A stretch of DNA of 64,000 nt from Salinisphaera hydrothermalis C41B8. Lineage in GTDB: Bacteria; Pseudomonadota; Gammaproteobacteria; Nevskiales; Salinisphaeraceae. Shown piece by piece: positions 1 to 64,000 of the stretch (position 1 is the stretch's first letter; each line of letters begins with the position of its first letter). Below the pieces are notes generated by a model, which did not search any database, was not told where the DNA came from, and saw only the letters and a list, made by a program, of their open reading frames with translations. The position numbers and the translations under genes were made by a program. Location: assembly GCF_000732535.1 (NCBI RefSeq), contig NZ_APNK01000003.1:124001-188000 (forward strand), read 5' to 3'.

Positions 1-738
1 CCCGCGGAAGGCGCGCGCCGCTATATGGCGTATTACGTCTTCCTGGCCGCGTTCGTGATCTGCCTGGTCACGCTGGAAAAAGGCCTGTCGCATATCGGGC
101 TCGATCTGTCGCTGGCCCAGAGCATCGGCGGCGCGTTCGTGTTCGCGTTGGCAGTCGCCGTGGTCAGTCGCCTACTGCTGCAACGCATCGATCTCATGCC
201 CGAGGCGGCCATCGCCGATCGTTATCGCAACGTCGAGCGTGTATTCGGCTATGCCCAGATCTTCACCGCCGCGACCATGGCGTTCGCCCATGGCTCCAAC
301 GATGTAGCCAATGCGATCGGCCCGGTGGCCGCCGTGGTCAATGTGGTCGAAGACCCGCAGCACATCGGCGGCCAGTCGGAACTGGCCAGCTGGGTGCTGA
401 TTCTCGGCGGCGCCGGCATTGTGTTCGGCCTGGCCACCTACGGGCACCGGGTCATGCGTACGATCGGCGCCGGCATCACCGAACTGACGCCGACGCGCGG
501 TTTTTCTGCCGAACTGTCCGCGGCCACGACGGTGGTCATCGCGACCTGGTTCGGTATTCCGGTGTCCACCACGCAGACGCTGGTGGGCGCCGTGCTCGGC
601 GTCGGCCTGGCTCGCGGCATGCGGGCACTGGATCTGTCGGTGCTCGGCAGCGTTTTCACCGGCTGGATTCTGACCGTGCCGGGCGCCGCGGTATTCGCGG
701 CCGTGTACTACTTCATTCTGCGGGCGCTGATCGGCTAG
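1..738 (+). CDS. Inorganic phosphate transporter, PiT family (5' end outside window)
   Basis: This is the C-terminal part of a PiT (PF01384) sodium- or proton-coupled phosphate permease of the inner membrane. The frame is open from base 1, and the 237 residues after the first ATG are far short of the usual 420-530, so the true start lies upstream. The family signature is visible as FAHGSNDVANAIGP near residue 95, and the second repeat ends with VSTTQTLVGAVLGVGLARG. Several hydrophobic segments flank these motifs. The stop overlaps the 3' end of the convergent Ldh2-family gene by 26 bp. A PhoU-like partner, common next to pit, would lie upstream and cannot be seen. Confidence 0.9.
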   Translation, partial: PAEGARRYMAYYVFLAAFVICLVTLEKGLSHIGLDLSLAQSIGGAFVFALAVAVVSRLLLQRIDLMPEAAIADRYRNVERVFGYAQIFTAATMAFAHGSNDVANAIGPVAAVVNVVEDPQHIGGQSELASWVLILGGAGIVFGLATYGHRVMRTIGAGITELTPTRGFSAELSAATTVVIATWFGIPVSTTQTLVGAVLGVGLARGMRALDLSVLGSVFTGWILTVPGAAVFAAVYYFILRALIG

Positions 739-1720
739 TGAGCGCTCTCAGGCGCGCCTCGAGTTCCGCCGATATAGCGACGCCCTGACGACGAACGCTC
801 TCGCGCGCCACCTCGCCCCGCGCGGCCCGGCGGCAAACCGCCGGCCCGCCGGGTACCGTCTGCAACAGCGACTCCAGCCGCGGCCCGAAATCCTCGCCGC
901 CCAGCCGATTCGGATCGATCAGGAACAGGACCGGCCCGGATTCGGGCATCAGCTCGACATCGTCGGGCCCGGCACTCGAGGCGACTGGCGCAACCCGAGC
1001 GGTCAACGCCGCCGCGACGATTTCGATCACCAGGGACAGCGCCGCGCCTTGCTGAGCCGCCCCGGCGATGCGCGCATCGGCCTCCTGGCCGGCCTGGACG
1101 TCCTTGAGCTCTCGCTGCGGCGCGGTCTCACCGTACTGGGCCGCCAGCATGGCGTGGCCTTGCGCGACCGTGGTCATCGACAGGTCGATCACCAACGGTG
1201 GCGCGTTGCTGCGCGGTACGGCCAACGCCAGAGGGCGGCTATCCGTCACCAGCCCACGCTCCCCCTGGACGCCCGGCGCCGCTGAGCCGCCGGCGAAAGC
1301 CAGACCGATCTGGCCGGACTCGGCGATCCGCTCGACGTACGGCCCGAGCCGGCCGGCCCGACATGCGTGCGCGACGGCGAGTACGCAACAGCCCGTTGTC
1401 GCAGCACACGGCACGGCCTCGCCCAAACCGAGATCGATCGCGGCATGGGCGAAACCGGAGTGGGCGTCGATCGTGATCGCTGAGGGCGCGCGTTGCACGA
1501 TTTCGGGCATCGCTCGGCCGTCGATCTCGCCCGCGGCGAGCTGGCCGGCATATACGGGAATCTGTGCCAGCCCTTGGCTCGACCGACTGTCCAGCTCCGC
1601 AGCAATCACCGCCTCCGCCACCCGGTCGGCATGGCGCGGCGCGGCGCCCGCCGCGATCAGTGCATCGCGCGCGAGCCGAAAAGCGTCATCGATCGATAGG
1701 CGAACCGGCTCATCCGCCAT
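713..1720 (-). CDS. Ldh2/malate dehydrogenase-family oxidoreductase, catalytic residues apparently lost
   Basis: This 335-residue protein has the length and overall pattern of the Ldh2/YlbC family, NAD(P)-dependent enzymes acting on malate, lactate, ureidoglycolate or sulfolactate. The family Ser-His-Gly motif appears here as SSQGL with Gln49 in place of the catalytic histidine (codon CAA at 1574-1576). The later glycine-lysine motif (GGxKG) reads AAQQG. The fold may persist without normal dehydrogenase activity. The ATG at 1720 is preferred over the GTG at 1729. The start overlaps the end of the upstream hydrolase by 11 bp, so it is the last gene of a yihY-hydrolase-ldh2 operon. Confidence 0.75.
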   Translation of the reverse strand: MADEPVRLSIDDAFRLARDALIAAGAAPRHADRVAEAVIAAELDSRSSQGLAQIPVYAGQLAAGEIDGRAMPEIVQRAPSAITIDAHSGFAHAAIDLGLGEAVPCAATTGCCVLAVAHACRAGRLGPYVERIAESGQIGLAFAGGSAAPGVQGERGLVTDSRPLALAVPRSNAPPLVIDLSMTTVAQGHAMLAAQYGETAPQRELKDVQAGQEADARIAGAAQQGAALSLVIEIVAAALTARVAPVASSAGPDDVELMPESGPVLFLIDPNRLGGEDFGPRLESLLQTVPGGPAVCRRAARGEVARESVRRQGVAISAELEARLRALTSRSAPAE

Positions 1721-2678
1721 GGGCGCCACCCGCGCCGTCCGATTTCAGAAAGGCCGACACCTGATCGAACAAGGCGTGGCGCCGATGTTCGAGCAGCGCG
1801 AAGTGACTGGCATGGGCGATCTCGACATAGGCCTTGTCGCGCGCTCCAAGCGCATCCAGCAGCGCCAGCGCATCGGCACGTGTGGCGGTGGTATCGGCGC
1901 CGCCGCGGATCACCAACGTAGGCATCGAGATACGGGCCGCGTCATAGCGCGGCCGCCCGTTGAACGCCGACCAGAGATCGAGCAAAACGCCGTTGGGCGC
2001 GCGCACGGCATTGCCCGGTTCGTCGGCCAGCATGGCTTCGAACCAGGCCGCGAGAATCGCCGGATCGCGCCAGGCATCCGAGCGGGCCGCCGTGATCTGG
2101 GCCGCCCAGCGCGCATCGGCCTGGGCCTGGGTCTCGGTCCGATAAGCGCCTGGCGCGCGCAGACGATTGGGCTGGCCCGGCTCGGACAGCCCCTCGATCC
2201 ATCCCGGATTCTTCGTGCCATACACCGGAGCGAACAACACCAGCCGGCGGATCGCCGCGTCGCCATGCGCGATATGAAAAGCCGTGGTCATCGTGCCCCA
2301 CGACCAGGCCACGACATCGACGACCGATACGCCGGCCCGGCGCCGGATGGCGGTGATGGCATCGGCGATATCCACGGCCGCGTCCTCGGCCCGACAGAAC
2401 GGTTCGCCTGCCTCGGGCGCTTCGGCCATGCAGTCCGGCCGGCTCGACCCGCCATAACCGCGCATATCCAGCGCGTAGGCGTCGTAGCCGTCGGCCACGG
2501 CGCGCGCCATCCAGCTCGCACCCGGCACGTCGAACATCACGCCGGGATAAGTCGCGCCATGAACAAACAACAGGGCACGGCCGGCATGGCCGGGCCGCCC
2601 CACGGCCGCGGCCTCGCGCAGACTCAGCGTGGCGCCGGGGTCGGCGCTGCTTGCGATTGTGAGGCGTTGCGTGGTCAT
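1710..2678 (-). CDS. Alpha/beta hydrolase
   Basis: A 322-residue alpha/beta-hydrolase-fold protein of unknown substrate. The strand carrying FVHGATYPG gives an oxyanion-hole region, the nucleophile elbow is AWSWG (a GxSxG variant with Ala first), a likely acid is in RGGADTT and the C-terminal histidine is in AHASHFALLEH. The ATG at 2678 overlaps the stop of the upstream YihY-type gene in an ATGA arrangement, which fixes the start. The frame stays open further upstream, but that stretch runs antisense to the reading frame of the YihY gene and is ignored. No signal peptide is evident, so a cytoplasmic esterase or epoxide-hydrolase-like enzyme is likely. Confidence 0.82.
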   Translation of the reverse strand: MTTQRLTIASSADPGATLSLREAAAVGRPGHAGRALLFVHGATYPGVMFDVPGASWMARAVADGYDAYALDMRGYGGSSRPDCMAEAPEAGEPFCRAEDAAVDIADAITAIRRRAGVSVVDVVAWSWGTMTTAFHIAHGDAAIRRLVLFAPVYGTKNPGWIEGLSEPGQPNRLRAPGAYRTETQAQADARWAAQITAARSDAWRDPAILAAWFEAMLADEPGNAVRAPNGVLLDLWSAFNGRPRYDAARISMPTLVIRGGADTTATRADALALLDALGARDKAYVEIAHASHFALLEHRRHALFDQVSAFLKSDGAGGAHGG

Positions 2679-3712
2679 CGGGGGTCCAGTTCGTCCTGTG
2701 CGTGGAAGTCGATCTCGTCGGCCCGGCGGGCCACGTTGTCCGCCACAAACGCGCCGCGCTCGCCCATCGGCTTGTTGCCGCTGATGGTCGTGTCCTCGGC
2801 CGTCTGGAATTCGAGCTGGGCATTGATCTCGCCGCCCACCAACATGATCAGCACGGTGATATAGAGCCAGGTCAGCACGACGACCACTGCGCCGAGCGAG
2901 CCGTAGGTCGCCGAATACGTATTGGAGAACGCGACGTAGACCGAGAATGCCAGCGAGCCCAGGATCCAGAACACCGTCACCAGGGCCGCCCCGACGAGCA
3001 CCCAGCGCCATTTTGGCCGCGTCCGGCTGGGGGCGAACCGGTACAGCCCGGCAATACCCAGCATCAGGAACAAAGCGCCCAGCCCCAGACCCACGCCGCG
3101 CGCGATAGCGACGACCCAGCCGCCCAGCCCGAGCGCGGTGGCGACCAGTGGCACGCCGGCGGCCAACACGGCGACCGCGATCAGGCCGACGATAATCGCC
3201 AGCGTCAGCGCGAGCGATACCAGCGTGGTGATGATGATGTTGCGTGATTCTCTTTCGGCATAGACCACGTTGAGCGCCACCATCAACGCGGTGGTGCCCT
3301 TGCGTGCGCTCCATAGCGCGAGTGCCAGGGTCACGATCGCGGCGACACCGAGCGTGCCGGTCGGGCGCGCGGCGACCTGCGTCATCTGCCCGGTGACCGT
3401 ATTAATGACGTCCGGCGGCATCACGCCGGCCAACCCCTGCATCTGGACGACCACCTCATGCGGGTCCTGAAACAGTCCGTAGATGGCGACAAAAGCGGCG
3501 ACGCCCGGAAAGATCGCGAGCAGGCCATAAAACGAGACGCCGGCCGCAATAATCGACAGGTTGTTGTCGGAAAAGGCATGGAACACCCGTAGCAGGATGT
3601 CCTTCCAGCCGATTAGTGGGATATGTGCGGGCGTGCGGGCGCGGCGACCGCGGCCATCCTCGGAGACAGTCTCGCCGGGCGCGAGGCGATGCGCGTTTTT
3701 GCGAAACACCAT
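2675..3712 (-). CDS. YihY/BrkB-family inner-membrane protein
   Basis: A 345-residue polytopic membrane protein of the YihY/virulence factor BrkB family (PF03631). About six hydrophobic segments follow a basic cytoplasmic N-terminus. The family-like stretch SIIAAGVSFYGLLAIFPG lies near residue 55, and a late segment contains LGAVVVVLTWLYITVLIMLVG followed by GGEINAQLE. The name BrkB is historical and the molecular function is not settled. It is the first gene of a three-gene operon with the alpha/beta hydrolase (ATGA overlap) and the Ldh2-like gene. Confidence 0.9.
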   Translation of the reverse strand: MVFRKNAHRLAPGETVSEDGRGRRARTPAHIPLIGWKDILLRVFHAFSDNNLSIIAAGVSFYGLLAIFPGVAAFVAIYGLFQDPHEVVVQMQGLAGVMPPDVINTVTGQMTQVAARPTGTLGVAAIVTLALALWSARKGTTALMVALNVVYAERESRNIIITTLVSLALTLAIIVGLIAVAVLAAGVPLVATALGLGGWVVAIARGVGLGLGALFLMLGIAGLYRFAPSRTRPKWRWVLVGAALVTVFWILGSLAFSVYVAFSNTYSATYGSLGAVVVVLTWLYITVLIMLVGGEINAQLEFQTAEDTTISGNKPMGERGAFVADNVARRADEIDFHAQDELDPR

Positions 3713-3776
3713 GATGTGTGCCGTGAAACCCTTATCGCGAGTATACGCAATCCCCGGCTACCGGCCGTCGGCCCAC

Positions 3777-4622
3777 CTACTTCCGTAGTCGGCGCCCCCG
3801 GCGAACCGGACGCGAGGCACACGGCGCGTCGTCGTCCCAGAGCAGATCGCGATAGCGGTCGACGTCGTCACCAAAGAACGGATACTTGATGATGTCGAAA
3901 TACGGCGAGTAATCGAAATCGCGCGGCGTGATCAAGCGGCCGTTGCGGCGAACGAAAATCATCTCCCCATGCTCGCCGCGGTGAATGGTGGGCAGAATCG
4001 GATAGTGGACACTGGCAAAGGCATTGGCCAACAAGGTCGAGCAGATGGCGCGAATCATGTCGCCATGGCCCGCTTCGAACAGGGTCGAGCGCCAATGCCG
4101 GGGCAAGACGCCGTACGGTAGAAAGAAACGCAACAGATCGAGGATCTGTCGCGTGTCGTAGGGCGTACCATAGCGAGCGCAGGCATAGCTGATGACCGCC
4201 GCCCGGTCGGACTCGGGCATATCGCGCGGCCGGCAGATGCGCAAATGCTCGCCACGATACCGGGCCAACGGGGACACGCGCACACCGTCGCCCATTTCGG
4301 CCTCAAGCAGAATCTGGGTGTCCGGCGGCCAACCCGCCTGAGCGACGACCTGCCGAACCTTGCCCTCGGCCAGCGTGTCAGCGCGACCGATATACAACGC
4401 GGCATGGCTCCAGGAACTGAGCGTTACGGTCTGAATCACGCCGGCCACTCGGCTGCGCCCAGCGACGAGGACCACATCGGCGGGTTGCAGATGTTCGCTC
4501 AACCGGGCGAAGTCGGTGCGCGGCGCCGGAGCGGGTTGCACGTCGGTGGACAGCCAACGACTGACCCAGCGCACCAGCCGCGCCCGCCAGTTCAACCCGG
4601 TCTTGCCTTCGACCCCGCTCAT
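3777..4622 (-). CDS. YiiX/YebB-like permuted NlpC/P60 cysteine hydrolase
   Basis: A 281-residue protein resembling the YiiX-type, circularly permuted papain-like hydrolases (Peptidase_C92). A region of the form GDVVLVxG..SxxAxxIxxxTxSxWSHAALYIG carries the catalytic histidine in SHAALY. A later segment, AICSTLLANAF, supplies the probable catalytic cysteine in the permuted order. Family members act on amide bonds in the cell envelope or on lipids. The ATG at 4622 (MSGVEGKTG) is chosen. The frame extends to 4760, but that stretch looks like the divergent promoter region shared with the ClC gene. No obvious signal peptide is seen. Confidence 0.75.
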   Translation of the reverse strand: MSGVEGKTGLNWRARLVRWVSRWLSTDVQPAPAPRTDFARLSEHLQPADVVLVAGRSRVAGVIQTVTLSSWSHAALYIGRADTLAEGKVRQVVAQAGWPPDTQILLEAEMGDGVRVSPLARYRGEHLRICRPRDMPESDRAAVISYACARYGTPYDTRQILDLLRFFLPYGVLPRHWRSTLFEAGHGDMIRAICSTLLANAFASVHYPILPTIHRGEHGEMIFVRRNGRLITPRDFDYSPYFDIIKYPFFGDDVDRYRDLLWDDDAPCASRPVRRGRRLRK

Positions 4623-4917
4623 GCACCCGAGTGTAGCGCCGTTGTGGTGCAACCACGACTCGACGAATGGGACTGCGCAGCGGCCGGCCCGCAGCGCCGG
4701 TGCCGCTTGGCGAACTTTAGCGAGAAATCGATTGTTTTTTGCCGCAACTCCCGACGACATCGATAGTGTTTAGAAAACCGACACTGATTGATGTATCATG
4801 CGTTTCGCGCAGCGACTCGATCCGGGCCGTTGCCGACATCCACACTCGACGATGTCGATCGCGCCCCCAGTCCGGGGCGGCGCTGATCCTTCGTCGCCGA
4901 CAACGAAGAGAGACCCG

Positions 4918-6789
4918 GTGGCCCGGCCACGCACGATCGAACGCTCCAGCCTGTTGCTCAGCCTGCTCGCCGTCGGTGTGGGTATTGCTGCGGGCTATGG
5001 TGCGGGTGCTTTCCGCGCGCTGATTGCACTGTTCCACAATCTCGCCTTCTCCGGCCAGCTCTCTTTCGCCTACGACGCCAACCAGCACACCGCGGCCAGC
5101 CCGCTGGGCCCATGGATCATTGCCGTGCCCATGGTCGGCGCACTGATCGTCACCTGGCTGGTGAAGAGTTTCGCGCCGGAAGCCAAGGGCCATGGCGTGC
5201 CCGAAGTGATCGACGCCATCTATTACAAGGGCGGCATCATTCGCCCGGCGGTAGCGGCGACCAAGGCACTCGCGTCCTCGATTTCGATCGCCACCGGCGG
5301 CGCGGTCGGCCGCGAGGGGCCGATCATCCAGATCGGATCGGCGCTGGGTTCCACTGTCGGCCAACTGGCGCTGCTGCGCGAATGGCAACGCAATACGCTG
5401 ATCGCCTCGGGCGCTGCGGCCGGCATTACGGCCACCTTTAATGCGCCGCTCGGCGGGCTGCTGTTCGCCATCGAGATCATCCTGCCCGAGACCTCGGGCC
5501 GCACCTTGATTCCGGTGTTGCTGTCGACCGGTTCGGCCGCCTTCGTCGGGCAAAGCCTGTTCGGCACCAACCCGTCGTTCAATATCCCCGCCCTGGGCAA
5601 CGACGGCCTGGTGCTCAGTTCGCCGCAGCTGCTCGTTGTCTATGTCATCTTCGGGGTGTTGCTCGGGCTGGCCGCCTGGCTTTTCACCCGCAGCATCTAT
5701 TGGTTCGAAGAAGGCTTCGAGAAGCTGCCGGTCAACGATTACGTCCGTCATGTCGCCGGCATGGGCATCGTCGGCGTGATGATGTATGCGTTCCTGGTCT
5801 ACGGTGGCCACTACTACGTCGAAGGCGTCGGCTACGCGACCATCCAGAATATTCTGGAAGACGTGCTCACCAACCCGTGGCTGCTGCTGCTGTTGTTCGG
5901 CGCCAAACTGCTGGCGACCTCGCTCACCCTGGGCTCGGGCGCATCCGGCGGCGTGTTCTCGCCGGCGCTGTATCTGGGCGCGACGCTTGGCGGCGCTTTT
6001 GCCGTGGCCATGCAGCACGTCGCCCCCGGCTTTCATCTGGACGTGGCGACGATGGCGGTGCTCGGCATGGCCGGTGTCGTGGCTGGCTCGACCGGCGCCG
6101 CGCTCACCGCGCTCGTGATCATCTTCGAGATGACGCGCGATTATCACGTCATCATCCCGATGGTAATCATCGTGTCGATTGCCTATGGCGTGCGCCAGTT
6201 CCTGATGGCCGACACCATCTACACGTTCAAGCTGACCCGGCGTAACCACCCGGTGCCGGGCTCGCTGGAAACGAACCTGTTCATGCTGCGTAAGGCCTCG
6301 GACTTCTACGACCCGCGCGTCGTGCGGGTCGGCAGCACGCGTGGCATGGCCGAAGTCCGCCGCCGCTTCCGACGCTTCGGCCGCCAGGCGCCCAACGTGC
6401 TGGTGCTGGACGCCGAACAGAATATCCAGGCGATCTTCTCCTCGCGACGCCACTATCGGCTCAAGGGGCGCGGCGGCATCGGCATCCGTAGCTGGGTCGA
6501 CGAGCACATGGAAACCGACTACATCGTGGTCGGCGCCGAGGACATGATCTTCGACATCGTGGGCCGGCTGCGCGCCGCCAACTGCGAAGTGGCGCTGGTG
6601 ACCGAGGACGGCAACATGAGCCATCCGCGCGAGGTTCAGGGCGTGCTGACACTATCCGACGTGGCGCGCTCTTCCCGCCTGGCCCGTCAGATGGAGCGTC
6701 GGCGCAAACTCCGCCCCACGCTCAAGCCCGCGCGCAGCGATAAGCCCCAAACCACGGCCCCGGCCGAACCGGCCGAAGACGACGCCTAG
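4918..6789 (+). CDS. ClC-family chloride channel or Cl-/H+ antiporter with C-terminal CBS-like region
   Basis: A 623-residue voltage-gated chloride channel family protein (PF00654) of the inner membrane. The selectivity-filter motifs are present: GGAVGREGPIIQIGS with the gating glutamate, and GSGASGGVFSPAL. About ten to twelve membrane segments end near residue 430. The last 180 residues are soluble and resemble a CBS-domain pair (FSSRRHYRLKG, then GVLTLSDVARSS). The GTG at 4918 has a purine-rich AGAGAG stretch just upstream. ATG codons at 4798 and 4852 are alternatives without a ribosome binding site. Probable roles are acid resistance or osmotic ion balance. Confidence 0.88.
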   Translation: MARPRTIERSSLLLSLLAVGVGIAAGYGAGAFRALIALFHNLAFSGQLSFAYDANQHTAASPLGPWIIAVPMVGALIVTWLVKSFAPEAKGHGVPEVIDAIYYKGGIIRPAVAATKALASSISIATGGAVGREGPIIQIGSALGSTVGQLALLREWQRNTLIASGAAAGITATFNAPLGGLLFAIEIILPETSGRTLIPVLLSTGSAAFVGQSLFGTNPSFNIPALGNDGLVLSSPQLLVVYVIFGVLLGLAAWLFTRSIYWFEEGFEKLPVNDYVRHVAGMGIVGVMMYAFLVYGGHYYVEGVGYATIQNILEDVLTNPWLLLLLFGAKLLATSLTLGSGASGGVFSPALYLGATLGGAFAVAMQHVAPGFHLDVATMAVLGMAGVVAGSTGAALTALVIIFEMTRDYHVIIPMVIIVSIAYGVRQFLMADTIYTFKLTRRNHPVPGSLETNLFMLRKASDFYDPRVVRVGSTRGMAEVRRRFRRFGRQAPNVLVLDAEQNIQAIFSSRRHYRLKGRGGIGIRSWVDEHMETDYIVVGAEDMIFDIVGRLRAANCEVALVTEDGNMSHPREVQGVLTLSDVARSSRLARQMERRRKLRPTLKPARSDKPQTTAPAEPAEDDA

Positions 6790-6834
6790 CAGGACACGCG
6801 CCCGCCCCTTGCAGGCGGCGCGATGTCGTCGTTA

Positions 6835-7944
6835 TCAGCGGCCAAGCGCACGGCCGAGCGGCCGCAGCTCGGCGATATGGTCGCAGGTGACCTTGCAAAC
6901 CAGCAGCAGCGGCACGGCCATCAACATGCCGGCCACGCCCCACAGCCATCCCCAGAAGAACAACGCGACGAAGACCATGAGCGGGCTCATGGCAAAACGA
7001 TGGCCGTGAATCATCGGGGTGATGAAATTACCTTCCAGCACGTTGAGCGCAAACACGGCCAGCGGCGCCGCCGCGACGTGCGCGAGCGTATCGAAGGTGG
7101 CAAACGAAGCGAGCGTAATCAGTCCCAGGGAAACCGCGGCACCGACGTAGGGCGCGAAATTGAAGATCCCCACGATCACGCCCCAGAGCACTGGATCGGC
7201 TAAGCCGATCAGCCATAGCACCAGCGCCGTCACGGCGCCCAGCGTCATGTTGATCAACGTCACTGTGGCCAGATAGCGGCCAATATCGGCCTGCAAGTTC
7301 CGGACGATGCACACCGCGTTGGCGCGGCTGCGCGCCGACGGCATGAGCAATAACAGCTGTTTGAACAGAGTACCGCGACCGGCGAGCATGAAATACAGCA
7401 GGATCAGCGTCATCACCAGAATGCTGCCGGTCCACTGCAGGTTCGTGATGATGCGCGCTCGCAGCCCCTTGTGATTGATCTCGATGGTCTGCTTGCTGGC
7501 CTTGCCGATGAGCTTGGTCGCGGCCTTCTTGATCTCCTTGGTGCTCTCGTTCATGTTCTGGATCTGCTTCTGCAGCTCGCTCGTCTTGTGATTGAACGAG
7601 GAGAACGCCTCGGGCGCGCGGTTGATCCAGTATTCGGCGGGCCCCGTGAGCATGTAGATGCCATAGCCGGCGATGGCAGCACAGCTGGCAATGATGAAGG
7701 CAGCGGACAGCCCACGCGGCAAATGCCAGCGCTCGGCGCGCGTCACCAGCGGTCCGAGCAGCATATTGAACAACAACGCCAGCGCGATCGGAATACAGAC
7801 GAACCGAGTGAAATACAACGTATAGCCGAGCGCCAGCACCAGCAGCGCGGTCAATACGAGCGAACGTATGCTGAGCGGGCGGGAAAACAGCTGAACCGCG
7901 CCCTCGTCCGACATATCCTCTGGCGACGCGCTCGACTCCGACAT
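6835..7944 (-). CDS. AI-2E family transporter (YdiK/PerM-like)
   Basis: A 369-residue integral membrane protein of the AI-2E transporter family (PF01594), with two N-terminal helices, a hydrophilic and partly coiled segment around residues 105-165 rich in Lys and Glu, then a cluster of helices including AVTALVLWLIGLADPVLWG and FNFAPYVGAAVSL. The family includes putative autoinducer-2 exporters and Na+/H+ antiporters, so the substrate cannot be assigned. The start is supported by AAGGGG seven bases upstream of the ATG. It converges on the ClC gene with a 45 bp gap containing an imperfect GC hairpin. Confidence 0.88.
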   Translation of the reverse strand: MSESSASPEDMSDEGAVQLFSRPLSIRSLVLTALLVLALGYTLYFTRFVCIPIALALLFNMLLGPLVTRAERWHLPRGLSAAFIIASCAAIAGYGIYMLTGPAEYWINRAPEAFSSFNHKTSELQKQIQNMNESTKEIKKAATKLIGKASKQTIEINHKGLRARIITNLQWTGSILVMTLILLYFMLAGRGTLFKQLLLLMPSARSRANAVCIVRNLQADIGRYLATVTLINMTLGAVTALVLWLIGLADPVLWGVIVGIFNFAPYVGAAVSLGLITLASFATFDTLAHVAAAPLAVFALNVLEGNFITPMIHGHRFAMSPLMVFVALFFWGWLWGVAGMLMAVPLLLVCKVTCDHIAELRPLGRALGR

Positions 7945-8092
7945 TCACAATCCCCTTTCTTATTCTCCGACGCCGCCCCCGGCCGATCCGGCTCAAGATA
8001 CGCCCGGCCCGTAGGTCGCGCCATGCGTGTATTGCCGGAGGTGCGAGTCGCGGGCTAGATTGCCCGCAGGCCCCTACCGACCGCCCCGCCTC

Positions 8093-9076
8093 ATGAGCTC
8101 GACCGTTCTCGTTTTCTCCGATAGCTTGCCGGACGATCAGAAAGCCCGGCTCGCCGAGCGCTACACGCTCGCCGATTTCTCTGCCTACGACGCCCCCAGC
8201 ACCGCGCCCGGCTTCGACGACGCGCTCGCCCGGGCGCGGGGCGCGATCGGCGTTTCCATGCGCTGGCCGGCCGAAACCATCGAGCGGGCACCCCACCTGC
8301 GGGTGCTGTCCAGCGTCTCGGTTGGGGTCGACGCCTATGACGTCGCCGCCTTGTCGCAGCGCGGGATCGCGCTCGGCCATACGCCCGACGTGCTGACCGA
8401 TACCACAGCCGACACGGCAATGACCCTGCTGCTTGCAACCGCCCGCCGCGTGGTCGAGCTCGCGGAATGGGTCCGCGCCGGCCAGTGGACGGCACCGGTC
8501 GGCCGCGACCAGTTCGGCGTGAACGTGCATCACAAGCGCCTGGGCATCGTCGGCATGGGCCGTATCGGCCAGGCCATCGCCCGGCGAGCGGCCTTCGGTT
8601 TTGGCATGGAAGTCGTCTACCACAACCGCTCGCGCAAGCCCGAGGCGGAAGACGAAATCGGCCTGCGCTACGTCGAATTCGACGAGCTGCTGGCCGATGC
8701 GGATTTCGTCTGCGTGGTCGTGCCCGGCACCGACGACACCCACCACATGTTCGACGAAGCCGCGTTCGAGCGGATGGCGCCGCATGCGATCTTCATCAAC
8801 ATCGCCCGAGGTTCGGTGGTGGACGAAAACGCCCTCGTGGCCGCCCTCGACGCCGGTGGCATCCGCGCAGCCGGCCTCGATGTATTCCAGGGCGAACCGA
8901 TCGGCGCTGACCACCCGCTGGTCGGCCGCAACGACGTCGTCGCCCTGCCGCATATCGGCTCGGCCACCTTCGAAACCCGCTACGACATGGCACGCCTGGC
9001 CGTGGACAACCTCATAGCCGGCCTCGAGGGCGAGCCGATGCCGGCCTGTTACAACGCCGCTGATCTTGAACTCTGA
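8093..9076 (+). CDS. D-2-hydroxyacid dehydrogenase (2-ketogluconate/glyoxylate reductase type)
   Basis: A 327-residue NAD(P)-dependent D-isomer-specific 2-hydroxyacid dehydrogenase that would reduce 2-oxo acids such as glyoxylate, hydroxypyruvate or 2-ketogluconate. The substrate-domain motif SVSVGVDAYD, the Rossmann motif GMGRIGQAIARR, the NIARGSVVDENALV motif and the catalytic histidine in LPHIGSATFETR are all present, with the conserved glutamate in GLDVFQGEP. The overall pattern is closest to GhrB/TkrA. The start is the ATG at 8093 (MSSTVLVFS); the frame extends to 8027 but the added codons look non-coding. It stands alone and is followed by a terminator-like hairpin. Confidence 0.88.
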   Translation: MSSTVLVFSDSLPDDQKARLAERYTLADFSAYDAPSTAPGFDDALARARGAIGVSMRWPAETIERAPHLRVLSSVSVGVDAYDVAALSQRGIALGHTPDVLTDTTADTAMTLLLATARRVVELAEWVRAGQWTAPVGRDQFGVNVHHKRLGIVGMGRIGQAIARRAAFGFGMEVVYHNRSRKPEAEDEIGLRYVEFDELLADADFVCVVVPGTDDTHHMFDEAAFERMAPHAIFINIARGSVVDENALVAALDAGGIRAAGLDVFQGEPIGADHPLVGRNDVVALPHIGSATFETRYDMARLAVDNLIAGLEGEPMPACYNAADLEL

Positions 9077-9748
9077 TTCAAAAGCAGCGGCCGACCCGAG
9101 CGCCGGCTGGCGCCCGCCCTGGGCCGGCGCGACCGAGAGCCTCGGGACGCGGCTCTCGATTCTTCAGCTGGCACGGCAACAGCTAGACGCCTCGGACCTT
9201 ACCGTGCCTTGAGCAGCGGTAGCCCGGAGCGCCACGGGCTTGAGCCGTCAAATGGATCGCTCGCCCCGAAGTCCGGCGTCCAGACGTTCATGGTGGGCGC
9301 CGTTGATTACGCCTGCCAGATAAAACCGGCACGACGAAACCCCCTGCGCGTACCATTGGGCCCCCAGACACCTACCCAGGAAGCCGGCACACCGAGCACA
9401 GCACGCGACGCCCAATGAAAGATCGCCTTCCAACGCAACATCCGCTTTATCGCGCCGGAGTCTTATTCCAACGCTGCATCACGATGCAGCCGGGCACGCC
9501 AACGCGAAATCGGCAAAAAGGATCCGGTCGGAAGTTCGACCGCCGCCGCGATCTATTTATTGATCATGGCCACACGGGCATCGGCGATACACCCCGAAGC
9601 CGATTCGGCATGCACAACAAGCTGAACAGCCTCTCGCGACGATTTAAACAGCACGTTTCCATGCGCGTAAGCGCGACATGCGTGCTCGGCACGACCCAAC
9701 GACAACGATGGCTGCCAAATAACCCAACACCTTCTCAAGGAGCGCTTC
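9077..9748. other. Non-coding region ahead of the phc-like operon
   Basis: I find no convincing gene in these 672 bp. Open frames at 9209-9418 and 9415-9765 lack ribosome binding sites and recognisable protein patterns. Besides the terminator-like hairpin, it holds a perfect 7-bp stem with a 4-base loop at 9473-9490 (GCTGCAT/ATGCAGC) and a GGTCG/CGACC inverted repeat at 9526-9541. Either could be a regulator site for the downstream operon. AAGGAG at 9737-9742 is the ribosome binding site of the next gene. Confidence 0.5.
9134..9158 (+). terminator. Terminator-like hairpin after the D-2-hydroxyacid dehydrogenase
   Basis: A perfect 8-bp stem (CGAGAGCC/GGCTCTCG) with a 9-base loop lies 58 bp after the dehydrogenase stop and is followed by GATTCTT. 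The T-run is weak, so termination is plausible but not certain. Confidence 0.5.
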
Positions 9749-11155
9749 GTGGCTACCATCCATAGTCTCAACGACCTGATCGTTTTCACGAACAGCCAGG
9801 GCACGGCGGCCCGTGGCAATTTGGTCAAAGTGTCGCGCACCACGCTAATTTTCGAAGTATATAACCCGTACTCCATAGTCCAGCTGAGCGAGGTGCTGCA
9901 CAGCCTGGAGATTCGAGGCAACGACCGGGTCATCTACCGTGGCCGCGCGGTCGTCAGCGGCCTGGTCAACACGGGCCTGATGCTCATCGTTTCGGCCAGC
10001 CTTCTCGACCCCTGGTCCGAACTCATCGGCCTGGCCGGTGACCGCGAAAACATCCGGCACGAGATCCATCAATTCATTGACGAATGGCAAAGCAATCAGC
10101 AGATCAGGCCGGATTATCAACTCAGCGTTTCGCGGCTACGCTCGTTCCTGACCGCCTTGAATCGCTGGCTCGAACATCTGGACTTCGAGGATGACAGAGG
10201 CGATACCGCCGCCTCCCGAGACCAGCTATTTCCAGATCTCGCCGAGCCTCTCGTTCCGCCCCTGATCGAACTGTTCAGCGACTTCGAAAAGCAAGCCTCT
10301 CAGATCCCGGAGGAAGAGCGCATAACCCACATGCGCTACGCACAAGATGATCTGCATCCGCTTCTGATGCGGGCCCCTTTCGTACATCGTGCCTACTACA
10401 AGCCCCTCGGATACGCGGGCGACTACGAAATGGTCAACATGATGCTGCGCGACCCGCGCGAAGGGCCCACGATCTATGCCCAGCTCATCAACACACTGTA
10501 TCTACAAACCGGACCGGCGGAGGCACATCGGAACCGCATCAACATCCTGGTCGACCAATTGCGTGACCAGATTACGCGTCTACGCAAAGAAGCCCCGGAC
10601 AAGACACCGCGGATATTGAACGTCGGATGCGGCCCGGCCATCGAGCTACAGCGTCTGATCCGCCAGAGTCGAGCCATCGAGATCTGCGACATCACGCTCA
10701 TAGATTTCAGTCGCGAGACGCTGGATTACACCGAAAAGCAACTCAACGAGGCCAGTGACGCCAGCGGCATTCGACCGCAGATCACGTTCTCCCACCAGTC
10801 CGTTCACGGCTTGCTGCGCCATGCCTCCAGGCCCGAAGGCTCGGAGCAGGACGAGTACGACATCATCTATTGTGCCGGCCTGTTCGACTATCTTTCCGAT
10901 CGCGTCTGCGCCAGACTTCTCAATCTATTCCACCAGTGGTGCAAGGAGGGCGGCCAGGTCATGGTCACCAATGTGCATCCCGACAATCCGGCACGCCACT
11001 GGATGGAGCATTTGCTCGAATGGTATCTGATTTATCGAGACGATACCGACATGGAGAAATTGGGCGCCCCTTTTCCGAACCATCAAGCCTTCAAGGACGA
11101 AACCGGAATCAACATCTTTTTGCATATCACGAAAGATTCGAATGCTGGACAATGA
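9749..11155 (+). CDS. phcB: PhcB-like SAM-dependent methyltransferase (fatty-acid methyl ester autoinducer synthase candidate)
   Basis: A 468-residue protein. The N-terminal ~90 residues look like a small PilZ-like beta-barrel. A helical middle follows with YYKPLGYAGDYEMVNMML near residue 215, and a class I methyltransferase domain with motif ILNVGCGPAIELQRL (Gly293-Gly295). This layout and the gene order match PhcB, which in Ralstonia methylates a 3-hydroxy fatty acid to make the quorum signal (3-OH PAME or 3-OH MAME). The GTG start at 9749 has AAGGAG six bases upstream. The 3' end overlaps the next gene by 14 bp, indicating translational coupling. The actual product in this organism is inferred, not shown. 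Confidence 0.72.
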   Translation: MATIHSLNDLIVFTNSQGTAARGNLVKVSRTTLIFEVYNPYSIVQLSEVLHSLEIRGNDRVIYRGRAVVSGLVNTGLMLIVSASLLDPWSELIGLAGDRENIRHEIHQFIDEWQSNQQIRPDYQLSVSRLRSFLTALNRWLEHLDFEDDRGDTAASRDQLFPDLAEPLVPPLIELFSDFEKQASQIPEEERITHMRYAQDDLHPLLMRAPFVHRAYYKPLGYAGDYEMVNMMLRDPREGPTIYAQLINTLYLQTGPAEAHRNRINILVDQLRDQITRLRKEAPDKTPRILNVGCGPAIELQRLIRQSRAIEICDITLIDFSRETLDYTEKQLNEASDASGIRPQITFSHQSVHGLLRHASRPEGSEQDEYDIIYCAGLFDYLSDRVCARLLNLFHQWCKEGGQVMVTNVHPDNPARHWMEHLLEWYLIYRDDTDMEKLGAPFPNHQAFKDETGINIFLHITKDSNAGQ

Positions 11156-13781
11156 TGGAAAAGACGAGGCGCTAAAGGCCTGGGAAGCCTACGACCGGTC
11201 CGAGCGCATCAGGTTTTCGAAGATCGGATGCATTCTGGCGCTGATATTGATGCCGGCCGGGGTAAGTCTGGATATTTTTGTATATCCAGGCCATGCAGCC
11301 ACGTTCTTCTGCTTCCGCCTGGTGGCCGACGCCTTTCTGCTGGTGATTCTGGCGCTGCACTTTCAGCAACGAGGCAAATTTCCGGCCGGCGCACTCATCT
11401 TTGCATGGCTATCTGTGGCCCAGATCGCGATTTGCATGATGATTTACCTGACCGACGGCTTCGCCTCGACCTACTACGCAGGGCTCAATCTCGCAATTCT
11501 CGGCATGGGCATCCTCTTGCCCGTGAGTTTGATTGAAGTCCTGATCTTCTCCGGCATGACGCTCGCGCTGTACCTGGCGGCGGGTTTCGCCCATTCGCCG
11601 GGGCCTATTAATTTCGGACTGCTCTATAACAACGTCTATTTCATGCTGACGACGTCCGTCATTAGTGCCACGGCCGTTTATTTCAGCCGCAGAAGACGGC
11701 TCCGGGAATTCAGCCTCAATTTCGAACTCAGCAATCGAAACCAGGAGCTTTCCGAGCTCGATCGTATTAAGTCCGAGTTCTTTGCCAACATAAGCCACGA
11801 ATTCCGCACGCCTCTCACGTTGATCCTCGCGCCACTGGACGGTTTGCTGGAGGAACGCGAGAGCCTCCCGGAACCGGCCGTTCGCAGACTCGATTTGATC
11901 CGACAGAACAGCCTTCGTCTGCTTCGCCTGGTTAACGATCTATTGGACGTGATCCGGCTCGAAGAAGGCCGCGCCGATCTCGATCGACGAAACCTGCGCT
12001 TCGACACTCTTCTCGCCGACGTCATTCAATCCATGGTCCCGCTGGCGGAAGCCCGCGGTATTACGCTGACCCCAGATCTGGATGCCTCGCCCATCGTGGT
12101 TATGGGCGACCGCAGCGCGCTGGAAAAGGTGTTCTTAAATCTACTGAGCAACGCCATAAAATTCACACCGAAAGGCGGGAATATCAGAGCCAGCAGCATC
12201 CCGACGGCCGATTCGGTGGCGATAACGATAGAAGATACCGGGATAGGCATGCGCCGCGAAAGCTTGCCATACGTCTTCGACCGCTTCCGGCAGGCCGATA
12301 GCTCTTCGACTCGAAAATACGGCGGCACGGGGCTCGGGTTGGCGCTGGTCAAAGAAATCACCGAAGCTCACGGCGGCCAAGTCACTATCGATTCCGAACA
12401 AGGCCAGGGGACGACGGTCCGGGTCACGCTGCCGACGCTTGCAATCGATACACTGAATCCCGAAACCCCGGTTGAGATCGAGACGGACAACGACATTGCG
12501 CCGCAAAGACAATTGGATCTTGCGGCGCAGCTCGCGGCTGTGGCGACCACGCACGAACCGGAGACCGACTTGTCCGAGGAGGACAGCACGGCATTCGAGC
12601 ACACCGTCCTCGTGGTGGACGATGAACCGGATATGCGTCGGTATCTCGCCGATCTGCTGAGCAAGGAATATCGAGTGATCGTTGCCATCGACGGCAAGCA
12701 GGCTCTGGAAGTCGCCCGTCGAGAGCGCCCCGCACTCATCGTACTGGACCTCATGCTTCCCGAAATCGACGGTCTGGAAGTCTGTCGACGCATTAAGCAG
12801 GACATCGATTTACGCGCCTCACGAATCGTGTTGCTCACGGCCCGGGCGAACGAGCCGTCGAAGCTGATTGCCCTGGACAACGGTGCCGATGATTTCCTCA
12901 CCAAGCCGTTCAGCGGAATCGAAGTGCGAACCCGCCTCCGCAACCTGCTGCGTAACGCCAAACTCGAACGCGACCTGCATCGTCGCAACAAGGATCTCGA
13001 GGACGCACTGAACCGATTGAGCGACGCCCAGGACCAACTGGTTCATAGCGAGAAATTGAATGCGCTCGGCCGTCTTTCGGCCGGTTTGCTGCACGAAATC
13101 AACAACCCGCTGAACTACACACTGACGGCGCTGGAATTCGCCAAGACTGACCCTGCCGTCGAAGCCGACAGCGATTTACGGGAAATACTGGGCGATATCG
13201 ATGAGGGGATGCAGAGGATACGCGGGATCGTCAAAGAGCTGCGCGCCTTTGCCTATCCCTCGAAAAGCGAGAAAACTGCGTTTTCTTTATCCGGTGCCGT
13301 TTTGGCCGCTATTCAGATGTCGATACACGAAGCTCAGGGAATCCGCGTGAACAATCGAGTCGGCGACGACTGGGTGGTCATCGGCTCTCGCAATCACATC
13401 ACGCAAGTCACGATCAATTTACTGTCGAACGCATTCAAGGCTATACGCTCGACGGATATGCACGGTACCGGCGAAGTGACGATATCCGCGACCGAGAAAG
13501 GCGATCGCGTATCGGTTTCCGTACTCGACAATGGCTCGGGCATCGCGCCCGAAGACATCGATCGCGTATTCGATCCTTTTTACACCACAGCTGATGTCGG
13601 CGAGGGTATGGGAATGGGGTTGAGCGTTTGTCAGACGATCATTCGAAATCACGACGGCGAACTCACGGTCGACAGCGAGAATGGAAAATGGACTCGCTTT
13701 AGTTTTGACTTGCAGCTCGGCGCGCTGGAGTTGGAAACCGAGGAATCAAGCCTTCAAAGTGCCGCGCATTATTCGCAATGA
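11142..13781 (+). CDS. phcS: PhcS-like membrane hybrid sensor kinase (HK-REC-HK)
   Basis: An 879-residue inner-membrane sensor. About six hydrophobic segments span residues 25-185 and include STYYAGLNLAILGMG, a pattern I associate with the PhcS/LqsS sensor family. A first kinase core follows (His219 in ISHEFRTPL, ATP-binding DTGIGM and GTGLGLAL). Next comes a receiver (Asp536 in IVLDLMLPE, FLTKPF) and a second kinase core (His651 in LLHEINNPL, DNGSGI, GMGMGLSVC). The Ralstonia protein has a single kinase core, so this one carries an extra receiver and kinase. It overlaps the methyltransferase by 14 bp and the next gene by ATGA. Confidence 0.75.
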   Translation: MLDNDGKDEALKAWEAYDRSERIRFSKIGCILALILMPAGVSLDIFVYPGHAATFFCFRLVADAFLLVILALHFQQRGKFPAGALIFAWLSVAQIAICMMIYLTDGFASTYYAGLNLAILGMGILLPVSLIEVLIFSGMTLALYLAAGFAHSPGPINFGLLYNNVYFMLTTSVISATAVYFSRRRRLREFSLNFELSNRNQELSELDRIKSEFFANISHEFRTPLTLILAPLDGLLEERESLPEPAVRRLDLIRQNSLRLLRLVNDLLDVIRLEEGRADLDRRNLRFDTLLADVIQSMVPLAEARGITLTPDLDASPIVVMGDRSALEKVFLNLLSNAIKFTPKGGNIRASSIPTADSVAITIEDTGIGMRRESLPYVFDRFRQADSSSTRKYGGTGLGLALVKEITEAHGGQVTIDSEQGQGTTVRVTLPTLAIDTLNPETPVEIETDNDIAPQRQLDLAAQLAAVATTHEPETDLSEEDSTAFEHTVLVVDDEPDMRRYLADLLSKEYRVIVAIDGKQALEVARRERPALIVLDLMLPEIDGLEVCRRIKQDIDLRASRIVLLTARANEPSKLIALDNGADDFLTKPFSGIEVRTRLRNLLRNAKLERDLHRRNKDLEDALNRLSDAQDQLVHSEKLNALGRLSAGLLHEINNPLNYTLTALEFAKTDPAVEADSDLREILGDIDEGMQRIRGIVKELRAFAYPSKSEKTAFSLSGAVLAAIQMSIHEAQGIRVNNRVGDDWVVIGSRNHITQVTINLLSNAFKAIRSTDMHGTGEVTISATEKGDRVSVSVLDNGSGIAPEDIDRVFDPFYTTADVGEGMGMGLSVCQTIIRNHDGELTVDSENGKWTRFSFDLQLGALELETEESSLQSAAHYSQ

Positions 13782-14941
13782 CCACGTCAGCTAACGGAGA
13801 AATCGTCCTGTTCGTCGATGACGAGCCGATGATCCGGAAATATTTCGAGCGCGCGTTCAGCCGGGACATGCGCATCATGACGGCCGACGGAAGCCAGGCC
13901 GCATACACTGTTCTCGAGACGTACGGCGAGGATGTTGCGATTCTGATGACCGATCAGCGCATGCCAGCGGGCGATGGCGTATCGCTACTGCATGCGGTGA
14001 AGACGGAATATCCCCATATCGTTCGCCTATTGACGACCGCGTATTCAGAGCTGGAACACGCTGTCGCGGCCGTCAACCAGGGCGAGATATGGCGATACAT
14101 AACAAAACCCTGGGACCTCGAATCCCTTCGAGAAACCCTGTCCGATGCGCTGGAAGTCTACCGTTACCGAAAATACGAACAGGCGCTGCTCGCCGAGCGC
14201 CGCCAAGCCACGCTCACCGTGGCCAGCTACATGGCGCACGAAATGCGCACCCCGTTGCGCTCCATCCACGCCGGCGCACGCGGCCTCGAAAAACACCTGT
14301 CGACCCTGTTCGACGGCTACGACTGGGCGATCCGTCATGGCGCGGATATCGAGCCGCTCACCCAGCGGCACCGAGCGATCCTCGGCGAGTCGACCGCCAA
14401 TATGCAACGGGTCGCAAACCGAGCCAACGCCGTTATAGAGCTGTTGCTGGCCAACGCCGGGGCATTCCGCATCAGCCCGGATTCCTTTGAGCTATGCGCC
14501 ATAACCGATTGCGTCGAGGCCGCGCTGGAAGATTTCCCATTCAATGACCTGGAACGATCTATTGTGCAATGGGATAAAGGCGACCATTTCTCTTTCAACG
14601 GATCGATGCATTTGATGATCCTGGTTCTTCACAATTTATTGCGGAATGCCCTTCGCGCGGTTATTGCCAAGGGAAACGGCACGATCAGGATTTGGGCGGA
14701 TGCCCGAGACGACATAAACTTCTTGCACGTCAAGGATACGGGAACAGGTATCCCGGCACGTTTGCTACCGCGAATATTTGACGATTTCGCGAGTTTCTCG
14801 GGCGACCAGCACGGCGCTGGGATCGGGCTGAGCTTCTGCCATAAAGTAATGGCCAGCTTTGGCGGGGACATTCGCTGCTCTAGCGTAGAGTGCGAATACA
14901 CACAATTCGATCTCCAGTTTCCGTCAAGACAGAATGAATAG
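13778..14941 (+). CDS. phcR: PhcR-like response regulator with C-terminal histidine kinase domain
   Basis: A 387-residue protein with an N-terminal receiver (VDDEPM, Asp59 in LMTDQRMPAGDG, and the switch lysine in ITKPW) and a C-terminal kinase core (His154 in YMAHEMRTPLRS, ATP-binding motifs DTGTGI and GAGIGLSFCHK). A receiver fused to a kinase core in third position matches PhcR of the Ralstonia operon, which is phosphorylated by PhcS and controls the activity of the master regulator PhcA. The ATG overlaps the preceding stop by four bases. No DNA-binding domain is present, so output must go through phosphotransfer or protein contact. Confidence 0.72.
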   Translation: MTTSANGEIVLFVDDEPMIRKYFERAFSRDMRIMTADGSQAAYTVLETYGEDVAILMTDQRMPAGDGVSLLHAVKTEYPHIVRLLTTAYSELEHAVAAVNQGEIWRYITKPWDLESLRETLSDALEVYRYRKYEQALLAERRQATLTVASYMAHEMRTPLRSIHAGARGLEKHLSTLFDGYDWAIRHGADIEPLTQRHRAILGESTANMQRVANRANAVIELLLANAGAFRISPDSFELCAITDCVEAALEDFPFNDLERSIVQWDKGDHFSFNGSMHLMILVLHNLLRNALRAVIAKGNGTIRIWADARDDINFLHVKDTGTGIPARLLPRIFDDFASFSGDQHGAGIGLSFCHKVMASFGGDIRCSSVECEYTQFDLQFPSRQNE

Positions 14942-14968
14942 CGCCGACACCACGGAGCAGGGATTCAC

Positions 14969-16117
14969 ATGAGCCAAAGCAGCCCCCACGATCCCAGCCG
15001 CGGATGTGCCATTCTTTACGTCGATGATGAAGAAATGGCGCTGAAGTATTTCCAGCGCGCTCTGGATAAAGAATTTTCAATTTACGTCGCCACCGATGCC
15101 AATGCGGGATTGGACATCCTGGAAGCGCACGGCGACGCCATCGGCGTTGTGGTAAGCGATCAGCGCATGCCAGGGCTCTCCGGCGTCGAGCTGCTGAAAA
15201 AAGTGCGCCGCAACTGGCCGCATATCGTGCGCATCCTAACCACCGCTTACGCCGACCTCGATGACGCTATCGAGGCCGTCAACGCAGGCGAAATATTCCG
15301 CTACATCACCAAGCCGTGGGAAACCAAGGCGCTTCGAGCCGAAATGAAGCAAGCAGCGAGCATGTTTCGCTTGCAACAGGAACGCACTGAACTCATCCGC
15401 GAAAAAATGAGCGTTTGGCAGCGCCTGATCCAACTCGGGCGTTTGCGCGATTTGATCGTGATGGGCGGCAGCGTCAATACGCTGCGTTACGGCGACGCGG
15501 CGGTCGCCGCGTATCTCCAAGATCATGTCACCGCGAACCAGAACGATGATCTCGCCTCGTCTCGGCATCTCGACCTCTGGCAGCTTACCGAGACCGAGAT
15601 CAGCCGGACCCTGTCTTTCGTCAGCCAAGTGGTCACACGCATCGTGGACATCGCGAATCGCGACGAGCCTTTCGCAACCGTGATTGATGCGGAGCGCCTG
15701 CAGCAACTGGTGGCCGATGCTTTTCCGAACGTGACAATCGCCGACCGTGACCGGGTACCGCACATTCGAGGCGCCGAGCCCGTCCTGACGCGACTGCTCG
15801 AAGAACTCGCCACCGCCACCGGGCGCCCGACGGACCCAGTTTCAATTCACCCCGCCCATGACGACACCGCGGTATCGTTTTCTATTCCCTGCGCTGTGCT
15901 GCCGACGGATAGCGGGCTGACTTCAAGCGACGCAGCCGGACTGATGGCGTCCTACCTGTTGGCGTTCCATCACGGGGGGCGCTTGGAACTGGAGACCTCA
16001 CAAGATAGACGCCGTTATATGGTCACGCTTCCGGCCGACCCTGTGAGCGCGCATCCAAAACCGCTTTCCAGCGGGTGGTTGGCGCCGCTTCTGGTTCGTC
16101 TGGAAGGCTGGGATTGA
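14969..16117 (+). CDS. phcQ: PhcQ-like response regulator with a degenerate C-terminal module
   Basis: A 382-residue protein that starts 27 bp after the PhcR-like gene. Its receiver resembles the preceding one (YVDDEEMALKYF, Asp64 in VVSDQRMPGLSG, ITKPWE). The remaining ~250 residues have the length and position of a kinase core but lack a HExRTPL-type phosphoacceptor box and recognisable ATP-binding glycine motifs. It probably works as a phosphate sink or protein-contact switch. Position and domain start agree with PhcQ. It is the last gene of the operon; a dispersed repeat and the convergent leuA lie beyond. Confidence 0.65.
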   Translation: MSQSSPHDPSRGCAILYVDDEEMALKYFQRALDKEFSIYVATDANAGLDILEAHGDAIGVVVSDQRMPGLSGVELLKKVRRNWPHIVRILTTAYADLDDAIEAVNAGEIFRYITKPWETKALRAEMKQAASMFRLQQERTELIREKMSVWQRLIQLGRLRDLIVMGGSVNTLRYGDAAVAAYLQDHVTANQNDDLASSRHLDLWQLTETEISRTLSFVSQVVTRIVDIANRDEPFATVIDAERLQQLVADAFPNVTIADRDRVPHIRGAEPVLTRLLEELATATGRPTDPVSIHPAHDDTAVSFSIPCAVLPTDSGLTSSDAAGLMASYLLAFHHGGRLELETSQDRRRYMVTLPADPVSAHPKPLSSGWLAPLLVRLEGWD

Positions 16118-16167
16118 TAGCGACCGCAGAACAGTTCATCAGCCGCGGGCATCGGCTCGGCCAGCCA

Positions 16168-16202
16168 TAAAAGACAAACCCCGGAGCGGCAGCGCCCCGG
16201 GG
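16168..16202 (-). terminator. Rho-independent terminator on the minus strand (leuA direction)
   Basis: A CCCCGG/CCGGGG stem (16179-16184 with 16197-16202) plus an inner GCG/CGC pairing is followed, on the minus strand, by TTTGTCTTTT. This fits a terminator for leuA, but it now lies about 300 bp past the leuA stop because the dispersed repeat at 16232-16505 sits between them. Confidence 0.6.
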
Positions 16203-16231
16203 CTTGATGTATACGAACGCGCAGCGCGATG

Positions 16232-16505
16232 CTAGGGCGTGTTGAGGTTTCGTGCGAGTCCGCGCCAAGCGCAGTTTTGCGGCAAGACGAGGCGTAGCGA
16301 ACGTGGCGTAGTCGTTCTACGCGAGAGAGCGACAACGCTGTATTGCCGCAAAACAGCGCTTGTCCCGAAGGGTTGGGCCGCAAATCGCGCCCTGCGGCGT
16401 TGCGAATCTGGGTCGTGGCACACCACGACACGGCGACTCGCGCCTTGCCGGACACGATTTGCGGACGCCAACGCGGCGCTCTCCCGAAACCTCAACACGC
16501 CCTAG
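16232..16505. repeat. Dispersed inverted-terminal element, copy A (274 bp)
   Basis: The ends are a perfect 21-bp inverted repeat (CTAGGGCGTG plus TTGAGGTTTCG). Inside are a ~66-bp module bounded by GGCAA/TTGCC and a folded half with nested inverted repeats: CCGCAAATCG (16378-16387) with CGATTTGCGG (16455-16464), and GTCGTGG/CCACGAC at the apex (16412-16429). The same architecture recurs at 19812, 42869 and 57010. No transposase is encoded. The right end contains the leuA stop codon. Confidence 0.85.
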
Positions 16506-18196
16506 CCCGCCAGCGCCGTCAGGCCGCCGCGCTGGCCAGTTTCGTCGGTTTCGCGCGAGAGGTTGATGGCGCTGATGATGGCCTTCATCGAGGCCGACAG
16601 CGTATCGGCATCCTCGGCGACCGCCGGAATACGCGTGGTATCCGACTTGAGCTGCACGAAGGCGATGGCATCGGCGTCCGAGCCGGTCGACAGCGCATGC
16701 TCGGCATAGTCGGCGATCGCGATCTCGTCGCCCGTGTATTCGTTCCAGGCATGCACGAACGCGGATAGCGGGCCGTTGCCCTGACCTTCCAGGGTGAACT
16801 GGTCACCATCCTCGGACAGCGTCACCGAGACTTTCTGGCCCTCGCCGGCACGACGCACGCTGTAGTCCACCAGCGAGATCGGCGCCTGGCGATCGAAATG
16901 CTGGAACAACAAACTGCGGATCGCGGCCGAACCCAGCTCGCCGGTGACCTTCTCACTCTCGCGCTGTACGTGCGGCGCCAGTGCCAGCATCATCCAGCGC
17001 GGCAGGTTGATGCCGTAATCGCGCTCCAGCAGGAAGGCCATGCCGCCCTTGCCGGACTGGCTGTTCACGCGAATAACGGCCTGATAGTCGCGGCCGATGT
17101 CGCGCGGGTCGATCGGCAGATAGGCCACCTGCCAAGGTTCGTCCTCGCCCTGCTTGCGCAGCGACTTGCGGATCGCATCCTGATGGCTGCCGGAAAACGC
17201 GGTATAGACCAGCTCGCCGACCCAGGGGTGACGCGGGTGGAGCGGGATGCCGGTGCATTCGTGCACCACCTTGATGATCTCGTCCGGATCCGACAGATCC
17301 AGCTCCGGGTCCACGCCCATGCCGTAAAGGTTCATCGCCAGCACCACGATGTCCATATTACCGGTGCGCTCGCCGTTGCCCAGCAGGCAGCCCTCGACAC
17401 GCTCGGCGCCCGCCAGCATGGCCAGCTCGGCCGCCGCCAGGGCGCCGCCGCGATCGTTGTGCGTATGCACCGAGACGATCACCGAGTCGCGATTCTTGAT
17501 GTGCTGGCAGAAATACTCGATCTGATCGGCGTGATGATGCGGACCGACCTGCTCGACGGTATTAGGCAGGTTGAAGATGATCCGGTCGTCCGGCGTCGGG
17601 CCCCAGACATCCATGACCGCCTCGCAAATGCGGACCGCAAAATCGGTTTCGGTCTGCGAGAAGCTCTCGGGCGAATATTCCAGCCGCCAGTGCACGCCGG
17701 GCCGGGCCGCCGCGTTTTGCTTGACGCGCTGCGTGCCCTTGACCGCGATATCGATGATGCCGTCCTGATCCATCTCGAACACGCGCTCGCGCTGGATGGT
17801 CGAGGTCGAGTTGTAGAGATGGATGATGGCCCGCGACACGCCTTCCAGCGATTCGAAGGTCTTGTCGATCAAGTGATCGCGGCACTGGGTCAGCGCAGCG
17901 ATGGTGACATCGTCGGGGATCTGATCTTCCTCGATCAGCCACCGCACGAAGTCGTAGTCGTGCTGGCTGGCCGACGGGAAGCCGATCATCACCTCCTTGA
18001 TGCCGATATCCATCAGGAGTTTCCACATCTTCTGCTTCTGCGCCACGGTCATCGGCTCGAGCAGGGCCTGATTGCCGTCGCGAAGGTCCTCGCTCACCCA
18101 GATCGGCGCGCGCGTGATCTCGCGCTCCGGCCAGGTGCGGGTGAAGCCCGTTACCCGCGGCGGGCGCTGGTATTTGCGATGGTCGAATCGGGACAT
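16502..18196 (-). CDS. leuA: 2-isopropylmalate synthase, long type
   Basis: LeuA condenses acetyl-CoA with 2-oxoisovalerate, the first committed step of leucine synthesis. This 564-residue protein has the length of the long (Corynebacterium/yeast-like) class. It begins KYQRPPRVTGF and shows the catalytic start SEDLRDGNQALLEP and the metal site VSVHTHNDRGGALAAAE. The regulatory C-terminal domain, where leucine normally binds, is complete. The ATG at 18196 has AGGAG seven bases upstream; the frame extends to 18292 without support. The stop UAG lies inside the terminal repeat of copy A. The divergent Lrp-type gene may regulate it. Confidence 0.93.
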   Translation of the reverse strand: MSRFDHRKYQRPPRVTGFTRTWPEREITRAPIWVSEDLRDGNQALLEPMTVAQKQKMWKLLMDIGIKEVMIGFPSASQHDYDFVRWLIEEDQIPDDVTIAALTQCRDHLIDKTFESLEGVSRAIIHLYNSTSTIQRERVFEMDQDGIIDIAVKGTQRVKQNAAARPGVHWRLEYSPESFSQTETDFAVRICEAVMDVWGPTPDDRIIFNLPNTVEQVGPHHHADQIEYFCQHIKNRDSVIVSVHTHNDRGGALAAAELAMLAGAERVEGCLLGNGERTGNMDIVVLAMNLYGMGVDPELDLSDPDEIIKVVHECTGIPLHPRHPWVGELVYTAFSGSHQDAIRKSLRKQGEDEPWQVAYLPIDPRDIGRDYQAVIRVNSQSGKGGMAFLLERDYGINLPRWMMLALAPHVQRESEKVTGELGSAAIRSLLFQHFDRQAPISLVDYSVRRAGEGQKVSVTLSEDGDQFTLEGQGNGPLSAFVHAWNEYTGDEIAIADYAEHALSTGSDADAIAFVQLKSDTTRIPAVAEDADTLSASMKAIISAINLSRETDETGQRGGLTALAG

Positions 18197-18356
18197 GACG
18201 AAACTCCTGACGAATACGAACGCCGGTCTCGGCCGGCGATGTGCCCATGATACGCCGGTGAACGCGACAGATGATTGCCAACCATGGCGCATCAGCGAAC
18301 GACTGCGCTAAATTATTGCTTCAAACGATGCATTTCTAGAACAAAATTGCATAGCC

Positions 18357-18851
18357 ATGGCCGACACTCGCAACAGCGAATTTCTCGACCGATTCGATCG
18401 CCAGATCCTCGAGATCCTGCAGACGGAGGGACGGATCAGTAACCAGGCGCTCGCCGAACGGGTGAATCTCTCGCCGTCGCCGTGCCTGCGCCGGGTCCGC
18501 GCGCTCGAGGCCGCCGGCTTGATCACCGGTTATCGCGCCACGGTCGACGACCGTAAGCTGGGCTACGGCCTCAACGTGGTTCTGATGATTCGCATGGACC
18601 AGCACACGCCGGAACGCTTCGCCGAATTCGAATCGCGCGTCGCAGAACTGCCGGAAGTACAGGAATGCCTGCTCATTACCGGCCAGGAAGCTGAATATCT
18701 GTTACGCATTTCGGCGGTCGACATGGACGATTACCAGCGCCTGCTGCTCCAGCACATCACGCGAATCCCCGGCGTGTCCGGCGTCCATTCGAGCTTCGTG
18801 CTACGCCGGGTATTGCACGACCGCGCACTGCCGCCGCGGGCATCGGTCTGA
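18357..18851 (+). CDS. Lrp/AsnC-family transcriptional regulator
   Basis: A 164-residue Lrp/AsnC regulator. The N-terminal winged helix-turn-helix reads LDRFDRQILEILQTEGRIS then NQALAERVNLSPSPCLRRV. A linker and a C-terminal RAM ligand-binding domain follow (ECLLITGQEAEYLLRISAVD). Such proteins sense amino acids and wrap DNA as oligomers. It is transcribed away from leuA across a 160 bp intergenic region that holds a loose ATGCA/TGCAT inverted repeat just before its start. Control of leuA or of itself is likely from position only. Confidence 0.9.
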   Translation: MADTRNSEFLDRFDRQILEILQTEGRISNQALAERVNLSPSPCLRRVRALEAAGLITGYRATVDDRKLGYGLNVVLMIRMDQHTPERFAEFESRVAELPEVQECLLITGQEAEYLLRISAVDMDDYQRLLLQHITRIPGVSGVHSSFVLRRVLHDRALPPRASV

Positions 18852-18966
18852 ACGCCCACCCCCGGTCAGCCTCTGTTCATTGGTTTTGGGGGGTACAATA
18901 CGTCGATAAGTTGCCGCCATCAGCCGTGGTGGCATGAGAATAACCATGGCTTCGCAAGGGTATGTC

Positions 18967-19119
18967 ATGAAAAAGATTACGTTGGGCTTGCTGCTGATTC
19001 TTGCCGCATCGGTCGGTTTGGCCGGCTGCAATACGATGGCCGGCTTCGGAAAAGACGTGCAGGATGCGGGCCAGAGCATCCATAAAAGCGCGGAAAAGCA
19101 TAAGCCCGACGGCGACTGA
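18967..19119 (+). CDS. Entericidin-like small lipoprotein
   Basis: A 50-residue lipoprotein with a lysine start (MKKITLG), a hydrophobic signal and the lipobox LAGC, leaving a mature peptide of about 30 residues (CNTMAGFGKDVQDAGQSIHK). This matches the entericidin EcnA/EcnB family, small envelope lipoproteins linked to stationary-phase stress or toxin/antidote behaviour. The ATG at 18967 is chosen because the signal peptide begins there; ATGs at 18934 and 18946 would bury it. Only one member is seen here, not an A/B pair. A terminator-like hairpin follows. Confidence 0.82.
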   Translation: MKKITLGLLLILAASVGLAGCNTMAGFGKDVQDAGQSIHKSAEKHKPDGD

Positions 19120-19140
19120 TGAACGGCCACGTCTGAGCGA

Positions 19141-19168
19141 GAAGACCGCCGCGCCGTTGGCGGTCTTC
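19141..19168 (+). terminator. Terminator hairpin shared by convergent genes
   Basis: A perfect 10-bp stem (GAAGACCGCC/GGCGGTCTTC) with an 8-base loop lies between the entericidin gene and the convergent lipoprotein gene and ends at the latter's stop. It can serve both strands. Confidence 0.65.
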
Positions 19169-19785
19169 TACGTTGAGTTGCCGGAGAAGGTCAGGCCGTC
19201 GAGTAGTGCGGTCAGCCGCTTGAAGGCCGCCTTCTTCGTCATCGGCGGCGTCGGATTGCCGGGATAGACGCCCGGATTGGTGCCATCGACGATCAGATCG
19301 ATTGCATAACAGTGCCCATGCGCAACGCCGCGATAGGCATGCCGCAGCATGAAGTGATTCATGCCGGCATCCTCGCTATCCCGTCGCGTAAAGGTCACGC
19401 CGTCGATGACGACGGTCGACGTCGCGCCCGTCTGCCTGTCGCTCGGCAGCGCACAATGTTGGACTGCCCGACGATCGTCGCTCACACCTAGCCTGAACTC
19501 GCCCGTAGTGAGCTTGTTCGACCGCGGCAGCATCAACGTCAGTAGCCCCCTGCCCGGGACGGCCTGTGCCGCATCCGGATTCCAGCGCGACGACAGTAAA
19601 TAACCGCTCTGGAAGCCGTGGGCGGCGTCCAGCGATGCCGGATAGACCATTGCCACGCCATATTCAGCGCTGACGAACTGCGCCGCGCCCGGCCCGTGAC
19701 TGGCGGGCTCGTGTGTACATCCCGCCAGTGCCGCCAGCCAAACGCCGGCCGCCGCGCCACCCAGCACTCTGCGTATTCGACTCAC
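19168..19785 (-). CDS. Putative lipoprotein of unknown function
   Basis: A 205-residue protein I do not recognise. A short basic start, a hydrophobic stretch (GGAAAGVWLAALAGC) and a cysteine make a lipoprotein signal with lipobox LAGC. The mature part contains YGVAMVYPASLDAAHGFQSGYL and GHCYAIDLIVDGTNPG and ends with KRLTALLDGLTFSG, a pattern seen in small envelope proteins with a PsbP- or DUF1795-like fold, though that is only an impression. The GTG at 19785 is supported by AAAGGGTGGG. The frame runs on to 19944 through a dispersed repeat, and that extension is not credible. Confidence 0.65.
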   Translation of the reverse strand: MSRIRRVLGGAAAGVWLAALAGCTHEPASHGPGAAQFVSAEYGVAMVYPASLDAAHGFQSGYLLSSRWNPDAAQAVPGRGLLTLMLPRSNKLTTGEFRLGVSDDRRAVQHCALPSDRQTGATSTVVIDGVTFTRRDSEDAGMNHFMLRHAYRGVAHGHCYAIDLIVDGTNPGVYPGNPTPPMTKKAAFKRLTALLDGLTFSGNST

Positions 19786-19811
19786 ATCCCACCCTTTTGA
19801 CGCGTTTGACC

Positions 19812-19988
19812 TATGGCGTGTGGAGGTTTCGTGCGCGCGCCGCGTTGAAGACCGCAAATCGCGCTCTGCAAGGCGCGAGTCGCCGCACCGTGGCTCGTCA
19901 CGATCAAGACTCGCAACGCCGCAGGGGAAGGATTTGCGCCCCAATCCGAAGGGACAAGCGGACTCGTACGAAACCTCAACAGGCCCCG
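19812..19988. repeat. Dispersed inverted-terminal element, copy B (about 177 bp, lacks the GGCAA module)
   Basis: The ends pair as GTGTGGAGGTTTCG and CGAAACCTCAACAGG. It runs in the opposite orientation to copy A and keeps the folded half (CAAGGCGCGAGTCGCC with GACTCGCAACGCC), with a different apical stem (CGTG/CACG). It lacks the ~100 bp containing the GGCAAGACGAGGCG module, so it is a deletion form. It lies between the divergent lipoprotein and EmrB-like genes and so may influence their promoters. Confidence 0.75.
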
Positions 19989-20057
19989 AGCGCGCATCGC
20001 GCTCCTTTTCTGTATACTACACAATCTTTTCTGCCACCGTTTTCCGCTCGGAGTGCC

Positions 20058-21638
20058 ATGACCCAGGTCGAGGCCATGTTCGAGCGCTACGGGCCCAAGT
20101 ACCGTCTGTACGTCACCATCACGGTGTTGTTGGGGCTCGTTGCGCTTGGCATGTCAATCACGATCGTCAATGTCGCGACCCCTTATATCAAGGGGGCGTT
20201 CGGCATGAGCGCCTCGCAGGTACAGTGGTTGTCGACCGGATTTCTGGCTGCGACCACGGTCACGCTGCTGATCTCGCCGTGGCTGATGTCCGCGTTCGGC
20301 CAGCGCAAGACCTACGTCGGGCTCTTACTGGTCTTCATCGCGGCCTCGTTCATGGGCGGCTGGGCTACCGGCATGGGTATGATCATCGCCGCGCGCGTGG
20401 TTCAGGGCGCCATGACCGGCGTGATCCGCCCGGTCGCGCTGGAAGCGCTGTTCGCTGTATACCCGCCGGAAAAGCGCGGCCTGGCCACGGCCATCTACGG
20501 CATGAGTCTAGGGCTGCCGCTGACCCTGGCCAGCGTTGTGGGCGGCTATCTGGTAGATCATTTCAACTGGCGCTACGTATTCTTCATTGTGCTGCCGGTA
20601 TGCGCGGCGGCCATCCTCATGGGGCTGATATTCCTGCCCGATCGCGAGGAAACCGGGCGCAAACCCAAGCTCGACTGGATCGGCGCCGTCGTTCTGTTCA
20701 TCGCCATTTTTTCGGCGCTGGCGGCGATCGCCAATGGCCAGCGCTGGGGTTGGGGCGACGCCACGATCCACTGGCTCGAGGCCATTGCAATCGTGGGCAC
20801 GGGCTTCTTTATCTGGTGGGAACCACGCCAGGAACGGCCGATCCTCGATCTCGATATATTCAAGACGCGTGAATTCCTGGCCGGTTCGATCGTCCTCTTT
20901 CTGTTCGGCGGCGCGTTCTATGGCGTGATGTATCTGCTGCCGCAGTTCATGGATGCCATCCTGAGCTATAGCCCGATCACTTCGGGCGAGTTGTTCGTGC
21001 CCTCGACCTTCGTGCTGGCCGTGCTGGTCCCGCTGGTCGGGAAGTTCAGCGACCGGATTCCGACGCACTGGATCACCGTGCCGGCGCTGGCCGTCACCGC
21101 GTATGCGACCTGGCGTTTCGCCCAGGCCGACTGGAACAGTTCGTACTTCTATCTGAGCCTGTCGATGGCTCTGGTCGCGACCGGCATGGCAACGGTGCCG
21201 CCGCCGACTCTGTCGCGCTCGATCGGCTCGTTGCCGCCGCGCCTGATCAGCTACGGGTCGGGCGCGATCAACTTCGCCCTGCAGCTGGGCGGCGCCTTCG
21301 GCACGGTCGCGCTGGTGGCGATGATCGACCGGCGTACGGCCCTGCACAGCGCTCAGCTCACCCACCAGGGGCTGACGCCGGGCAATCCGATGGCGATGGA
21401 AGCCATGCGCCAGTACGGCGAGATCGCCCAGCGCACCGGCACCTCGGACGTTTATCGCCAGGCCGCGGCGAGTGACCTGTTATCCCGGGTGGACGCGACC
21501 TGGGCCACCATTTATGCCTATCAGGACGGCTTTCTCATGGTCGCCGTCGCGCTCGCGGCGGTCATCGTACCGTCGTATCTGCTGTCCCGCTGGGGACAAC
21601 AACGGGCCGCCGCCCGCAGGGCCGCCGAGGCCCAATAA
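20058..21638 (+). CDS. DHA2-family MFS drug exporter (EmrB-like)
   Basis: A 526-residue, 14-helix MFS transporter of the DHA2 (EmrB/QacA) family, exporting lipophilic drugs by proton antiport. The N-terminal helix carries GMSITIVNVATPYIKGAFG, matching the usual DxTIVNVALP signature with Ser for Asp. The following loop LSTGFLAATTVTLLISPWLM is typical of DHA2. The ATG at 20058 with GGAG upstream is used; a 641-codon frame from 19713 crosses the repeat and is rejected. It is followed after 27 bp by an EmrA-like gene, giving the order emrB-emrA, reversed from E. coli. Confidence 0.9.
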   Translation: MTQVEAMFERYGPKYRLYVTITVLLGLVALGMSITIVNVATPYIKGAFGMSASQVQWLSTGFLAATTVTLLISPWLMSAFGQRKTYVGLLLVFIAASFMGGWATGMGMIIAARVVQGAMTGVIRPVALEALFAVYPPEKRGLATAIYGMSLGLPLTLASVVGGYLVDHFNWRYVFFIVLPVCAAAILMGLIFLPDREETGRKPKLDWIGAVVLFIAIFSALAAIANGQRWGWGDATIHWLEAIAIVGTGFFIWWEPRQERPILDLDIFKTREFLAGSIVLFLFGGAFYGVMYLLPQFMDAILSYSPITSGELFVPSTFVLAVLVPLVGKFSDRIPTHWITVPALAVTAYATWRFAQADWNSSYFYLSLSMALVATGMATVPPPTLSRSIGSLPPRLISYGSGAINFALQLGGAFGTVALVAMIDRRTALHSAQLTHQGLTPGNPMAMEAMRQYGEIAQRTGTSDVYRQAAASDLLSRVDATWATIYAYQDGFLMVAVALAAVIVPSYLLSRWGQQRAAARRAAEAQ

Positions 21639-21665
21639 CCGTTTTCGACACGATTCAAGCACCTT

Positions 21666-22871
21666 ATGGCCGACACAAACGACAACAACACCGCTCGCGG
21701 AAACAAAAACTCCGGCTCGCCACGCAAGCGTCAGCTCAAAATCGCCGCGATCGTGATCGCCGCGGTGGTGATCGTGGTATGGCTGGCGTTCTGGCTTTAT
21801 CACCGTTTTACGCACGTCAGTGAGAACGACGCACGAGTCGCTTCGCACGAAATCACCGTGTCGTCGCGTCTGTCCGGCCGCGTGACCGGCTTCGACCTGA
21901 TCGAAGGCGACAAGCTAGCCCAGGGCGACCGGATTGCCCAGCTCTACCGCAAGCCGGACCAGCTCAAGCTGGAGCAGATCAATGCCGAGATCGCCAACAT
22001 CAAGGCCCAGCTGCAGTTGGCCAATCAGCAGATCGCGGGCGGCGTGAAGTCGGCAAAAGCCATGCTGGCCGCCGATACCGCGGCCATGCATGCCGCCAGG
22101 TCGCGCATGGGAAAAGCGCACGATAACTATGTCCGCGCCCAGAATCTTTACGAAGCCAAGGGTGGCACCGAGAAACAGCGCGATATTTATCGCTACGACT
22201 ATCAATCGGCGCAGGCCGACTACAAGAAGGCGCAGAGCCAGGTACAGCAGGATCAGGTCGCGGTAGCCAACGCCCGAACAGGCCTGCTCGCCGGCGGCCA
22301 GATCAGCAATCCGAATGTCCTGCAGACCCAGCTCAAGCAGGCCAAAGCCCGGCGTGCACACCAGCAGAACACCCTCGACGACCTCACCGTGAAAAGTCCG
22401 ATTCACGGCGTCGTCGACAAAACCTTCATCGAGCAGAACGAGTATGTGTCGGCTGGCCAACCGATCCTGATGATGCACGATCCGAACGATGTCTGGATCG
22501 AAGCCAATATCAAGGAAACCGAGATCAGCGATCTAGCCGTTGGCCAGCCGGTAAATATCTCGGTCGATGCGCGACCGGACACGACCTACAAGGGGCATGT
22601 CCAGGTTATTGGCGACGCCGCCACGAACCAGTTCGCGCTACTGCCCGATCCCAACCCGTCCGGCAACTTCACCAAGATTACCCAGCGCATCCCGGTACGC
22701 ATCGCGATCGATCAGGGACCCAAGCCCAAGCTCGCGCCGGGCATGATGGTGGAAGTGGATATCGACATCACGGGCAAGGGCACCACCGACAAGCGCGCGC
22801 AGCAAAAACCGATCAAGACGCGCGCCGAGCAGATCCCGACCGACAACAAAACGAACGCCGGCGGGCAATAG
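21666..22871 (+). CDS. HlyD/EmrA-family periplasmic adaptor
   Basis: A 401-residue membrane-fusion protein. One membrane anchor (about residues 25-47) follows a polar N-terminus. The lipoyl-type start SENDARVASHEITVSSRLSGRV is the EmrA/HlyD signature, and a long Gln/Ala/Lys-rich coiled-coil hairpin covers about residues 95-235. The second lipoyl half and barrel carry SPIHGVVDKTFIEQNEYV and DVWIEANIKETEISDL. It should link the EmrB-like pump to an outer-membrane TolC-type channel, which is not encoded here. Confidence 0.9.
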   Translation: MADTNDNNTARGNKNSGSPRKRQLKIAAIVIAAVVIVVWLAFWLYHRFTHVSENDARVASHEITVSSRLSGRVTGFDLIEGDKLAQGDRIAQLYRKPDQLKLEQINAEIANIKAQLQLANQQIAGGVKSAKAMLAADTAAMHAARSRMGKAHDNYVRAQNLYEAKGGTEKQRDIYRYDYQSAQADYKKAQSQVQQDQVAVANARTGLLAGGQISNPNVLQTQLKQAKARRAHQQNTLDDLTVKSPIHGVVDKTFIEQNEYVSAGQPILMMHDPNDVWIEANIKETEISDLAVGQPVNISVDARPDTTYKGHVQVIGDAATNQFALLPDPNPSGNFTKITQRIPVRIAIDQGPKPKLAPGMMVEVDIDITGKGTTDKRAQQKPIKTRAEQIPTDNKTNAGGQ

Positions 22872-22936
22872 ACCGAACACAGCGGCTCGCAGCGCGGGCC
22901 GTGTAGACTGCTCGCATTAGCGGCCGGCACTACGCG

Positions 22937-23230
22937 ATGAACGACAACACCCCGTTCCATTGGCTCGGCGAACAGATCGGCCGACTGCTGCGGCTCGTGG
23001 TGGACGGGCTCGCCTGGGTGCTGACCCATATCGGTAGCGCGTTCTCCAGCTTCTACCATGGGCTCGGCCAGGCGCTTGGCATCTCGCCGACGCTCACGTC
23101 GCTGATCGTGCTGCTCGTCGGCCTGGCACTGCTGCTCTCCGGCTTGCGCGCGCTGTTCCGGGGCCGGATCTTCGCCGCGGCCATCGCCGGCATTCCGGGC
23201 ATCGCGATCCTGAGCTGGCTGATTCAGTAG
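22937..23230 (+). CDS. Small membrane protein of unknown function
   Basis: A 97-residue protein with two to three hydrophobic segments (LVVDGLAWVLTHIGSAF, LTSLIVLLVGLALLLSG, then AAIAGIPGIAILSWLI) separated by the basic stretch RALFRGR. I recognise no family. Codon use looks normal for the window, and the frame fills the gap between the efflux pair and the SDR gene on the same strand. The ribosome binding site is weak, which keeps confidence moderate. Confidence 0.55.
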   Translation: MNDNTPFHWLGEQIGRLLRLVVDGLAWVLTHIGSAFSSFYHGLGQALGISPTLTSLIVLLVGLALLLSGLRALFRGRIFAAAIAGIPGIAILSWLIQ

Positions 23231-23298
23231 GCCCGGTCGGCATCGAGTGGCGGGCGACGCTCGTATGCTGAAGTCATCGACTCTCGTGGATCATTGCG

Positions 23299-24057
23299 AT
23301 GACCGACAAGCATATTCTCATTCAGGGCGCCGGGCGCGGCCTGGGCCTAGCGCTGGCGCGTCGCGTACTCACGGACGCCACCACTCGCGTCACCGCAACC
23401 GCACGCGACCCCGAGGCCAGCGAGGCGCTGGTCGGGCTGCGTGACGAATACGGCACCGACCGCCTCGAACTGGTCGCGCTCGATATCACCGACGAATCGA
23501 GCATCGCCACCGCCCGGGCGAGTGTCGGCGAACGCCACGGCCGACTCGATTTGATGATCACTTGCGCGGGCCTGCTGCACGACGACGCACGCGATCTTTG
23601 GCCGGAAAAGAAGCTCTCCGATCTAAACCCGGGGCATCTGGCAACCAGTTTCTCGGTCAACGCCATCGGACCGGTGCTCATGATCAAGCATTTCCATGAT
23701 CTGATGACCCACGGCGATCGCGCCGTGATCGCTAGTATTTCGGCACGCGTCGGCTCGATTTCAGACAACGGCTACGGCGGCTGGTACGGCTACCGTGCGT
23801 CGAAGGCCGCCCAGAACCAATTCACGCGCACGGCAGCGATCGAACTGTCGCGCCGAGCAAAGCAAGTGATCTGCGTCGGCCTGCATCCCGGCACGGTCGA
23901 CACCGGACTGTCGGCGCCGTTTCAGAAACGGTTGCCCGAAGGCCAACTGCAAACCCCGGATCAGGCCGCTAGCCACCTGCTGGGCGTGATCGCTCAATTG
24001 CGGATCGAGGATACCGGCCAGCTGTTCGACTGGGCCGGCAAGCCCATCGCGCCGTGA
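23299..24057 (+). CDS. Short-chain dehydrogenase/reductase (C-factor-like SDR)
   Basis: A 252-residue SDR with a Rossmann start LIQGAGRGLGLALARR (TGxxxGxG variant with Gln-Gly-Ala), an NAG-like motif (TCAGLLHDD) and the catalytic tetrad around SISARVGSIS and YGYRASKAAQNQF (YxxxK). The pattern resembles the C-factor/CsgA-like group of NAD(P)-dependent oxidoreductases. The substrate cannot be named. It stands alone downstream of the small membrane protein; the ABC importer operon starts 289 bp later behind its own leader. Confidence 0.82.
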   Translation: MTDKHILIQGAGRGLGLALARRVLTDATTRVTATARDPEASEALVGLRDEYGTDRLELVALDITDESSIATARASVGERHGRLDLMITCAGLLHDDARDLWPEKKLSDLNPGHLATSFSVNAIGPVLMIKHFHDLMTHGDRAVIASISARVGSISDNGYGGWYGYRASKAAQNQFTRTAAIELSRRAKQVICVGLHPGTVDTGLSAPFQKRLPEGQLQTPDQAASHLLGVIAQLRIEDTGQLFDWAGKPIAP

Positions 24058-24122
24058 ACATCGACCGCGGCACGATAACGAAAAAAGCAAAAATACAAGC
24101 CACACGTTCGCAATAAAAAACA

Positions 24123-24157
24123 GGTCGCGCCTGATACTTTTTTTCTATCGCGCGACC
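24123..24157. terminator. Inverted repeat between the SDR gene and the sugar importer
   Basis: GGTCGCGC (24123-24130) pairs with GCGCGACC (24150-24157), with an extra GATA/TATC pairing around a T-rich loop. It could terminate the SDR transcript, or be an operator for the sugar operon. Confidence 0.4.
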
Positions 24158-24215
24158 GTCATCATACTATCGCCTTATTTCCTCGGCGTGTTATTTAAAG
24201 GATTCTCGGCCCGTA

Positions 24216-24260
24216 GACGCAGCGCTTCCACGCTGTATCGAGGGCAAGGTGGGCTGCGTC
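24216..24260 (+). promoter_or_regulatory. Leader with two competing hairpins ahead of the sugar-importer operon
   Basis: GACGCAGC (24216-24223) can pair with GCTGCGTC (24253-24260), but the overlapping CAGCG can instead pair with CGCTG a few bases on. The two pairings exclude each other. The importer start is 86 bp downstream with GGAGGAG as ribosome binding site. Confidence 0.35.
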
Positions 24261-24345
24261 CATTCTGACGTCGATAAGTCAACCGCATCGAAAAACCCAC
24301 ACAAAAAAAGATCGGTCATTCGCCGGTCTCGGAGGAGAATCTGGC

Positions 24346-25353
24346 ATGTCGCGTTTCGCATCCTGCAAGCGTTGGGCCGTGCTGGGCGGCACCGCCCTGG
24401 CCCTGACGCTGAGCGCCCCGGTGTGGGCCAAACAATACACCGTGGCTTTCGTACCCAAGCTGGTCGGCATCCCTTACTTCGCAGCCATGAAGAAGGGCAT
24501 GGACAAGGCCGGCAAACAGTTCGACCTTAAGGTGATTTATCAGGGCCCAAGCTCGGCCGATGTGGCCCAGCAGGTCAACATCGTGTCGAGCCTGATCAAC
24601 CAGGGCGTGGACGCCATCGGCGTGGCGGCCAACAGCCCGACGGCTTTCGGCCCCATGGTGAAGAAGGCACGCGCCAAGCACATCGTGTTCTATTCGACCG
24701 ACTCCCAGGTGGAAGCCAAAGGCAACCAGCTGCGGGTCTCGCAGGTCAACGACAAAGCGCTCGGCTACAAGGTGATCGACGTGCTGGCCGAAGAACTCAA
24801 GGCGAGCAAGGGCGCGGCCAAGGGCAAGATCGCGTTCGTATCGGGTGGGTCCACTGCAACCAACCTGAATACGTGGATCAAGTTCATGAAGCAACGCCTC
24901 AAGGACAAGTATCCGAACATCAAACTGGTCGACGTGCAGTACGGCGGTGAAGACGTCACCAAGGCGACCAACATCACCAACCAGCTGATCTCGGCCTATC
25001 CCGATCTCGACGGCATCGTCGGCATCAACACGACCGCCGTGCCCGGCGCCGCCCAGGCCGTACTGACCTCGGGCAAGAAAGGCCAGATCGTGGTCACCGG
25101 CATCACCGACCCGAATACTATCCGGCCGTACGTGATGAACGGCACGGTGAACAAGGTGGTGCTGTGGAATCCGGTGGATCTGGGTTACCTCACGGGCTGG
25201 GGCGTGAAGCAGATCCTGGACGGCAAGCAGTTCAAGCCGGTCAACGAAGTCCCGGGACTGGATCACAAGATCAAATACGATGCGAAGACCAAGACCCTGC
25301 TGCTTGGTCCGCCGATGGTGATCGACAAGTCGAACATCCAGCTGGATTTCTGA
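24346..25353 (+). CDS. Sugar ABC transporter, periplasmic binding protein (RhaS/RbsB-like)
   Basis: A 335-residue type I sugar-binding protein. A signal peptide (about residues 1-27, ending VWA-KQYT) is followed by the Peripla_BP_4 pattern TVAFVPKLVGIPYFAAMKKG, then GVDAIGVAANSP and DGIVGINTTAVPGAAQAV. The length and the CUT2-type gene order place it near rhizobial rhamnose-binding RhaS or the AI-2-binding LsrB. It is the first gene of a four-gene operon, with GGAGGAG before the ATG. The kinase and aldolase genes further on favour a deoxyhexose substrate. Confidence 0.85.
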   Translation: MSRFASCKRWAVLGGTALALTLSAPVWAKQYTVAFVPKLVGIPYFAAMKKGMDKAGKQFDLKVIYQGPSSADVAQQVNIVSSLINQGVDAIGVAANSPTAFGPMVKKARAKHIVFYSTDSQVEAKGNQLRVSQVNDKALGYKVIDVLAEELKASKGAAKGKIAFVSGGSTATNLNTWIKFMKQRLKDKYPNIKLVDVQYGGEDVTKATNITNQLISAYPDLDGIVGINTTAVPGAAQAVLTSGKKGQIVVTGITDPNTIRPYVMNGTVNKVVLWNPVDLGYLTGWGVKQILDGKQFKPVNEVPGLDHKIKYDAKTKTLLLGPPMVIDKSNIQLDF

Positions 25354-25422
25354 TCCGTTGACCTCACCGCCGGCCGGCGTACCGAGCGTCGGCCGGCTCC
25401 TGCCGCCTCCACGAGGACCAAG

Positions 25423-26969
<1,547 letters not shown>

Positions 26970-26970
<1 letters not shown>

Positions 26971-27944
26971 TGGCCTCGACTGCTTCCACCGGCTCGCGCT
27001 GGCCGAGCTGGATCAATATTTCGGCGCGCGAACTGCTGCTGATCATCGGCGTGATCGTGATCACCGCCGGCATCTCGATCGGCTCGCACGGCAATTTCTG
27101 GAACGACTCGAACCTCACCAACCTGATGATCAACACGGCGATCACGCTGGTGCCCGCCATCGGCATGACCGTGATCATCCTCACTGGCGGCATCGATGTG
27201 TCGGTGGGCTCCATGCTGGGGCTGGTCGCGGTGGCCGGCGGTACGGCGTTCGAGCACGGCGTCGGGCTGGCTGCCGCCACCCCGGTTTTTCTCGTCGCCG
27301 GGGCGATCCTGGGCTTCGTCAACGGGGCGCTGATCACCTACGGCCGCGTGCCGCCGGTGATCGCCACGCTCGGCACGCTGAGCGTGTATCGCGCCGCCGC
27401 CTTCATCTTTCTCGGCAACCACTGGATCACCATGATCCCGCCGTCAGTGACCCAGGCGATGGTGCTCACCCAGCCGCTCGGCATTCCAATCGCCGTATGG
27501 ATCGCACTGGTGCTGATCGCGCTGTGCATGGTGTTTCTGGCACGCCTGCCGCGCGGCCGGCATATCTTTGCCATCGGCAACAACGAGAATGCCGCGCGGC
27601 TCAACGGTATTCCGGTGGAACGCATCAAGCTCGCGGCCTATACGCTTACCGGCGTGCTGGTCGGCGTGGCCGCGCTGATGAGCCTGGGCCACAGCCCTAT
27701 GGTACAGACCACCACCGGCACCGGTTTCGAACTGACCGTAATCGCGGCCGTCGTGCTCGGCGGCACCGAGCTTACCGGCGGGCGGGGCTCGCTGCTTGGC
27801 ACCCTGCTCGGCGCGATTCTCGTCGGGCTGGTACAGAACGGCGTGGTGCTGCTGCATATCCAGCCATTCTGGTCGGGCGTGGTGCTCGGCGTGATCATTC
27901 TCGTCTCGGTGGGCTCGGCCACCGTGCGACGCGCGGCCGATTGA
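26970..27944 (+). CDS. Sugar ABC transporter permease 1 (RhaP/RbsC-like)
   Basis: A 324-residue CUT2 permease with 8-10 membrane helices and the family motif ILTGGIDVSVGSMLGL near residue 70. Further conserved stretches are GNNENAARLNGIPVERIKL and VVLGGTELTGGRGSLLGTLLG. It forms a heterodimer with the next permease. The start overlaps the ATPase stop by one base, so the two are translationally coupled. Confidence 0.92.
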
Positions 27945-27951
27945 GGGGCTC

Positions 27952-28914
27952 ATGAATCGCATCGACTGGACTGGCCGGGCGCCGGTACTCATCGTCATCA
28001 GCGCCATCACGCTAATCGGCGTCACCATCGGCGCGCCGGGCATCTGGAGCGTGGATAATCTGTTCGCCATGGGCGTGCTGGCGGTCGAGATCGGCATCAT
28101 CGCCCTTGGCCAGACCTTCGTGATCAATGCCGGCGGCATCGATCTGTCGGTCGGCGCGATCTTCGCCCTGGCCCAAGTGACGATGGGGCTGGCCATGGTG
28201 GCCGGTGTGCCCTGGCCGGTCGCGGTCGCGCTCGGGCTGTGTGTCGGCCTTGTCTGTGGGCTGATCAACGGGCTGGCGACCGTCTGGCTACGCGTGCCGG
28301 CGATCATCGTCACGCTGGCCACCATGTTCGCCTTCAACGGCCTGGCGCTGGTCATCACCAACGGCATCGACGTCAGCGGTTTTCCGGACGGCTTCTATGT
28401 CCTCGGCCAGGGCACGATCTTCACCATTCCTTTGCAGATCATCGCCATCTATCTGCCGCTGTTGATCGTGCTGGCGATCGTGCAATGGCGGACCCGCTTC
28501 GGCCGGCTGGTCCATCTCACCGGCACCAACGCGCTGGCCGCCCGGCTGACCGGCATCCGTATCGGCCGCGTCCAGATCGCAACGTTCGTGATCGCCGGCG
28601 TGCTGGCGGCACTGGCCGGCGCAATCAGTGCCTCGCGTCTGACCACGGCCCGCCCGGACGCCGGCGAAGTCGACAACCTCATCAGCATCGCGATCGTGGT
28701 CCTGGGGGGTTCGTCCATCTTCGGTGGCAAGGGCTCGGTGCTCGGCACCGCGCTCGCCACGCTGGTGATCGCGCTGGTCAACTACGGGCTGAGCTTCAAC
28801 AATCTCAACGCGGTGTATCAGTCCGGCCTGATCGGGCTGATCCTGATCGCGGCCGTGCTGATGCAGAACATCATGCTACGGCTGCAGCAGCGGCGCGCGA
28901 CGGCGGCCGGCTGA
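27952..28914 (+). CDS. Sugar ABC transporter permease 2 (RhaQ/RbsC-like)
   Basis: A 320-residue second CUT2 permease, seven bases after the first. It shows INAGGIDLSVGAIFALAQV, TGTNALAARLTGIRIGRVQ and VVLGGSSIFGGKGSVLGTA. Two non-identical permeases with one double ATPase is the arrangement of the RhaSTPQ rhamnose importer rather than the ribose type with a single permease. It is the last gene of the operon; a convergent MFS gene begins 16 bp later. Confidence 0.92.
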   Translation: MNRIDWTGRAPVLIVISAITLIGVTIGAPGIWSVDNLFAMGVLAVEIGIIALGQTFVINAGGIDLSVGAIFALAQVTMGLAMVAGVPWPVAVALGLCVGLVCGLINGLATVWLRVPAIIVTLATMFAFNGLALVITNGIDVSGFPDGFYVLGQGTIFTIPLQIIAIYLPLLIVLAIVQWRTRFGRLVHLTGTNALAARLTGIRIGRVQIATFVIAGVLAALAGAISASRLTTARPDAGEVDNLISIAIVVLGGSSIFGGKGSVLGTALATLVIALVNYGLSFNNLNAVYQSGLIGLILIAAVLMQNIMLRLQQRRATAAG

Positions 28915-28929
28915 GGCGCTCGGCGCACG

Positions 28930-30126
28930 TTAGCTACAAGAAGCACGCCCACCGCCCTGTACTCGAACTACAGGCTTATCTTTATCGTCGGCGATATCAC
29001 GCCGCCCGAACCAGAAGCCGCCAGCGGCCAGGCCGAGGCCGGCAAATACCAGCACCGTGACCTCGAGCGAGGAGCGGCCCAACAGAAAACCGAACAAGGG
29101 CGCACCCGCCGTCTGGCCGATGGCAATGGTCAGAAAGCCGATCATCAGCCCCGTCGCCGGCCGCTGCGGGAGCGCCGACGTCCCCCACACAAGATAGACG
29201 CCGCTCAGCATCACATAGGCCGCGCCGAATAGAGCGCCGCCGGCCAGCGTCAACACAGGGGTCGTAAACGACAGCCCGACGCTGGCGAGACTCGCCGCCA
29301 ATACGAGCAAAAATAGCCAGTGCACGACGTTGATACCGAGGCGCGCGATCAGCCAGCCGGCGCCGGCACCGAACGCCCCGGCAGCGCCGATCGCGATCCA
29401 CAGCAGGCCGGCGCCTCGCGTCGCCCAGTCCAAACGCATCGCCGCGATCTCGCCGCCGAAAGACCAGATCGCCGTACTCGACGCGCCCATCAGAAACGAC
29501 GCGCCGACCAGCCGCAACAGATTCGGGTCCCACGTCACCCGCCCGCCGACTCGCTGTGCCCCTGGCGGCTTGGCCGCTTTGCCGGGCAGCGAAACGAACG
29601 CCGCCAGGGCCAGCACCAGCGCGCTCGCCGCGAATAGCAGAAACACCGTGCGCCAGGCCTGTCCCATCGCCAGCGCAACCGGGCCGGATAAGGCCACCCC
29701 GGCGCTCGTGCCGGCGTTGATCACGGTATTGGTTGCGTTCCGGCGCGTCTCGGCCACCGCCTCGGCCACGGCAAGCGCCATGGGCGGTGAGGCCAGGCCC
29801 GTGCTCGTCCCTGCCAGCACAACGAACATCGCCAGGCACAGCGCCGAGGGCGACGCGGCAATGCCCAGCATGCCCGCTGCGGCCACCGCGGCAGCACCGA
29901 CGGCCACGGCCCGAGAGCCGATCCGCTCCGACAACCGGGCCGACACGACAATCGCCACGCAGTAGGCCAGAAAAGCCCCGCCCGAAATCACGCCGGCCAG
30001 CGCTGGCGAGATCGCCAGATCCTGCCGGATCTGCGGCAGAAACAGCCCGAAAGCAAAGCGTGCAAAGCCATAACAGACGGCGATCAGGCCAAAACCCGTT
30101 GCGCCGATACGTACGGCCGGCGTCAT
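28930..30126 (-). CDS. MFS transporter (YbfB/YjiJ-like)
   Basis: A 398-residue, 12-helix major facilitator protein. The N-terminal pattern GLIAVCYGFARFAFGLFLPQI followed by LAISPALAGVISGGAFLAY is reminiscent of the YbfB/YjiJ family. Signature loop residues SARLSERIGSR occur after helix 2. The substrate is unknown. It is translated with the upstream TetR regulator (ATGA overlap at 30123-30126), so export of a TetR ligand is a fair inference. The pair interrupts the sugar locus and looks unrelated to it. Confidence 0.85.
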   Translation of the reverse strand: MTPAVRIGATGFGLIAVCYGFARFAFGLFLPQIRQDLAISPALAGVISGGAFLAYCVAIVVSARLSERIGSRAVAVGAAAVAAAGMLGIAASPSALCLAMFVVLAGTSTGLASPPMALAVAEAVAETRRNATNTVINAGTSAGVALSGPVALAMGQAWRTVFLLFAASALVLALAAFVSLPGKAAKPPGAQRVGGRVTWDPNLLRLVGASFLMGASSTAIWSFGGEIAAMRLDWATRGAGLLWIAIGAAGAFGAGAGWLIARLGINVVHWLFLLVLAASLASVGLSFTTPVLTLAGGALFGAAYVMLSGVYLVWGTSALPQRPATGLMIGFLTIAIGQTAGAPLFGFLLGRSSLEVTVLVFAGLGLAAGGFWFGRRDIADDKDKPVVRVQGGGRASCS

Positions 30127-30647
30127 CGTGCGGCCCTCGCAAGCAGTTGCTCGGCACAGGCCGCCGCGGCCTCGATAACCGTGGTGCCACGATAGGTCGC
30201 CGCCGCGGTAGCCCCTTCGAACAACGCCAGGATCTGGTCGGCCAATACCTCATCGGCCGCACCGGTTTCGCGTGCCACGAGATCCATGATGAGCGCATAC
30301 AGTCGTTCGTGATAAGCGCCGACCACGGCCTCGATTTCCGGCGTCTGGCCGCCGGTTTCGGCGCGAACGCGAAAGAACAGGCAGCCGCGCGCGCCTTCCC
30401 GTTCGGTCCAACGTCGCAACGAGGCGAACAACGCGCGCGTGTTTTGCGTCTCGAGTTGAGCGAAGAATCGCCGCTGTCGCTCAGTCAGCACCTTCGCCAT
30501 CAACGCGTTCTTGCCGGTGACGTGTTTATAAACGGTACGACTCGACAGTCCGGATTCGCGCACCAGGCGCCCCATGCCCGTGGCATTGAAGCCCTCGTGA
30601 TCAAACAGCCGTTCGGCGGTTTCGAGAAGTCGTGTATCGATATCCAT
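30123..30647 (-). CDS. TetR-family regulator of the MFS gene
   Basis: A 174-residue TetR repressor. The N-terminal DNA-binding domain reads LLETAERLFDHEGFNATGMG then SGLSSRTVYKHVTGKNALM, the classical recognition helix. The C-terminal part would bind a ligand. The ATG at 30647 (MDIDTRLLET) is used because a 20-bp palindromic operator candidate ends seven bases upstream of it; the longer frame to 30713 would run through the operator. It forms an operon with the MFS gene. Confidence 0.88.
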   Translation of the reverse strand: MDIDTRLLETAERLFDHEGFNATGMGRLVRESGLSSRTVYKHVTGKNALMAKVLTERQRRFFAQLETQNTRALFASLRRWTEREGARGCLFFRVRAETGGQTPEIEAVVGAYHERLYALIMDLVARETGAADEVLADQILALFEGATAAATYRGTTVIEAAAACAEQLLARAAR

Positions 30648-30654
30648 GACGATA

Positions 30655-30674
30655 TGTAAAACGATCGTTTTACA
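30655..30674. promoter_or_regulatory. Perfect palindromic operator for the TetR/MFS operon
   Basis: TGTAAAACGA followed by its exact reverse complement TCGTTTTACA, eight bases upstream of the TetR start. The size and position are typical of a TetR-family autoregulatory operator. Confidence 0.75.
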
Positions 30675-30924
30675 CCTGTCAAACGCTTTCCCGGGCAGCC
30701 GAACCGCGGCCACGAGGCGCGACGACGACGGCTACCCCGCAACGGTGCCGGGAATCAAGACGGGAGACGGGCAGTCGGGCTCGACACCGCCCACGCGTCT
30801 CACGGTCGCGCGGGCTGGACCGGCCCCGCGGCACGCTGGAGGCGTGGTGACGGTTCGTGCGCGCCCGGCCTCTACGAATCCGGGGCATGACTCGCCCAGA
30901 GTCGGTGGCGCGCGCCGATAGTGT

Positions 30925-31683
30925 TTAGTAAATCAGCCGGATATCGAGTTCGGCCAAGCGTTCGATCCAGGCGGCGCTCGGCGCTTCGTCGGTCACCACG
31001 ACGTCGACCTCGGATAACCCACAGATCTGGACCAGCGCGTTGCGATCGAATTTGGTGTGGTCGATCAACAGCGCCTTGCGTCGCGCGTGCGCCATCATCA
31101 CCCGCTTGATCTGGGCCTCACCGAGATTAGATTCGAGCACGCCGGCCTCGGGGTGCAGCGCCTTGCAGCCGATCAGCGCCCAATCCACATTGAAACGCGC
31201 CAACGATTCCTCGGCCAGGCCGCCCACGAACGACAGCGATTTCTTGCGCAGCTCGCCGCCCACGGTAATCAGGGCATGCGGGCTTTCAGCACCGACCGCA
31301 GCCAGTCGCAGCGAGTTGCTGATCAACTGCAGATCGCCACGTTCTTCGAGCGCGCCCAGCATTTCGCAGACGGTGGAGCTGGAATCGAGCATGACCGCAT
31401 CGCCGTCCGCGATGAGCTGTGCCGCCTTGTGCGCGATCTGCTGCTTGGCCGCGCGATTGAACGCTTCGCGGGTGAGATAGGGCAGATCCTGGCTGCGCTT
31501 GACGATGGCGATCGCCCCGCCGTGGGTCCGCTCGAGCACGCCCTCGGCCTCGAGCTTTTCGAGATCGCGACGGATCGTCTCGCGCGTGACCTGAAAGCGC
31601 TCGGCGAGATCGGCCACGCCGACCTTGCCGTCGGCCAACAGCACATCGAGGGTTTTCTGTTTTCGTTCCGCGGGCAGCATCAT
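30925..31683 (-). CDS. DeoR/GlpR-family repressor of the sugar-catabolic genes
   Basis: A 252-residue DeoR-type regulator. The N-terminal HTH is RKQKTLDVLLADGKVGVADL then AERFQVTRETIRRDLEKLE with the family signature LERTHGGAI. The C-terminal sugar-phosphate-binding (DeoRC) domain has MLDSSSTVCEML and LIGCKALHPEAGVLESN. It probably releases DNA on binding a phosphorylated sugar made by the neighbouring kinase. Tandem ATGs at 31683 and 31680 follow GTGGGG; a GTG at 31689 is possible. The likely target is the inverted repeat at 33255-33297. Confidence 0.88.
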   Translation of the reverse strand: MMLPAERKQKTLDVLLADGKVGVADLAERFQVTRETIRRDLEKLEAEGVLERTHGGAIAIVKRSQDLPYLTREAFNRAAKQQIAHKAAQLIADGDAVMLDSSSTVCEMLGALEERGDLQLISNSLRLAAVGAESPHALITVGGELRKKSLSFVGGLAEESLARFNVDWALIGCKALHPEAGVLESNLGEAQIKRVMMAHARRKALLIDHTKFDRNALVQICGLSEVDVVVTDEAPSAAWIERLAELDIRLIY

Positions 31684-31754
31684 CCCCACACGTCAGCAAC
31701 AAACGAGGCGCGGGCCAAAGCACCGCCCTTGCCCAGTATAACCAGCGTCATCGA

Positions 31755-33203
31755 TCAGGCTTTCTGGCGTAGACGCGAACCGCCCAGCAAGGCACGCGCC
31801 GCCCGCAAATCGGGGATGGCGCCCAGACCAATCAGCTGCATCAGCACGTTGCCGTAGGCGGAGGCCTCGACCACGCCATGGCGCAACGGCTTACCAGCGG
31901 CCTCGCTGATACATTCACAAAGAATCCCGTCCTGGCTGCCGCCGCCGCTGACATGGATCGCCTCAATCCGGCGCCCGAATACCTGCTCCAGCGTGGTCAC
32001 GCCGGCCGCGATCTGGTCGGCCAACCCGCGATAGACGGCCAGCGCATACTCGCCCAGAGCGGCCGGGCGTGGCCCGCCGTGCTCGTTCAGGAAATCGTCG
32101 ATCGCCGCCATCATGTCCTCGGGTGCGAAAAAACGATGATCGGTCGGATCGATACGCACCGACGCCGGCAACCCGGTCGATCGCGCCGCCTGCGCTGCGG
32201 CCGTGATCTCTGAAAACGTCGGGCATTCGCCATGACGGCGACGCCAGGCATCGCGCAGCGTCTGGATGAGATACAGACCGTTGATATTGGTAATCAGGCG
32301 ATGAGTGCCACAGACACCGCCTTCGTTGCCGAAGCGATGCACGAGCGTGTGCGTATCGCGCGTCGGCGTGCTCGTCTCCACGCCCAGCAACGACCACGAC
32401 CCGAGAATGAGAAACGCTTCGTCCGGCGCGAGATCGAGCCCGGCGACCGCGCTGGCGGTATCGTGGGCGCCCACCGCTACGACCGGCGTGGCGCGCCCGT
32501 CGCCACCGCGCAGCGCCGGCCGTAGCGTGCCCCAGACCTCGCCCGGCGCCAGAACCGGCCGGAACAAACGTCGGGGCAGGCCAAGCTCGTCGATAAGCTC
32601 GTAATGCCAGTCGCCGCGCACCGTATCGAACAGCCCGCTGGTCGTGGCCAGCGTGTATTCATGGCCGGGTCGACCGGTCAGATGGGCCGCCAGCAAATCC
32701 GCCATGAGCAACAGCCGGTCGGCCGCGGCGAGCCGCTCCGGGCGGCGGGCGGCCAGCTCGATGAGCTGGAAGACGGTGTTCAATTCCAGCGGCTGCGCGC
32801 CAGTGCGGCGATGCATCGCCTCCAGCGATAGAACGCCACGCGCCACGCCCCGGCTGCCGTGTCCGTTGCGATAATGCAGCGGCGGCGCGAGCACCTGGCC
32901 CTCGGCATCGAGCAAACCAAAATCCACGCCCCAGGAATCGATACCGATGGCATCCAGCGGCCCCCGCGCCTGCGCCGCGCGCAAACCGGCTTCCAGCTCG
33001 CGCTGCAAGGCATCGAGATCCCAGCACAGCTGGCCATCATCGACCACGGTCGCGGTCTCGAAGCGATGCACTTCCTCGAGCGCCAGGCCATCCGCATCGA
33101 GCCGGCCGAGCATGGCACGACCACTGCCGGCACCGAAATCGAACGCCAGACAATGCGTCGGCGCGGATGCCGTGGTCTCGGTCGAATGCTTGATGTGCGA
33201 CAT
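31755..33203 (-). CDS. FGGY-family carbohydrate kinase (rhamnulokinase-like)
   Basis: A 482-residue sugar kinase of the FGGY family with rhamnulokinase features: the ATP-domain start FDFGAGSGRAMLGRL, the catalytic-aspartate region IGIDSWGVDFGLLD, and late motifs HVSGGGSQDGILCECISEA and VEASAYGNVLMQLIGLG. It would phosphorylate a ketose (L-rhamnulose or similar) at C1 to feed the aldolase. The ATG at 33203 (MSHIKH) gives the usual family length; starts up to 33254 are possible. It is separated from the upstream DeoR gene start by 71 bp and is transcribed first, toward deoR. Confidence 0.85.
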   Translation of the reverse strand: MSHIKHSTETTASAPTHCLAFDFGAGSGRAMLGRLDADGLALEEVHRFETATVVDDGQLCWDLDALQRELEAGLRAAQARGPLDAIGIDSWGVDFGLLDAEGQVLAPPLHYRNGHGSRGVARGVLSLEAMHRRTGAQPLELNTVFQLIELAARRPERLAAADRLLLMADLLAAHLTGRPGHEYTLATTSGLFDTVRGDWHYELIDELGLPRRLFRPVLAPGEVWGTLRPALRGGDGRATPVVAVGAHDTASAVAGLDLAPDEAFLILGSWSLLGVETSTPTRDTHTLVHRFGNEGGVCGTHRLITNINGLYLIQTLRDAWRRRHGECPTFSEITAAAQAARSTGLPASVRIDPTDHRFFAPEDMMAAIDDFLNEHGGPRPAALGEYALAVYRGLADQIAAGVTTLEQVFGRRIEAIHVSGGGSQDGILCECISEAAGKPLRHGVVEASAYGNVLMQLIGLGAIPDLRAARALLGGSRLRQKA

Positions 33204-33254
33204 GGAAACACAAGACGATCCGATGATTTCCGAAGCTACGCCGCGCATCGTCAT

Positions 33255-33297
33255 ATAACAACATGAACAAAAGTATTACCTGTTTTTATGTTGTTAT
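33255..33297. promoter_or_regulatory. Inverted repeat in the kinase/aldolase divergent promoter
   Basis: A perfect 10-bp inverted repeat, ATAACAACAT (33255-33264) and ATGTTGTTAT (33288-33297), separated by 23 AT-rich bases in an otherwise GC-rich region. It lies between the divergent kinase and aldolase genes. A DeoR-type operator pair is the best reading. Confidence 0.55.
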
Positions 33298-33365
33298 TTG
33301 GGCGATTTCATTATATTAAGCCAAGGAATCAAAACCGGCGCCGCCGGCTCCATACGGACTCTTCC

Positions 33366-34055
33366 ATGACGGCATCCACCACCGAACAAGCCTTGCGCGA
33401 ACATATCTGTGCGATCGGCCAACGGCTGTATCAGCGCGAGATGGGCGCGGCCAACGACGGCAACATCTCCGTGAAGCTGGACGACGAGCGCCTGCTCTGC
33501 TCGCCGACCGGCGTCTCCAAGGGGTTCATGACCCCGGACATGATCTGCCTGATCGACTATAACGGCGACCCGATCGGCGACAACGGCCGCAAACCCTCGT
33601 CCGAAATCCGCATGCATCTGCATGTCTACCAGCACCGGCCGGACGTGAATGCGGTCGTGCATGCCCACCCGCTTTACGCCACCGTGCACGCGATCTGCGG
33701 CAAGCCGCTGACCCAGCAGATCATGCCCGAGTCGACCATTCTGCTTGGCGAGGTGCCGATCGCGCCCTACGGCACACCCTCCACCATGGATCTGCCGAAC
33801 TCCATCACCGATTACCTTCAAACGCACGACGCGCTACTGCTGGAAAACCATGGCGCACTGTCCTACGGCGCCGATCTCGACAACGCCCACTTCAAAATGG
33901 AAGCGCTTGATTACTATGCGAAAGTGGTCTATCTCGCCTCGCAGTACGGCGGTGCGCACGAATTCAGCGATGCCGAGGTCGCCAAGCTGATCGAACTGCG
34001 CAAGAACCGCTTCAAGCTGCCCGGCCGGCATCCGCTGGTCGACGGCCGCGACTGA
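33366..34055 (+). CDS. Class II aldolase (FucA/AraD-like)
   Basis: A 229-residue class II aldolase/adducin-family protein, zinc-dependent, which would split a ketose 1-phosphate into dihydroxyacetone phosphate and lactaldehyde. Visible motifs are GAANDGNISVKLDD (phosphate-binding Asn/Gly), SSEIRMHLHVY, the zinc ligands in VVHAHPLYATV and LLLENHGALSYG. Its size fits L-fuculose-phosphate aldolase better than the larger RhaD. The ATG at 33366 is the natural start; the frame upstream crosses the AT-rich operator. The SDR gene follows after 13 bp. Confidence 0.87.
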   Translation: MTASTTEQALREHICAIGQRLYQREMGAANDGNISVKLDDERLLCSPTGVSKGFMTPDMICLIDYNGDPIGDNGRKPSSEIRMHLHVYQHRPDVNAVVHAHPLYATVHAICGKPLTQQIMPESTILLGEVPIAPYGTPSTMDLPNSITDYLQTHDALLLENHGALSYGADLDNAHFKMEALDYYAKVVYLASQYGGAHEFSDAEVAKLIELRKNRFKLPGRHPLVDGRD

Positions 34056-34068
34056 ACCGGCACACGTC

Positions 34069-34848
34069 ATGAATATCTTCGATCAGTTCCGTCTTGACGA
34101 TCGCGTCGCCGTGGTCACGGGCGCGGCCCAAGGGTTGGGCTATGCCATGGGCGAGGCGCTGCTGTCCGCCGGGGCCCGTCTGGCCATCGTCGATATTGAT
34201 GCCGACAAGGCCGCGGCCGCCGCCGAACGCCTGTCGGCCCGCTACGACGGCCGAGCTCGCTCTTACGCGGTCGACCTGACCGACGAGGCCGCGGTGGTCG
34301 ATATCGCGGCCCGGGTGATCGCCGATCACGGCCAGATCGACATCCTGTTCAACAATGCGGGCGTCGCCCATCACGCGCCGTCGGAGTCCGACGACTACGA
34401 CGCCTGGAAGCGGGTTGTGGATATCGATCTCAACGCGGTGTATCTGCTGTCGCGCGAGATCGGCCGGCACATGCTGGACCGACGCGCCGGCTCGATCGTC
34501 AATACAGCGTCCATGTCGGGACTGATCGCCAACGTCCCCCAGCCCCAGTCGGCGTATAACGCTGCCAAGGCCGGTGTGATCATGCTCACCAAGAGCCTGG
34601 CCGTGGAATGGGCGGATCGCGGCGTACGCGTCAACGCCATCGCGCCGGGCTATATGAAAACCGAAATCACACGGCCGTTCTTCGACGAAGGCGGGCCGAT
34701 GATCGACCGCTGGATGAACATGACGCCCATGGGTCGCGCGGGCGAGCCGGAGGAACTGGAGGGTCTCGCCGTGTATCTCGCCTCCGATGCATCGAGCTTC
34801 GTCACCGGCGCGGTGTTTTCTATCGACGGGGGCTATACCGCCGTCTGA
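34069..34848 (+). CDS. SDR-family dehydrogenase of the sugar locus
   Basis: A 259-residue classical SDR: TGAAQGLGYAMGEAL (cofactor), NNAGVAHHAP, catalytic Ser in NTASMSGLIAN and SAYNAAKAGVIM (YxxxK), with the C-terminal FVTGAVFSIDGGY typical of sugar and polyol dehydrogenases. It is 13 bp behind the aldolase and almost surely in the same transcript. Oxidation of lactaldehyde, or of the free sugar or polyol upstream of the kinase, are both possible. The latter would explain the absence of an isomerase gene. Confidence 0.88.
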   Translation: MNIFDQFRLDDRVAVVTGAAQGLGYAMGEALLSAGARLAIVDIDADKAAAAAERLSARYDGRARSYAVDLTDEAAVVDIAARVIADHGQIDILFNNAGVAHHAPSESDDYDAWKRVVDIDLNAVYLLSREIGRHMLDRRAGSIVNTASMSGLIANVPQPQSAYNAAKAGVIMLTKSLAVEWADRGVRVNAIAPGYMKTEITRPFFDEGGPMIDRWMNMTPMGRAGEPEELEGLAVYLASDASSFVTGAVFSIDGGYTAV

Positions 34849-34990
34849 GCGCAACAACGCCCGAAACCGCAAACGTCGCACTGCAGTCGGCAAGCGCATC
34901 CTCAAAGACCCCATCCGATGCGGCACCCCAAGCCCCGAATCGACGAGTTAGCCGGCGCCCCAACTGGCGACTTCGGGCCGTCGCTATCGC

Positions 34991-35686
34991 TCAGCCCGGC
35001 GCGGGGTCGAGCAGCCCTTGCGCTCGGGCCCGGATCAGGTCTTCCGGGCGATCGATATCCCACAGCATCGGCTGCTCCTGCCAGCTCAGGCCCGCCGCAT
35101 CGAGCCGGGCCCGGGTCTGGGCCATCACCCGTTCGGTACTCCAGGCGATGTCGACGAACAGCGCATCGAGTATCCGCGACGGCAGATGACGCGCAGCCGC
35201 CGGCCCGAGGCCCACGAGCACATAGCCGCCATCCGCCACCGGCGTGAATACCACGTCGGTCTCCGGGGCATTCAATACCTGCGCGGCTGCCCGGAGTTCG
35301 GCCGCGCCGAGCAGCGGACAATCGCTGCCGATCAGCAGGACACGTCGCCCGGCGCCCCACAGGTTGGCCATCGCCGCACGCATGCGGGCGCCCAGATCGT
35401 CGCCCTGCTGGGCGCGAAGCGTGATCGGGAACGTCTGGCGATAAGCTGCCAGCGTGGGATGCGCCGGATCGCCCGCCACCCAGAGCGAGACCTCCGATCC
35501 GGCGACTTCACAAGCCGCCGCGAGCGTCCGCTGCAGCAGAATCCGCTGGATCGCAACCGCACCGTCGGCGCCAACCGCCGGAATCAGCCGGGTTTTCACG
35601 CGGCCGGACACCAGCGGCTTGGCGAACACCGCGATATGCAGCGCGGCGCGCCCGGCGAATTGATGGTCTTCGTCAGGCCCGGACAT
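34991..35686 (-). CDS. TIGR04282-type glycosyltransferase (arsenosugar-cluster type)
   Basis: A 231-residue DUF2064/TIGR04282 protein with a GT-A nucleotidyl/glycosyltransferase fold: IAVFAKPLVSGRVKTRLIP at the start, GDDLGARMRAAMANLW, LIGSDCPLLG (metal-binding Asp) and VADGGYVLVGL. The family is named from gene neighbourhoods with arsenosugar enzymes, but its reaction is not well shown. The ATG at 35686 overlaps the preceding gene by 14 bp, so it is the last gene of the operon. Confidence 0.85.
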   Translation of the reverse strand: MSGPDEDHQFAGRAALHIAVFAKPLVSGRVKTRLIPAVGADGAVAIQRILLQRTLAAACEVAGSEVSLWVAGDPAHPTLAAYRQTFPITLRAQQGDDLGARMRAAMANLWGAGRRVLLIGSDCPLLGAAELRAAAQVLNAPETDVVFTPVADGGYVLVGLGPAAARHLPSRILDALFVDIAWSTERVMAQTRARLDAAGLSWQEQPMLWDIDRPEDLIRARAQGLLDPAPG

Positions 35687-36371
35687 GGCGATACCACTGC
35701 GCCAACCGTGCCGGCGATACACCGCAGGCATAGGCCGCCCGCAGGGCCCACATGAGCACGACGGTTCGGGCGACCCCTTGCCCGGTCCAGCGACGCCCGG
35801 AGGTTACGACACGGGCGCGCAGGCAGACTGGCCGCGACAGCCGCTTGAGCCGGATACAGATCGCGATATCTTCCATCAGCGCCTGCTCGGGAAAACCGCC
35901 GACCCGCGCGAAGGCCGCACGGGTCACGAACAGCGCCTGATCGCCGGTGGCAATGCCGGTCAGCCGGGAACGCCGGTTCATGAGTGCTGCGATCAACGGC
36001 AGTGCGGCAGCGCGGCCCTCAATGCGAACATCGAAACGCCCCCAGTCGCGGCCGCTGTCCGCTAGAGCGCGCTCGATCGCGACGTCGGCGCCCGCCGGCA
36101 ATTCGGTATCGGCATGCAGAAACAGCAGGGTACGGCCCCGCGCCGCGCGAGCGCCGGCATTCATCTGGGCCGCGCGGCCGCGTTCGGCCACTAGCACTTG
36201 GTCGGCGTGCGGCCGAGCCTGAGCCACCGTGTCGTCGTCGCTGCCACCATCGACCACGATCACTTCAGCGCCCCGACGCCGCAACGGCGCCAGCGCCTGC
36301 AGTGCGGCCGCGATGATCGCGGCCTCGCGATAGACGGGCACGATAATGGACAGCGGGGCTGCCGGAGTCAT
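35673..36371 (-). CDS. TIGR04283-type glycosyltransferase (arsenosugar-cluster type)
   Basis: A 232-residue GT2-family glycosyltransferase: LSIIVPVYREAAIIAAALQ, EVIVVDGGSDDDTV, the DxD-like LLFLHADTELP, and GGFPEQALMEDI as acceptor motif. This is the usual partner of TIGR04282 beside ArsS and may add the sugar part of an arsenosugar. The start overlaps the stop of the flavoprotein fusion by one base (36371). Confidence 0.88.
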   Translation of the reverse strand: MTPAAPLSIIVPVYREAAIIAAALQALAPLRRRGAEVIVVDGGSDDDTVAQARPHADQVLVAERGRAAQMNAGARAARGRTLLFLHADTELPAGADVAIERALADSGRDWGRFDVRIEGRAAALPLIAALMNRRSRLTGIATGDQALFVTRAAFARVGGFPEQALMEDIAICIRLKRLSRPVCLRARVVTSGRRWTGQGVARTVVLMWALRAAYACGVSPARLAQWYRHVRA

Positions 36372-38515
36372 CAGCTTCTCCGGCGGTCATGCCGCCGCCA
36401 GGTATGCCAGCGCCCCAGCCAAGCCAGAATCCAGGCCGGCGCGTGGGCGCGCTTCCACTCGCCCGCCACGTATTTGTTGGCTTCGAGCCGGGTCGGATAG
36501 GCATGGATGGTGCCGAGGATCTTGTTGAGGCCGAGCCCGTGGCGCATGGCCGTGACGAATTCGCCGATCAACTCGCCGGCCTCGTCGCCCACGATCGTGA
36601 CGCCGAGAATCACGTCCCGCCCGGGCCGGGTGAGCACCTTGATGAAACCGCTCGAGGCGCCGTCGATGATCATGCGGTCCAGCCCGTCGAGATCGTAGTG
36701 GGTGACCTCATAGGCGATGCCATCGCGCGCAGCGCGGGTCTCGTTCAAGCCGACCCGGGCGATCTCGGGCTCGGTATAGGTGACTTCGGGGATCACCGAG
36801 TAGTCGACCTTGAAGCGCCGGACGCCCCCGAATAGCGCGTTGACCGCCGCATGCCAGGCCTGATGCGCGGCCGCGTGGGTGAATCGGAACGGCCCGGCGA
36901 CGTCGCCGCAGGCGAGGATGCTGGGATGACCGGTCTGCAGAAATTCGTTGACCGCGAGCGCACGCCCGGTCTCGATGCCCAGGGCTTCCAGCCCCAGACC
37001 TTCGGTATTGGGCGTGCGGCCCACGGCGATCAGAAGACGATCAAACGCATACGCCGTTTCGCGGCCATCATGCTCGCACAGCAGCACCGACTCGCCGTCG
37101 CGCTCGGTCACGGCCCGGGCGACATGCCCGGTGCAGACATCAACGCCATCGGCCCCCAGCGCCGAACGCGCGCGTTCGCTGACGTCGGTATCCTCGCGCG
37201 TCAGCAGCTGCGCGGCGCGCTGGACGATCGTGACCCGGCTGCCGAAGCGGGCAAACGCTTGGCCCAGCTCGCAGGCGATCGGCCCGCCGCCGAGCACCAC
37301 CAGCCGCGCCGGCAGTTCGGTCAGATTCCAGACCGTGTCGGAGGTCAGATAGGCCACCGTATCCAACCCCGGCAGATCGAGAATACGCGGTCGCGCGCCG
37401 GTAGCGATCACGATGCCGCGCGCGGTCAGTTCGCGGCCGTCCACAGCCACCGACCAGGGCGAGGTTAGCCGGGCCTCGCCTTCGATCACCTCCACGCCAA
37501 GCGACGTATAGCGTTCGATCGAGTCGTGCGGCGCGATCCGGGCGATGGCCTCGCGCACCCGTGCCATCACCGCCGCAAAATCCACCCGCACCTGCTCGGC
37601 CTGCACGCCGAAATCCGTCCCGCGGCGCATGAGGGCCGCAACACGCGCCGACCGGATCAGCGTCTTGGACGGTACGCAGCCGTAATTCAGGCAGTCGCCG
37701 CCCATGCGATGGCGTTCGATCAGCGTGACCCGGGCCCGCACGGTGGCGGCGATATAAGCCGTCACCAGCCCGGCCGAGCCGGCGCCGATCACAATCAGAT
37801 TGCGATCGAAACGTCGGGGCTTGGCGAACGCGCGTTCCCGGCGCCGCCGCTGCAGCCAGGCCACCACCCAGCGCGCGATCAGCGGGAACAGCCCCAGCAA
37901 CACGAACGCCACGATCAACCCCGGCGAGAGCACATCGCCGAGCCGCTGGATGGCCGCGAGCCGGGTGCCGGCATACACATAAACCAGCGTGCCCGGCAGC
38001 ATGCCCAGCTGGCTCACCCAATAGAACGTCGTCGCGCGCAGCGCGGTGAGCCCCATAAGCAGATTGATGATGAAAAACGGGAACACCGGCACCAGCCGCA
38101 GCGAGAACAGGTAGAACGCGCCGTCCCGGTTCACGCCGCGATCGATCGCGGCCAGCCGCTGCCCGTATCGCCGCTGCACCCAATCGCGCAGCACGAAGCG
38201 CGCGGCCAGAAACGCCAGCGTCGCGCCGATCGACGAGGCGAACGACACCAGCAGCACGCCCTGGGCGACCCCGAACAACGCGCCGCCGGCCAGCGTCATC
38301 ACCGCCGCGCCGGGCAACGACAACGCCGCCATCGCGACATAGGCGACAAAGAACAGCGTGGAGGCAAGCAACTCGTGGGCCCCAACCACCGCCGCCAGCT
38401 CGGCGTGCCGGCTTTTCAGATACGCCAGATCGAGATACTGCCCCAGGCCCAGCGCAAAGAAGGCGATGACAGCGGCGACCAACGCCACCGCGATGCTGAC
38501 CCGCAGCGCGGTCAT
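36371..38515 (-). CDS. TVP38/TMEM64 membrane domain fused to a mercuric-reductase-like flavoprotein
   Basis: A 714-residue fusion. Residues 1-220 form a membrane domain of the TVP38/TMEM64 (DedA-like) family (SLPGAAVMTLAGGALFGVAQG, LRLVPVFPFFIINLLMGLTAL). From about residue 235 comes a class I FAD/NAD(P) disulfide oxidoreductase (VIGAGSAGLVTAYIAA) with the redox pair Cys275/Cys280 in GGDCLNYGCVPSKTL, an NAD-binding GGGPIACELGQAFARFG and a C-terminal dimerisation domain. The ATG at 38515 follows GGGG; a GTG at 38545 is possible. Its place after arsS suggests a membrane-linked redox step in arsenic handling. Confidence 0.85.
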   Translation of the reverse strand: MTALRVSIAVALVAAVIAFFALGLGQYLDLAYLKSRHAELAAVVGAHELLASTLFFVAYVAMAALSLPGAAVMTLAGGALFGVAQGVLLVSFASSIGATLAFLAARFVLRDWVQRRYGQRLAAIDRGVNRDGAFYLFSLRLVPVFPFFIINLLMGLTALRATTFYWVSQLGMLPGTLVYVYAGTRLAAIQRLGDVLSPGLIVAFVLLGLFPLIARWVVAWLQRRRRERAFAKPRRFDRNLIVIGAGSAGLVTAYIAATVRARVTLIERHRMGGDCLNYGCVPSKTLIRSARVAALMRRGTDFGVQAEQVRVDFAAVMARVREAIARIAPHDSIERYTSLGVEVIEGEARLTSPWSVAVDGRELTARGIVIATGARPRILDLPGLDTVAYLTSDTVWNLTELPARLVVLGGGPIACELGQAFARFGSRVTIVQRAAQLLTREDTDVSERARSALGADGVDVCTGHVARAVTERDGESVLLCEHDGRETAYAFDRLLIAVGRTPNTEGLGLEALGIETGRALAVNEFLQTGHPSILACGDVAGPFRFTHAAAHQAWHAAVNALFGGVRRFKVDYSVIPEVTYTEPEIARVGLNETRAARDGIAYEVTHYDLDGLDRMIIDGASSGFIKVLTRPGRDVILGVTIVGDEAGELIGEFVTAMRHGLGLNKILGTIHAYPTRLEANKYVAGEWKRAHAPAWILAWLGRWHTWRRHDRRRS

Positions 38516-38606
38516 CGAATACCCCGGCAACCGCGGGGATGACACGCGTTGCGCTGATCGAATCCGTGCATGCCGCGCCGCTCGATGGCCCGTCGCGCGC
38601 GGCCGA

Positions 38607-39578
38607 TCAGGCCGCGCCGTTCAACGCGCCGCCACAGCTGCTGCCCTGACCGGCGGTACAGGCGTAGCAGTGCTCGCCGACATGGATCGGCGCGTCATCC
38701 AGCTCCTGATTCAGCAGGTCCGCCAGATGCACCCCGCCCGTATCCGCCGCGCCCAGCGGCATGTCCAGCATCTGATTGAAATCGCAGTCGTACACCCGGC
38801 CACGCCAGTCGACGCTGATCAGATCGCGACACATCACGGCGGCCAGATTGTCGCGGCGATAAGCATTTTTGAGCAGCGTCATGTAATCGCCGAACTCGCC
38901 GCGCGACAACAACATACTGCCGAAGCGCTTGATGGGCATGTTGGCGAGCGTAAACAAATGATTGAACTCGATACCGTATTCATCCCGCAGATGGGCACGG
39001 TAATCGTCCTCGAGCGCCCCCTGCAGCGGCGGCAGCGTGGCCCCGAGCGGGTTGTAAACCAAATTGAGCGCCAGCTCGCCATCGGGCTGTCCGTAGCCCA
39101 GCCGGTTGAGCTGTTGCAGCGCGGCAATGCTGCGCTCGAAGACGTGGCGGCCACGCTGGGCATCGACGTTCTGCTCGCTGTAACAAGGCAACGAGGCCAC
39201 CACTTCCACCGCCTGCTCGGCCAGAAACCCGGCGACCCATTCATAGCCCGGCTCGCCCAGGATAGTGGGATTGCAGCGATCCATCACGTGCACGCCGCGA
39301 GCCCGGGCGGCCCGGACCAGATCGCGAAAATACGGGTTCATCTCCGGCGAGCCCCCGGTCAGATCCAGGGTTTCGATCGAGTGGCGCGTCATGAACTCGA
39401 TCGCCGTGTCGACGGTGTCACGATCCATCAGCTCGCGCCGGTTCGGCCCGGCCGCGACATGACAATGCACGCAGGACAGATTGCAGAGATAACCCAGATT
39501 CAACTGCAGCGTCGTCACGCCACGGCGCCGGATGGCCGGAAAATCGGTCCGGGCCAGCCGGGCTTTCGTATCGCGCAT
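38607..39578 (-). CDS. arsS: Arsenosugar biosynthesis radical SAM protein ArsS
   Basis: A 323-residue radical SAM enzyme of the ArsS family, which adds a 5'-deoxyadenosyl group to dimethylated arsenic to start arsenosugar synthesis. The iron-sulfur cluster motif is Cys32-x3-Cys36-x2-Cys39 in GYLCNLSCVHCHVAAGPN, followed by LDLTGGSPEMN. The C-terminal DUF3641 region carries YDCDFNQMLDMPLG and HCYACTAGQGSSCGGAL. The ATG at 39578 has GAGGAGAAAAGG directly upstream; the frame continues far past it through the divergent gene and is spurious there. First gene of a four-gene operon. Confidence 0.9.
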   Translation of the reverse strand: MRDTKARLARTDFPAIRRRGVTTLQLNLGYLCNLSCVHCHVAAGPNRRELMDRDTVDTAIEFMTRHSIETLDLTGGSPEMNPYFRDLVRAARARGVHVMDRCNPTILGEPGYEWVAGFLAEQAVEVVASLPCYSEQNVDAQRGRHVFERSIAALQQLNRLGYGQPDGELALNLVYNPLGATLPPLQGALEDDYRAHLRDEYGIEFNHLFTLANMPIKRFGSMLLSRGEFGDYMTLLKNAYRRDNLAAVMCRDLISVDWRGRVYDCDFNQMLDMPLGAADTGGVHLADLLNQELDDAPIHVGEHCYACTAGQGSSCGGALNGAA

Positions 39579-39789
39579 CCTTTTCTCCTCGATCTGCCGG
39601 CTCGTTTCCTCGGCCGATCTCTCACCAGTTGGCGCCACTCGAATCCAAATGACAATGACGGCGTGAGCCCATGTTGGCGGCAACGCATCCCACCCGCGTG
39701 CAATCATCGCGTTGCCGCGTTTCCATTGACCGGCTACGCGTGAAGATCGCCGGCAGACGCAGCGCACCGACCAACCCATGCCACGCACC

Positions 39790-39819
39790 TTGCCAGCAAT
39801 ACTGTTCATCCATACAGTA
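39790..39819 (+). promoter_or_regulatory. LexA (SOS) box overlapping a promoter, PA0069-family gene
   Basis: TACTGT-N8-ACAGTA at 39800-39819 matches all conserved positions of the gammaproteobacterial LexA box. A -35 TTGCCA (39790-39795) and a -10 TACAGT (39813-39818) are 17 bp apart, with the -10 inside the box. Transcription would start around 39825, the A of the ATG. Confidence 0.8.
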
Positions 39820-39824
39820 TCGAG

Positions 39825-40913
39825 ATGGTACATCGCGCGATACATCACAAAGGCCGCGGGGCGCTGACCAACCCCGCGTCGCGCTTTTCGGCAACCGCCG
39901 GCGAAGATTTCGACGACGGCTGGGACACGCTCGACCGCGCCGCCGAGGAAGACGACACCGCGCCGGCCACGCATCTGCATCGCGATCCGACGCGGCGGGT
40001 GATTTCGCGCAACGAATCGCCGGACGTGCCGTTCTCGGCCTCGATCAACCCGTACAAGGGCTGCGCCCACGGCTGCATCTACTGCTTCGCGCGGCCGACG
40101 CACGAATATCTCGATCATTCCTCGGGGCTCGATTTCGAGACCGAGATTTACTACAAGCCCGACGCGGCCGAATTGTTCGAAGCCGAACTGCGGCATCCGC
40201 GCTATCGCTGCGAAGCGATCACGCTGGGCGCGAACACCGACCCCTACCAGCCGGACGACCGGCATCTGGGGATCACGCGCTCGATTCTGGAGGTCGCCCA
40301 CCGCTTCAACCAGCCGATCTCGATCATCACCAAAGGGGCGCACGTCACCCGCGACCTGGATCTGATCGGCGATCTGGCGCACCGCAATCTCGCCAGCGTG
40401 TTCGTCAGCCTCACCAGCCTGGACAACGGCCTGAAACGACATCTGGAGCCACGCGCAGCCGCGCCGGCCCAGCGCCTGCGCACGATCGAAGCGCTCGCCC
40501 ACGCGGGCGTCCCCACCGGCGCGCTAGTGGCGCCCGTCATTCCGATGATCACCGATGCCGAAATAGAGCATCTCGTGGGTGCCGCCGCGGACGCGGGGGC
40601 GACGCGCGCCGGCTATGTGATGCTGCGCCTGCCGCATGCCATCAAGCATCTGTTTCGTGAATGGCTGGCCGCGCATTATCCGGAGCGCGCCGAACACGTC
40701 ATGAGCCTGATCAACCAGATGCGTGGCGGCGCCGACTACGACTCGGCCTGGGGCACGCGCATGACCGGCACCGGCACCTACGCCGACCTGATCGCCAAAC
40801 GCTTTGCGCTCGCCTGTCGCCGGACCGGCATCAACGGCAAGCGCTTCTCGCTGGATACCACGGCGTTCCGGGTGCCGCCGGCCGCGGGCGACCAGATCGG
40901 CTTCGATTTCTAA
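39825..40913 (+). CDS. PA0069-family radical SAM protein, LexA-controlled
   Basis: A 362-residue radical SAM protein of the PA0069 group, related to spore photoproduct lyase SplB. The cluster motif is Cys80-x3-Cys84-x2-Cys87 in KGCAHGCIYCFARPTHEY. The N-terminal KGRGALTNPASRF and later LGANTDPYQP and MRGGADYDSAWGTRMTG are group hallmarks. The conserved KGRG motif lies nine residues after the ATG, fixing the start at 39825, only five bases after a LexA box. PA0069 of Pseudomonas aeruginosa belongs to its LexA regulon, so a role in DNA damage response is likely although the reaction is unknown. Confidence 0.88.
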   Translation: MVHRAIHHKGRGALTNPASRFSATAGEDFDDGWDTLDRAAEEDDTAPATHLHRDPTRRVISRNESPDVPFSASINPYKGCAHGCIYCFARPTHEYLDHSSGLDFETEIYYKPDAAELFEAELRHPRYRCEAITLGANTDPYQPDDRHLGITRSILEVAHRFNQPISIITKGAHVTRDLDLIGDLAHRNLASVFVSLTSLDNGLKRHLEPRAAAPAQRLRTIEALAHAGVPTGALVAPVIPMITDAEIEHLVGAAADAGATRAGYVMLRLPHAIKHLFREWLAAHYPERAEHVMSLINQMRGGADYDSAWGTRMTGTGTYADLIAKRFALACRRTGINGKRFSLDTTAFRVPPAAGDQIGFDF

Positions 40914-40942
40914 TCAGCCGGCTCGCGGTTCGGTCGCGGACA

Positions 40943-41884
40943 TCATTCGGCGCGTTCCGCCTCGTGCACCAGATCACTGATCCAGTCCACGAAGCGCGGC
41001 AGCAGCCGTGGCGGCAGATCGTGCCCCATGCCGGGTATTTCTTCATAGCGGACATTGGGCAGCGCATTAGCCGTCGCGCGGCCGTGCTTGACCGGCAGCA
41101 GCGGATCGGCGCTGCCGTGAATGACCAGCGCCGGGCAGCGCACCGCGCCCAGCAGGTCGTCGCGCGGACTCGCCGAAAGCACAGCGAGGGTCTGGCGGGC
41201 GGTACCGGCCGGGTAATAGCTGCGCTCGACGGTACGGCGGATCTCGGCTTCCCAATCGTCGAAGCTGCGGCCCATCTTCGGGCTGCTGATCAAGGTCATG
41301 GTCTTGGCCAGATGCGCCGCGATCACGTCCTTGTCACGGCTCTTGGGCGCCTTGCCCAGTCGCATCAGCACCTTGAGCCGCCCGCGCGGCAGCTTACGCG
41401 CGCCCGAGGTGGACATGATCGAGGTGAGCGTCGCCACGCGCTCGGGCCGGGTCGCGGCCACGATCTGCGCGATCATGCCGCCCATGGAGGCGCCCACCAA
41501 ATGAGCGCGCTCGATGTCGAGCGCATCCAGCAGCCCGACCGTGTCCTCAGCCATGTCCTCGAGGCTATAGGCCGCGTTGATTTCGCGCCCCAGCAGCGAC
41601 TTGAAGAACGCACGGCGCGCCGAATCGTAGCGCCGGGTATCGCGGATCTTGGTCGACAGGCCGATATCGCGATTGTCGAAACGGATGACCCGCAGTCCGG
41701 TGTCGGCCAGCGCGCGACAGAACGCATCCGGCCAACCCGTGAGCTGGGTGCCCAGCCCCATGATCAATACGAGCGCCGGATCGTCGTCGTGTCCGAACTG
41801 CTCGTAGGCCAATTCGAGACCGTTGGCGTGGACCGTATCCACGATATCGGCGCCGTCCAGCGCCGGCGCAAGGTAATCCGCCAT
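40943..41884 (-). CDS. Alpha/beta hydrolase
   Basis: A 313-residue alpha/beta hydrolase. Motifs are LVLIMGLGTQLTGWPD (oxyanion region), RFDNRDIGLS, the nucleophile elbow VGASMGGMIAQIVAA (GxSxG), the acid in VIHGSADPLLPVKHG and histidine in EIPGMGHDLPPRL. The set is typical of esterase or lactonase-type proteins annotated near 3-oxoadipate enol-lactonase. The ATG at 41884 has GAGGTGG nine bases upstream; the longer frame overlaps the divergent DUF1992 gene. Stands alone. Confidence 0.85.
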   Translation of the reverse strand: MADYLAPALDGADIVDTVHANGLELAYEQFGHDDDPALVLIMGLGTQLTGWPDAFCRALADTGLRVIRFDNRDIGLSTKIRDTRRYDSARRAFFKSLLGREINAAYSLEDMAEDTVGLLDALDIERAHLVGASMGGMIAQIVAATRPERVATLTSIMSTSGARKLPRGRLKVLMRLGKAPKSRDKDVIAAHLAKTMTLISSPKMGRSFDDWEAEIRRTVERSYYPAGTARQTLAVLSASPRDDLLGAVRCPALVIHGSADPLLPVKHGRATANALPNVRYEEIPGMGHDLPPRLLPRFVDWISDLVHEAERAE

Positions 41885-41948
41885 CTCTAGAATCCACCTC
41901 GTTGAACCGTACAGCCACAGGTACGGCTGCGGCGTATAATCGCAGACC

Positions 41949-42344
41949 ATGAGCCTACTGGACCGACTCGCCGACGCCCACATCGAATCGGCCGCCCAGC
42001 GCGGCGAATTCGACGATTTACCCGGTGCGGGCAAGCCTTTGCCGGCAGACGATGCCGCGCACGTGCCCGAACATCTACGGGCCGGCTACCGATTGCTCAA
42101 GAATGCGGGCTATGTACCGCCGGAAATCGAAAGCCGGCGCGAGCTGCGCGAAGTCGAGGATCTTCTGGCGCGTACGCTGCCCGAATCCGACGAGGCGCGG
42201 CAACTCACCCGGCGCGCTCGCTGGATCGAGCTGCGGCTGGCCCAGTCGCCCCGTGGTCGCGCCCTGTTGCGCGAGTCCGGTTACAGTAACCGCGTCCGCA
42301 AACGTCTTGCGGCGTCCCGTTCTCACTCTAACTCAGGCCGCTGA
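41949..42344 (+). CDS. DnaJ-homologue-domain (DUF1992) protein
   Basis: A 131-residue protein with the DUF1992 pattern: LLDRLADAHIESAAQRGEFD then DLPGAGKPLPADD, and a Leu/Arg-rich helical tail. Members are called DnaJ-family-domain proteins, but the J-domain catalytic HPD is absent here and the function is unknown. The stop overlaps the start of the acetyltransferase by one base (TGATG), so the two genes are translationally coupled. Confidence 0.82.
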   Translation: MSLLDRLADAHIESAAQRGEFDDLPGAGKPLPADDAAHVPEHLRAGYRLLKNAGYVPPEIESRRELREVEDLLARTLPESDEARQLTRRARWIELRLAQSPRGRALLRESGYSNRVRKRLAASRSHSNSGR

Positions 42345-42871
42345 TGGATCCGATCGAACTCGTTGCCGCCGATACCCCGTCCCTGCTGCTCGAGCTCTCA
42401 GCGCTTGCGCATGTCATCTGGCGCCAGCACTACACCCCGATCATCGGTCGCAAGCAGGTCGAGTACATGCTTCACGGCGGCTACAGCGAAAGCGCATTGA
42501 ACGAGCAGTTGGCTGCCGGCACGCGCTTCACGCTTGCCCGCCGGGGGCCGCGGTTCCTGGCTTTCGCGGCCGTATCACCCGATTCCGACGCCCCGAAGAC
42601 CGCGTGGCTCGACAAACTCTACGTGCATATCGAGGCACGCAATCTGGGCGTGGGCCGACGACTCGTCGAGCGCGCGTGCGAGCAAGCCCGGACATTCGGC
42701 GCCGATACGCTGCGGCTGCGCGTGAACCGTGACAACGCCGAGTCGATTACCGCCTACCAACGCATCGGTTTCGAAATAGAGCAGGAGGACGTGAAAGACA
42801 TCGGCCACGGCTTCGTCATGGACGACTACATCATGGCCATGCCAGTCGAGCGGCTGACCACGGTCGACTAG
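42344..42871 (+). CDS. GNAT-family N-acetyltransferase
   Basis: A 175-residue GNAT acetyltransferase. The acetyl-CoA-binding segment reads LDKLYVHIEARNLGVGRRLVE (Q/RxxGxG/A), followed by LRLRVNRDNAESITAYQRIGF, a standard motif B. The target amine is unknown. It is coupled to the DUF1992 gene. Its UAG stop codon (42869-42871) falls inside the terminal repeat of the dispersed element copy C, as leuA's does in copy A. Confidence 0.87.
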   Translation: MDPIELVAADTPSLLLELSALAHVIWRQHYTPIIGRKQVEYMLHGGYSESALNEQLAAGTRFTLARRGPRFLAFAAVSPDSDAPKTAWLDKLYVHIEARNLGVGRRLVERACEQARTFGADTLRLRVNRDNAESITAYQRIGFEIEQEDVKDIGHGFVMDDYIMAMPVERLTTVD

Positions 42872-43179
42872 GGTCTGTTGAGGTTTCGTGCGAGCGCCGC
42901 GTTGGCGTCCGCAAATCGTGTCCGGCAAGGCGCGAGTCGCCGGCTCTGGGCGTGCCACAACCCAGACTCGCAACGCCGCCGGGCGCCCCTAGTTAACTTT
43001 TTATGGGCGGCCCAACCCGAAGGGACAAGCGCCCACAAATTAACGACACGACGGCAATCCAGCGTTGTCGCTCTCTCGTAGAACAACTACGCCACGTTCG
43101 CTACGCCTCGTCTTGCCGCCCCTAGTTAATTTTCAGGGAGCGCTTGGCGCGGACTCGCACGAAACCTCAACAGACCCTA
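42869..43179. repeat. Dispersed inverted-terminal element, copy C (about 311 bp)
   Basis: The longest copy, in the opposite orientation to A and D. A 26-bp perfect terminal inverted repeat begins TAGGGTCTGTTGAGG and ends CCTCAACAGACCCTA, so both ends show TA. It holds the folded half with apical stem CTGGG/CCCAG (in the copy-A sense), the GGCAAGACGAGGCG module at 85% or better identity to A and D, and extra AT-rich pieces (GTTAAC, TTAATTTTC) also found in D. Located between convergent genes. Confidence 0.85.
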
Positions 43180-43193
43180 TAACTCGTGATGGC

Positions 43194-43219
43194 TTGGGCC
43201 ATGCCGGCTTACGGCCCAA
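43194..43219. terminator. Hairpin between convergent genes
   Basis: A perfect 7-bp stem TTGGGCC/GGCCCAA with a 12-base loop, between copy C and the macrodomain gene end. No T-run follows, so it is only a possible terminator. Confidence 0.35.
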
Positions 43220-43253
43220 CGGTTCCACGTGCAACGCCCGTGGCTACTCCCGG

Positions 43254-43784
43254 CTAGTTCAGCTCAGACAGCGCCGCGGCGAACGCGTCAAAGACATCTT
43301 CGGAAAACAGTACGAACCGCACGTCACGGATCGAGATCGCGGCCCGCGCATGCTCGCCGACCGTCTGCACGGCGATAGCGCCGGCTTCATCCAGCGGATA
43401 GCCGTAAATGCCAGCCGAGATTGCCGGAAACGCGATCGAGGCCGCCTGCTTGTCTTCGGCCAGGGCCAGTGCGTTGCGATAGCAAGCCGCCAGTTGTTTC
43501 GGGACTTCCGGCTTCTGTGAATAGACCGGCCCGGCACAGTGCACGACCCAGTCGTTGGGCAGCTCGAAGGCCTCGGTGATCACGGCTTCACCCGCCTCGA
43601 TGGGCCCGAGCGGTCGACTGGCCTTCACCAGTTCCGGCCCGGCCGCGCGGTTGATCGCGCCGTCCACACCGCCGCCGCCCTTCAGCTGCTTGTTGGCGGC
43701 ATTGACGATAATGTCGATATCGCGCTGTTTCGTAATATCGCCCTGAACGCATTCAATGACGACCTCACTGATTTCTCGCTGCAT
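43254..43784 (-). CDS. Macrodomain protein (O-acetyl-ADP-ribose deacetylase, YmdB type)
   Basis: A 176-residue single macrodomain. The ADP-ribose-binding loops are intact: QGDITKQRDIDIIVNAANKQL, LKGGGGVDGAINRAAG and AFPAISAGIYGYPLDEA. It would hydrolyse O-acetyl-ADP-ribose or remove mono-ADP-ribose from proteins. The ATG at 43784 is preferred, with GGAA upstream; a GTG lies at 43790. No sirtuin or ADP-ribosyltransferase is adjacent. Confidence 0.9.
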   Translation of the reverse strand: MQREISEVVIECVQGDITKQRDIDIIVNAANKQLKGGGGVDGAINRAAGPELVKASRPLGPIEAGEAVITEAFELPNDWVVHCAGPVYSQKPEVPKQLAACYRNALALAEDKQAASIAFPAISAGIYGYPLDEAGAIAVQTVGEHARAAISIRDVRFVLFSEDVFDAFAAALSELN

Positions 43785-43965
43785 GGCCACGATTCCGGCC
43801 GATCAATCCAAGATCGTCATCATGGTGCCGAGAAGCAACGAATGACAAACCCTGGAATGCCGTATCGTGGGCCCATCGCTCGCCGCGCATTGCAAGCATG
43901 ACGCGCTGCCCACATATTTCTGGCCCGGCCATCCCCGGGCCCCGCTCGAACCATCGATAGACATC

Positions 43966-46131
43966 ATGTCCGAACCGCTCGAAACGCCCATCGCCCCGCA
44001 GCCGCCAATCGCGGCGTGCGAACCCAGCCAGACGATCATCCACGGCGTTACCCTCCACGACGACTACGCCTGGCTGCGCGATCCGAACTGGCGCGAGGCG
44101 ATGCTCGATCCGGACAAGCTCGATGCCGATATCCGGGCCTATCTAGAAGCCGAAAACGCGTATACCGACGCGATGATGGCCGATACCACCGAGCTGCAGG
44201 CGGAACTGGTCGCCGAAATGCGCGCCCGCATGGCCGAAGTGGACGCCAGCGTGCCCACGCCGGACGGTGACTGGGTGTACTACGTCCGCTTTCGCGAGGG
44301 CGGCCAGCACCCGATCTTCTGTCGTGCGCCGCGTTCATCCGACGGCTCGGCCGAGCCCGGCGAGCCGCTCAGCGGTGAACAAATCTTGCTCGATGGCGAC
44401 GCCGAGGCGGAAGGCCGCACCTATTTTGCCCTGGGCGCGGTCGACCACAGCCCCGACCACGCCAAACTGGCATTCGCGCGCGACGAACGCGGCTCCGAGG
44501 CCTACACGATCCACGTTCGCCCGATCACCGAAGACGGCACGACCGGCGACGAAATCCAGCCACCGATCGAAAACACCACCGGCAACGTCGCCTGGTCGGC
44601 CGACGGCAATACGCTGTTCTACGTCACGCTCGACGAAAGCCATCGGCCGTGCCGCGTGTGGCGCCTGCCGCTGGGCGAGCCGCAGGCCAACGCCACGCTG
44701 ATCTACGAAGAATCCGACCCCGGCTTTTTCGTCGGCCTGGGCGAAACCCAGAGCGCGCGCTATCTGCTGATCCATGCCCACGACCATGCGACCAGCGAGA
44801 CGCGGTTCATCCCGGCCGACGATCCCGAAGCCACGCCGCGCCTGATCGCCGCCCGCGTGCCCGGCCGCGAATACAGCGTGGATGACGACAACGGCGAATA
44901 TTTCGTCTTTCTGACCAACGCCGGCGGCGCCGAGGACTTCTGCCTCATGCGTGCGCCGATCGCGCAGCCGGATTTCGAGCACTGGGAAGAACTCGTACCC
45001 CACGTGCCGGGGCGGCTGATCCTCGATCACGTCGAATTCGCGAACCATCGGGTGCGCATGGAACGCGCCGACGCCCTGCCGCGCATCGTGATCACCGACA
45101 AGCGCAGCGGCGAGGACCACGCGATCGCGTTCGAGGACGAGGCCTACTCGCTCGGCATGGCCGCCGGCTATGAGTACGACACCGCCACGCTGCGGTTTCT
45201 CTACAGCGCGCCGCACACGCCGGATGAAACCTTCGATTACGACATGGCAAGCCGGGCGCGTGTCCTGCGTAAACAACGCCAAGTGCCCAGCGGGTTCGAA
45301 CCCGACGACTACGTCGTCCGCCGGCTGACCGCCCAAACCGCGGACGGCGAGCAGGTCCCGATCACCCTCACGCACCACAAGAACACGCCCATCGACGGCA
45401 GCGCCCCCTGTCTGCTGCACGGCTACGGTGCCTATGGCATCTCCGAGCCGGCCGCGTTTTCGTCCACGCGTTTCTCTCTCATCGACCGCGGCTTCGTCTA
45501 CGCCATCGCCCATATCCGCGGCGGCAAGGAACGCGGTTATCGCTGGTATGCCGAAGGCAAGCTCGAGAAGAAACCCAACACCTTCGCCGACTTCATCCGC
45601 GTGGCCGAATATCTCTGCGAAACAGGCTATACCGCGCCTGGCCGGATCGCCGCCCACGGCGGCAGTGCCGGCGGCATGCTGGTCGGCGCGGTGGTCAACC
45701 AGCGCCCAGACCTGTTCGGCGCCGCCATCGCCGACGTCCCCTTCGTGGATGTGCTCAACACCATGATGGACGACACCCTGCCGCTCACCCCGCCCGAATG
45801 GCCTGAATGGGGCAATCCGCGCGACGACGCCCAGGCGTTCGAAACCATCCGCTCGTACTGCCCTTACCAGAACGTCACCGCCCAGGATTATCCGGCCATG
45901 CTCGTGATCGCCGGGGTCTCCGACCCGCGCGTGACCTACTGGGAACCGGCCAAATGGGTCGCCAAACTGCGGGCCACCAAGACAGACCACCACACCCTGC
46001 TGCTCAAGACCCATATGGCTGCCGGCCACGGCGGGCTGCCCGGGCGGTTCGCGGCCCTTGAGGAAACCGGGCTGATCTTTGCGTTTTTGCTCAAGGCCCT
46101 GACACCGAAGCCGGGCGAGAAGGGCACATAA
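43966..46131 (+). CDS. ptrB: Oligopeptidase B-like S9 serine peptidase
   Basis: A 721-residue prolyl-oligopeptidase-family (S9A) enzyme, cytosolic, cleaving short peptides after basic residues. The N-terminal part (to about residue 430) is the beta-propeller, starting with the typical LHDDYAWLRDPNW. The catalytic triad is Ser567 in HGGSAGGML, Asp653 in GVSDPRVTYWEP and His688 in AAGHGGLPGRF; GGKERGYRWYAEGK is another family motif. The ATG at 43966 (MSEPLETP) is used; the frame extends to 43867 through a non-coding-looking stretch. Confidence 0.9.
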   Translation: MSEPLETPIAPQPPIAACEPSQTIIHGVTLHDDYAWLRDPNWREAMLDPDKLDADIRAYLEAENAYTDAMMADTTELQAELVAEMRARMAEVDASVPTPDGDWVYYVRFREGGQHPIFCRAPRSSDGSAEPGEPLSGEQILLDGDAEAEGRTYFALGAVDHSPDHAKLAFARDERGSEAYTIHVRPITEDGTTGDEIQPPIENTTGNVAWSADGNTLFYVTLDESHRPCRVWRLPLGEPQANATLIYEESDPGFFVGLGETQSARYLLIHAHDHATSETRFIPADDPEATPRLIAARVPGREYSVDDDNGEYFVFLTNAGGAEDFCLMRAPIAQPDFEHWEELVPHVPGRLILDHVEFANHRVRMERADALPRIVITDKRSGEDHAIAFEDEAYSLGMAAGYEYDTATLRFLYSAPHTPDETFDYDMASRARVLRKQRQVPSGFEPDDYVVRRLTAQTADGEQVPITLTHHKNTPIDGSAPCLLHGYGAYGISEPAAFSSTRFSLIDRGFVYAIAHIRGGKERGYRWYAEGKLEKKPNTFADFIRVAEYLCETGYTAPGRIAAHGGSAGGMLVGAVVNQRPDLFGAAIADVPFVDVLNTMMDDTLPLTPPEWPEWGNPRDDAQAFETIRSYCPYQNVTAQDYPAMLVIAGVSDPRVTYWEPAKWVAKLRATKTDHHTLLLKTHMAAGHGGLPGRFAALEETGLIFAFLLKALTPKPGEKGT

Positions 46132-46179
46132 CGAGCCGGCAGATGCGGGCTCATTCATATCGAACGGCCAAGCCGACGC

Positions 46180-47337
46180 TTACACCGTCGCCATAACCGC
46201 CCGCACTTCGTTACGCCCACGGCGCTTGGCTTCGTACAGCGCCGTGTCGCTTTGATGCATGAGTGTTTCCAGTGCCAGCTCGGACCGGTCGAACACGGTG
46301 AGGCCGATGCTGAGCGTGACGGCCTCGGGTGTGGCATAGGCTTGCGCCGCCAGCGCGTGAAAACGCTCGCGTAGATCATGGCCCAAGCGTAGGCCGCACT
46401 CGGGGCCGATACCGCTGAGAATGACGGCGAACTCATCGCCACCGAGCCGGGCCGCGAGCGCGTTGTCGGGAATCACCGTCCGAATGAGTTCGCTCAGTTC
46501 GACAAGCAGCCGATCGCCGGCCGCATGACCATATAAATCGTTGACCGGCTTGAAGTTATCGATATCGATCAACAGAAGTGCACCACGACTCCCATTGCCG
46601 ACGCCCGTCATGACGCGCTCGGCCCGGGCTTCGAAGGCACGGCGGTTGAACAGCGCGGTCAACGGATCGCGCTCGGCCAAATGCTCGATCTCGCGCTCAC
46701 GGCGATAGCGCACGGTGCCGGTCATCGACAAGGCGATGAGCAGGATCGCCATCACACCCTCGACCAGCGAAACCTGGATGATCGTGCCGCGGTAGGTGGC
46801 CAGATCGATGAGCGTGCCCGGCACGAGCGTCGGGATCGTCTTGATTAGATAGAACAGCCCGTGCACAGCGAACACATAGCGCAAAGGCGCCGCGCCGGCG
46901 TCCGGCAACAAGGTCTCCGTGCTTGAGCCCAGCAGGGCACTGGTTCGCAGTGCCAGCACGCCCACCAGCAGCGAATTCATGAACAGGATGAGCTTGAATC
47001 CGACGGCGACGGGCGGCACCACGATCAGAGCCAGCCAGAGCACGACAATCAGCCACCACGCACGCGATAATCGGGCCCCCGTAAACCGCGCCACGCCGCG
47101 TAGAAAAAGCCAGTGCGCCAGTACAAGCAAGCCGTCGGCGAACCAGATACCCAAAAGCATCAGGCCGTCGCTGCGTAATGTGGCGAGCGTCGAGCCCAAC
47201 GTGATCGCAACGAAGCCGGCACTCCAGAACAACAACGTGTCGTCGCGGACGATGCGCCACTCGATCCATAGATAGATCGCGGCCGCCGCCGCGATCGCGA
47301 TGGTGAGCGTCATCATCGTGGGGGCATCGAACGCCAT
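46180..47337 (-). CDS. Membrane-bound diguanylate cyclase (GGDEF)
   Basis: A 385-residue protein. Six or seven hydrophobic segments occupy residues 5-210, forming an uncharacterised sensor region. A short charged linker (RYRREREIEHLAERDPLTAL) then leads into a GGDEF domain with the active motif LGGDEF at residues 298-303 and ALLLIDIDNFKPVNDLYGH. The active-site residues are intact, so it should make cyclic di-GMP. The RxxD inhibitory site is not evident. No EAL domain. A cognate role in motility or biofilm is likely given sigma-28-type promoters nearby. Confidence 0.9.
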   Translation of the reverse strand: MAFDAPTMMTLTIAIAAAAAIYLWIEWRIVRDDTLLFWSAGFVAITLGSTLATLRSDGLMLLGIWFADGLLVLAHWLFLRGVARFTGARLSRAWWLIVVLWLALIVVPPVAVGFKLILFMNSLLVGVLALRTSALLGSSTETLLPDAGAAPLRYVFAVHGLFYLIKTIPTLVPGTLIDLATYRGTIIQVSLVEGVMAILLIALSMTGTVRYRREREIEHLAERDPLTALFNRRAFEARAERVMTGVGNGSRGALLLIDIDNFKPVNDLYGHAAGDRLLVELSELIRTVIPDNALAARLGGDEFAVILSGIGPECGLRLGHDLRERFHALAAQAYATPEAVTLSIGLTVFDRSELALETLMHQSDTALYEAKRRGRNEVRAVMATV

Positions 47338-47691
47338 GGCGGGGTCGACCTGTCTGATATATCGAGGACGAAACGGGTCCCGGGAACGATAGCCACGCCG
47401 GACCGCGTTTTCGGTTGCCGTCCTATCGACGGCCGGGCGGGATGCTTGAGCCCGCGGATCGGAAATCAGATGACGAGTTTAGCCAAGGGCCCGCTTATCG
47501 CGAAACACCGCGTGGCTTCCCACCCGGACTCGGATCGAGCCCGGCCAGCTTGGCGCTCGCTTCGTAACGGGGCCTGTGTTGCGCTCGGCCGACGCGGCCC
47601 CATCGACGCATGCTTAAAGCCTATTCCAATAGGCTCTTAAATACCCCAAGCAACCGCCCGCCGATCGGATACCGGCGAGCGGCGCCGTCGA
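47338..47691. other. Non-coding gap between the diguanylate cyclase and a small gene
   Basis: No convincing gene here. An open frame at 47446-47640 has no ribosome binding site or family pattern. The region contains one hairpin (47618-47635) that recurs at 53078. Confidence 0.45.
47618..47635 (-). terminator. Recurring hairpin, copy 1 (likely terminator of the small gene)
   Basis: AGCCTATT and AATAGGCT pair around CC, followed on the minus strand by TTTAAGC. It lies 56 bp past the stop of the 70-residue gene. A near-identical hairpin is at 53078-53099. Confidence 0.5.
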
Positions 47692-47904
47692 TCAGGCCGT
47701 GACGTTGATGTGCTGGCCGATCGTCTGCCCGGAGGCGTTCACCCGCGGGCCGGAGGCGGCCGCGGCTTGCGAGGCCTGGGCCCCGCTGCCGTCGTTGTCA
47801 CCGTCGTGATCGGCCACGCCCGGCGTTTCTCGGGTCTCGGAGGAGGCCTGCATCTGGGCCTGTATTGCATGCTGCGAACTCGCAGCGATGGCACCTACAC
47901 TCAT
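47692..47904 (-). CDS. 70-residue protein of unknown function with a sigma-28-like promoter
   Basis: A small, Ala/Ser/Gln-rich protein, start MSVGAIAASSQHAIQAQMQ, acidic middle (HDGDNDGSG) and end ASGQTIGQHINVTA. No signal peptide or membrane segment is seen. The start is supported by CAGGAG nine bases upstream. A FliA-type promoter match at 47950-47976 places it in the flagellar regulon by inference. The short Ala-rich start and polar C-terminus loosely recall the YjfB putative motility protein family, but I cannot confirm that. Confidence 0.7.
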   Translation of the reverse strand: MSVGAIAASSQHAIQAQMQASSETRETPGVADHDGDNDGSGAQASQAAAASGPRVNASGQTIGQHINVTA

Positions 47905-47949
47905 TTTGGTACTCCTGATGAATGTCGCGACCCATTCGGCCGCAAGGTC

Positions 47950-47976
47950 ATATCGGAGGCTCGCCTCTTTCCTTTA
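47950..47976 (-). promoter_or_regulatory. Sigma-28 (FliA)-like promoter for the 70-residue protein
   Basis: Minus strand: TAAAGGAA, 11 bases, TCCGATAT. Compared with consensus TAAAGTTT-N11-GCCGATAA this matches 5 or 6 of 8 and 6 of 8 positions at the exact spacing. The start codon lies about 45 bases downstream. Confidence 0.6.
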
Positions 47977-48104
47977 GGAATAAATTCAAATTAAAACAAA
48001 ATCTTACGAAATATTAACCCGAGCGGAACGAAGACCTTACGGGCCGCCGTGGCCCGGCCGCTTCCGCGCATTGCCCAACCTACCCGCCCGCTGTCCGGGG
48101 CGCA

Positions 48105-49085
48105 TCAGCCATTTCGCAACAGCAGTCTTTCGGCATTGGTACGGGTAAATTTCTCCCGCTCTGTATCGCCCGGCAGTTCCGACAGGAACGCATCGATCGC
48201 GGCTTTGTCCGGCTGATGGAACGGGTAGTCGGTAGAAAAGATCAGCCGATCGATGGACGTGACCTCGAGCGCGTGGCGCAGCATGGCGGGATTGAGCATG
48301 CCGGAATTCGTGATGTACACGTTCGAGCGCACGATGTCCGACACCGTGCGCTCCAGCCCGGCAATCCCGGACAGGCTATCGACGCGGTCGAGCCAGAACA
48401 GCAGCAGCTCGCCCCAGTGGCCCAGAATAACCTGCAAGCTCGGGTATTGATCGAAAGTGCCGCGCAGAATCAGGCGGAGCGTAGCCAGCGCCGCCTCCAG
48501 ATGCCAGCCCCAGCCGAAGGTGGCCAAACCCAGCTCGATCATTTCGTCGAAGCCGCTATAAGCTGCTTCGCGCACGGCTCGCGGCGCGATCTGAGGGTGG
48601 ATGAAAATCGGCTGGCCGAGGGCCGCGGCGGCTTCGAACAACGGCTCGTAGCACGGATCGTCGAGCGGCGCCTCGCCCGATCGCCCATAGACCATCGCAC
48701 CCACGAAACCGAGTTTGGCCGTGCGTTCCAGCTCGCCGACCACGGCGTCGGGCCGGCTCATCGGCAACGTCGCGAAAGCACGAAAACGCGACGGATACCG
48801 GCTCACCGCCTCGGCGGCCCTATCGTTGGCCTGCCGGGCCAAGGGCACGGCCTGGGCGGCGGCGAGCGCCTGGGTCGCTGGCGGCACCAGCGACAGAATC
48901 TGCATCCCGATACCCTGTGCGTCCATGCCGGCCAGACGATCGGCGCCGATGTCGCCCAGCCGCTGTGGATGATCGCGCATGTCGTTGAACGCCACGCTCT
49001 CGTCATTACGGCCCTCGGGCAATGCCTTGAGCGCCGCGGCGATATTCGGTGAATTCCAGTGTTCCTCGATCGCGATAATCGACAT
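48105..49085 (-). CDS. Amidohydrolase-family decarboxylase/hydrolase (gamma-resorcylate decarboxylase-like)
   Basis: A 326-residue amidohydrolase_2 protein (PF04909). It begins IIAIEEHWNSP, the EEH/EExF variant seen in gamma-resorcylate decarboxylases and their relatives. Later metal or active-site regions are PIFIHPQIAPR (His), VILGHWGELLLFWLDRV (GHxGE) and LIFSTDYPFHQP (SxDYP). It would decarboxylate or hydrolyse an aromatic acid. The ATG at 49085 has AAAGGAGG eight bases upstream, overriding the longer frame. A divergent TetR gene likely controls it. Confidence 0.85.
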   Translation of the reverse strand: MSIIAIEEHWNSPNIAAALKALPEGRNDESVAFNDMRDHPQRLGDIGADRLAGMDAQGIGMQILSLVPPATQALAAAQAVPLARQANDRAAEAVSRYPSRFRAFATLPMSRPDAVVGELERTAKLGFVGAMVYGRSGEAPLDDPCYEPLFEAAAALGQPIFIHPQIAPRAVREAAYSGFDEMIELGLATFGWGWHLEAALATLRLILRGTFDQYPSLQVILGHWGELLLFWLDRVDSLSGIAGLERTVSDIVRSNVYITNSGMLNPAMLRHALEVTSIDRLIFSTDYPFHQPDKAAIDAFLSELPGDTEREKFTRTNAERLLLRNG

Positions 49086-49120
49086 GCAGATCGCCTCCTT
49101 TGACGCCGCAACGGTTTTAA

Positions 49121-49136
49121 CTAAACACTCGTTTAG
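49121..49136. promoter_or_regulatory. TetR-type operator between amidohydrolase and regulator
   Basis: CTAAAC-ACTC-GTTTAG, an inverted repeat with 6-bp arms, in the divergent promoter 35 bp ahead of the amidohydrolase start. The TAAAC/GTTTA form is common for TetR regulators. Confidence 0.6.
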
Positions 49137-49175
49137 CGGCAACATAGCAGATCCGATAAACACGCGTATAGCGAA

Positions 49176-49742
49176 ATGACGACCACGTCACGCTCAGCCC
49201 GACGCGCCCGTTCGGCGCAACGTATTCTGGAAGCGGCCCAGGCCGAATTCGCCGAACACGGCTTCGACGGCGCGACCGTACGCGCCATCGCGAAACGTGC
49301 CGGGGTACATGCGTCGCTCGTGATGCAGCACTACGGCACCAAGGCCAATCTGTTCGCTGTGGCGGTGCAGCTGCCCTGGAACGACCAGAACGGCGCGACC
49401 GATCATCTGCTGGACGTACTCAACGTACGTGTCCGCGAACTGCCGCCGGAAACCCGCGCCCTTGTGCGTTCGATGCTCACCGATCCGGATTCCGAAGCGT
49501 CGATGCGCGATTTCCTGAACGACCGCGTCGCCAATCTGAGCCAGTCATTCGAAGGCGCCGACGCCGAGCTGCGTGCCCTGCTGGCCGTGAGCAGCATTCT
49601 CGGCCTCACGATCACCCAGCATTTCCTCAAACTGCAGGCGTTCGAGGGCGTGTCGGAGGATCGGCTGGTCGAAGCGGCGCATGCCTGGATAACAACCGGT
49701 CATCCGGGCTCGGGCGACGAGCCCGACAAAACTCAGGAGTAG
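49176..49742 (+). CDS. TetR-family regulator
   Basis: A 188-residue TetR protein. The DNA-binding region reads SAQRILEAAQAEFAEHGFDG then ATVRAIAKRAGVHASLVMQHY, with a complete recognition helix. The C-terminal ligand domain has no recognisable subgroup. It is divergent from the amidohydrolase across a short AT-rich region holding a CTAAAC/GTTTAG operator candidate, so it probably represses that gene and itself. Confidence 0.87.
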   Translation: MTTTSRSARRARSAQRILEAAQAEFAEHGFDGATVRAIAKRAGVHASLVMQHYGTKANLFAVAVQLPWNDQNGATDHLLDVLNVRVRELPPETRALVRSMLTDPDSEASMRDFLNDRVANLSQSFEGADAELRALLAVSSILGLTITQHFLKLQAFEGVSEDRLVEAAHAWITTGHPGSGDEPDKTQE

Positions 49743-49826
49743 AACATCGCAGGAGGCCGTCGACGGCGAGCCGGGGTTCCCTAGGAACTGCGCTGGCTTG
49801 GGCAGCCGTCGCCGCTTCGTGAGTAG

Positions 49827-50282
49827 CTATGAACGCGCCTGACCGTAGGAGTCGGGCCGCAGCACTTGCAGAAAGCGTTCGGTATCGCTCAAGCCCTTGA
49901 AACCGAACTGCCGATACAGCCCATGGGCATCCGAGGTAACCAGCATCAACCGTCGCAGCCCCTGGAGATCCGGGTGGTCGACGACGTGCTGCATGAGCGC
50001 CTTGGACAAACCCTGCCCCCGATAGCCTTCGAGAATGAACAGATCGGCAAGCCAGGCAAACGTGGCACGATCGGTGACCACGCGCGCAAATCCCACCATC
50101 GCGGCGCCGTGATGATAGACGCCGAAACAAAGCGAGTGATCGATCGCACGCTCGACGACGGCCCGCGGGATCCCGCGGGCCCAATAACTGTCTTCGGCCA
50201 GAAAACCGTGCACGACATCGATATCGACACGCTCGGGTGCGGTCGAGATTTCATAGTCGTCGGGCAATGACGTGATGGGCAT
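49827..50282 (-). CDS. GNAT-family N-acetyltransferase
   Basis: A 151-residue GNAT protein. It contains VGFARVVTDRATFAWLADLF followed by ILEGYRGQGLSKALMQHVV (the acetyl-CoA loop RGQGLS) and ends with LVTSDAHGLYRQFGFKGL. This matches the small GNAT group often annotated as arylalkylamine or YjdJ-like acetyltransferases. The substrate is unknown. It lies alone between the TetR gene and a non-coding region. Confidence 0.87.
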   Translation of the reverse strand: MPITSLPDDYEISTAPERVDIDVVHGFLAEDSYWARGIPRAVVERAIDHSLCFGVYHHGAAMVGFARVVTDRATFAWLADLFILEGYRGQGLSKALMQHVVDHPDLQGLRRLMLVTSDAHGLYRQFGFKGLSDTERFLQVLRPDSYGQARS

Positions 50283-50800
50283 GTCGGGGCTCCGTGATAC
50301 AGATCAGTCGATCGGCACAAACGACACAACGGCTGGCCGGCGCTCATTCGGCCGGACGCGACTCGAATGCGCACGCCACGACACGCCAATGTGCATTCAC
50401 AGCCTCTGTCAGCCGTGTTTTGTTGCGCCACGCTCGAGCAGCGTAAGCCATCAGGTTGGCAAGATAACTTGGTTGGGGTGCTTGCGCTCGAGGCCGCTGC
50501 GGCATGGCAGTGTCGGCAACGCTTACAGCAGGCGCAAAAGCGTATCGCAGCCCGGACTGAACAACTGGCTAAAAATGCACCGCAATCCGGCCGACCACGC
50601 GGCGCACGCCATACCCATATGACAAGACGATGACCATCTTATGAACATTAAGTGTCGAAACTGCCTTAAATCCAAGTCAGAATAATTGACACCGCTTTTG
50701 TTTAACTTTTATTAAACATTTAAATTCATAACCTTACAAATAAATTTTATCGGCACACGAATTGCTATAGGGCTGTCTCATACTTCAAACAACGGCAGCT
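50283..50800. other. Non-coding and partly AT-rich region ahead of the PEP-CTERM gene
   Basis: The first 350 bp are GC-rich with two open frames (50272-50622, 50367-50633) that lack ribosome binding sites and family patterns. From about 50635 to 50775 the DNA is sharply AT-rich and carries the promoter described separately. Confidence 0.5.
50686..50717 (+). promoter_or_regulatory. Sigma-70-like promoter with inverted repeat, PEP-CTERM gene
   Basis: A consensus -35 TTGACA (50686-50691) and -10 TATTAA (50710-50715) are 18 bp apart. GTTTAA (50700-50705) and TTAAAC (50712-50717) form an inverted repeat over the -10, a possible repressor site. The leader would be about 80 bases. Confidence 0.5.
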
Positions 50801-52954
50801 ATGAAGCATTCGATAACGCCCCTGGCCGCGGCCACCCTGTGTGCCGCCACGGTCACCCTGGCCAGCCCGGCCGTGCTGGCCGATTCATTCACGATCGACC
50901 CGGGCCAGACCCTGACGACGCCGCAAACGCTGACCGACGGCCAGAGCGGCACGATCAAAAATGGCGGCGCCCTCGTTCTTCCCTCAAGCAGTGACAGTGT
51001 GGGTATCACCGTTTCTGGCCAGACCACGATCGACAACGCCGGCACGATCGACCAGCAAGGTAGCGGGCGCGCGATTCGTAACGACGGCAGCGATCTCACG
51101 CTGAGTGTCGTCAATCAGGCGGGCGCCTTGCTGCAGAGCAAGGATGCCGATGTCATCCAGCTGCACAAAGGTAACAACGTCACCTTCGATAACTACGGCA
51201 CCGTCAACTCGCAGAATATCTCGCAGGGCGGCGCGCAGGCGATCGACTTCAATCACGTGACCCAAGGCAATAACACGGTCAACAACCATGCCGGCGGCAC
51301 GATCACCGCGTTCGATGCCGACGCCGTGCGTCCGGGCGTGGACGGCGTCGTGATCAACGAGGGCACCATCAAGTCGACCAATCCGGCGAACAGCACGGAC
51401 GGCAGCGACGGCATCGACGCCCAGGACAACAGCGGCGTGACCGTGGTCAATCATCCCAACGGCAAGGCGGCCACCAGCCTGATCGAAGGCGCGCGCCACG
51501 GGATTACCGGCGGCAATACGGATACGTCGACTAACGGCGATTACGCCATGCGGGTCACCAACAACAAAGGGGGCACCATCCAGGGCGACGACGGTTCCGG
51601 CATCAATATCGATGGCTTCAACGGCAACGAGAAGGTCACGGTGGTCAACCACGGCCTGATCAGCGGTGACGGCGTCACCGGCGATGGCGACGGGGTCGAC
51701 GTCGATGGCCTGGTCGATATCAACAATACCGGCACCATCGTATCCCGCAACGCCTATCAGGAAACCAGCGAAGGCGTGACGGTCGGCGGCGGCAAGATCG
51801 TCAACAGCGGCACGATCTCGGGCCAGAATAGCTCCGGCCTGAGCCACGGCATTACGCTCGCCGGGCTCGATAAGAACCCGGATACCGATCAGCCCATCCC
51901 CGTGGAAGGCATTTTTGCCGATTCGTCGGTCATTAACAGTGGCCTGATCGAGGGCCAGACCGGCGCCGGCATCGCGGTGACCGGGGCGGCCAACAGTCAT
52001 ACCGTCACCATCGACAATCGCGCCGGCGGCACGATCGAGGGCGGCGGCAGCGAAGCCGCGGTATTCACCGGCGGCAATGCAGCTACGGTCACCAACCGCG
52101 GCACGATCATCGCGAATGGCAGCGGCAAGGCCGTCGACCTCGGCAGCGGTGACTCGACCCTGCGGATTCGCGGCGGCCAGGCCCGTATCGACGGCGATAT
52201 CTCGGGCGGCACCGGAAACAGCACGCTGAGCATCACGCCGGGCGCCGGCCAGCAATTCGCCTATGCCGGCAACGCAACGCACTTCAATCACGTGAATATC
52301 GGCGCCGGTACCACCGTGCTCAACGGCCAGAACACGAATATCGGCAGCACCGGCATTGCCGACGGCACACTGATCGTCGGCGATCAGGCCGGCGACGGGG
52401 CCAATCTGGCCGGCGATATCACAGCGAAGGCGGGCGCCACGCTGGCGGGCCACGGTACGGTCGGCGCCACCACCATTGCCAAGAAAGCGATCCTCTCGCC
52501 TGGTAACGGCACCGGCGATGTCGGCACGCTGGGCGTCCAGGGTCCACTCAATCTGAACGGGTCGCTGTATCTGGATATCGCCAGCCAATCATCGACCGAC
52601 CAAGTCAACGTCAACGGCGTCGCCGATTTCGGCAGCGGCAGCCTGCTCGGCCTGAATCTGCTGGCCGACAACAACCTGAAGGTGGGCGATACGCTCGACG
52701 TCATGATGGCGCAGAGCTTCGAAAACCTCTCGAATCTCGGCCTGGACGGGCTGAATTTCGGCGCCGGCTGGCAGTTCGATGTCGCCGATGTCGGCTTATC
52801 CAACAGCCCGGGTCGGGCCCTGCAGCTGACGGTCAAGTCGGTCGGCAGGCCGGTACCCGAGCCGAGCGGGCTCGGCCTGTTGGCCGTGGGTCTGGGCCTG
52901 ATCGGCGTCTTCAAATGGCGGATTCAGCGTCGCGGTCGTCCCGCGCTGGGCTAA
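50801..52954 (+). CDS. Large secreted beta-helix protein with PEP-CTERM sorting signal
   Basis: A 717-residue exported protein. A signal peptide (about residues 1-27, ending VLA-DSF) is followed by a low-complexity, Gly/Asn/Thr-rich region made of repeated NxGTI-type strands (NAGTIDQQG, NEGTIKSTN, NTGTIVSRN, NSGTISGQN, NRGTIIANG), typical of right-handed beta-helices in adhesins and autotransporter passengers. The end is not a beta-barrel but VPEPS (685-689), a hydrophobic helix and the basic tail WRIQRRGR, a PEP-CTERM signal for an exosortase. The exosortase is not in the window. A role in biofilm matrix or surface adhesion is likely. Confidence 0.85.
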   Translation: MKHSITPLAAATLCAATVTLASPAVLADSFTIDPGQTLTTPQTLTDGQSGTIKNGGALVLPSSSDSVGITVSGQTTIDNAGTIDQQGSGRAIRNDGSDLTLSVVNQAGALLQSKDADVIQLHKGNNVTFDNYGTVNSQNISQGGAQAIDFNHVTQGNNTVNNHAGGTITAFDADAVRPGVDGVVINEGTIKSTNPANSTDGSDGIDAQDNSGVTVVNHPNGKAATSLIEGARHGITGGNTDTSTNGDYAMRVTNNKGGTIQGDDGSGINIDGFNGNEKVTVVNHGLISGDGVTGDGDGVDVDGLVDINNTGTIVSRNAYQETSEGVTVGGGKIVNSGTISGQNSSGLSHGITLAGLDKNPDTDQPIPVEGIFADSSVINSGLIEGQTGAGIAVTGAANSHTVTIDNRAGGTIEGGGSEAAVFTGGNAATVTNRGTIIANGSGKAVDLGSGDSTLRIRGGQARIDGDISGGTGNSTLSITPGAGQQFAYAGNATHFNHVNIGAGTTVLNGQNTNIGSTGIADGTLIVGDQAGDGANLAGDITAKAGATLAGHGTVGATTIAKKAILSPGNGTGDVGTLGVQGPLNLNGSLYLDIASQSSTDQVNVNGVADFGSGSLLGLNLLADNNLKVGDTLDVMMAQSFENLSNLGLDGLNFGAGWQFDVADVGLSNSPGRALQLTVKSVGRPVPEPSGLGLLAVGLGLIGVFKWRIQRRGRPALG

Positions 52955-53077
52955 AAGCCCAGACGCTCCAACGGGACTCGGGCGCGCTTGCGCGCTCGAG
53001 CCCCGTCACCACGTCGCGCGAACGACGGCGCCCGGCTGCGACTTACCAACACGCCGTCACGCGTGACTCTCGTACTT

Positions 53078-53099
53078 AGAGCCTATTGGAATAGGCTCT
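53078..53099. terminator. Recurring hairpin, copy 2
   Basis: A perfect 10-bp stem, AGAGCCTATT and AATAGGCTCT, around GG, between the PEP-CTERM gene and the convergent COG4705 gene. It overlaps the first base of the latter's stop codon. The same hairpin with one arm change is at 47618-47635. Confidence 0.5.
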
Positions 53100-53917
53100 T
53101 ATCCTTCGGCCGCCTCCAGCCCCGTCAATTCACCCGGCTCGCGACGCCGATCGATACCGGAAACGGTCAGATAGCCAACAAAGAAGACAATCAACAGCCC
53201 GAGCGCGACACTGACCGTGCCATCGCCATATCCCATACCGCCCACCTGATGCGACTTGCCCAGCCAGTCCGCACATGACGCGCCGACGGGCCGCGTCAGC
53301 ACATACACCAGCCAGAACAACAGAATCCGGTTGAGATCGCCGCGGACCAGCGCACAGAACAGTGCCGCCACAGCGAACAAGGCACCGAACAACAGCGTCG
53401 AGTCGAAATAGCCAAGATCCAGGGTCGTCGCCGTCATATCGCCAGCGGCAGTCCCGAGGGCGAAGGTCGCAATAATGGCGGCCCAATAGAAAATTTCCCG
53501 GCGCGTCGTATAAATGCTGTGGATCGAGAGCGTGCCCTCGCTACGCGCCCAGATCGCGAACACCGCGACCAACGCGACGGCAAAGGCTGTCGTCGACACG
53601 AAATACGGCACGCCGAGCACGATATGCGTCACGTCTGCGACCATGGTCCCGAAGATGCCGATCATCACGATCACCAGCCAATAGATCCACGGCACGTAGC
53701 GATTCACGAGAAACTGCAACGCCAACGACAGACCAAAGCCCAAACTCCCGGCCACCACCGCGACATACGGATTGATGTGATACACGAGGAAATCCGACGT
53801 CGACTCGCCCATGGCCGTGGTGAGCAACTTGACGATCCAGAAGAAGATCGTGATCTCGGGCACCTTGACTTGGGCATTCCGAGCCATCGACGACAATCTT
53901 TCGGGGGCGGCACGCAT
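53099..53917 (-). CDS. COG4705-type integral membrane protein
   Basis: A 272-residue polytopic protein with seven or eight membrane segments. The start VKVPEITIFFWIVKLLTTAMG followed by GESTSDFLVYHINPYV, and the repeated second half ATFALGTAAGDMTATTLDLG, fit the uncharacterised COG4705 family with two similar halves. The function is unknown. The ATG at 53917 has AGGA seven bases upstream; an ATG at 53887 is possible. It converges on the PEP-CTERM gene. Confidence 0.78.
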   Translation of the reverse strand: MRAAPERLSSMARNAQVKVPEITIFFWIVKLLTTAMGESTSDFLVYHINPYVAVVAGSLGFGLSLALQFLVNRYVPWIYWLVIVMIGIFGTMVADVTHIVLGVPYFVSTTAFAVALVAVFAIWARSEGTLSIHSIYTTRREIFYWAAIIATFALGTAAGDMTATTLDLGYFDSTLLFGALFAVAALFCALVRGDLNRILLFWLVYVLTRPVGASCADWLGKSHQVGGMGYGDGTVSVALGLLIVFFVGYLTVSGIDRRREPGELTGLEAAEG

Positions 53918-54099
53918 ATTCGATCCTGCCAATTCGAAACAAGCGAAGTGCCGCGGCTACCAGGCGACGGCCGCCGAAAGCTAGCAGAGCCGCTGCCGGT
54001 CGGATCGAACTTTCGTTTCAAAAATGATCGGCTGCCGGGTGCCGACCGTTTGTGCCCCGCTCTATGCGATCCGCGGCGCGAAGCGCGCGCCGGGCCGGC

Positions 54100-54888
54100 T
54101 TATTCGAGAATCTCGACCGCCTGCCCAATCTGGAGCTCACCCGTGTTTTCGGCCACGAGGTTCTGGCCGAAACAGACCTCCTTGCCCTGCTTGCGATACC
54201 GGCCGAGCGTACGCAGCGGCTCGCCATCGGGGCGTCGCTCGCCGGTGGCCGGATCGACCGTGATCATCACGCAACGCCCGCAGGGTTTGTCGACCCGAAA
54301 CACCACGTCGCCGATGCGAATACGCCGCCAGTCGTCCTCCGCGAACGCCGGGCTGCCGGCGATGACCACATTGGGCCGGAACTGCGCCATGACGTGAGTG
54401 CCGTCGGTCCAGGTATTGACCTCGGCGAGCGAGGCTTCCGCTGTAAGTAACAACGGATAGCCGTCGGCAAAGCTCACCCGAGCGCCGATCTGGTCCCGAT
54501 ACCGACGGGATTGCTCGCCCAGCCAAAGCAAATGCACCGGCTCGCCGACGATCCGGCTGAACCAGGCGTCGAGGGCGAACGTCGTGGTCAGCGCGGCGAA
54601 CGTGTCGCCCCAGACACCGGTATCGAAGCGCTGGCTGCTGAACTCATGTCGCGAGGCATGGATTGCCGGGTAATCGTCGTGCGTAAGCGACAAATGTTCG
54701 CCGTCGAAGCGCGCAAACACGCGCTGCAGGCCGTGGTGCGTCCGTGCGGTAACGAAGCGGCCATCCGGCTTGACGACCATGAAACGGCGATCGCGCAACA
54801 GGCCTTCCTCGGTCACGGTGGCGTGCGCCAGCACCTCGCCGGCGGTGGATTTGACCGGGTAGCGATACAAAGCGGACAGCGTGGGCAC
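54100..54888 (-). CDS. MOSC-domain protein (YcbX-like)
   Basis: A 262-residue protein with an N-terminal MOSC_N beta-barrel (LSALYRYPVKSTAGEVL, LLRDRRFMVV) and a C-terminal MOSC domain carrying the molybdenum-ligand cysteine in KPCGRCVMITVDPATGER. YcbX-type proteins use molybdenum cofactor to reduce N-hydroxylated compounds. YcbX of E. coli also has a C-terminal ferredoxin domain, which is absent here, so an external electron donor is needed. The GTG at 54888 with AGGT upstream is chosen over a TTG at 54930. Confidence 0.85.
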   Translation of the reverse strand: MPTLSALYRYPVKSTAGEVLAHATVTEEGLLRDRRFMVVKPDGRFVTARTHHGLQRVFARFDGEHLSLTHDDYPAIHASRHEFSSQRFDTGVWGDTFAALTTTFALDAWFSRIVGEPVHLLWLGEQSRRYRDQIGARVSFADGYPLLLTAEASLAEVNTWTDGTHVMAQFRPNVVIAGSPAFAEDDWRRIRIGDVVFRVDKPCGRCVMITVDPATGERRPDGEPLRTLGRYRKQGKEVCFGQNLVAENTGELQIGQAVEILE

Positions 54889-55027
54889 GACGGACCTGTA
54901 GTTCGCGGTTTCGCCGGCAAGACTAACCAATTATCGCAGCCGACGCCCGTAAATCGGTGATGGCCAATCCCCACACCCCACACCGTACGGTTCGTCGCTC
55001 GCGGCAGAAGCGATCCAGCTTGCCGAT

Positions 55028-55054
55028 TCAAGTCTGCACGCCCGCCGCCGATGA
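55028..55054 (+). promoter_or_regulatory. Sigma-28 (FliA)-like promoter for the chemoreceptor gene
   Basis: TCAAGTCT, 11 bases, GCCGATGA. This matches 6 of 8 and 7 of 8 positions of TAAAGTTT-N11-GCCGATAA at the exact spacing, about 93 bp before the start codon. Confidence 0.72.
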
Positions 55055-55147
55055 AAGATATGAGGTTATCGCGTCTTCGAGACCGTAGTGGCCCCGCCTC
55101 GCGAAGCCATACAAACACGATAAGAAACATCACCGAGGAGATTTTCG

Positions 55148-56812
55148 ATGTTGGACCCGAGAAAAAGTGTGCGAGCGAAACTCGCGCTCGGCTTCGGCGC
55201 GGCGCTCGTATTCATTGTCATGCTCAGCGCGCTGTCGATCTGGTCGATTCGCCGTGCAGCCGACAATACGGCCGCGATCTACAACCAGAACCTGTCCGGC
55301 ATCGAGACGGTGTCCAGCCTCGACCGCCAAGTCAATGACTTGCGCTCTCAGGTCGGCACGTTGCTGACCTCACAGCCCGATGCCTCGGCCATGAAACGCA
55401 TGGCCGACAATATCGGAACGATCGAGAAAAAAATCGATCAGGGCTGGAAAGCCTACTATCCCACGCTCATCACTGGGCCGAAAGAACAAAAATTGGCCGA
55501 CCAGGCGCACAAGAACCTCAAGATCATCAAGGGATCACTGGGTGATTTCGTGGATGACCTGAACCAGGCCGACATGCTCGATGCCACGAATATTTACGGC
55601 ATTTCGCTGCATCAACCCATCGACACCCTGGCCAAGCAACTGCATCAGCTCTGGCGACTGCAACGCAGTGCCGCCGCCGATGCCTATGCGGATACCCGCG
55701 TCTCCGCCCGCCATTCCCAGACCTACATCATCGCTGCGGCTGCGGCCGTATTCATACTCGCCGTACTCGTCATGCTGTGGCTGATGGCCGGCATCATGCG
55801 CCCGCTGGCGGCCGCTCGCCGGTTCGTCGCCTCGATCACGGACGGGCATCTGCATGAACGTGTCGATAACCCCTATCGCGACGAATTCGGCGGGATGATC
55901 GACGGCATCGAATCCATGCGCGCTCGTCTTTACGACGTGGTCAGCGATGTCGATAACCGAGCCGATTCGGTCACGGCCGGGGCCAACGAAATCGCCGCCG
56001 GTAACGACGAACTCAGTACCCGCACGCAAGAGCAGGCCGCCAGCCTGCAGCAAACCGCGGCCTCGATGGAACAAATGACCTCCACGGTCAAACAGAACGC
56101 CGACAACGCCGCGCAGGCCAACCAAGTGGCCGAAAGCGTGCGCGAGCAAGCCAGCGAGGGCAGCGAGGTGGCCACCAGCGCCGTAGCCTCGATGCAGGCG
56201 ATCGAACAATCGAGCCAGCAGATCAACGAGATCGTCGGCCTGATCGACGAAATTGCGTTCCAGACCAATCTGCTGGCACTCAATGCCTCGGTCGAAGCCG
56301 CACGCGCTGGTGAACAAGGCCGTGGCTTCGCGGTCGTCGCCACCGAAGTGCGCAGCCTCGCCAGCCGCAGTGCTTCCGCCGCCGAAGATATCAAGGCCCT
56401 GGTGGCGGATAGCGCGAGCAAGGTCGCCGATGGTTCGGCCCAGGTCGCACGCTCCGGCGAGGCCCTCGAAGCCATCGCCAACCGCGTGAATCAGGTCAGC
56501 GACCTGGTCGCCGAGATCGCGGCCGCTAGCAAGGAACAATCCACCGGCATCGAGCAGGTCAACCAGGCGATCTCGCAAATGGACGGCGCCACCCAGCAGA
56601 ACGCCGCGCTGGTGGAGCAATCCGCCGCAGCCGGCCGCTCGCTGGAAGCGCAGGCCCAGGCGCTCAAACAGCGCGTGGCATTCTTCGAGCTGTACGCGCG
56701 CGCCGAAAACGAGCACTCCGATAGCACGACAGCGAAGACGAAACACGTCGACAGCGCCGCCATGCCTGTTGAGGAGGAGCCCCTACCCGCGCATCACGGC
56801 GCTGCCGCTTAA
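55148..56812 (+). CDS. Methyl-accepting chemotaxis protein
   Basis: A 554-residue chemoreceptor. TM1 is near residues 12-34, a four-helix periplasmic sensor (4HB_MCP type, [17 protein letters not shown]) follows to about 190, TM2 is near 195-216, then a HAMP domain. The long coiled-coil signalling domain has the tip motif [21 protein letters not shown] then [17 protein letters not shown], with Ser for the more common Ala in NAAVEAARA. There is no C-terminal CheR-binding pentapeptide. GAGGAG precedes the ATG. The ligand is unknown. Confidence 0.93.
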
Positions 56813-56836
56813 CGCCGAACGCGCTTCTCGAGCCAG

Positions 56837-56858
56837 GTCGGCGGCTCAAGCCGCCGAC
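56837..56858 (+). terminator. Hairpin after the chemoreceptor gene
   Basis: GTCGGCGGCT and AGCCGCCGAC pair with a CA centre (effectively a 9-bp stem and 4-base loop) 25 bp past the stop. There is no T-run, so it is only terminator-like. Confidence 0.45.
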
Positions 56859-57009
56859 AGGCCCCTGCGAGCCGCGCGGAGGGGCGGACACGCCTAAGGG
56901 ATGGCGTGATGGATCGCGATCCCGATACTCACGCCGGCCGCCCGCTCCGAGCCGCCGGTGAGCCCCTTCCCCGAGTCGCCCACGCGCGGCTCACGCGAAC
57001 GGCTGCATC

Positions 57010-57295
57010 GGGCGTGTTGAGGTCTCGTGCGGGCCCGCGCCAAGCGCTCCCTGAAAATTAACCAGGGCGGCAAGACGAGGCGTAGCGAACGTGGCGTAGT
57101 CGTTCTACGCGAGAGCGCGACAACGCTGGATTGCCGTCGTGTCGTTAATTTAAGGCGCTTGTCCCGAAGGGTTGGGGCGCCCGGCGGCGTTGCGAGTCTG
57201 GGTCGTGGCACGCCCCGAGCCGGCGACTCGCGCCTTGCCGGACACGATTTGCGCACGTCAACGCAGTGCGCTCACGAAACCTCAACACGTCCTAG
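57010..57295. repeat. Dispersed inverted-terminal element, copy D (286 bp)
   Basis: The same orientation as copy A, with ends GGGCGTGTTGAGG and CCTCAACACGTCCTAG. The GGCAAGACGAGGCG module differs from copy A at about three positions in 66. The flanks of the module (CCCTGAAAATTAACC and GTTAATTTAAG) match copy C, not A. The left flank is TC rather than TA, so that end has drifted. Located between the chemoreceptor and TRAP genes. Confidence 0.85.
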
Positions 57296-57562
57296 TAACG
57301 CGAATCGTCCCACCATTCCAGCGACCCGCTTTGAAATCGGTCCCATTTGAAGATGGGCGAGGCGGCCCGACGCATGGCGGCCACGCACGAGACTTTGGTC
57401 GCAAGCGCATTGTCGCCGTGCTTATGCACATCTATGGTCAACATGGAGCGCAACAAAAATCGATCATCCAATCGCCGATCAGCACGCTACTCCGGTAGCC
57501 GATGTCCAGATGCGCCGCGACGGTTCGCTCATCGCGAATCGCAGACCAACTGAAGGAGAGCC

Positions 57563-58645
57563 ATGAAAATCAGAATGTTCGCTCGCTATGCCGGGCTGGT
57601 CGGCGGCTTGCTCGTTGCCGGCGCTGCGGTGGCTGCCACCAACAGCGGTGATTCGCTGCACTTCCTGCCGATGCCAAAGGTCTCGGGCGGCCCGGTTAAG
57701 GTCGAGGGCAATCAACAGTTCACCATCAAGTTCGGCATCGGCCTGGCCGAGAGCAGCGCCCAGTATCGCGGCGTGGCTTATTTCAAGAAGATCGTCGAAC
57801 AGCGCAGCAACGGCCATATCAAAGTCAACATCTTCCCCAGCGCCCAGCTCGGCGACGACCTGCAGATGACCAGTGCGCTGCAGTCCGGTACGGCAGAAAT
57901 GACCCAGCCGTCGACGTCGCCGCTGATCAAGATGGAGCCGGAACTCGCGGTCTTCGATCTGCCCTTTCTGTTCGACAATACGAAACAGGCCGACAAGGTG
58001 CTGGATGGCCCGATCGGACAGAAGATCCTCAAGCAGATCACCGATCATCGCAACGGCCTGGTGGCGCTAGGCTGGGCCGAGAACGGCTTCCGCCAGCTCA
58101 CCGACAGCAAGGGCGTGATCAATTCACCGAAGGATCTGCATGGCCTGAAGATCCGTGTCATGCAAAGCCCGGTTCAGCTGGATATCTGGCGTACGCTCGG
58201 TGCCAACCCCACGCCGATGTCGTTCGCGGAGCTGTTCACCGCGCTCGACCAGGGCACGGTGGACGCCCAGGAGAACCCGTGGGTGACCATCCTCACCTCC
58301 AAGTTCTACGAAGTACAGTCCAACGCCACGGCCACCAAGCATGTTTATACGCCGTTCATCACGCTGATGTCCGAGCGCTTCTGGCAGCGTCTGCCCAAGC
58401 CGTACCAGAAGCTGGTCCGTACCGCGAGCGTCCAGATGGGCAACTACGAGCGCAAGGTCAGCCGCGATATTGACGCCCAGGCCAAGAGCGAGCTCGAGAA
58501 GAAGGGCCTGAAGATCACGAACCTGACCGCCAGCCAGCGCGACGCGTTCAAGAAGAAGGCCCAGCCGGTGTACCAGGACTTCAAGAGCAAGATCGGCGAG
58601 CCGCTGTTCGATGAGGTGATGAAGGCCACCAACCACCCGCACTGA
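57563..58645 (+). CDS. TRAP transporter substrate-binding protein (DctP family)
   Basis: A 360-residue periplasmic protein with a signal peptide (to about residue 25, AGAAVAA). The DctP pattern follows: FGIGLAESSAQYRGVAYFKK, NIFPSAQLGDDLQM, and LHGLKIRVMQSPVQLDIWRT with the conserved arginine that binds the substrate carboxylate, then GTVDAQENPW. It should bind an organic acid. GAAGGAG precedes the ATG. First gene of a TRAP operon with both membrane subunits downstream. Confidence 0.9.
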   Translation: MKIRMFARYAGLVGGLLVAGAAVAATNSGDSLHFLPMPKVSGGPVKVEGNQQFTIKFGIGLAESSAQYRGVAYFKKIVEQRSNGHIKVNIFPSAQLGDDLQMTSALQSGTAEMTQPSTSPLIKMEPELAVFDLPFLFDNTKQADKVLDGPIGQKILKQITDHRNGLVALGWAENGFRQLTDSKGVINSPKDLHGLKIRVMQSPVQLDIWRTLGANPTPMSFAELFTALDQGTVDAQENPWVTILTSKFYEVQSNATATKHVYTPFITLMSERFWQRLPKPYQKLVRTASVQMGNYERKVSRDIDAQAKSELEKKGLKITNLTASQRDAFKKKAQPVYQDFKSKIGEPLFDEVMKATNHPH

Positions 58646-58750
58646 CGCGGGCTGTCAGCCGCGCCGTCGGGGGCGACGGCGACATCGATGGGCGGGCGCC
58701 GCGCCCGCCCATCGCCATTCATTCATCATGATCTTGCGGGGTCGATATTC

Positions 58751-59245
58751 ATGGACGCGCTTGTTGCCACCGTTGAGCGTGGCGTCCATTACCTGCGTCT
58801 TGCGCTGGGCGTAGTCGTCGGCGTGCTCACCATCGCCGTGTTCTTCTGTGTTTCGGCCAACGTTTTCGGCCGCTTCGTGCTGAACAGTTCCTATGACTGG
58901 GCCGAGGCAATGTCGCGCTATTTCTTCATCTGGGCCGTGCTGGTCGGTGGCGGCGTCGGCTGTCTCGCCAACGAGAACATCGCCGTCACCTTCGTGAAGG
59001 ATGCGGTGCCGGGCGCTGTCGCCCGGGTCTTCGACATCATCAAGATCGCGATTGTCTATGCCGTCTGCGTGATCATCGTTATGGCCTATCAACAACTTGT
59101 GTCGGGCTATGTGAGCGTCACGCCATTGCTGGGCATTTCCAAGACGTATCTGTACATGGCAATGCTGTTCTTCGCAGCGCTGCTGGCGATCGCCAATACG
59201 GTGGATCTGCTGCGGCTGATCGCCCGATTTACACGGAGGGCGTGA
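58751..59245 (+). CDS. TRAP transporter small permease (DctQ family)
   Basis: A 164-residue membrane protein with four helices. It includes NVFGRFVLNSSYDWAEAMSR and YFFIWAVLVGGGVGCLANEN, the conserved DctQ core. The ATG at 58751 (MDALVATVER) is used rather than one at 58688. The stop overlaps the GTG that begins the potential longer form of the DctM gene. It pairs with DctM to form the sodium-coupled permease. Confidence 0.9.
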   Translation: MDALVATVERGVHYLRLALGVVVGVLTIAVFFCVSANVFGRFVLNSSYDWAEAMSRYFFIWAVLVGGGVGCLANENIAVTFVKDAVPGAVARVFDIIKIAIVYAVCVIIVMAYQQLVSGYVSVTPLLGISKTYLYMAMLFFAALLAIANTVDLLRLIARFTRRA

Positions 59246-59247
59246 CC

Positions 59248-60504
59248 ATGTTCATGCTCGGCATGCTCGCCGCTCTTCTGGTGCTGATCGCGATCGGCAT
59301 TCCGATTTCGATCGGCCTGGCCGGCATCAGCATTTACTTGATGATGCATTACCACTACGCGTTCTCGCCGCTGATCCAGCAGGGCGTGAACGGGCTGGAT
59401 TCCTTTCCGCTGCTGGCGATCCCGTTGTTCATCATGGTCGGCGAGGTGATGAGCCACGGCGGCATCGCCCGCCGGCTGGTACGCTTCGCCAGCTCGCTGG
59501 TGGGCTTCATGGCCGGCGGCCTGGGCCAGATCGCGGTGCTCACCTCCATGTTCTTTGGCGGCATCAGCGGCTCTGCCGTGGCGGATGCCTCGGCGATCGG
59601 CGGCATGCTGATCCGGCCGATGAAGGAAAAAGGCTATTCGGCCGCGGCCGCTACCGCGATCGTCGTCGGGGCGTCGGTCGTCGGCATCATCGTGCCGCCA
59701 TCGATTCCGATGATTCTGTTCGGCGTGGTCACCAACACCTCGATTTCGAACCTGTTTCTCGCCGGGATCGTGCCCGGCATCCTGGTCACCATCGGGCTGA
59801 TGATCACGACCTATGCCACCTCGCGATCCAGCGGGGCGGCACAGTCGTTTTCCGTACGCGAGGTCATCGACTCCTTCTTTGCCGCGCTGCCGGCGCTGAT
59901 GCTGCCGTTGATCATCGTGGGCGGGATTCTGGGCGGCGTGTTCACGCCCACCGAGAGCTCCGCGATCGCGCTGATCTACGCCATCGTCGTGTCGCTGTTC
60001 TTCTATCGCACGCTCACGCTGAAGAAGCTGTTCCAGCTGTTCGTGAATACCGGCCAGCTCACCGGCGTCGTGCTGTTGCTGCTGACGTTTGCCAACGTGC
60101 TGGCTTGGCTGCTCACCGCCAACATGGTGCCGCAACATATCGTCGCCGCACTGACCGCGCTCACCGATCAGCGTTTCGTGATGCTGATGATTCTGATCGT
60201 GGTGCTGCTACTGGTCGGTTTTTTCATGGACCTGACGCCGGCGATGGTCATCCTCGCCCCGTTGATGACGCCAGTGGTCACCAAACTCGGCATCGACCCG
60301 GTCTATTTCGGCGTGCTGATGTCGTTCGCGCTCGGCATCGGGCTGATCACGCCGCCGGTGGGCACCGTGCTCTACGTCGGCTGCGGCGTGGGTGACGTAC
60401 CGATGGAAAAACTCTCGGCTGCGCTGCTGCCCTACTACGCCGTGCTGCTGGCGCTGCTGTTCCTGTTCATTCTCTTCCCGGGCATCGTGCTGTGGTACCA
60501 GTGA
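59248..60504 (+). CDS. TRAP transporter large permease (DctM family)
   Basis: A 418-residue, 12-helix permease. Visible motifs are GGLGQIAVLTSMFFGGISGSA, VVGIIVPPSIPMILFGVVTN and GLITPPVGTVLYVG, the DctM hallmarks. The ATG at 59248 has GGAGGG seven bases upstream; a GTG at 59242 overlapping the DctQ stop is possible. Followed after 43 bp by a dehydrogenase gene probably in the same operon. Confidence 0.92.
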   Translation: MFMLGMLAALLVLIAIGIPISIGLAGISIYLMMHYHYAFSPLIQQGVNGLDSFPLLAIPLFIMVGEVMSHGGIARRLVRFASSLVGFMAGGLGQIAVLTSMFFGGISGSAVADASAIGGMLIRPMKEKGYSAAAATAIVVGASVVGIIVPPSIPMILFGVVTNTSISNLFLAGIVPGILVTIGLMITTYATSRSSGAAQSFSVREVIDSFFAALPALMLPLIIVGGILGGVFTPTESSAIALIYAIVVSLFFYRTLTLKKLFQLFVNTGQLTGVVLLLLTFANVLAWLLTANMVPQHIVAALTALTDQRFVMLMILIVVLLLVGFFMDLTPAMVILAPLMTPVVTKLGIDPVYFGVLMSFALGIGLITPPVGTVLYVGCGVGDVPMEKLSAALLPYYAVLLALLFLFILFPGIVLWYQ

Positions 60505-60547
60505 ACCGCGCCGTTGATGGCCGCCCAACCGATCGGACGAACCCCCA

Positions 60548-61579
60548 ATGAGTCGCGCTTTTTCCATTCTCACGCCGGACGCCCAGTACGAAGACGATGC
60601 CGAACTCGAGCGCGAGACCGCCGGACCGGATTTCGCGTTCGATATCTTTCGCGAACGCGAAGCGGCGCGTATCGACGAGACGCACTGGCGCGCGGCCGAC
60701 GCGCTGCTGGTCTGGCACGAGGTATTCATCGATCGCGAGCTGATCGCAAAGCTGGATAACTGCCGCGTCATCGTGCGCGCCGGCGTCGGTTTCGATCATA
60801 TCGATCTCGACGCCGCCGCGGCCGCCGGCATCCCGGTCTGCAACACGCCGGACTACGGCACCGGCGAGGTCGCCGATCATGCCATCGGCATGCTGCTGGC
60901 CTTCCGGCGCGGGCTCGTATTTCACGATCAGCGCCTGCAGCAGTCGCCGGTCGACGCCTTCAAACCCGGCGCGCCGCAGGTCGAACGGATTCGCGGCAGC
61001 CGGCTCGGCATCGTCGGGCTGGGCCGGATCGGTACGGCGACCGCGCTGCGCGCCAAGGCCTTCGGCATCGAGGTCGTGGCTTACGATCCGGAACTGCCGC
61101 GCGGTCAGGAGATCGCGGTCGGCGTCTCGCGCGTGGACAGCCTGGAAGAACTGCTGGAAACCTGCGATGCGGTGAGCCTGCATACGCCGCTCAACGAGAC
61201 CACCCATCACTTGATCGACGCCGATGCATTGGCGCGCATGCCGGCGCACGCGGTGCTCATCAACACCGCCCGCGGCGCCGTGGTCGATATCGATGCCCTC
61301 TACACGGCACTGGTGGAAGGCGGGATCGCCGGAGCCGCGCTGGACGTACTCCCGGAAGAGCCGCCGAATATGAACCGACCGTTGTTCGCCGCGCTTGAAC
61401 GCGGCGACGAGCGCCTCAAGGATCGGTTGATTCTCACCCCGCACGCCGCCTGGTACAGCCCGGCCAGCCGCGCCGACGCGCGCCGGCTGTCGACCGAAAC
61501 GCTGACGCGCTATCTACGCGGTGAAGGGCTACGCAACTGCGTCAACGCCGAGTTGCTGAAGCAGTACGGCCACGGCTGA
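60548..61579 (+). CDS. D-2-hydroxyacid dehydrogenase, CtBP-like
   Basis: A 343-residue NAD-dependent 2-hydroxyacid dehydrogenase. It has RAGVGFDHIDLDAAAAAGI, GLGRIGTATALRAKAFG, INTARGAVVDIDALYTAL, GAALDVLPEEPPNM and the catalytic histidine in LTPHAAWYSPASR. The PHAAWYS motif is typical of the C-terminal-binding-protein-like group. It sits 43 bp after the TRAP permease, so the imported substrate, or its oxidised form, may be its substrate. Confidence 0.87.
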   Translation: MSRAFSILTPDAQYEDDAELERETAGPDFAFDIFREREAARIDETHWRAADALLVWHEVFIDRELIAKLDNCRVIVRAGVGFDHIDLDAAAAAGIPVCNTPDYGTGEVADHAIGMLLAFRRGLVFHDQRLQQSPVDAFKPGAPQVERIRGSRLGIVGLGRIGTATALRAKAFGIEVVAYDPELPRGQEIAVGVSRVDSLEELLETCDAVSLHTPLNETTHHLIDADALARMPAHAVLINTARGAVVDIDALYTALVEGGIAGAALDVLPEEPPNMNRPLFAALERGDERLKDRLILTPHAAWYSPASRADARRLSTETLTRYLRGEGLRNCVNAELLKQYGHG

Positions 61580-61685
61580 GCGCCTGAAGCGGCACGGGCT
61601 GCATCCAGGCTGCCCATTCCCGGGTAGGATGCAGAGATCGACTTTTCCCGCCGCCTGCCCGGCGGGACCGACTCTTCCTGTGGCT

Positions 61686-63287
61686 ATGCAACTCAGCTTT
61701 ATCGGCGGCGCCGAAAGCGTGACCGGCTCGGCCAGCCTGCTGGTGGACGAGCGACTGGGCGTGCGTTTTCTCGTCGACTGTGGGACCCATGCCGAACGCG
61801 GCGCCGGCTTCGCGGACGGTGCGCCCAAACTCGGCTTCGATGCCCGGCGCCTGGATTTCGTCGTACTCACGCATGCGCATCGCGATCACACCGGGCGGCT
61901 GCCGCAGCTGCATCGCGCAGGCTTTCGCGGCCCGGTGTACTGCACTGAAGCCACCGCCTGGATGACCGAACTGGCGCTGCGCGACGCCGCCAAGTTCAGC
62001 GACGAATACGATGCGGCCGACGTCGAACTCATCGACTTCCAGCCGCTGGACCGGCGCCCGGATTTTCGCTTCGATCGCGCCCTGCGCATGCACGGCCTGT
62101 GGCTGACCCTGCATCGCAGCGCGCATATTCTGGGCGCGGCCGCGGTGACCGTGACCTGGCGCAGCCGCGTCGGCATGGAACGCTCGATCGTGTTCAGCGG
62201 TGATATCGGCGGCAACACCCCTGACAACCCGTTTCAATCGCTGCTCGCCGGCCAGACGCTGCCGGGCGCCGCCGATTACATGGTGGTGGAATCCACGCGT
62301 GGCGCCGAACCGGCGCGCGAGCCCCACTACAAATCGTTCGCGGCCCGCATGGTGGCCTGGGCCGAGGTGTTCGCCGACAGCGACGCGCGCGGCGGGGGAC
62401 CGGTGATCGCGCCTTGTTTTGCCATTCATCGGGCCCAGGAACTGTTGTTCGATCTGGATTACGTGCTGCGCACGACCGATACCGGCCGGCCGGATACCAC
62501 GGGACGACCGCGCTGGCTGTCGCTGGACGCACCGCTGGCCGTACGCATGACCGATGTATTCGCCATGGCACTGGCCGACGGCAGCGGTGGGCCGGAACAC
62601 GCCCCGGTTTATCGCAACCCGCGGCTGGCTGAACGCCTCGGCCTGGCCAACGAAGCCGAGGTCGACGCGCATCTGGCCGCCCTCTGGCAACGCGTCCGAC
62701 TCAACCGCGCGCCCGGCGGCACGCTGCGCGCCATGCGCGATCCCGCGCTCAGCCGCATGATCGCGCTGGCCGGCAGCGGCATGTGCCAGGGCGGGCGCAT
62801 CGTGGATTTCATCGTCGATCAGATTGGCAATCCGGCCGCCACCATCGTGCTCTGTGGCTATGCCCCGCCCGATACCGGCGCCGGCCGCCTGCGCCAGCTC
62901 GTCGCCGGTGAATGGCCGCTCGACCGCATGCTGGCTCTCGGCAACGCCCGTATCGATCCGGCGCGGGTGCAGGCGCGCATCGTCGATTTCGGCGATTATT
63001 ATTCCGGCCACGGCGATATCGATGCCCTGGCCCGCTTCGTGTTCGAACGTGATGCCCGGGCAACCGATACGCGCGCCGCCACCGTCTATCTCAACCACGG
63101 CGACCACGACATGCGTACCGGCCTCGCTGAGACCCTGCGCGAACGTGCAGCGGCCGCGCAGGCCGGCGACCGCGCCATCGAACGCATCGAGCTGGCCGAA
63201 ATGAATCGGATCTACGATCTGGATGCCGCCGATCAGGCCTGGCGGGACCGCCCCACGCCCCGGCTGAATTCGCTCGGTCGCTCCTGA
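61686..63287 (+). CDS. MBL-fold metallo-hydrolase with beta-CASP-like region
   Basis: A 533-residue metallo-beta-lactamase-fold protein of the RNA-processing type. The metal motif is LTHAHRDHTGRLPQL (HxHxDH); further motifs are RSAHILGAA, VFSGDIGGN, ALAGSGMCQGGRIVDF and GYAPPDTGAGRLRQLV. These are the beta-CASP exonuclease/endonuclease signatures, although the last (usually GYQAxGTxGR) is modified. The protein is longer than the usual 450 residues because of an insertion around residues 265-320. The ATG at 61686 (MQLSFIGGA) is used. A nuclease is likely but not certain. Confidence 0.82.
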   Translation: MQLSFIGGAESVTGSASLLVDERLGVRFLVDCGTHAERGAGFADGAPKLGFDARRLDFVVLTHAHRDHTGRLPQLHRAGFRGPVYCTEATAWMTELALRDAAKFSDEYDAADVELIDFQPLDRRPDFRFDRALRMHGLWLTLHRSAHILGAAAVTVTWRSRVGMERSIVFSGDIGGNTPDNPFQSLLAGQTLPGAADYMVVESTRGAEPAREPHYKSFAARMVAWAEVFADSDARGGGPVIAPCFAIHRAQELLFDLDYVLRTTDTGRPDTTGRPRWLSLDAPLAVRMTDVFAMALADGSGGPEHAPVYRNPRLAERLGLANEAEVDAHLAALWQRVRLNRAPGGTLRAMRDPALSRMIALAGSGMCQGGRIVDFIVDQIGNPAATIVLCGYAPPDTGAGRLRQLVAGEWPLDRMLALGNARIDPARVQARIVDFGDYYSGHGDIDALARFVFERDARATDTRAATVYLNHGDHDMRTGLAETLRERAAAAQAGDRAIERIELAEMNRIYDLDAADQAWRDRPTPRLNSLGRS

Positions 63288-63364
63288 CGCCAGAGGAACG
63301 CGCGGCATGGCCCAATGATGGCCCGACTTTTCGACACTGGACAGGACGGGTTCCGATCGCTGCA

Positions 63365-64000
63365 ATGGATTATCGCCCGCCGCCGGGCGGGCCATCTGAG
63401 GTCGAACCCGGCCCTCGCTCGGAAAAGGAAGACGCTCTGCACCGCGACGCCGCCACGGGCCAGCGAAGCAATCCCGGATACGGATCGGACCGCCTGGCCC
63501 GGATCGCCGGCCTCTGTCGCCAGGACATGCTGGCGGCCTTGTCCAATTCGCGCTGGTTGGCACGAATGCCTCGCCGACTGCTGCAGCGGCTCGTCGAGCG
63601 CCGGATCGCCGGGTTTGCCGGCCAGCTGATCGAGTTCGATGACCGCATCGCACGCGACGGGCTCGCCTCGGCCAGCGCCTGGGGCCTGACGCAATGGTCC
63701 GGCCCGGTTCAACAATATGGCCACCCGGCGCCGCCCGGCGGCCCGTTGTTGCTGGTCTCGAACCATCCGGGACTCGTCGATGCGATCACCCTGCTGTCGA
63801 CGCTGGCCGATCACGATGTGCGTCTGCTGGTGGCCGAACGCCCGCTGTTTCATGCCCTGCCTGCACTGCAGGCCCATTTGATCAGCGTCGCACCAGCCGG
63901 TGCCGGGCGGGCGCAAGCACTGCGTGCCGCGGTTCGGCATTTGCGCAGCGGCGGCACGCTGGTCACTTATCCGGCCGGGCACATCGAACCCGACCCGGCG
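63365..64000 (+). CDS. Lysophospholipid (PlsC-like) acyltransferase, 3' end outside window
   Basis: At least 212 residues run off the end of the window without a stop. The acyltransferase motif HX4D is present (His134-Asp139 in SNHPGLVDAIT), and a motif III-like YPAGHIEPDP closes the visible part. It would acylate a glycerol-phosphate or similar acceptor at the membrane. The first ~75 residues are polar and not family-like; the likely functional start is the ATG at 63365, but an internal ATG at 63527 is possible. Lies 77 bp after the metallo-hydrolase. Confidence 0.75.
   Translation, partial: MDYRPPPGGPSEVEPGPRSEKEDALHRDAATGQRSNPGYGSDRLARIAGLCRQDMLAALSNSRWLARMPRRLLQRLVERRIAGFAGQLIEFDDRIARDGLASASAWGLTQWSGPVQQYGHPAPPGGPLLLVSNHPGLVDAITLLSTLADHDVRLLVAERPLFHALPALQAHLISVAPAGAGRAQALRAAVRHLRSGGTLVTYPAGHIEPDPA

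Follow-up and report, generated by a model that had tools for sequence, protein, structure and literature searches.

In Ralstonia, a four-gene phc set makes and senses a fatty-acid methyl-ester signal. The question raised by the locus investigated here is whether four adjacent genes in Salinisphaera hydrothermalis C41B8, found in a stretch of 64,000 nucleotides (the window), encode a system of the same kind. They likely do, although this bacterium and Ralstonia are related only distantly: the genes are best explained as an operon for cell-to-cell signalling of the Phc type, in a variant with a double kinase, for which a signal and a relay are proposed below. The analysis established the gene order, the homology, domain make-up and catalytic residues of the encoded proteins, the occurrence of the double-kinase form across several groups, and the site of insertion. 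As reference sequences for Phc proteins those of Cupriavidus were used, standing in for Ralstonia, and features of the Ralstonia proteins were taken from papers, which are cited by PMC number.

The four open reading frames (ORFs) are located on the plus strand and encode PhcB-like, PhcS-like, PhcR-like and PhcQ-like proteins, with overlaps of 14 and then 4 bases between the ORF coordinates, followed by a gap of 27 bases. The phcB-like gene (9749–11155, 468 aa, Pfam methyltransferase) has a GTG start, and AAGGAG at 9737–9742 on the same strand, 6 bases 5′ of the GTG, is its likely ribosome-binding site. The phcS-like gene in its double-kinase form follows (11142–13781, 879 aa; Pfam HisKA-HATPase-receiver-HisKA-HATPase), and then the phcR-like gene (13778–14941, 387 aa; Pfam receiver-HisKA-HATPase, with D59, H154 and intact kinase sites) and the phcQ-like gene (14969–16117, 382 aa), where Pfam recognizes only a receiver (D64) and the C-terminal domain appears to be degenerate and kinase-like. 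ORF coordinates and Pfam domains both agree with the placement given by the initial annotation, which had described four overlapping or nearly touching genes in the order B-S-R-Q. The same one-strand order phcB-phcS-phcR-phcQ is found in Cupriavidus and Hydrogenophaga loci, and is therefore not a matter of chance. A promoter scan returned no match on the plus strand (2 in all, vs 3.1 expected), a terminator scan found 13 (vs 7.7 expected, sd 2.9), and an Rfam scan gave none above gathering score.

The PhcB-like protein shows full-length homology to PhcB, with 44–48% identity to the Burkholderiales homologues seen, and its nearest relatives, approximately 71% identical, are encoded by a genome of the same genus (G004) and by the Ectothiorhodospiraceae locus L029. 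Based on Pfam and an AlphaFold model (pLDDT 84.6), the protein comprises an N-terminal beta domain (aa 10–85), a helical domain (aa 99–281) and a SAM methyltransferase domain (aa ~285–461). The closest solved fold was 3ocj (VIA Z 20.2, 262 residues aligned, rmsd 3.4); the fold searches with Foldseek and VIA were filled by methyltransferases, and the N-terminal domain was hardly probed by fold. A PilZ (c-di-GMP) assignment of the N-terminal domain was considered and rejected, as PilZ was absent among the 25 shown of the 32 Pfam families matched (39 members, E ≤1). Of 39 aligned sequences, 31 have arginine at position 22, the window protein being counted among them, and the other eight have T, N or H; an evolution experiment with Ralstonia is reported to have altered R22 of PhcB, and less signal was present in the supernatant (PMC6989110).

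The second gene had been labelled a membrane sensor kinase. Its product does contain the membrane domain and a PhcS-type kinase, but is a double kinase with a receiver inside it rather than a plain kinase. The PhcS-type membrane sensor domain (~aa 12–182; 11175–11687) was delineated by hhalign against the membrane domain of short PhcS, with an E value of 2.9e-57 and 40% identity over 172 columns, while ten column-shuffled controls gave E values of 0.09–0.5. Pfam and conserved sites place an extra kinase, HK1, at aa 205–436 (11754–12449; H219 at 11796–11798) and the internal receiver at aa 489–599 (12606–12938; D536 at 12747–12749). The PhcS-type kinase, HK2, spans aa 632–866 (13035–13739; H651 at 13092–13094; all on the plus strand) and was recognized by sequence identity, sharing 50% with the kinase of short PhcS as compared to 25% for HK1, and by a tree of 73 kinase cores in which 25 of 52 short sensors were used. 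In this tree HK1 was separate at 100/100 and HK2 grouped with the short PhcS kinases at 100/100, with the latter falling among HK2 sequences at forks of moderate support (94/87 and similar). The membrane domain and HK2 are consequently found in one S protein, split by the inserted kinase and receiver. The Cupriavidus-type S architecture, with a single kinase and ~440 aa, is not matched by the window S, which at 879 aa carries two kinases as well as a receiver and thus makes the operon a variant rather than a canonical Phc system. The gene order described initially stands, whereas an exact copy of the Ralstonia operon is contradicted by the 879-aa double kinase in place of a ~440-aa S and by a longer Q.

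All 26 double-kinase proteins, including the one in the window, have the H, N, D and G sites of HK1 as well as the D and K of the internal receiver. H219, D536, H651 and the examined ATP-site residues are kept in every one of these 26 that is long enough to cover them, and the sole varying site among those examined is one G2-box position, which is M or L. H651 of HK2 is the counterpart of the short PhcS histidine (position 231 in Cupriavidus pinatubonensis), found as His in 52 of 52 short kinases; in Ralstonia, H230 of PhcS is reported to be required for PhcA activation (PMC11960443).

The third protein consists of a receiver and a histidine kinase, and has no DNA-binding domain by Pfam. D59, H154 and the ATP-binding residues are kept in the window protein and in all those R proteins, 56 out of 57, that were readable there. 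Among the 18 double-kinase named loci with sufficient DNA, 12 lack an R gene behind S, and R may therefore not be central. One of the loci counted as lacking it, L041, carries R ahead of S; in L039 and L040, an R- or Q-like gene is encoded on the opposite strand. L102 was scored R-positive on a weak match (25% to a 533-aa frame).

The Q protein has a receiver and a C-terminal part without a DNA-binding match, as expected of PhcQ. With 382 aa it is longer than the betaproteobacterial PhcQ sampled (~320–340 aa), and the similarity is mainly in the receiver. The top Foldseek match to the whole AlphaFold model (mean pLDDT 87) was the hybrid response regulator LvrB (PDB 8vc9; E 3e-13, 392 columns), with a TM-score of 0.3 and rmsd of 22, such that the domains are not superposable as a whole; window Q, unlike LvrB, lacks a match to either HisKA or HATPase. 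Among Q relatives, HisKA was matched in 5 of 26 and HATPase in 4 of 26 (Pfam E ≤1), and four of six planctomycete Q rows have SHHIRNS at the expected phospho-accepting histidine, the other two having SNHIRNS and SYRLRNS. PhcQ thus looks like a degenerate receiver-kinase that would have lost its kinase activity, a reading that leans on the Foldseek, Pfam and SHHIRNS data, the VIA fold list for Q being filled by receivers. In Ralstonia, PhcQ is reported to account for most quorum-sensing-dependent genes (PMC8578825) and to bind PhcA (PMC13320629).

What the operon signals with, which way phosphate moves and what the output is are proposed by analogy with Ralstonia and from the domains. The PhcB-like enzyme would methylate a 3-hydroxy fatty acid or a closely related compound, and the methyl ester would exit the cell and be sensed by the PhcS-type membrane domain, which would control HK1. 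HK1 would autophosphorylate at H219 and the phosphate would pass to D536 of the built-in receiver, whose phosphorylation would switch or feed HK2 (H651), and HK2 may in turn signal to R and Q via their receivers (D59 and D64, respectively). Finally, Q or R would contact a separate regulator, as PhcQ does with PhcA in Ralstonia. Another kinase, VsrA, has been reported to take part in Ralstonia ester sensing (PMC11960443), and PhcS alone may therefore not define the input. The inserted HK1-receiver could also have a role other than feeding HK2, acting as a phosphate sink or brake or integrating a second cue. Such a role, which overlaps with the Phc-type explanation, would be compatible with both kinases and the receiver retaining their examined sites and with the reported ability of the Ralstonia short form to work without an HK1-receiver (PMC11960443). 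We nevertheless consider it somewhat unlikely, since Pfam showed no further sensor domain separating the receiver from HK2, and HK1 directly follows the only membrane domain.

On the output side, the genome encodes 39 LysR-substrate domains over the cut-off and the window none, in line with the initial remark that phcA is not found in the window. LysR genes beside the Cupriavidus operons (L109, 10092–11042; L110, 10037–10987) were considered as a PhcA reference and dropped, as their sequence features look OxyR-like. Pfam detected no DNA-binding domain above cut-off in any of the four operon proteins, and output would therefore proceed via contact with a separate regulator. For Cupriavidus a complete Phc system has been described, and a phcA from this genus is reported to complement Ralstonia mutants (PMC2842291).

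The distribution of the operon was investigated using PhcB as the query. The locus is indeed outside its classical hosts, as initially noted, but such genes are common: a scan of a genome collection returned at least 540 PhcB relatives. The best-scoring 80 were studied as named loci, and shares among these 80 do not equate to shares in nature. An intact PhcB frame was present in 79 of the 80, and 58 of the 79 had at least 5.5 kb downstream. An S gene adjoins PhcB in all 58 (57 by script; in L083 it is part of a merged frame). A same-strand Q-like gene follows downstream in 57, the exception being L041, where positions 7435–14052 have the order Q-R-B-S instead of B-S-R-Q. Among the 79, no S was called in four: three stop at a contig edge and the fourth is L083. 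The double-kinase S was found in all 12 loci labelled Gammaproteobacteria among the best 80: ten were scored as such, and L034 and L036, which are contig-cut, were scored as short but carry the HK1-type H-box FFANISHELRTPL. It was also found, with some sensors contig-cut, in nine loci from Planctomycetota, two from Verrucomicrobiota, two from Hyphomicrobiaceae and one unclassified Pseudomonadota locus. Short PhcS (~440 aa) was found in betaproteobacterial loci, 47 in the tally as well as L083; among these 47, L064 and L077 stop short of the kinase, and their assignment to the short form is by placement.

Two further loci from metagenome-assembled genomes (MAGs) labelled Rickettsiaceae, one of which is titled Rickettsia typhi (L060 and L062), have PhcB, short PhcS and a Q-like gene (contig-cut in L060); a quorum operon would be odd in this family, and the taxon labels are uncertain. 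A conjugative plasmid of Paraburkholderia graminis (L111; NZ_CP024936.1, 432595–436970) encodes a PhcB homologue, a sensor and two response regulators, the first annotated at just 405 bases, and was the only PLSDB record matching a Cupriavidus PhcB at E 1e-20.

It could be argued that the genes are Phc-derived but no longer serve quorum sensing, the methyltransferase making an internal lipid or modifying another molecule and the kinases sensing membrane or lipid state. The methyltransferase fold does resemble many small-molecule methyltransferases, and the relatives outside Betaproteobacteria among the best 80 are mostly MAGs without a known phenotype. However, the synthase-like and sensor genes are linked across classes and phyla even where the order has changed (L041), as would befit a matched signal-sensor pair, and the membrane sensor domain is conserved, making this explanation unlikely. 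A chance association of generic two-component genes with an unrelated methyltransferase, suggested by how common kinases and receivers are and how many families they match, is highly improbable and, barring an artefact, already refuted by the full-length PhcB homology, the same adjoining sensor gene in 58 of 58 loci, and the specific match of both membrane domain and HK2 to short PhcS. Assignment to the Phc family, which the initial annotation had proposed to check against PhcB, PhcS, PhcR and PhcQ and by synteny, is confirmed by the full-length PhcB homology, the PhcS membrane domain and kinase, and the neighbouring S gene.

Within the Phc family, the relationship between the two sensor forms was addressed with a PhcB tree of 59 rows, made up of all 25 double-kinase loci, 32 others picked by hand, the window and an outgroup. 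With contig-cut rows counted, the tree implied two changes for the short form and three for the double-kinase form. Four rows (L034, L036, L064 and L077) were labelled from contig-cut sensors, and when three of these (L036, L064 and L077) were later dropped, there were two changes in all. AU tests against a single origin were borderline, with p values of 0.0425 for the short form and 0.041 for the double-kinase group. The root was set by one distant paralogue as outgroup, a place where, according to a program warning, long branches come together. This paralogue is a second PhcB, 32% identical, encoded immediately before PhcB in Candidatus Anammoximicrobium (L075, 8269–9753). The trees suggest, with borderline support, that short PhcS arose by loss of the HK1-receiver in the betaproteobacterial line. 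A broader scenario, to which we tentatively assign slightly less than even chances, is that double-kinase PhcS is ancestral and serves communication by lipid esters, or related compounds, in Gammaproteobacteria, Planctomycetota, Verrucomicrobiota and some Alphaproteobacteria, the Ralstonia system being a simplified offshoot without the HK1-receiver and PhcQ a former receiver-kinase whose kinase activity was lost.

In the phylum sample, 7 of 398 genomes encode full-length PhcB, including that of the window itself (the other six being 45–46% identical), and five more have partial matches (29–39%). Full-length PhcB was found in 2 of 14 genomes of the genus and 2 of 85 of the order, with one more order genome having a partial match (31%); absent from 12 of 14 genus and 83 of 85 order genomes, it is therefore dispensable. 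The GC content of the operon is 57.3%, as compared to 64.4% for the remainder of the window, and the GC3 values of its genes (0.68–0.71) are the four lowest among predicted ORFs of at least 200 codons (median 0.80), with a 196-codon ORF at 0.69 and some shorter window ORFs equal to or below the operon genes. The operon in G004 likewise has a lower GC content than its flanks (60.6% vs 64.8%). In G007, the closest relative by LeuA (92%), only 616 bases separate leuA from the gene for the 2-hydroxyacid dehydrogenase, and the segment 9078–16503 of the window has no counterpart at this empty site, homology ending at 9077 and resuming at 16504. When window ORFs outside the operon were compared to ORFs of 12 related loci, no match was found at E 1e-15, and Nitrococcus loci share neighbouring genes with one another. 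Judging from these sequence comparisons, the operon is probably a foreign insert acquired as a unit; a possible alternative reading of the empty site is loss of the operon in G007.

A MITE-like repeat of 274 bp with perfect 21-bp terminal inverted repeats is located between the operon and leuA (16232–16505), overlapping the leuA stop codon. The repeat is also found at 19814–19986, 42871–43177 and 57010–57292, as inverted end-match pairs 173–307 bp apart. Approximately 40 near full-length copies were scored among 162 candidates in the genome, all 14 genus members have matches, and an Rfam match to the repeat was not found. Further upstream, an AI-2E family transporter gene (6835–7944) lies inside a region (6796–8090) for which blastn gave no match to the 12-kb piece of G007 used for comparison.

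What is new here, as read from the sequences, appears to be the double-kinase PhcS variant, the Phc operon type being already known. According to a 2023 survey, the distribution of the phc cluster is restricted and betaproteobacterial, with Planctomycetota outside the scope of the survey; among the listings and passages of the literature searched, none describes a double-kinase PhcS or a phc operon outside Betaproteobacteria. If the function is the same, fatty-acid methyl-ester signalling would be a wider language in Gammaproteobacteria, Planctomycetota and Verrucomicrobiota, beyond plant pathogens. The double kinase could serve as a model for a sensor gaining or losing a phosphorelay step, and the degenerate-kinase reading would give a structure to PhcQ, once called uncharacterised (PMC6989110).

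Compared to known systems, the operon shares with the Phc systems of Ralstonia and Cupriavidus the order B-S-R-Q, a full-length PhcB, a PhcS membrane domain with kinase, the receiver-kinase PhcR and the receiver protein PhcQ; it differs in the extra kinase and receiver inside S and in a Q longer than those sampled from Betaproteobacteria. The operons of Nitrococcus mobilis Nb-231 (L038) and Ectothiorhodospiraceae bacterium WFHF3C12 (L029), for which we found no named function, have both the order B-S-R-Q and the same double-kinase S, with PhcB proteins 61% and 71% identical to that of the window, respectively, but their genomic neighbourhoods differ from the one described here. The Lqs system (LqsA-LqsS-LqsR, PhcX/LqsR), which is reported to coexist with Phc in many Betaproteobacteria, shares by description a membrane sensor kinase and a receiver protein; it differs in that LqsA is a PLP-dependent synthase and not a methyltransferase, and that the output domain of LqsR is diguanylate cyclase-like (PMC10653808).
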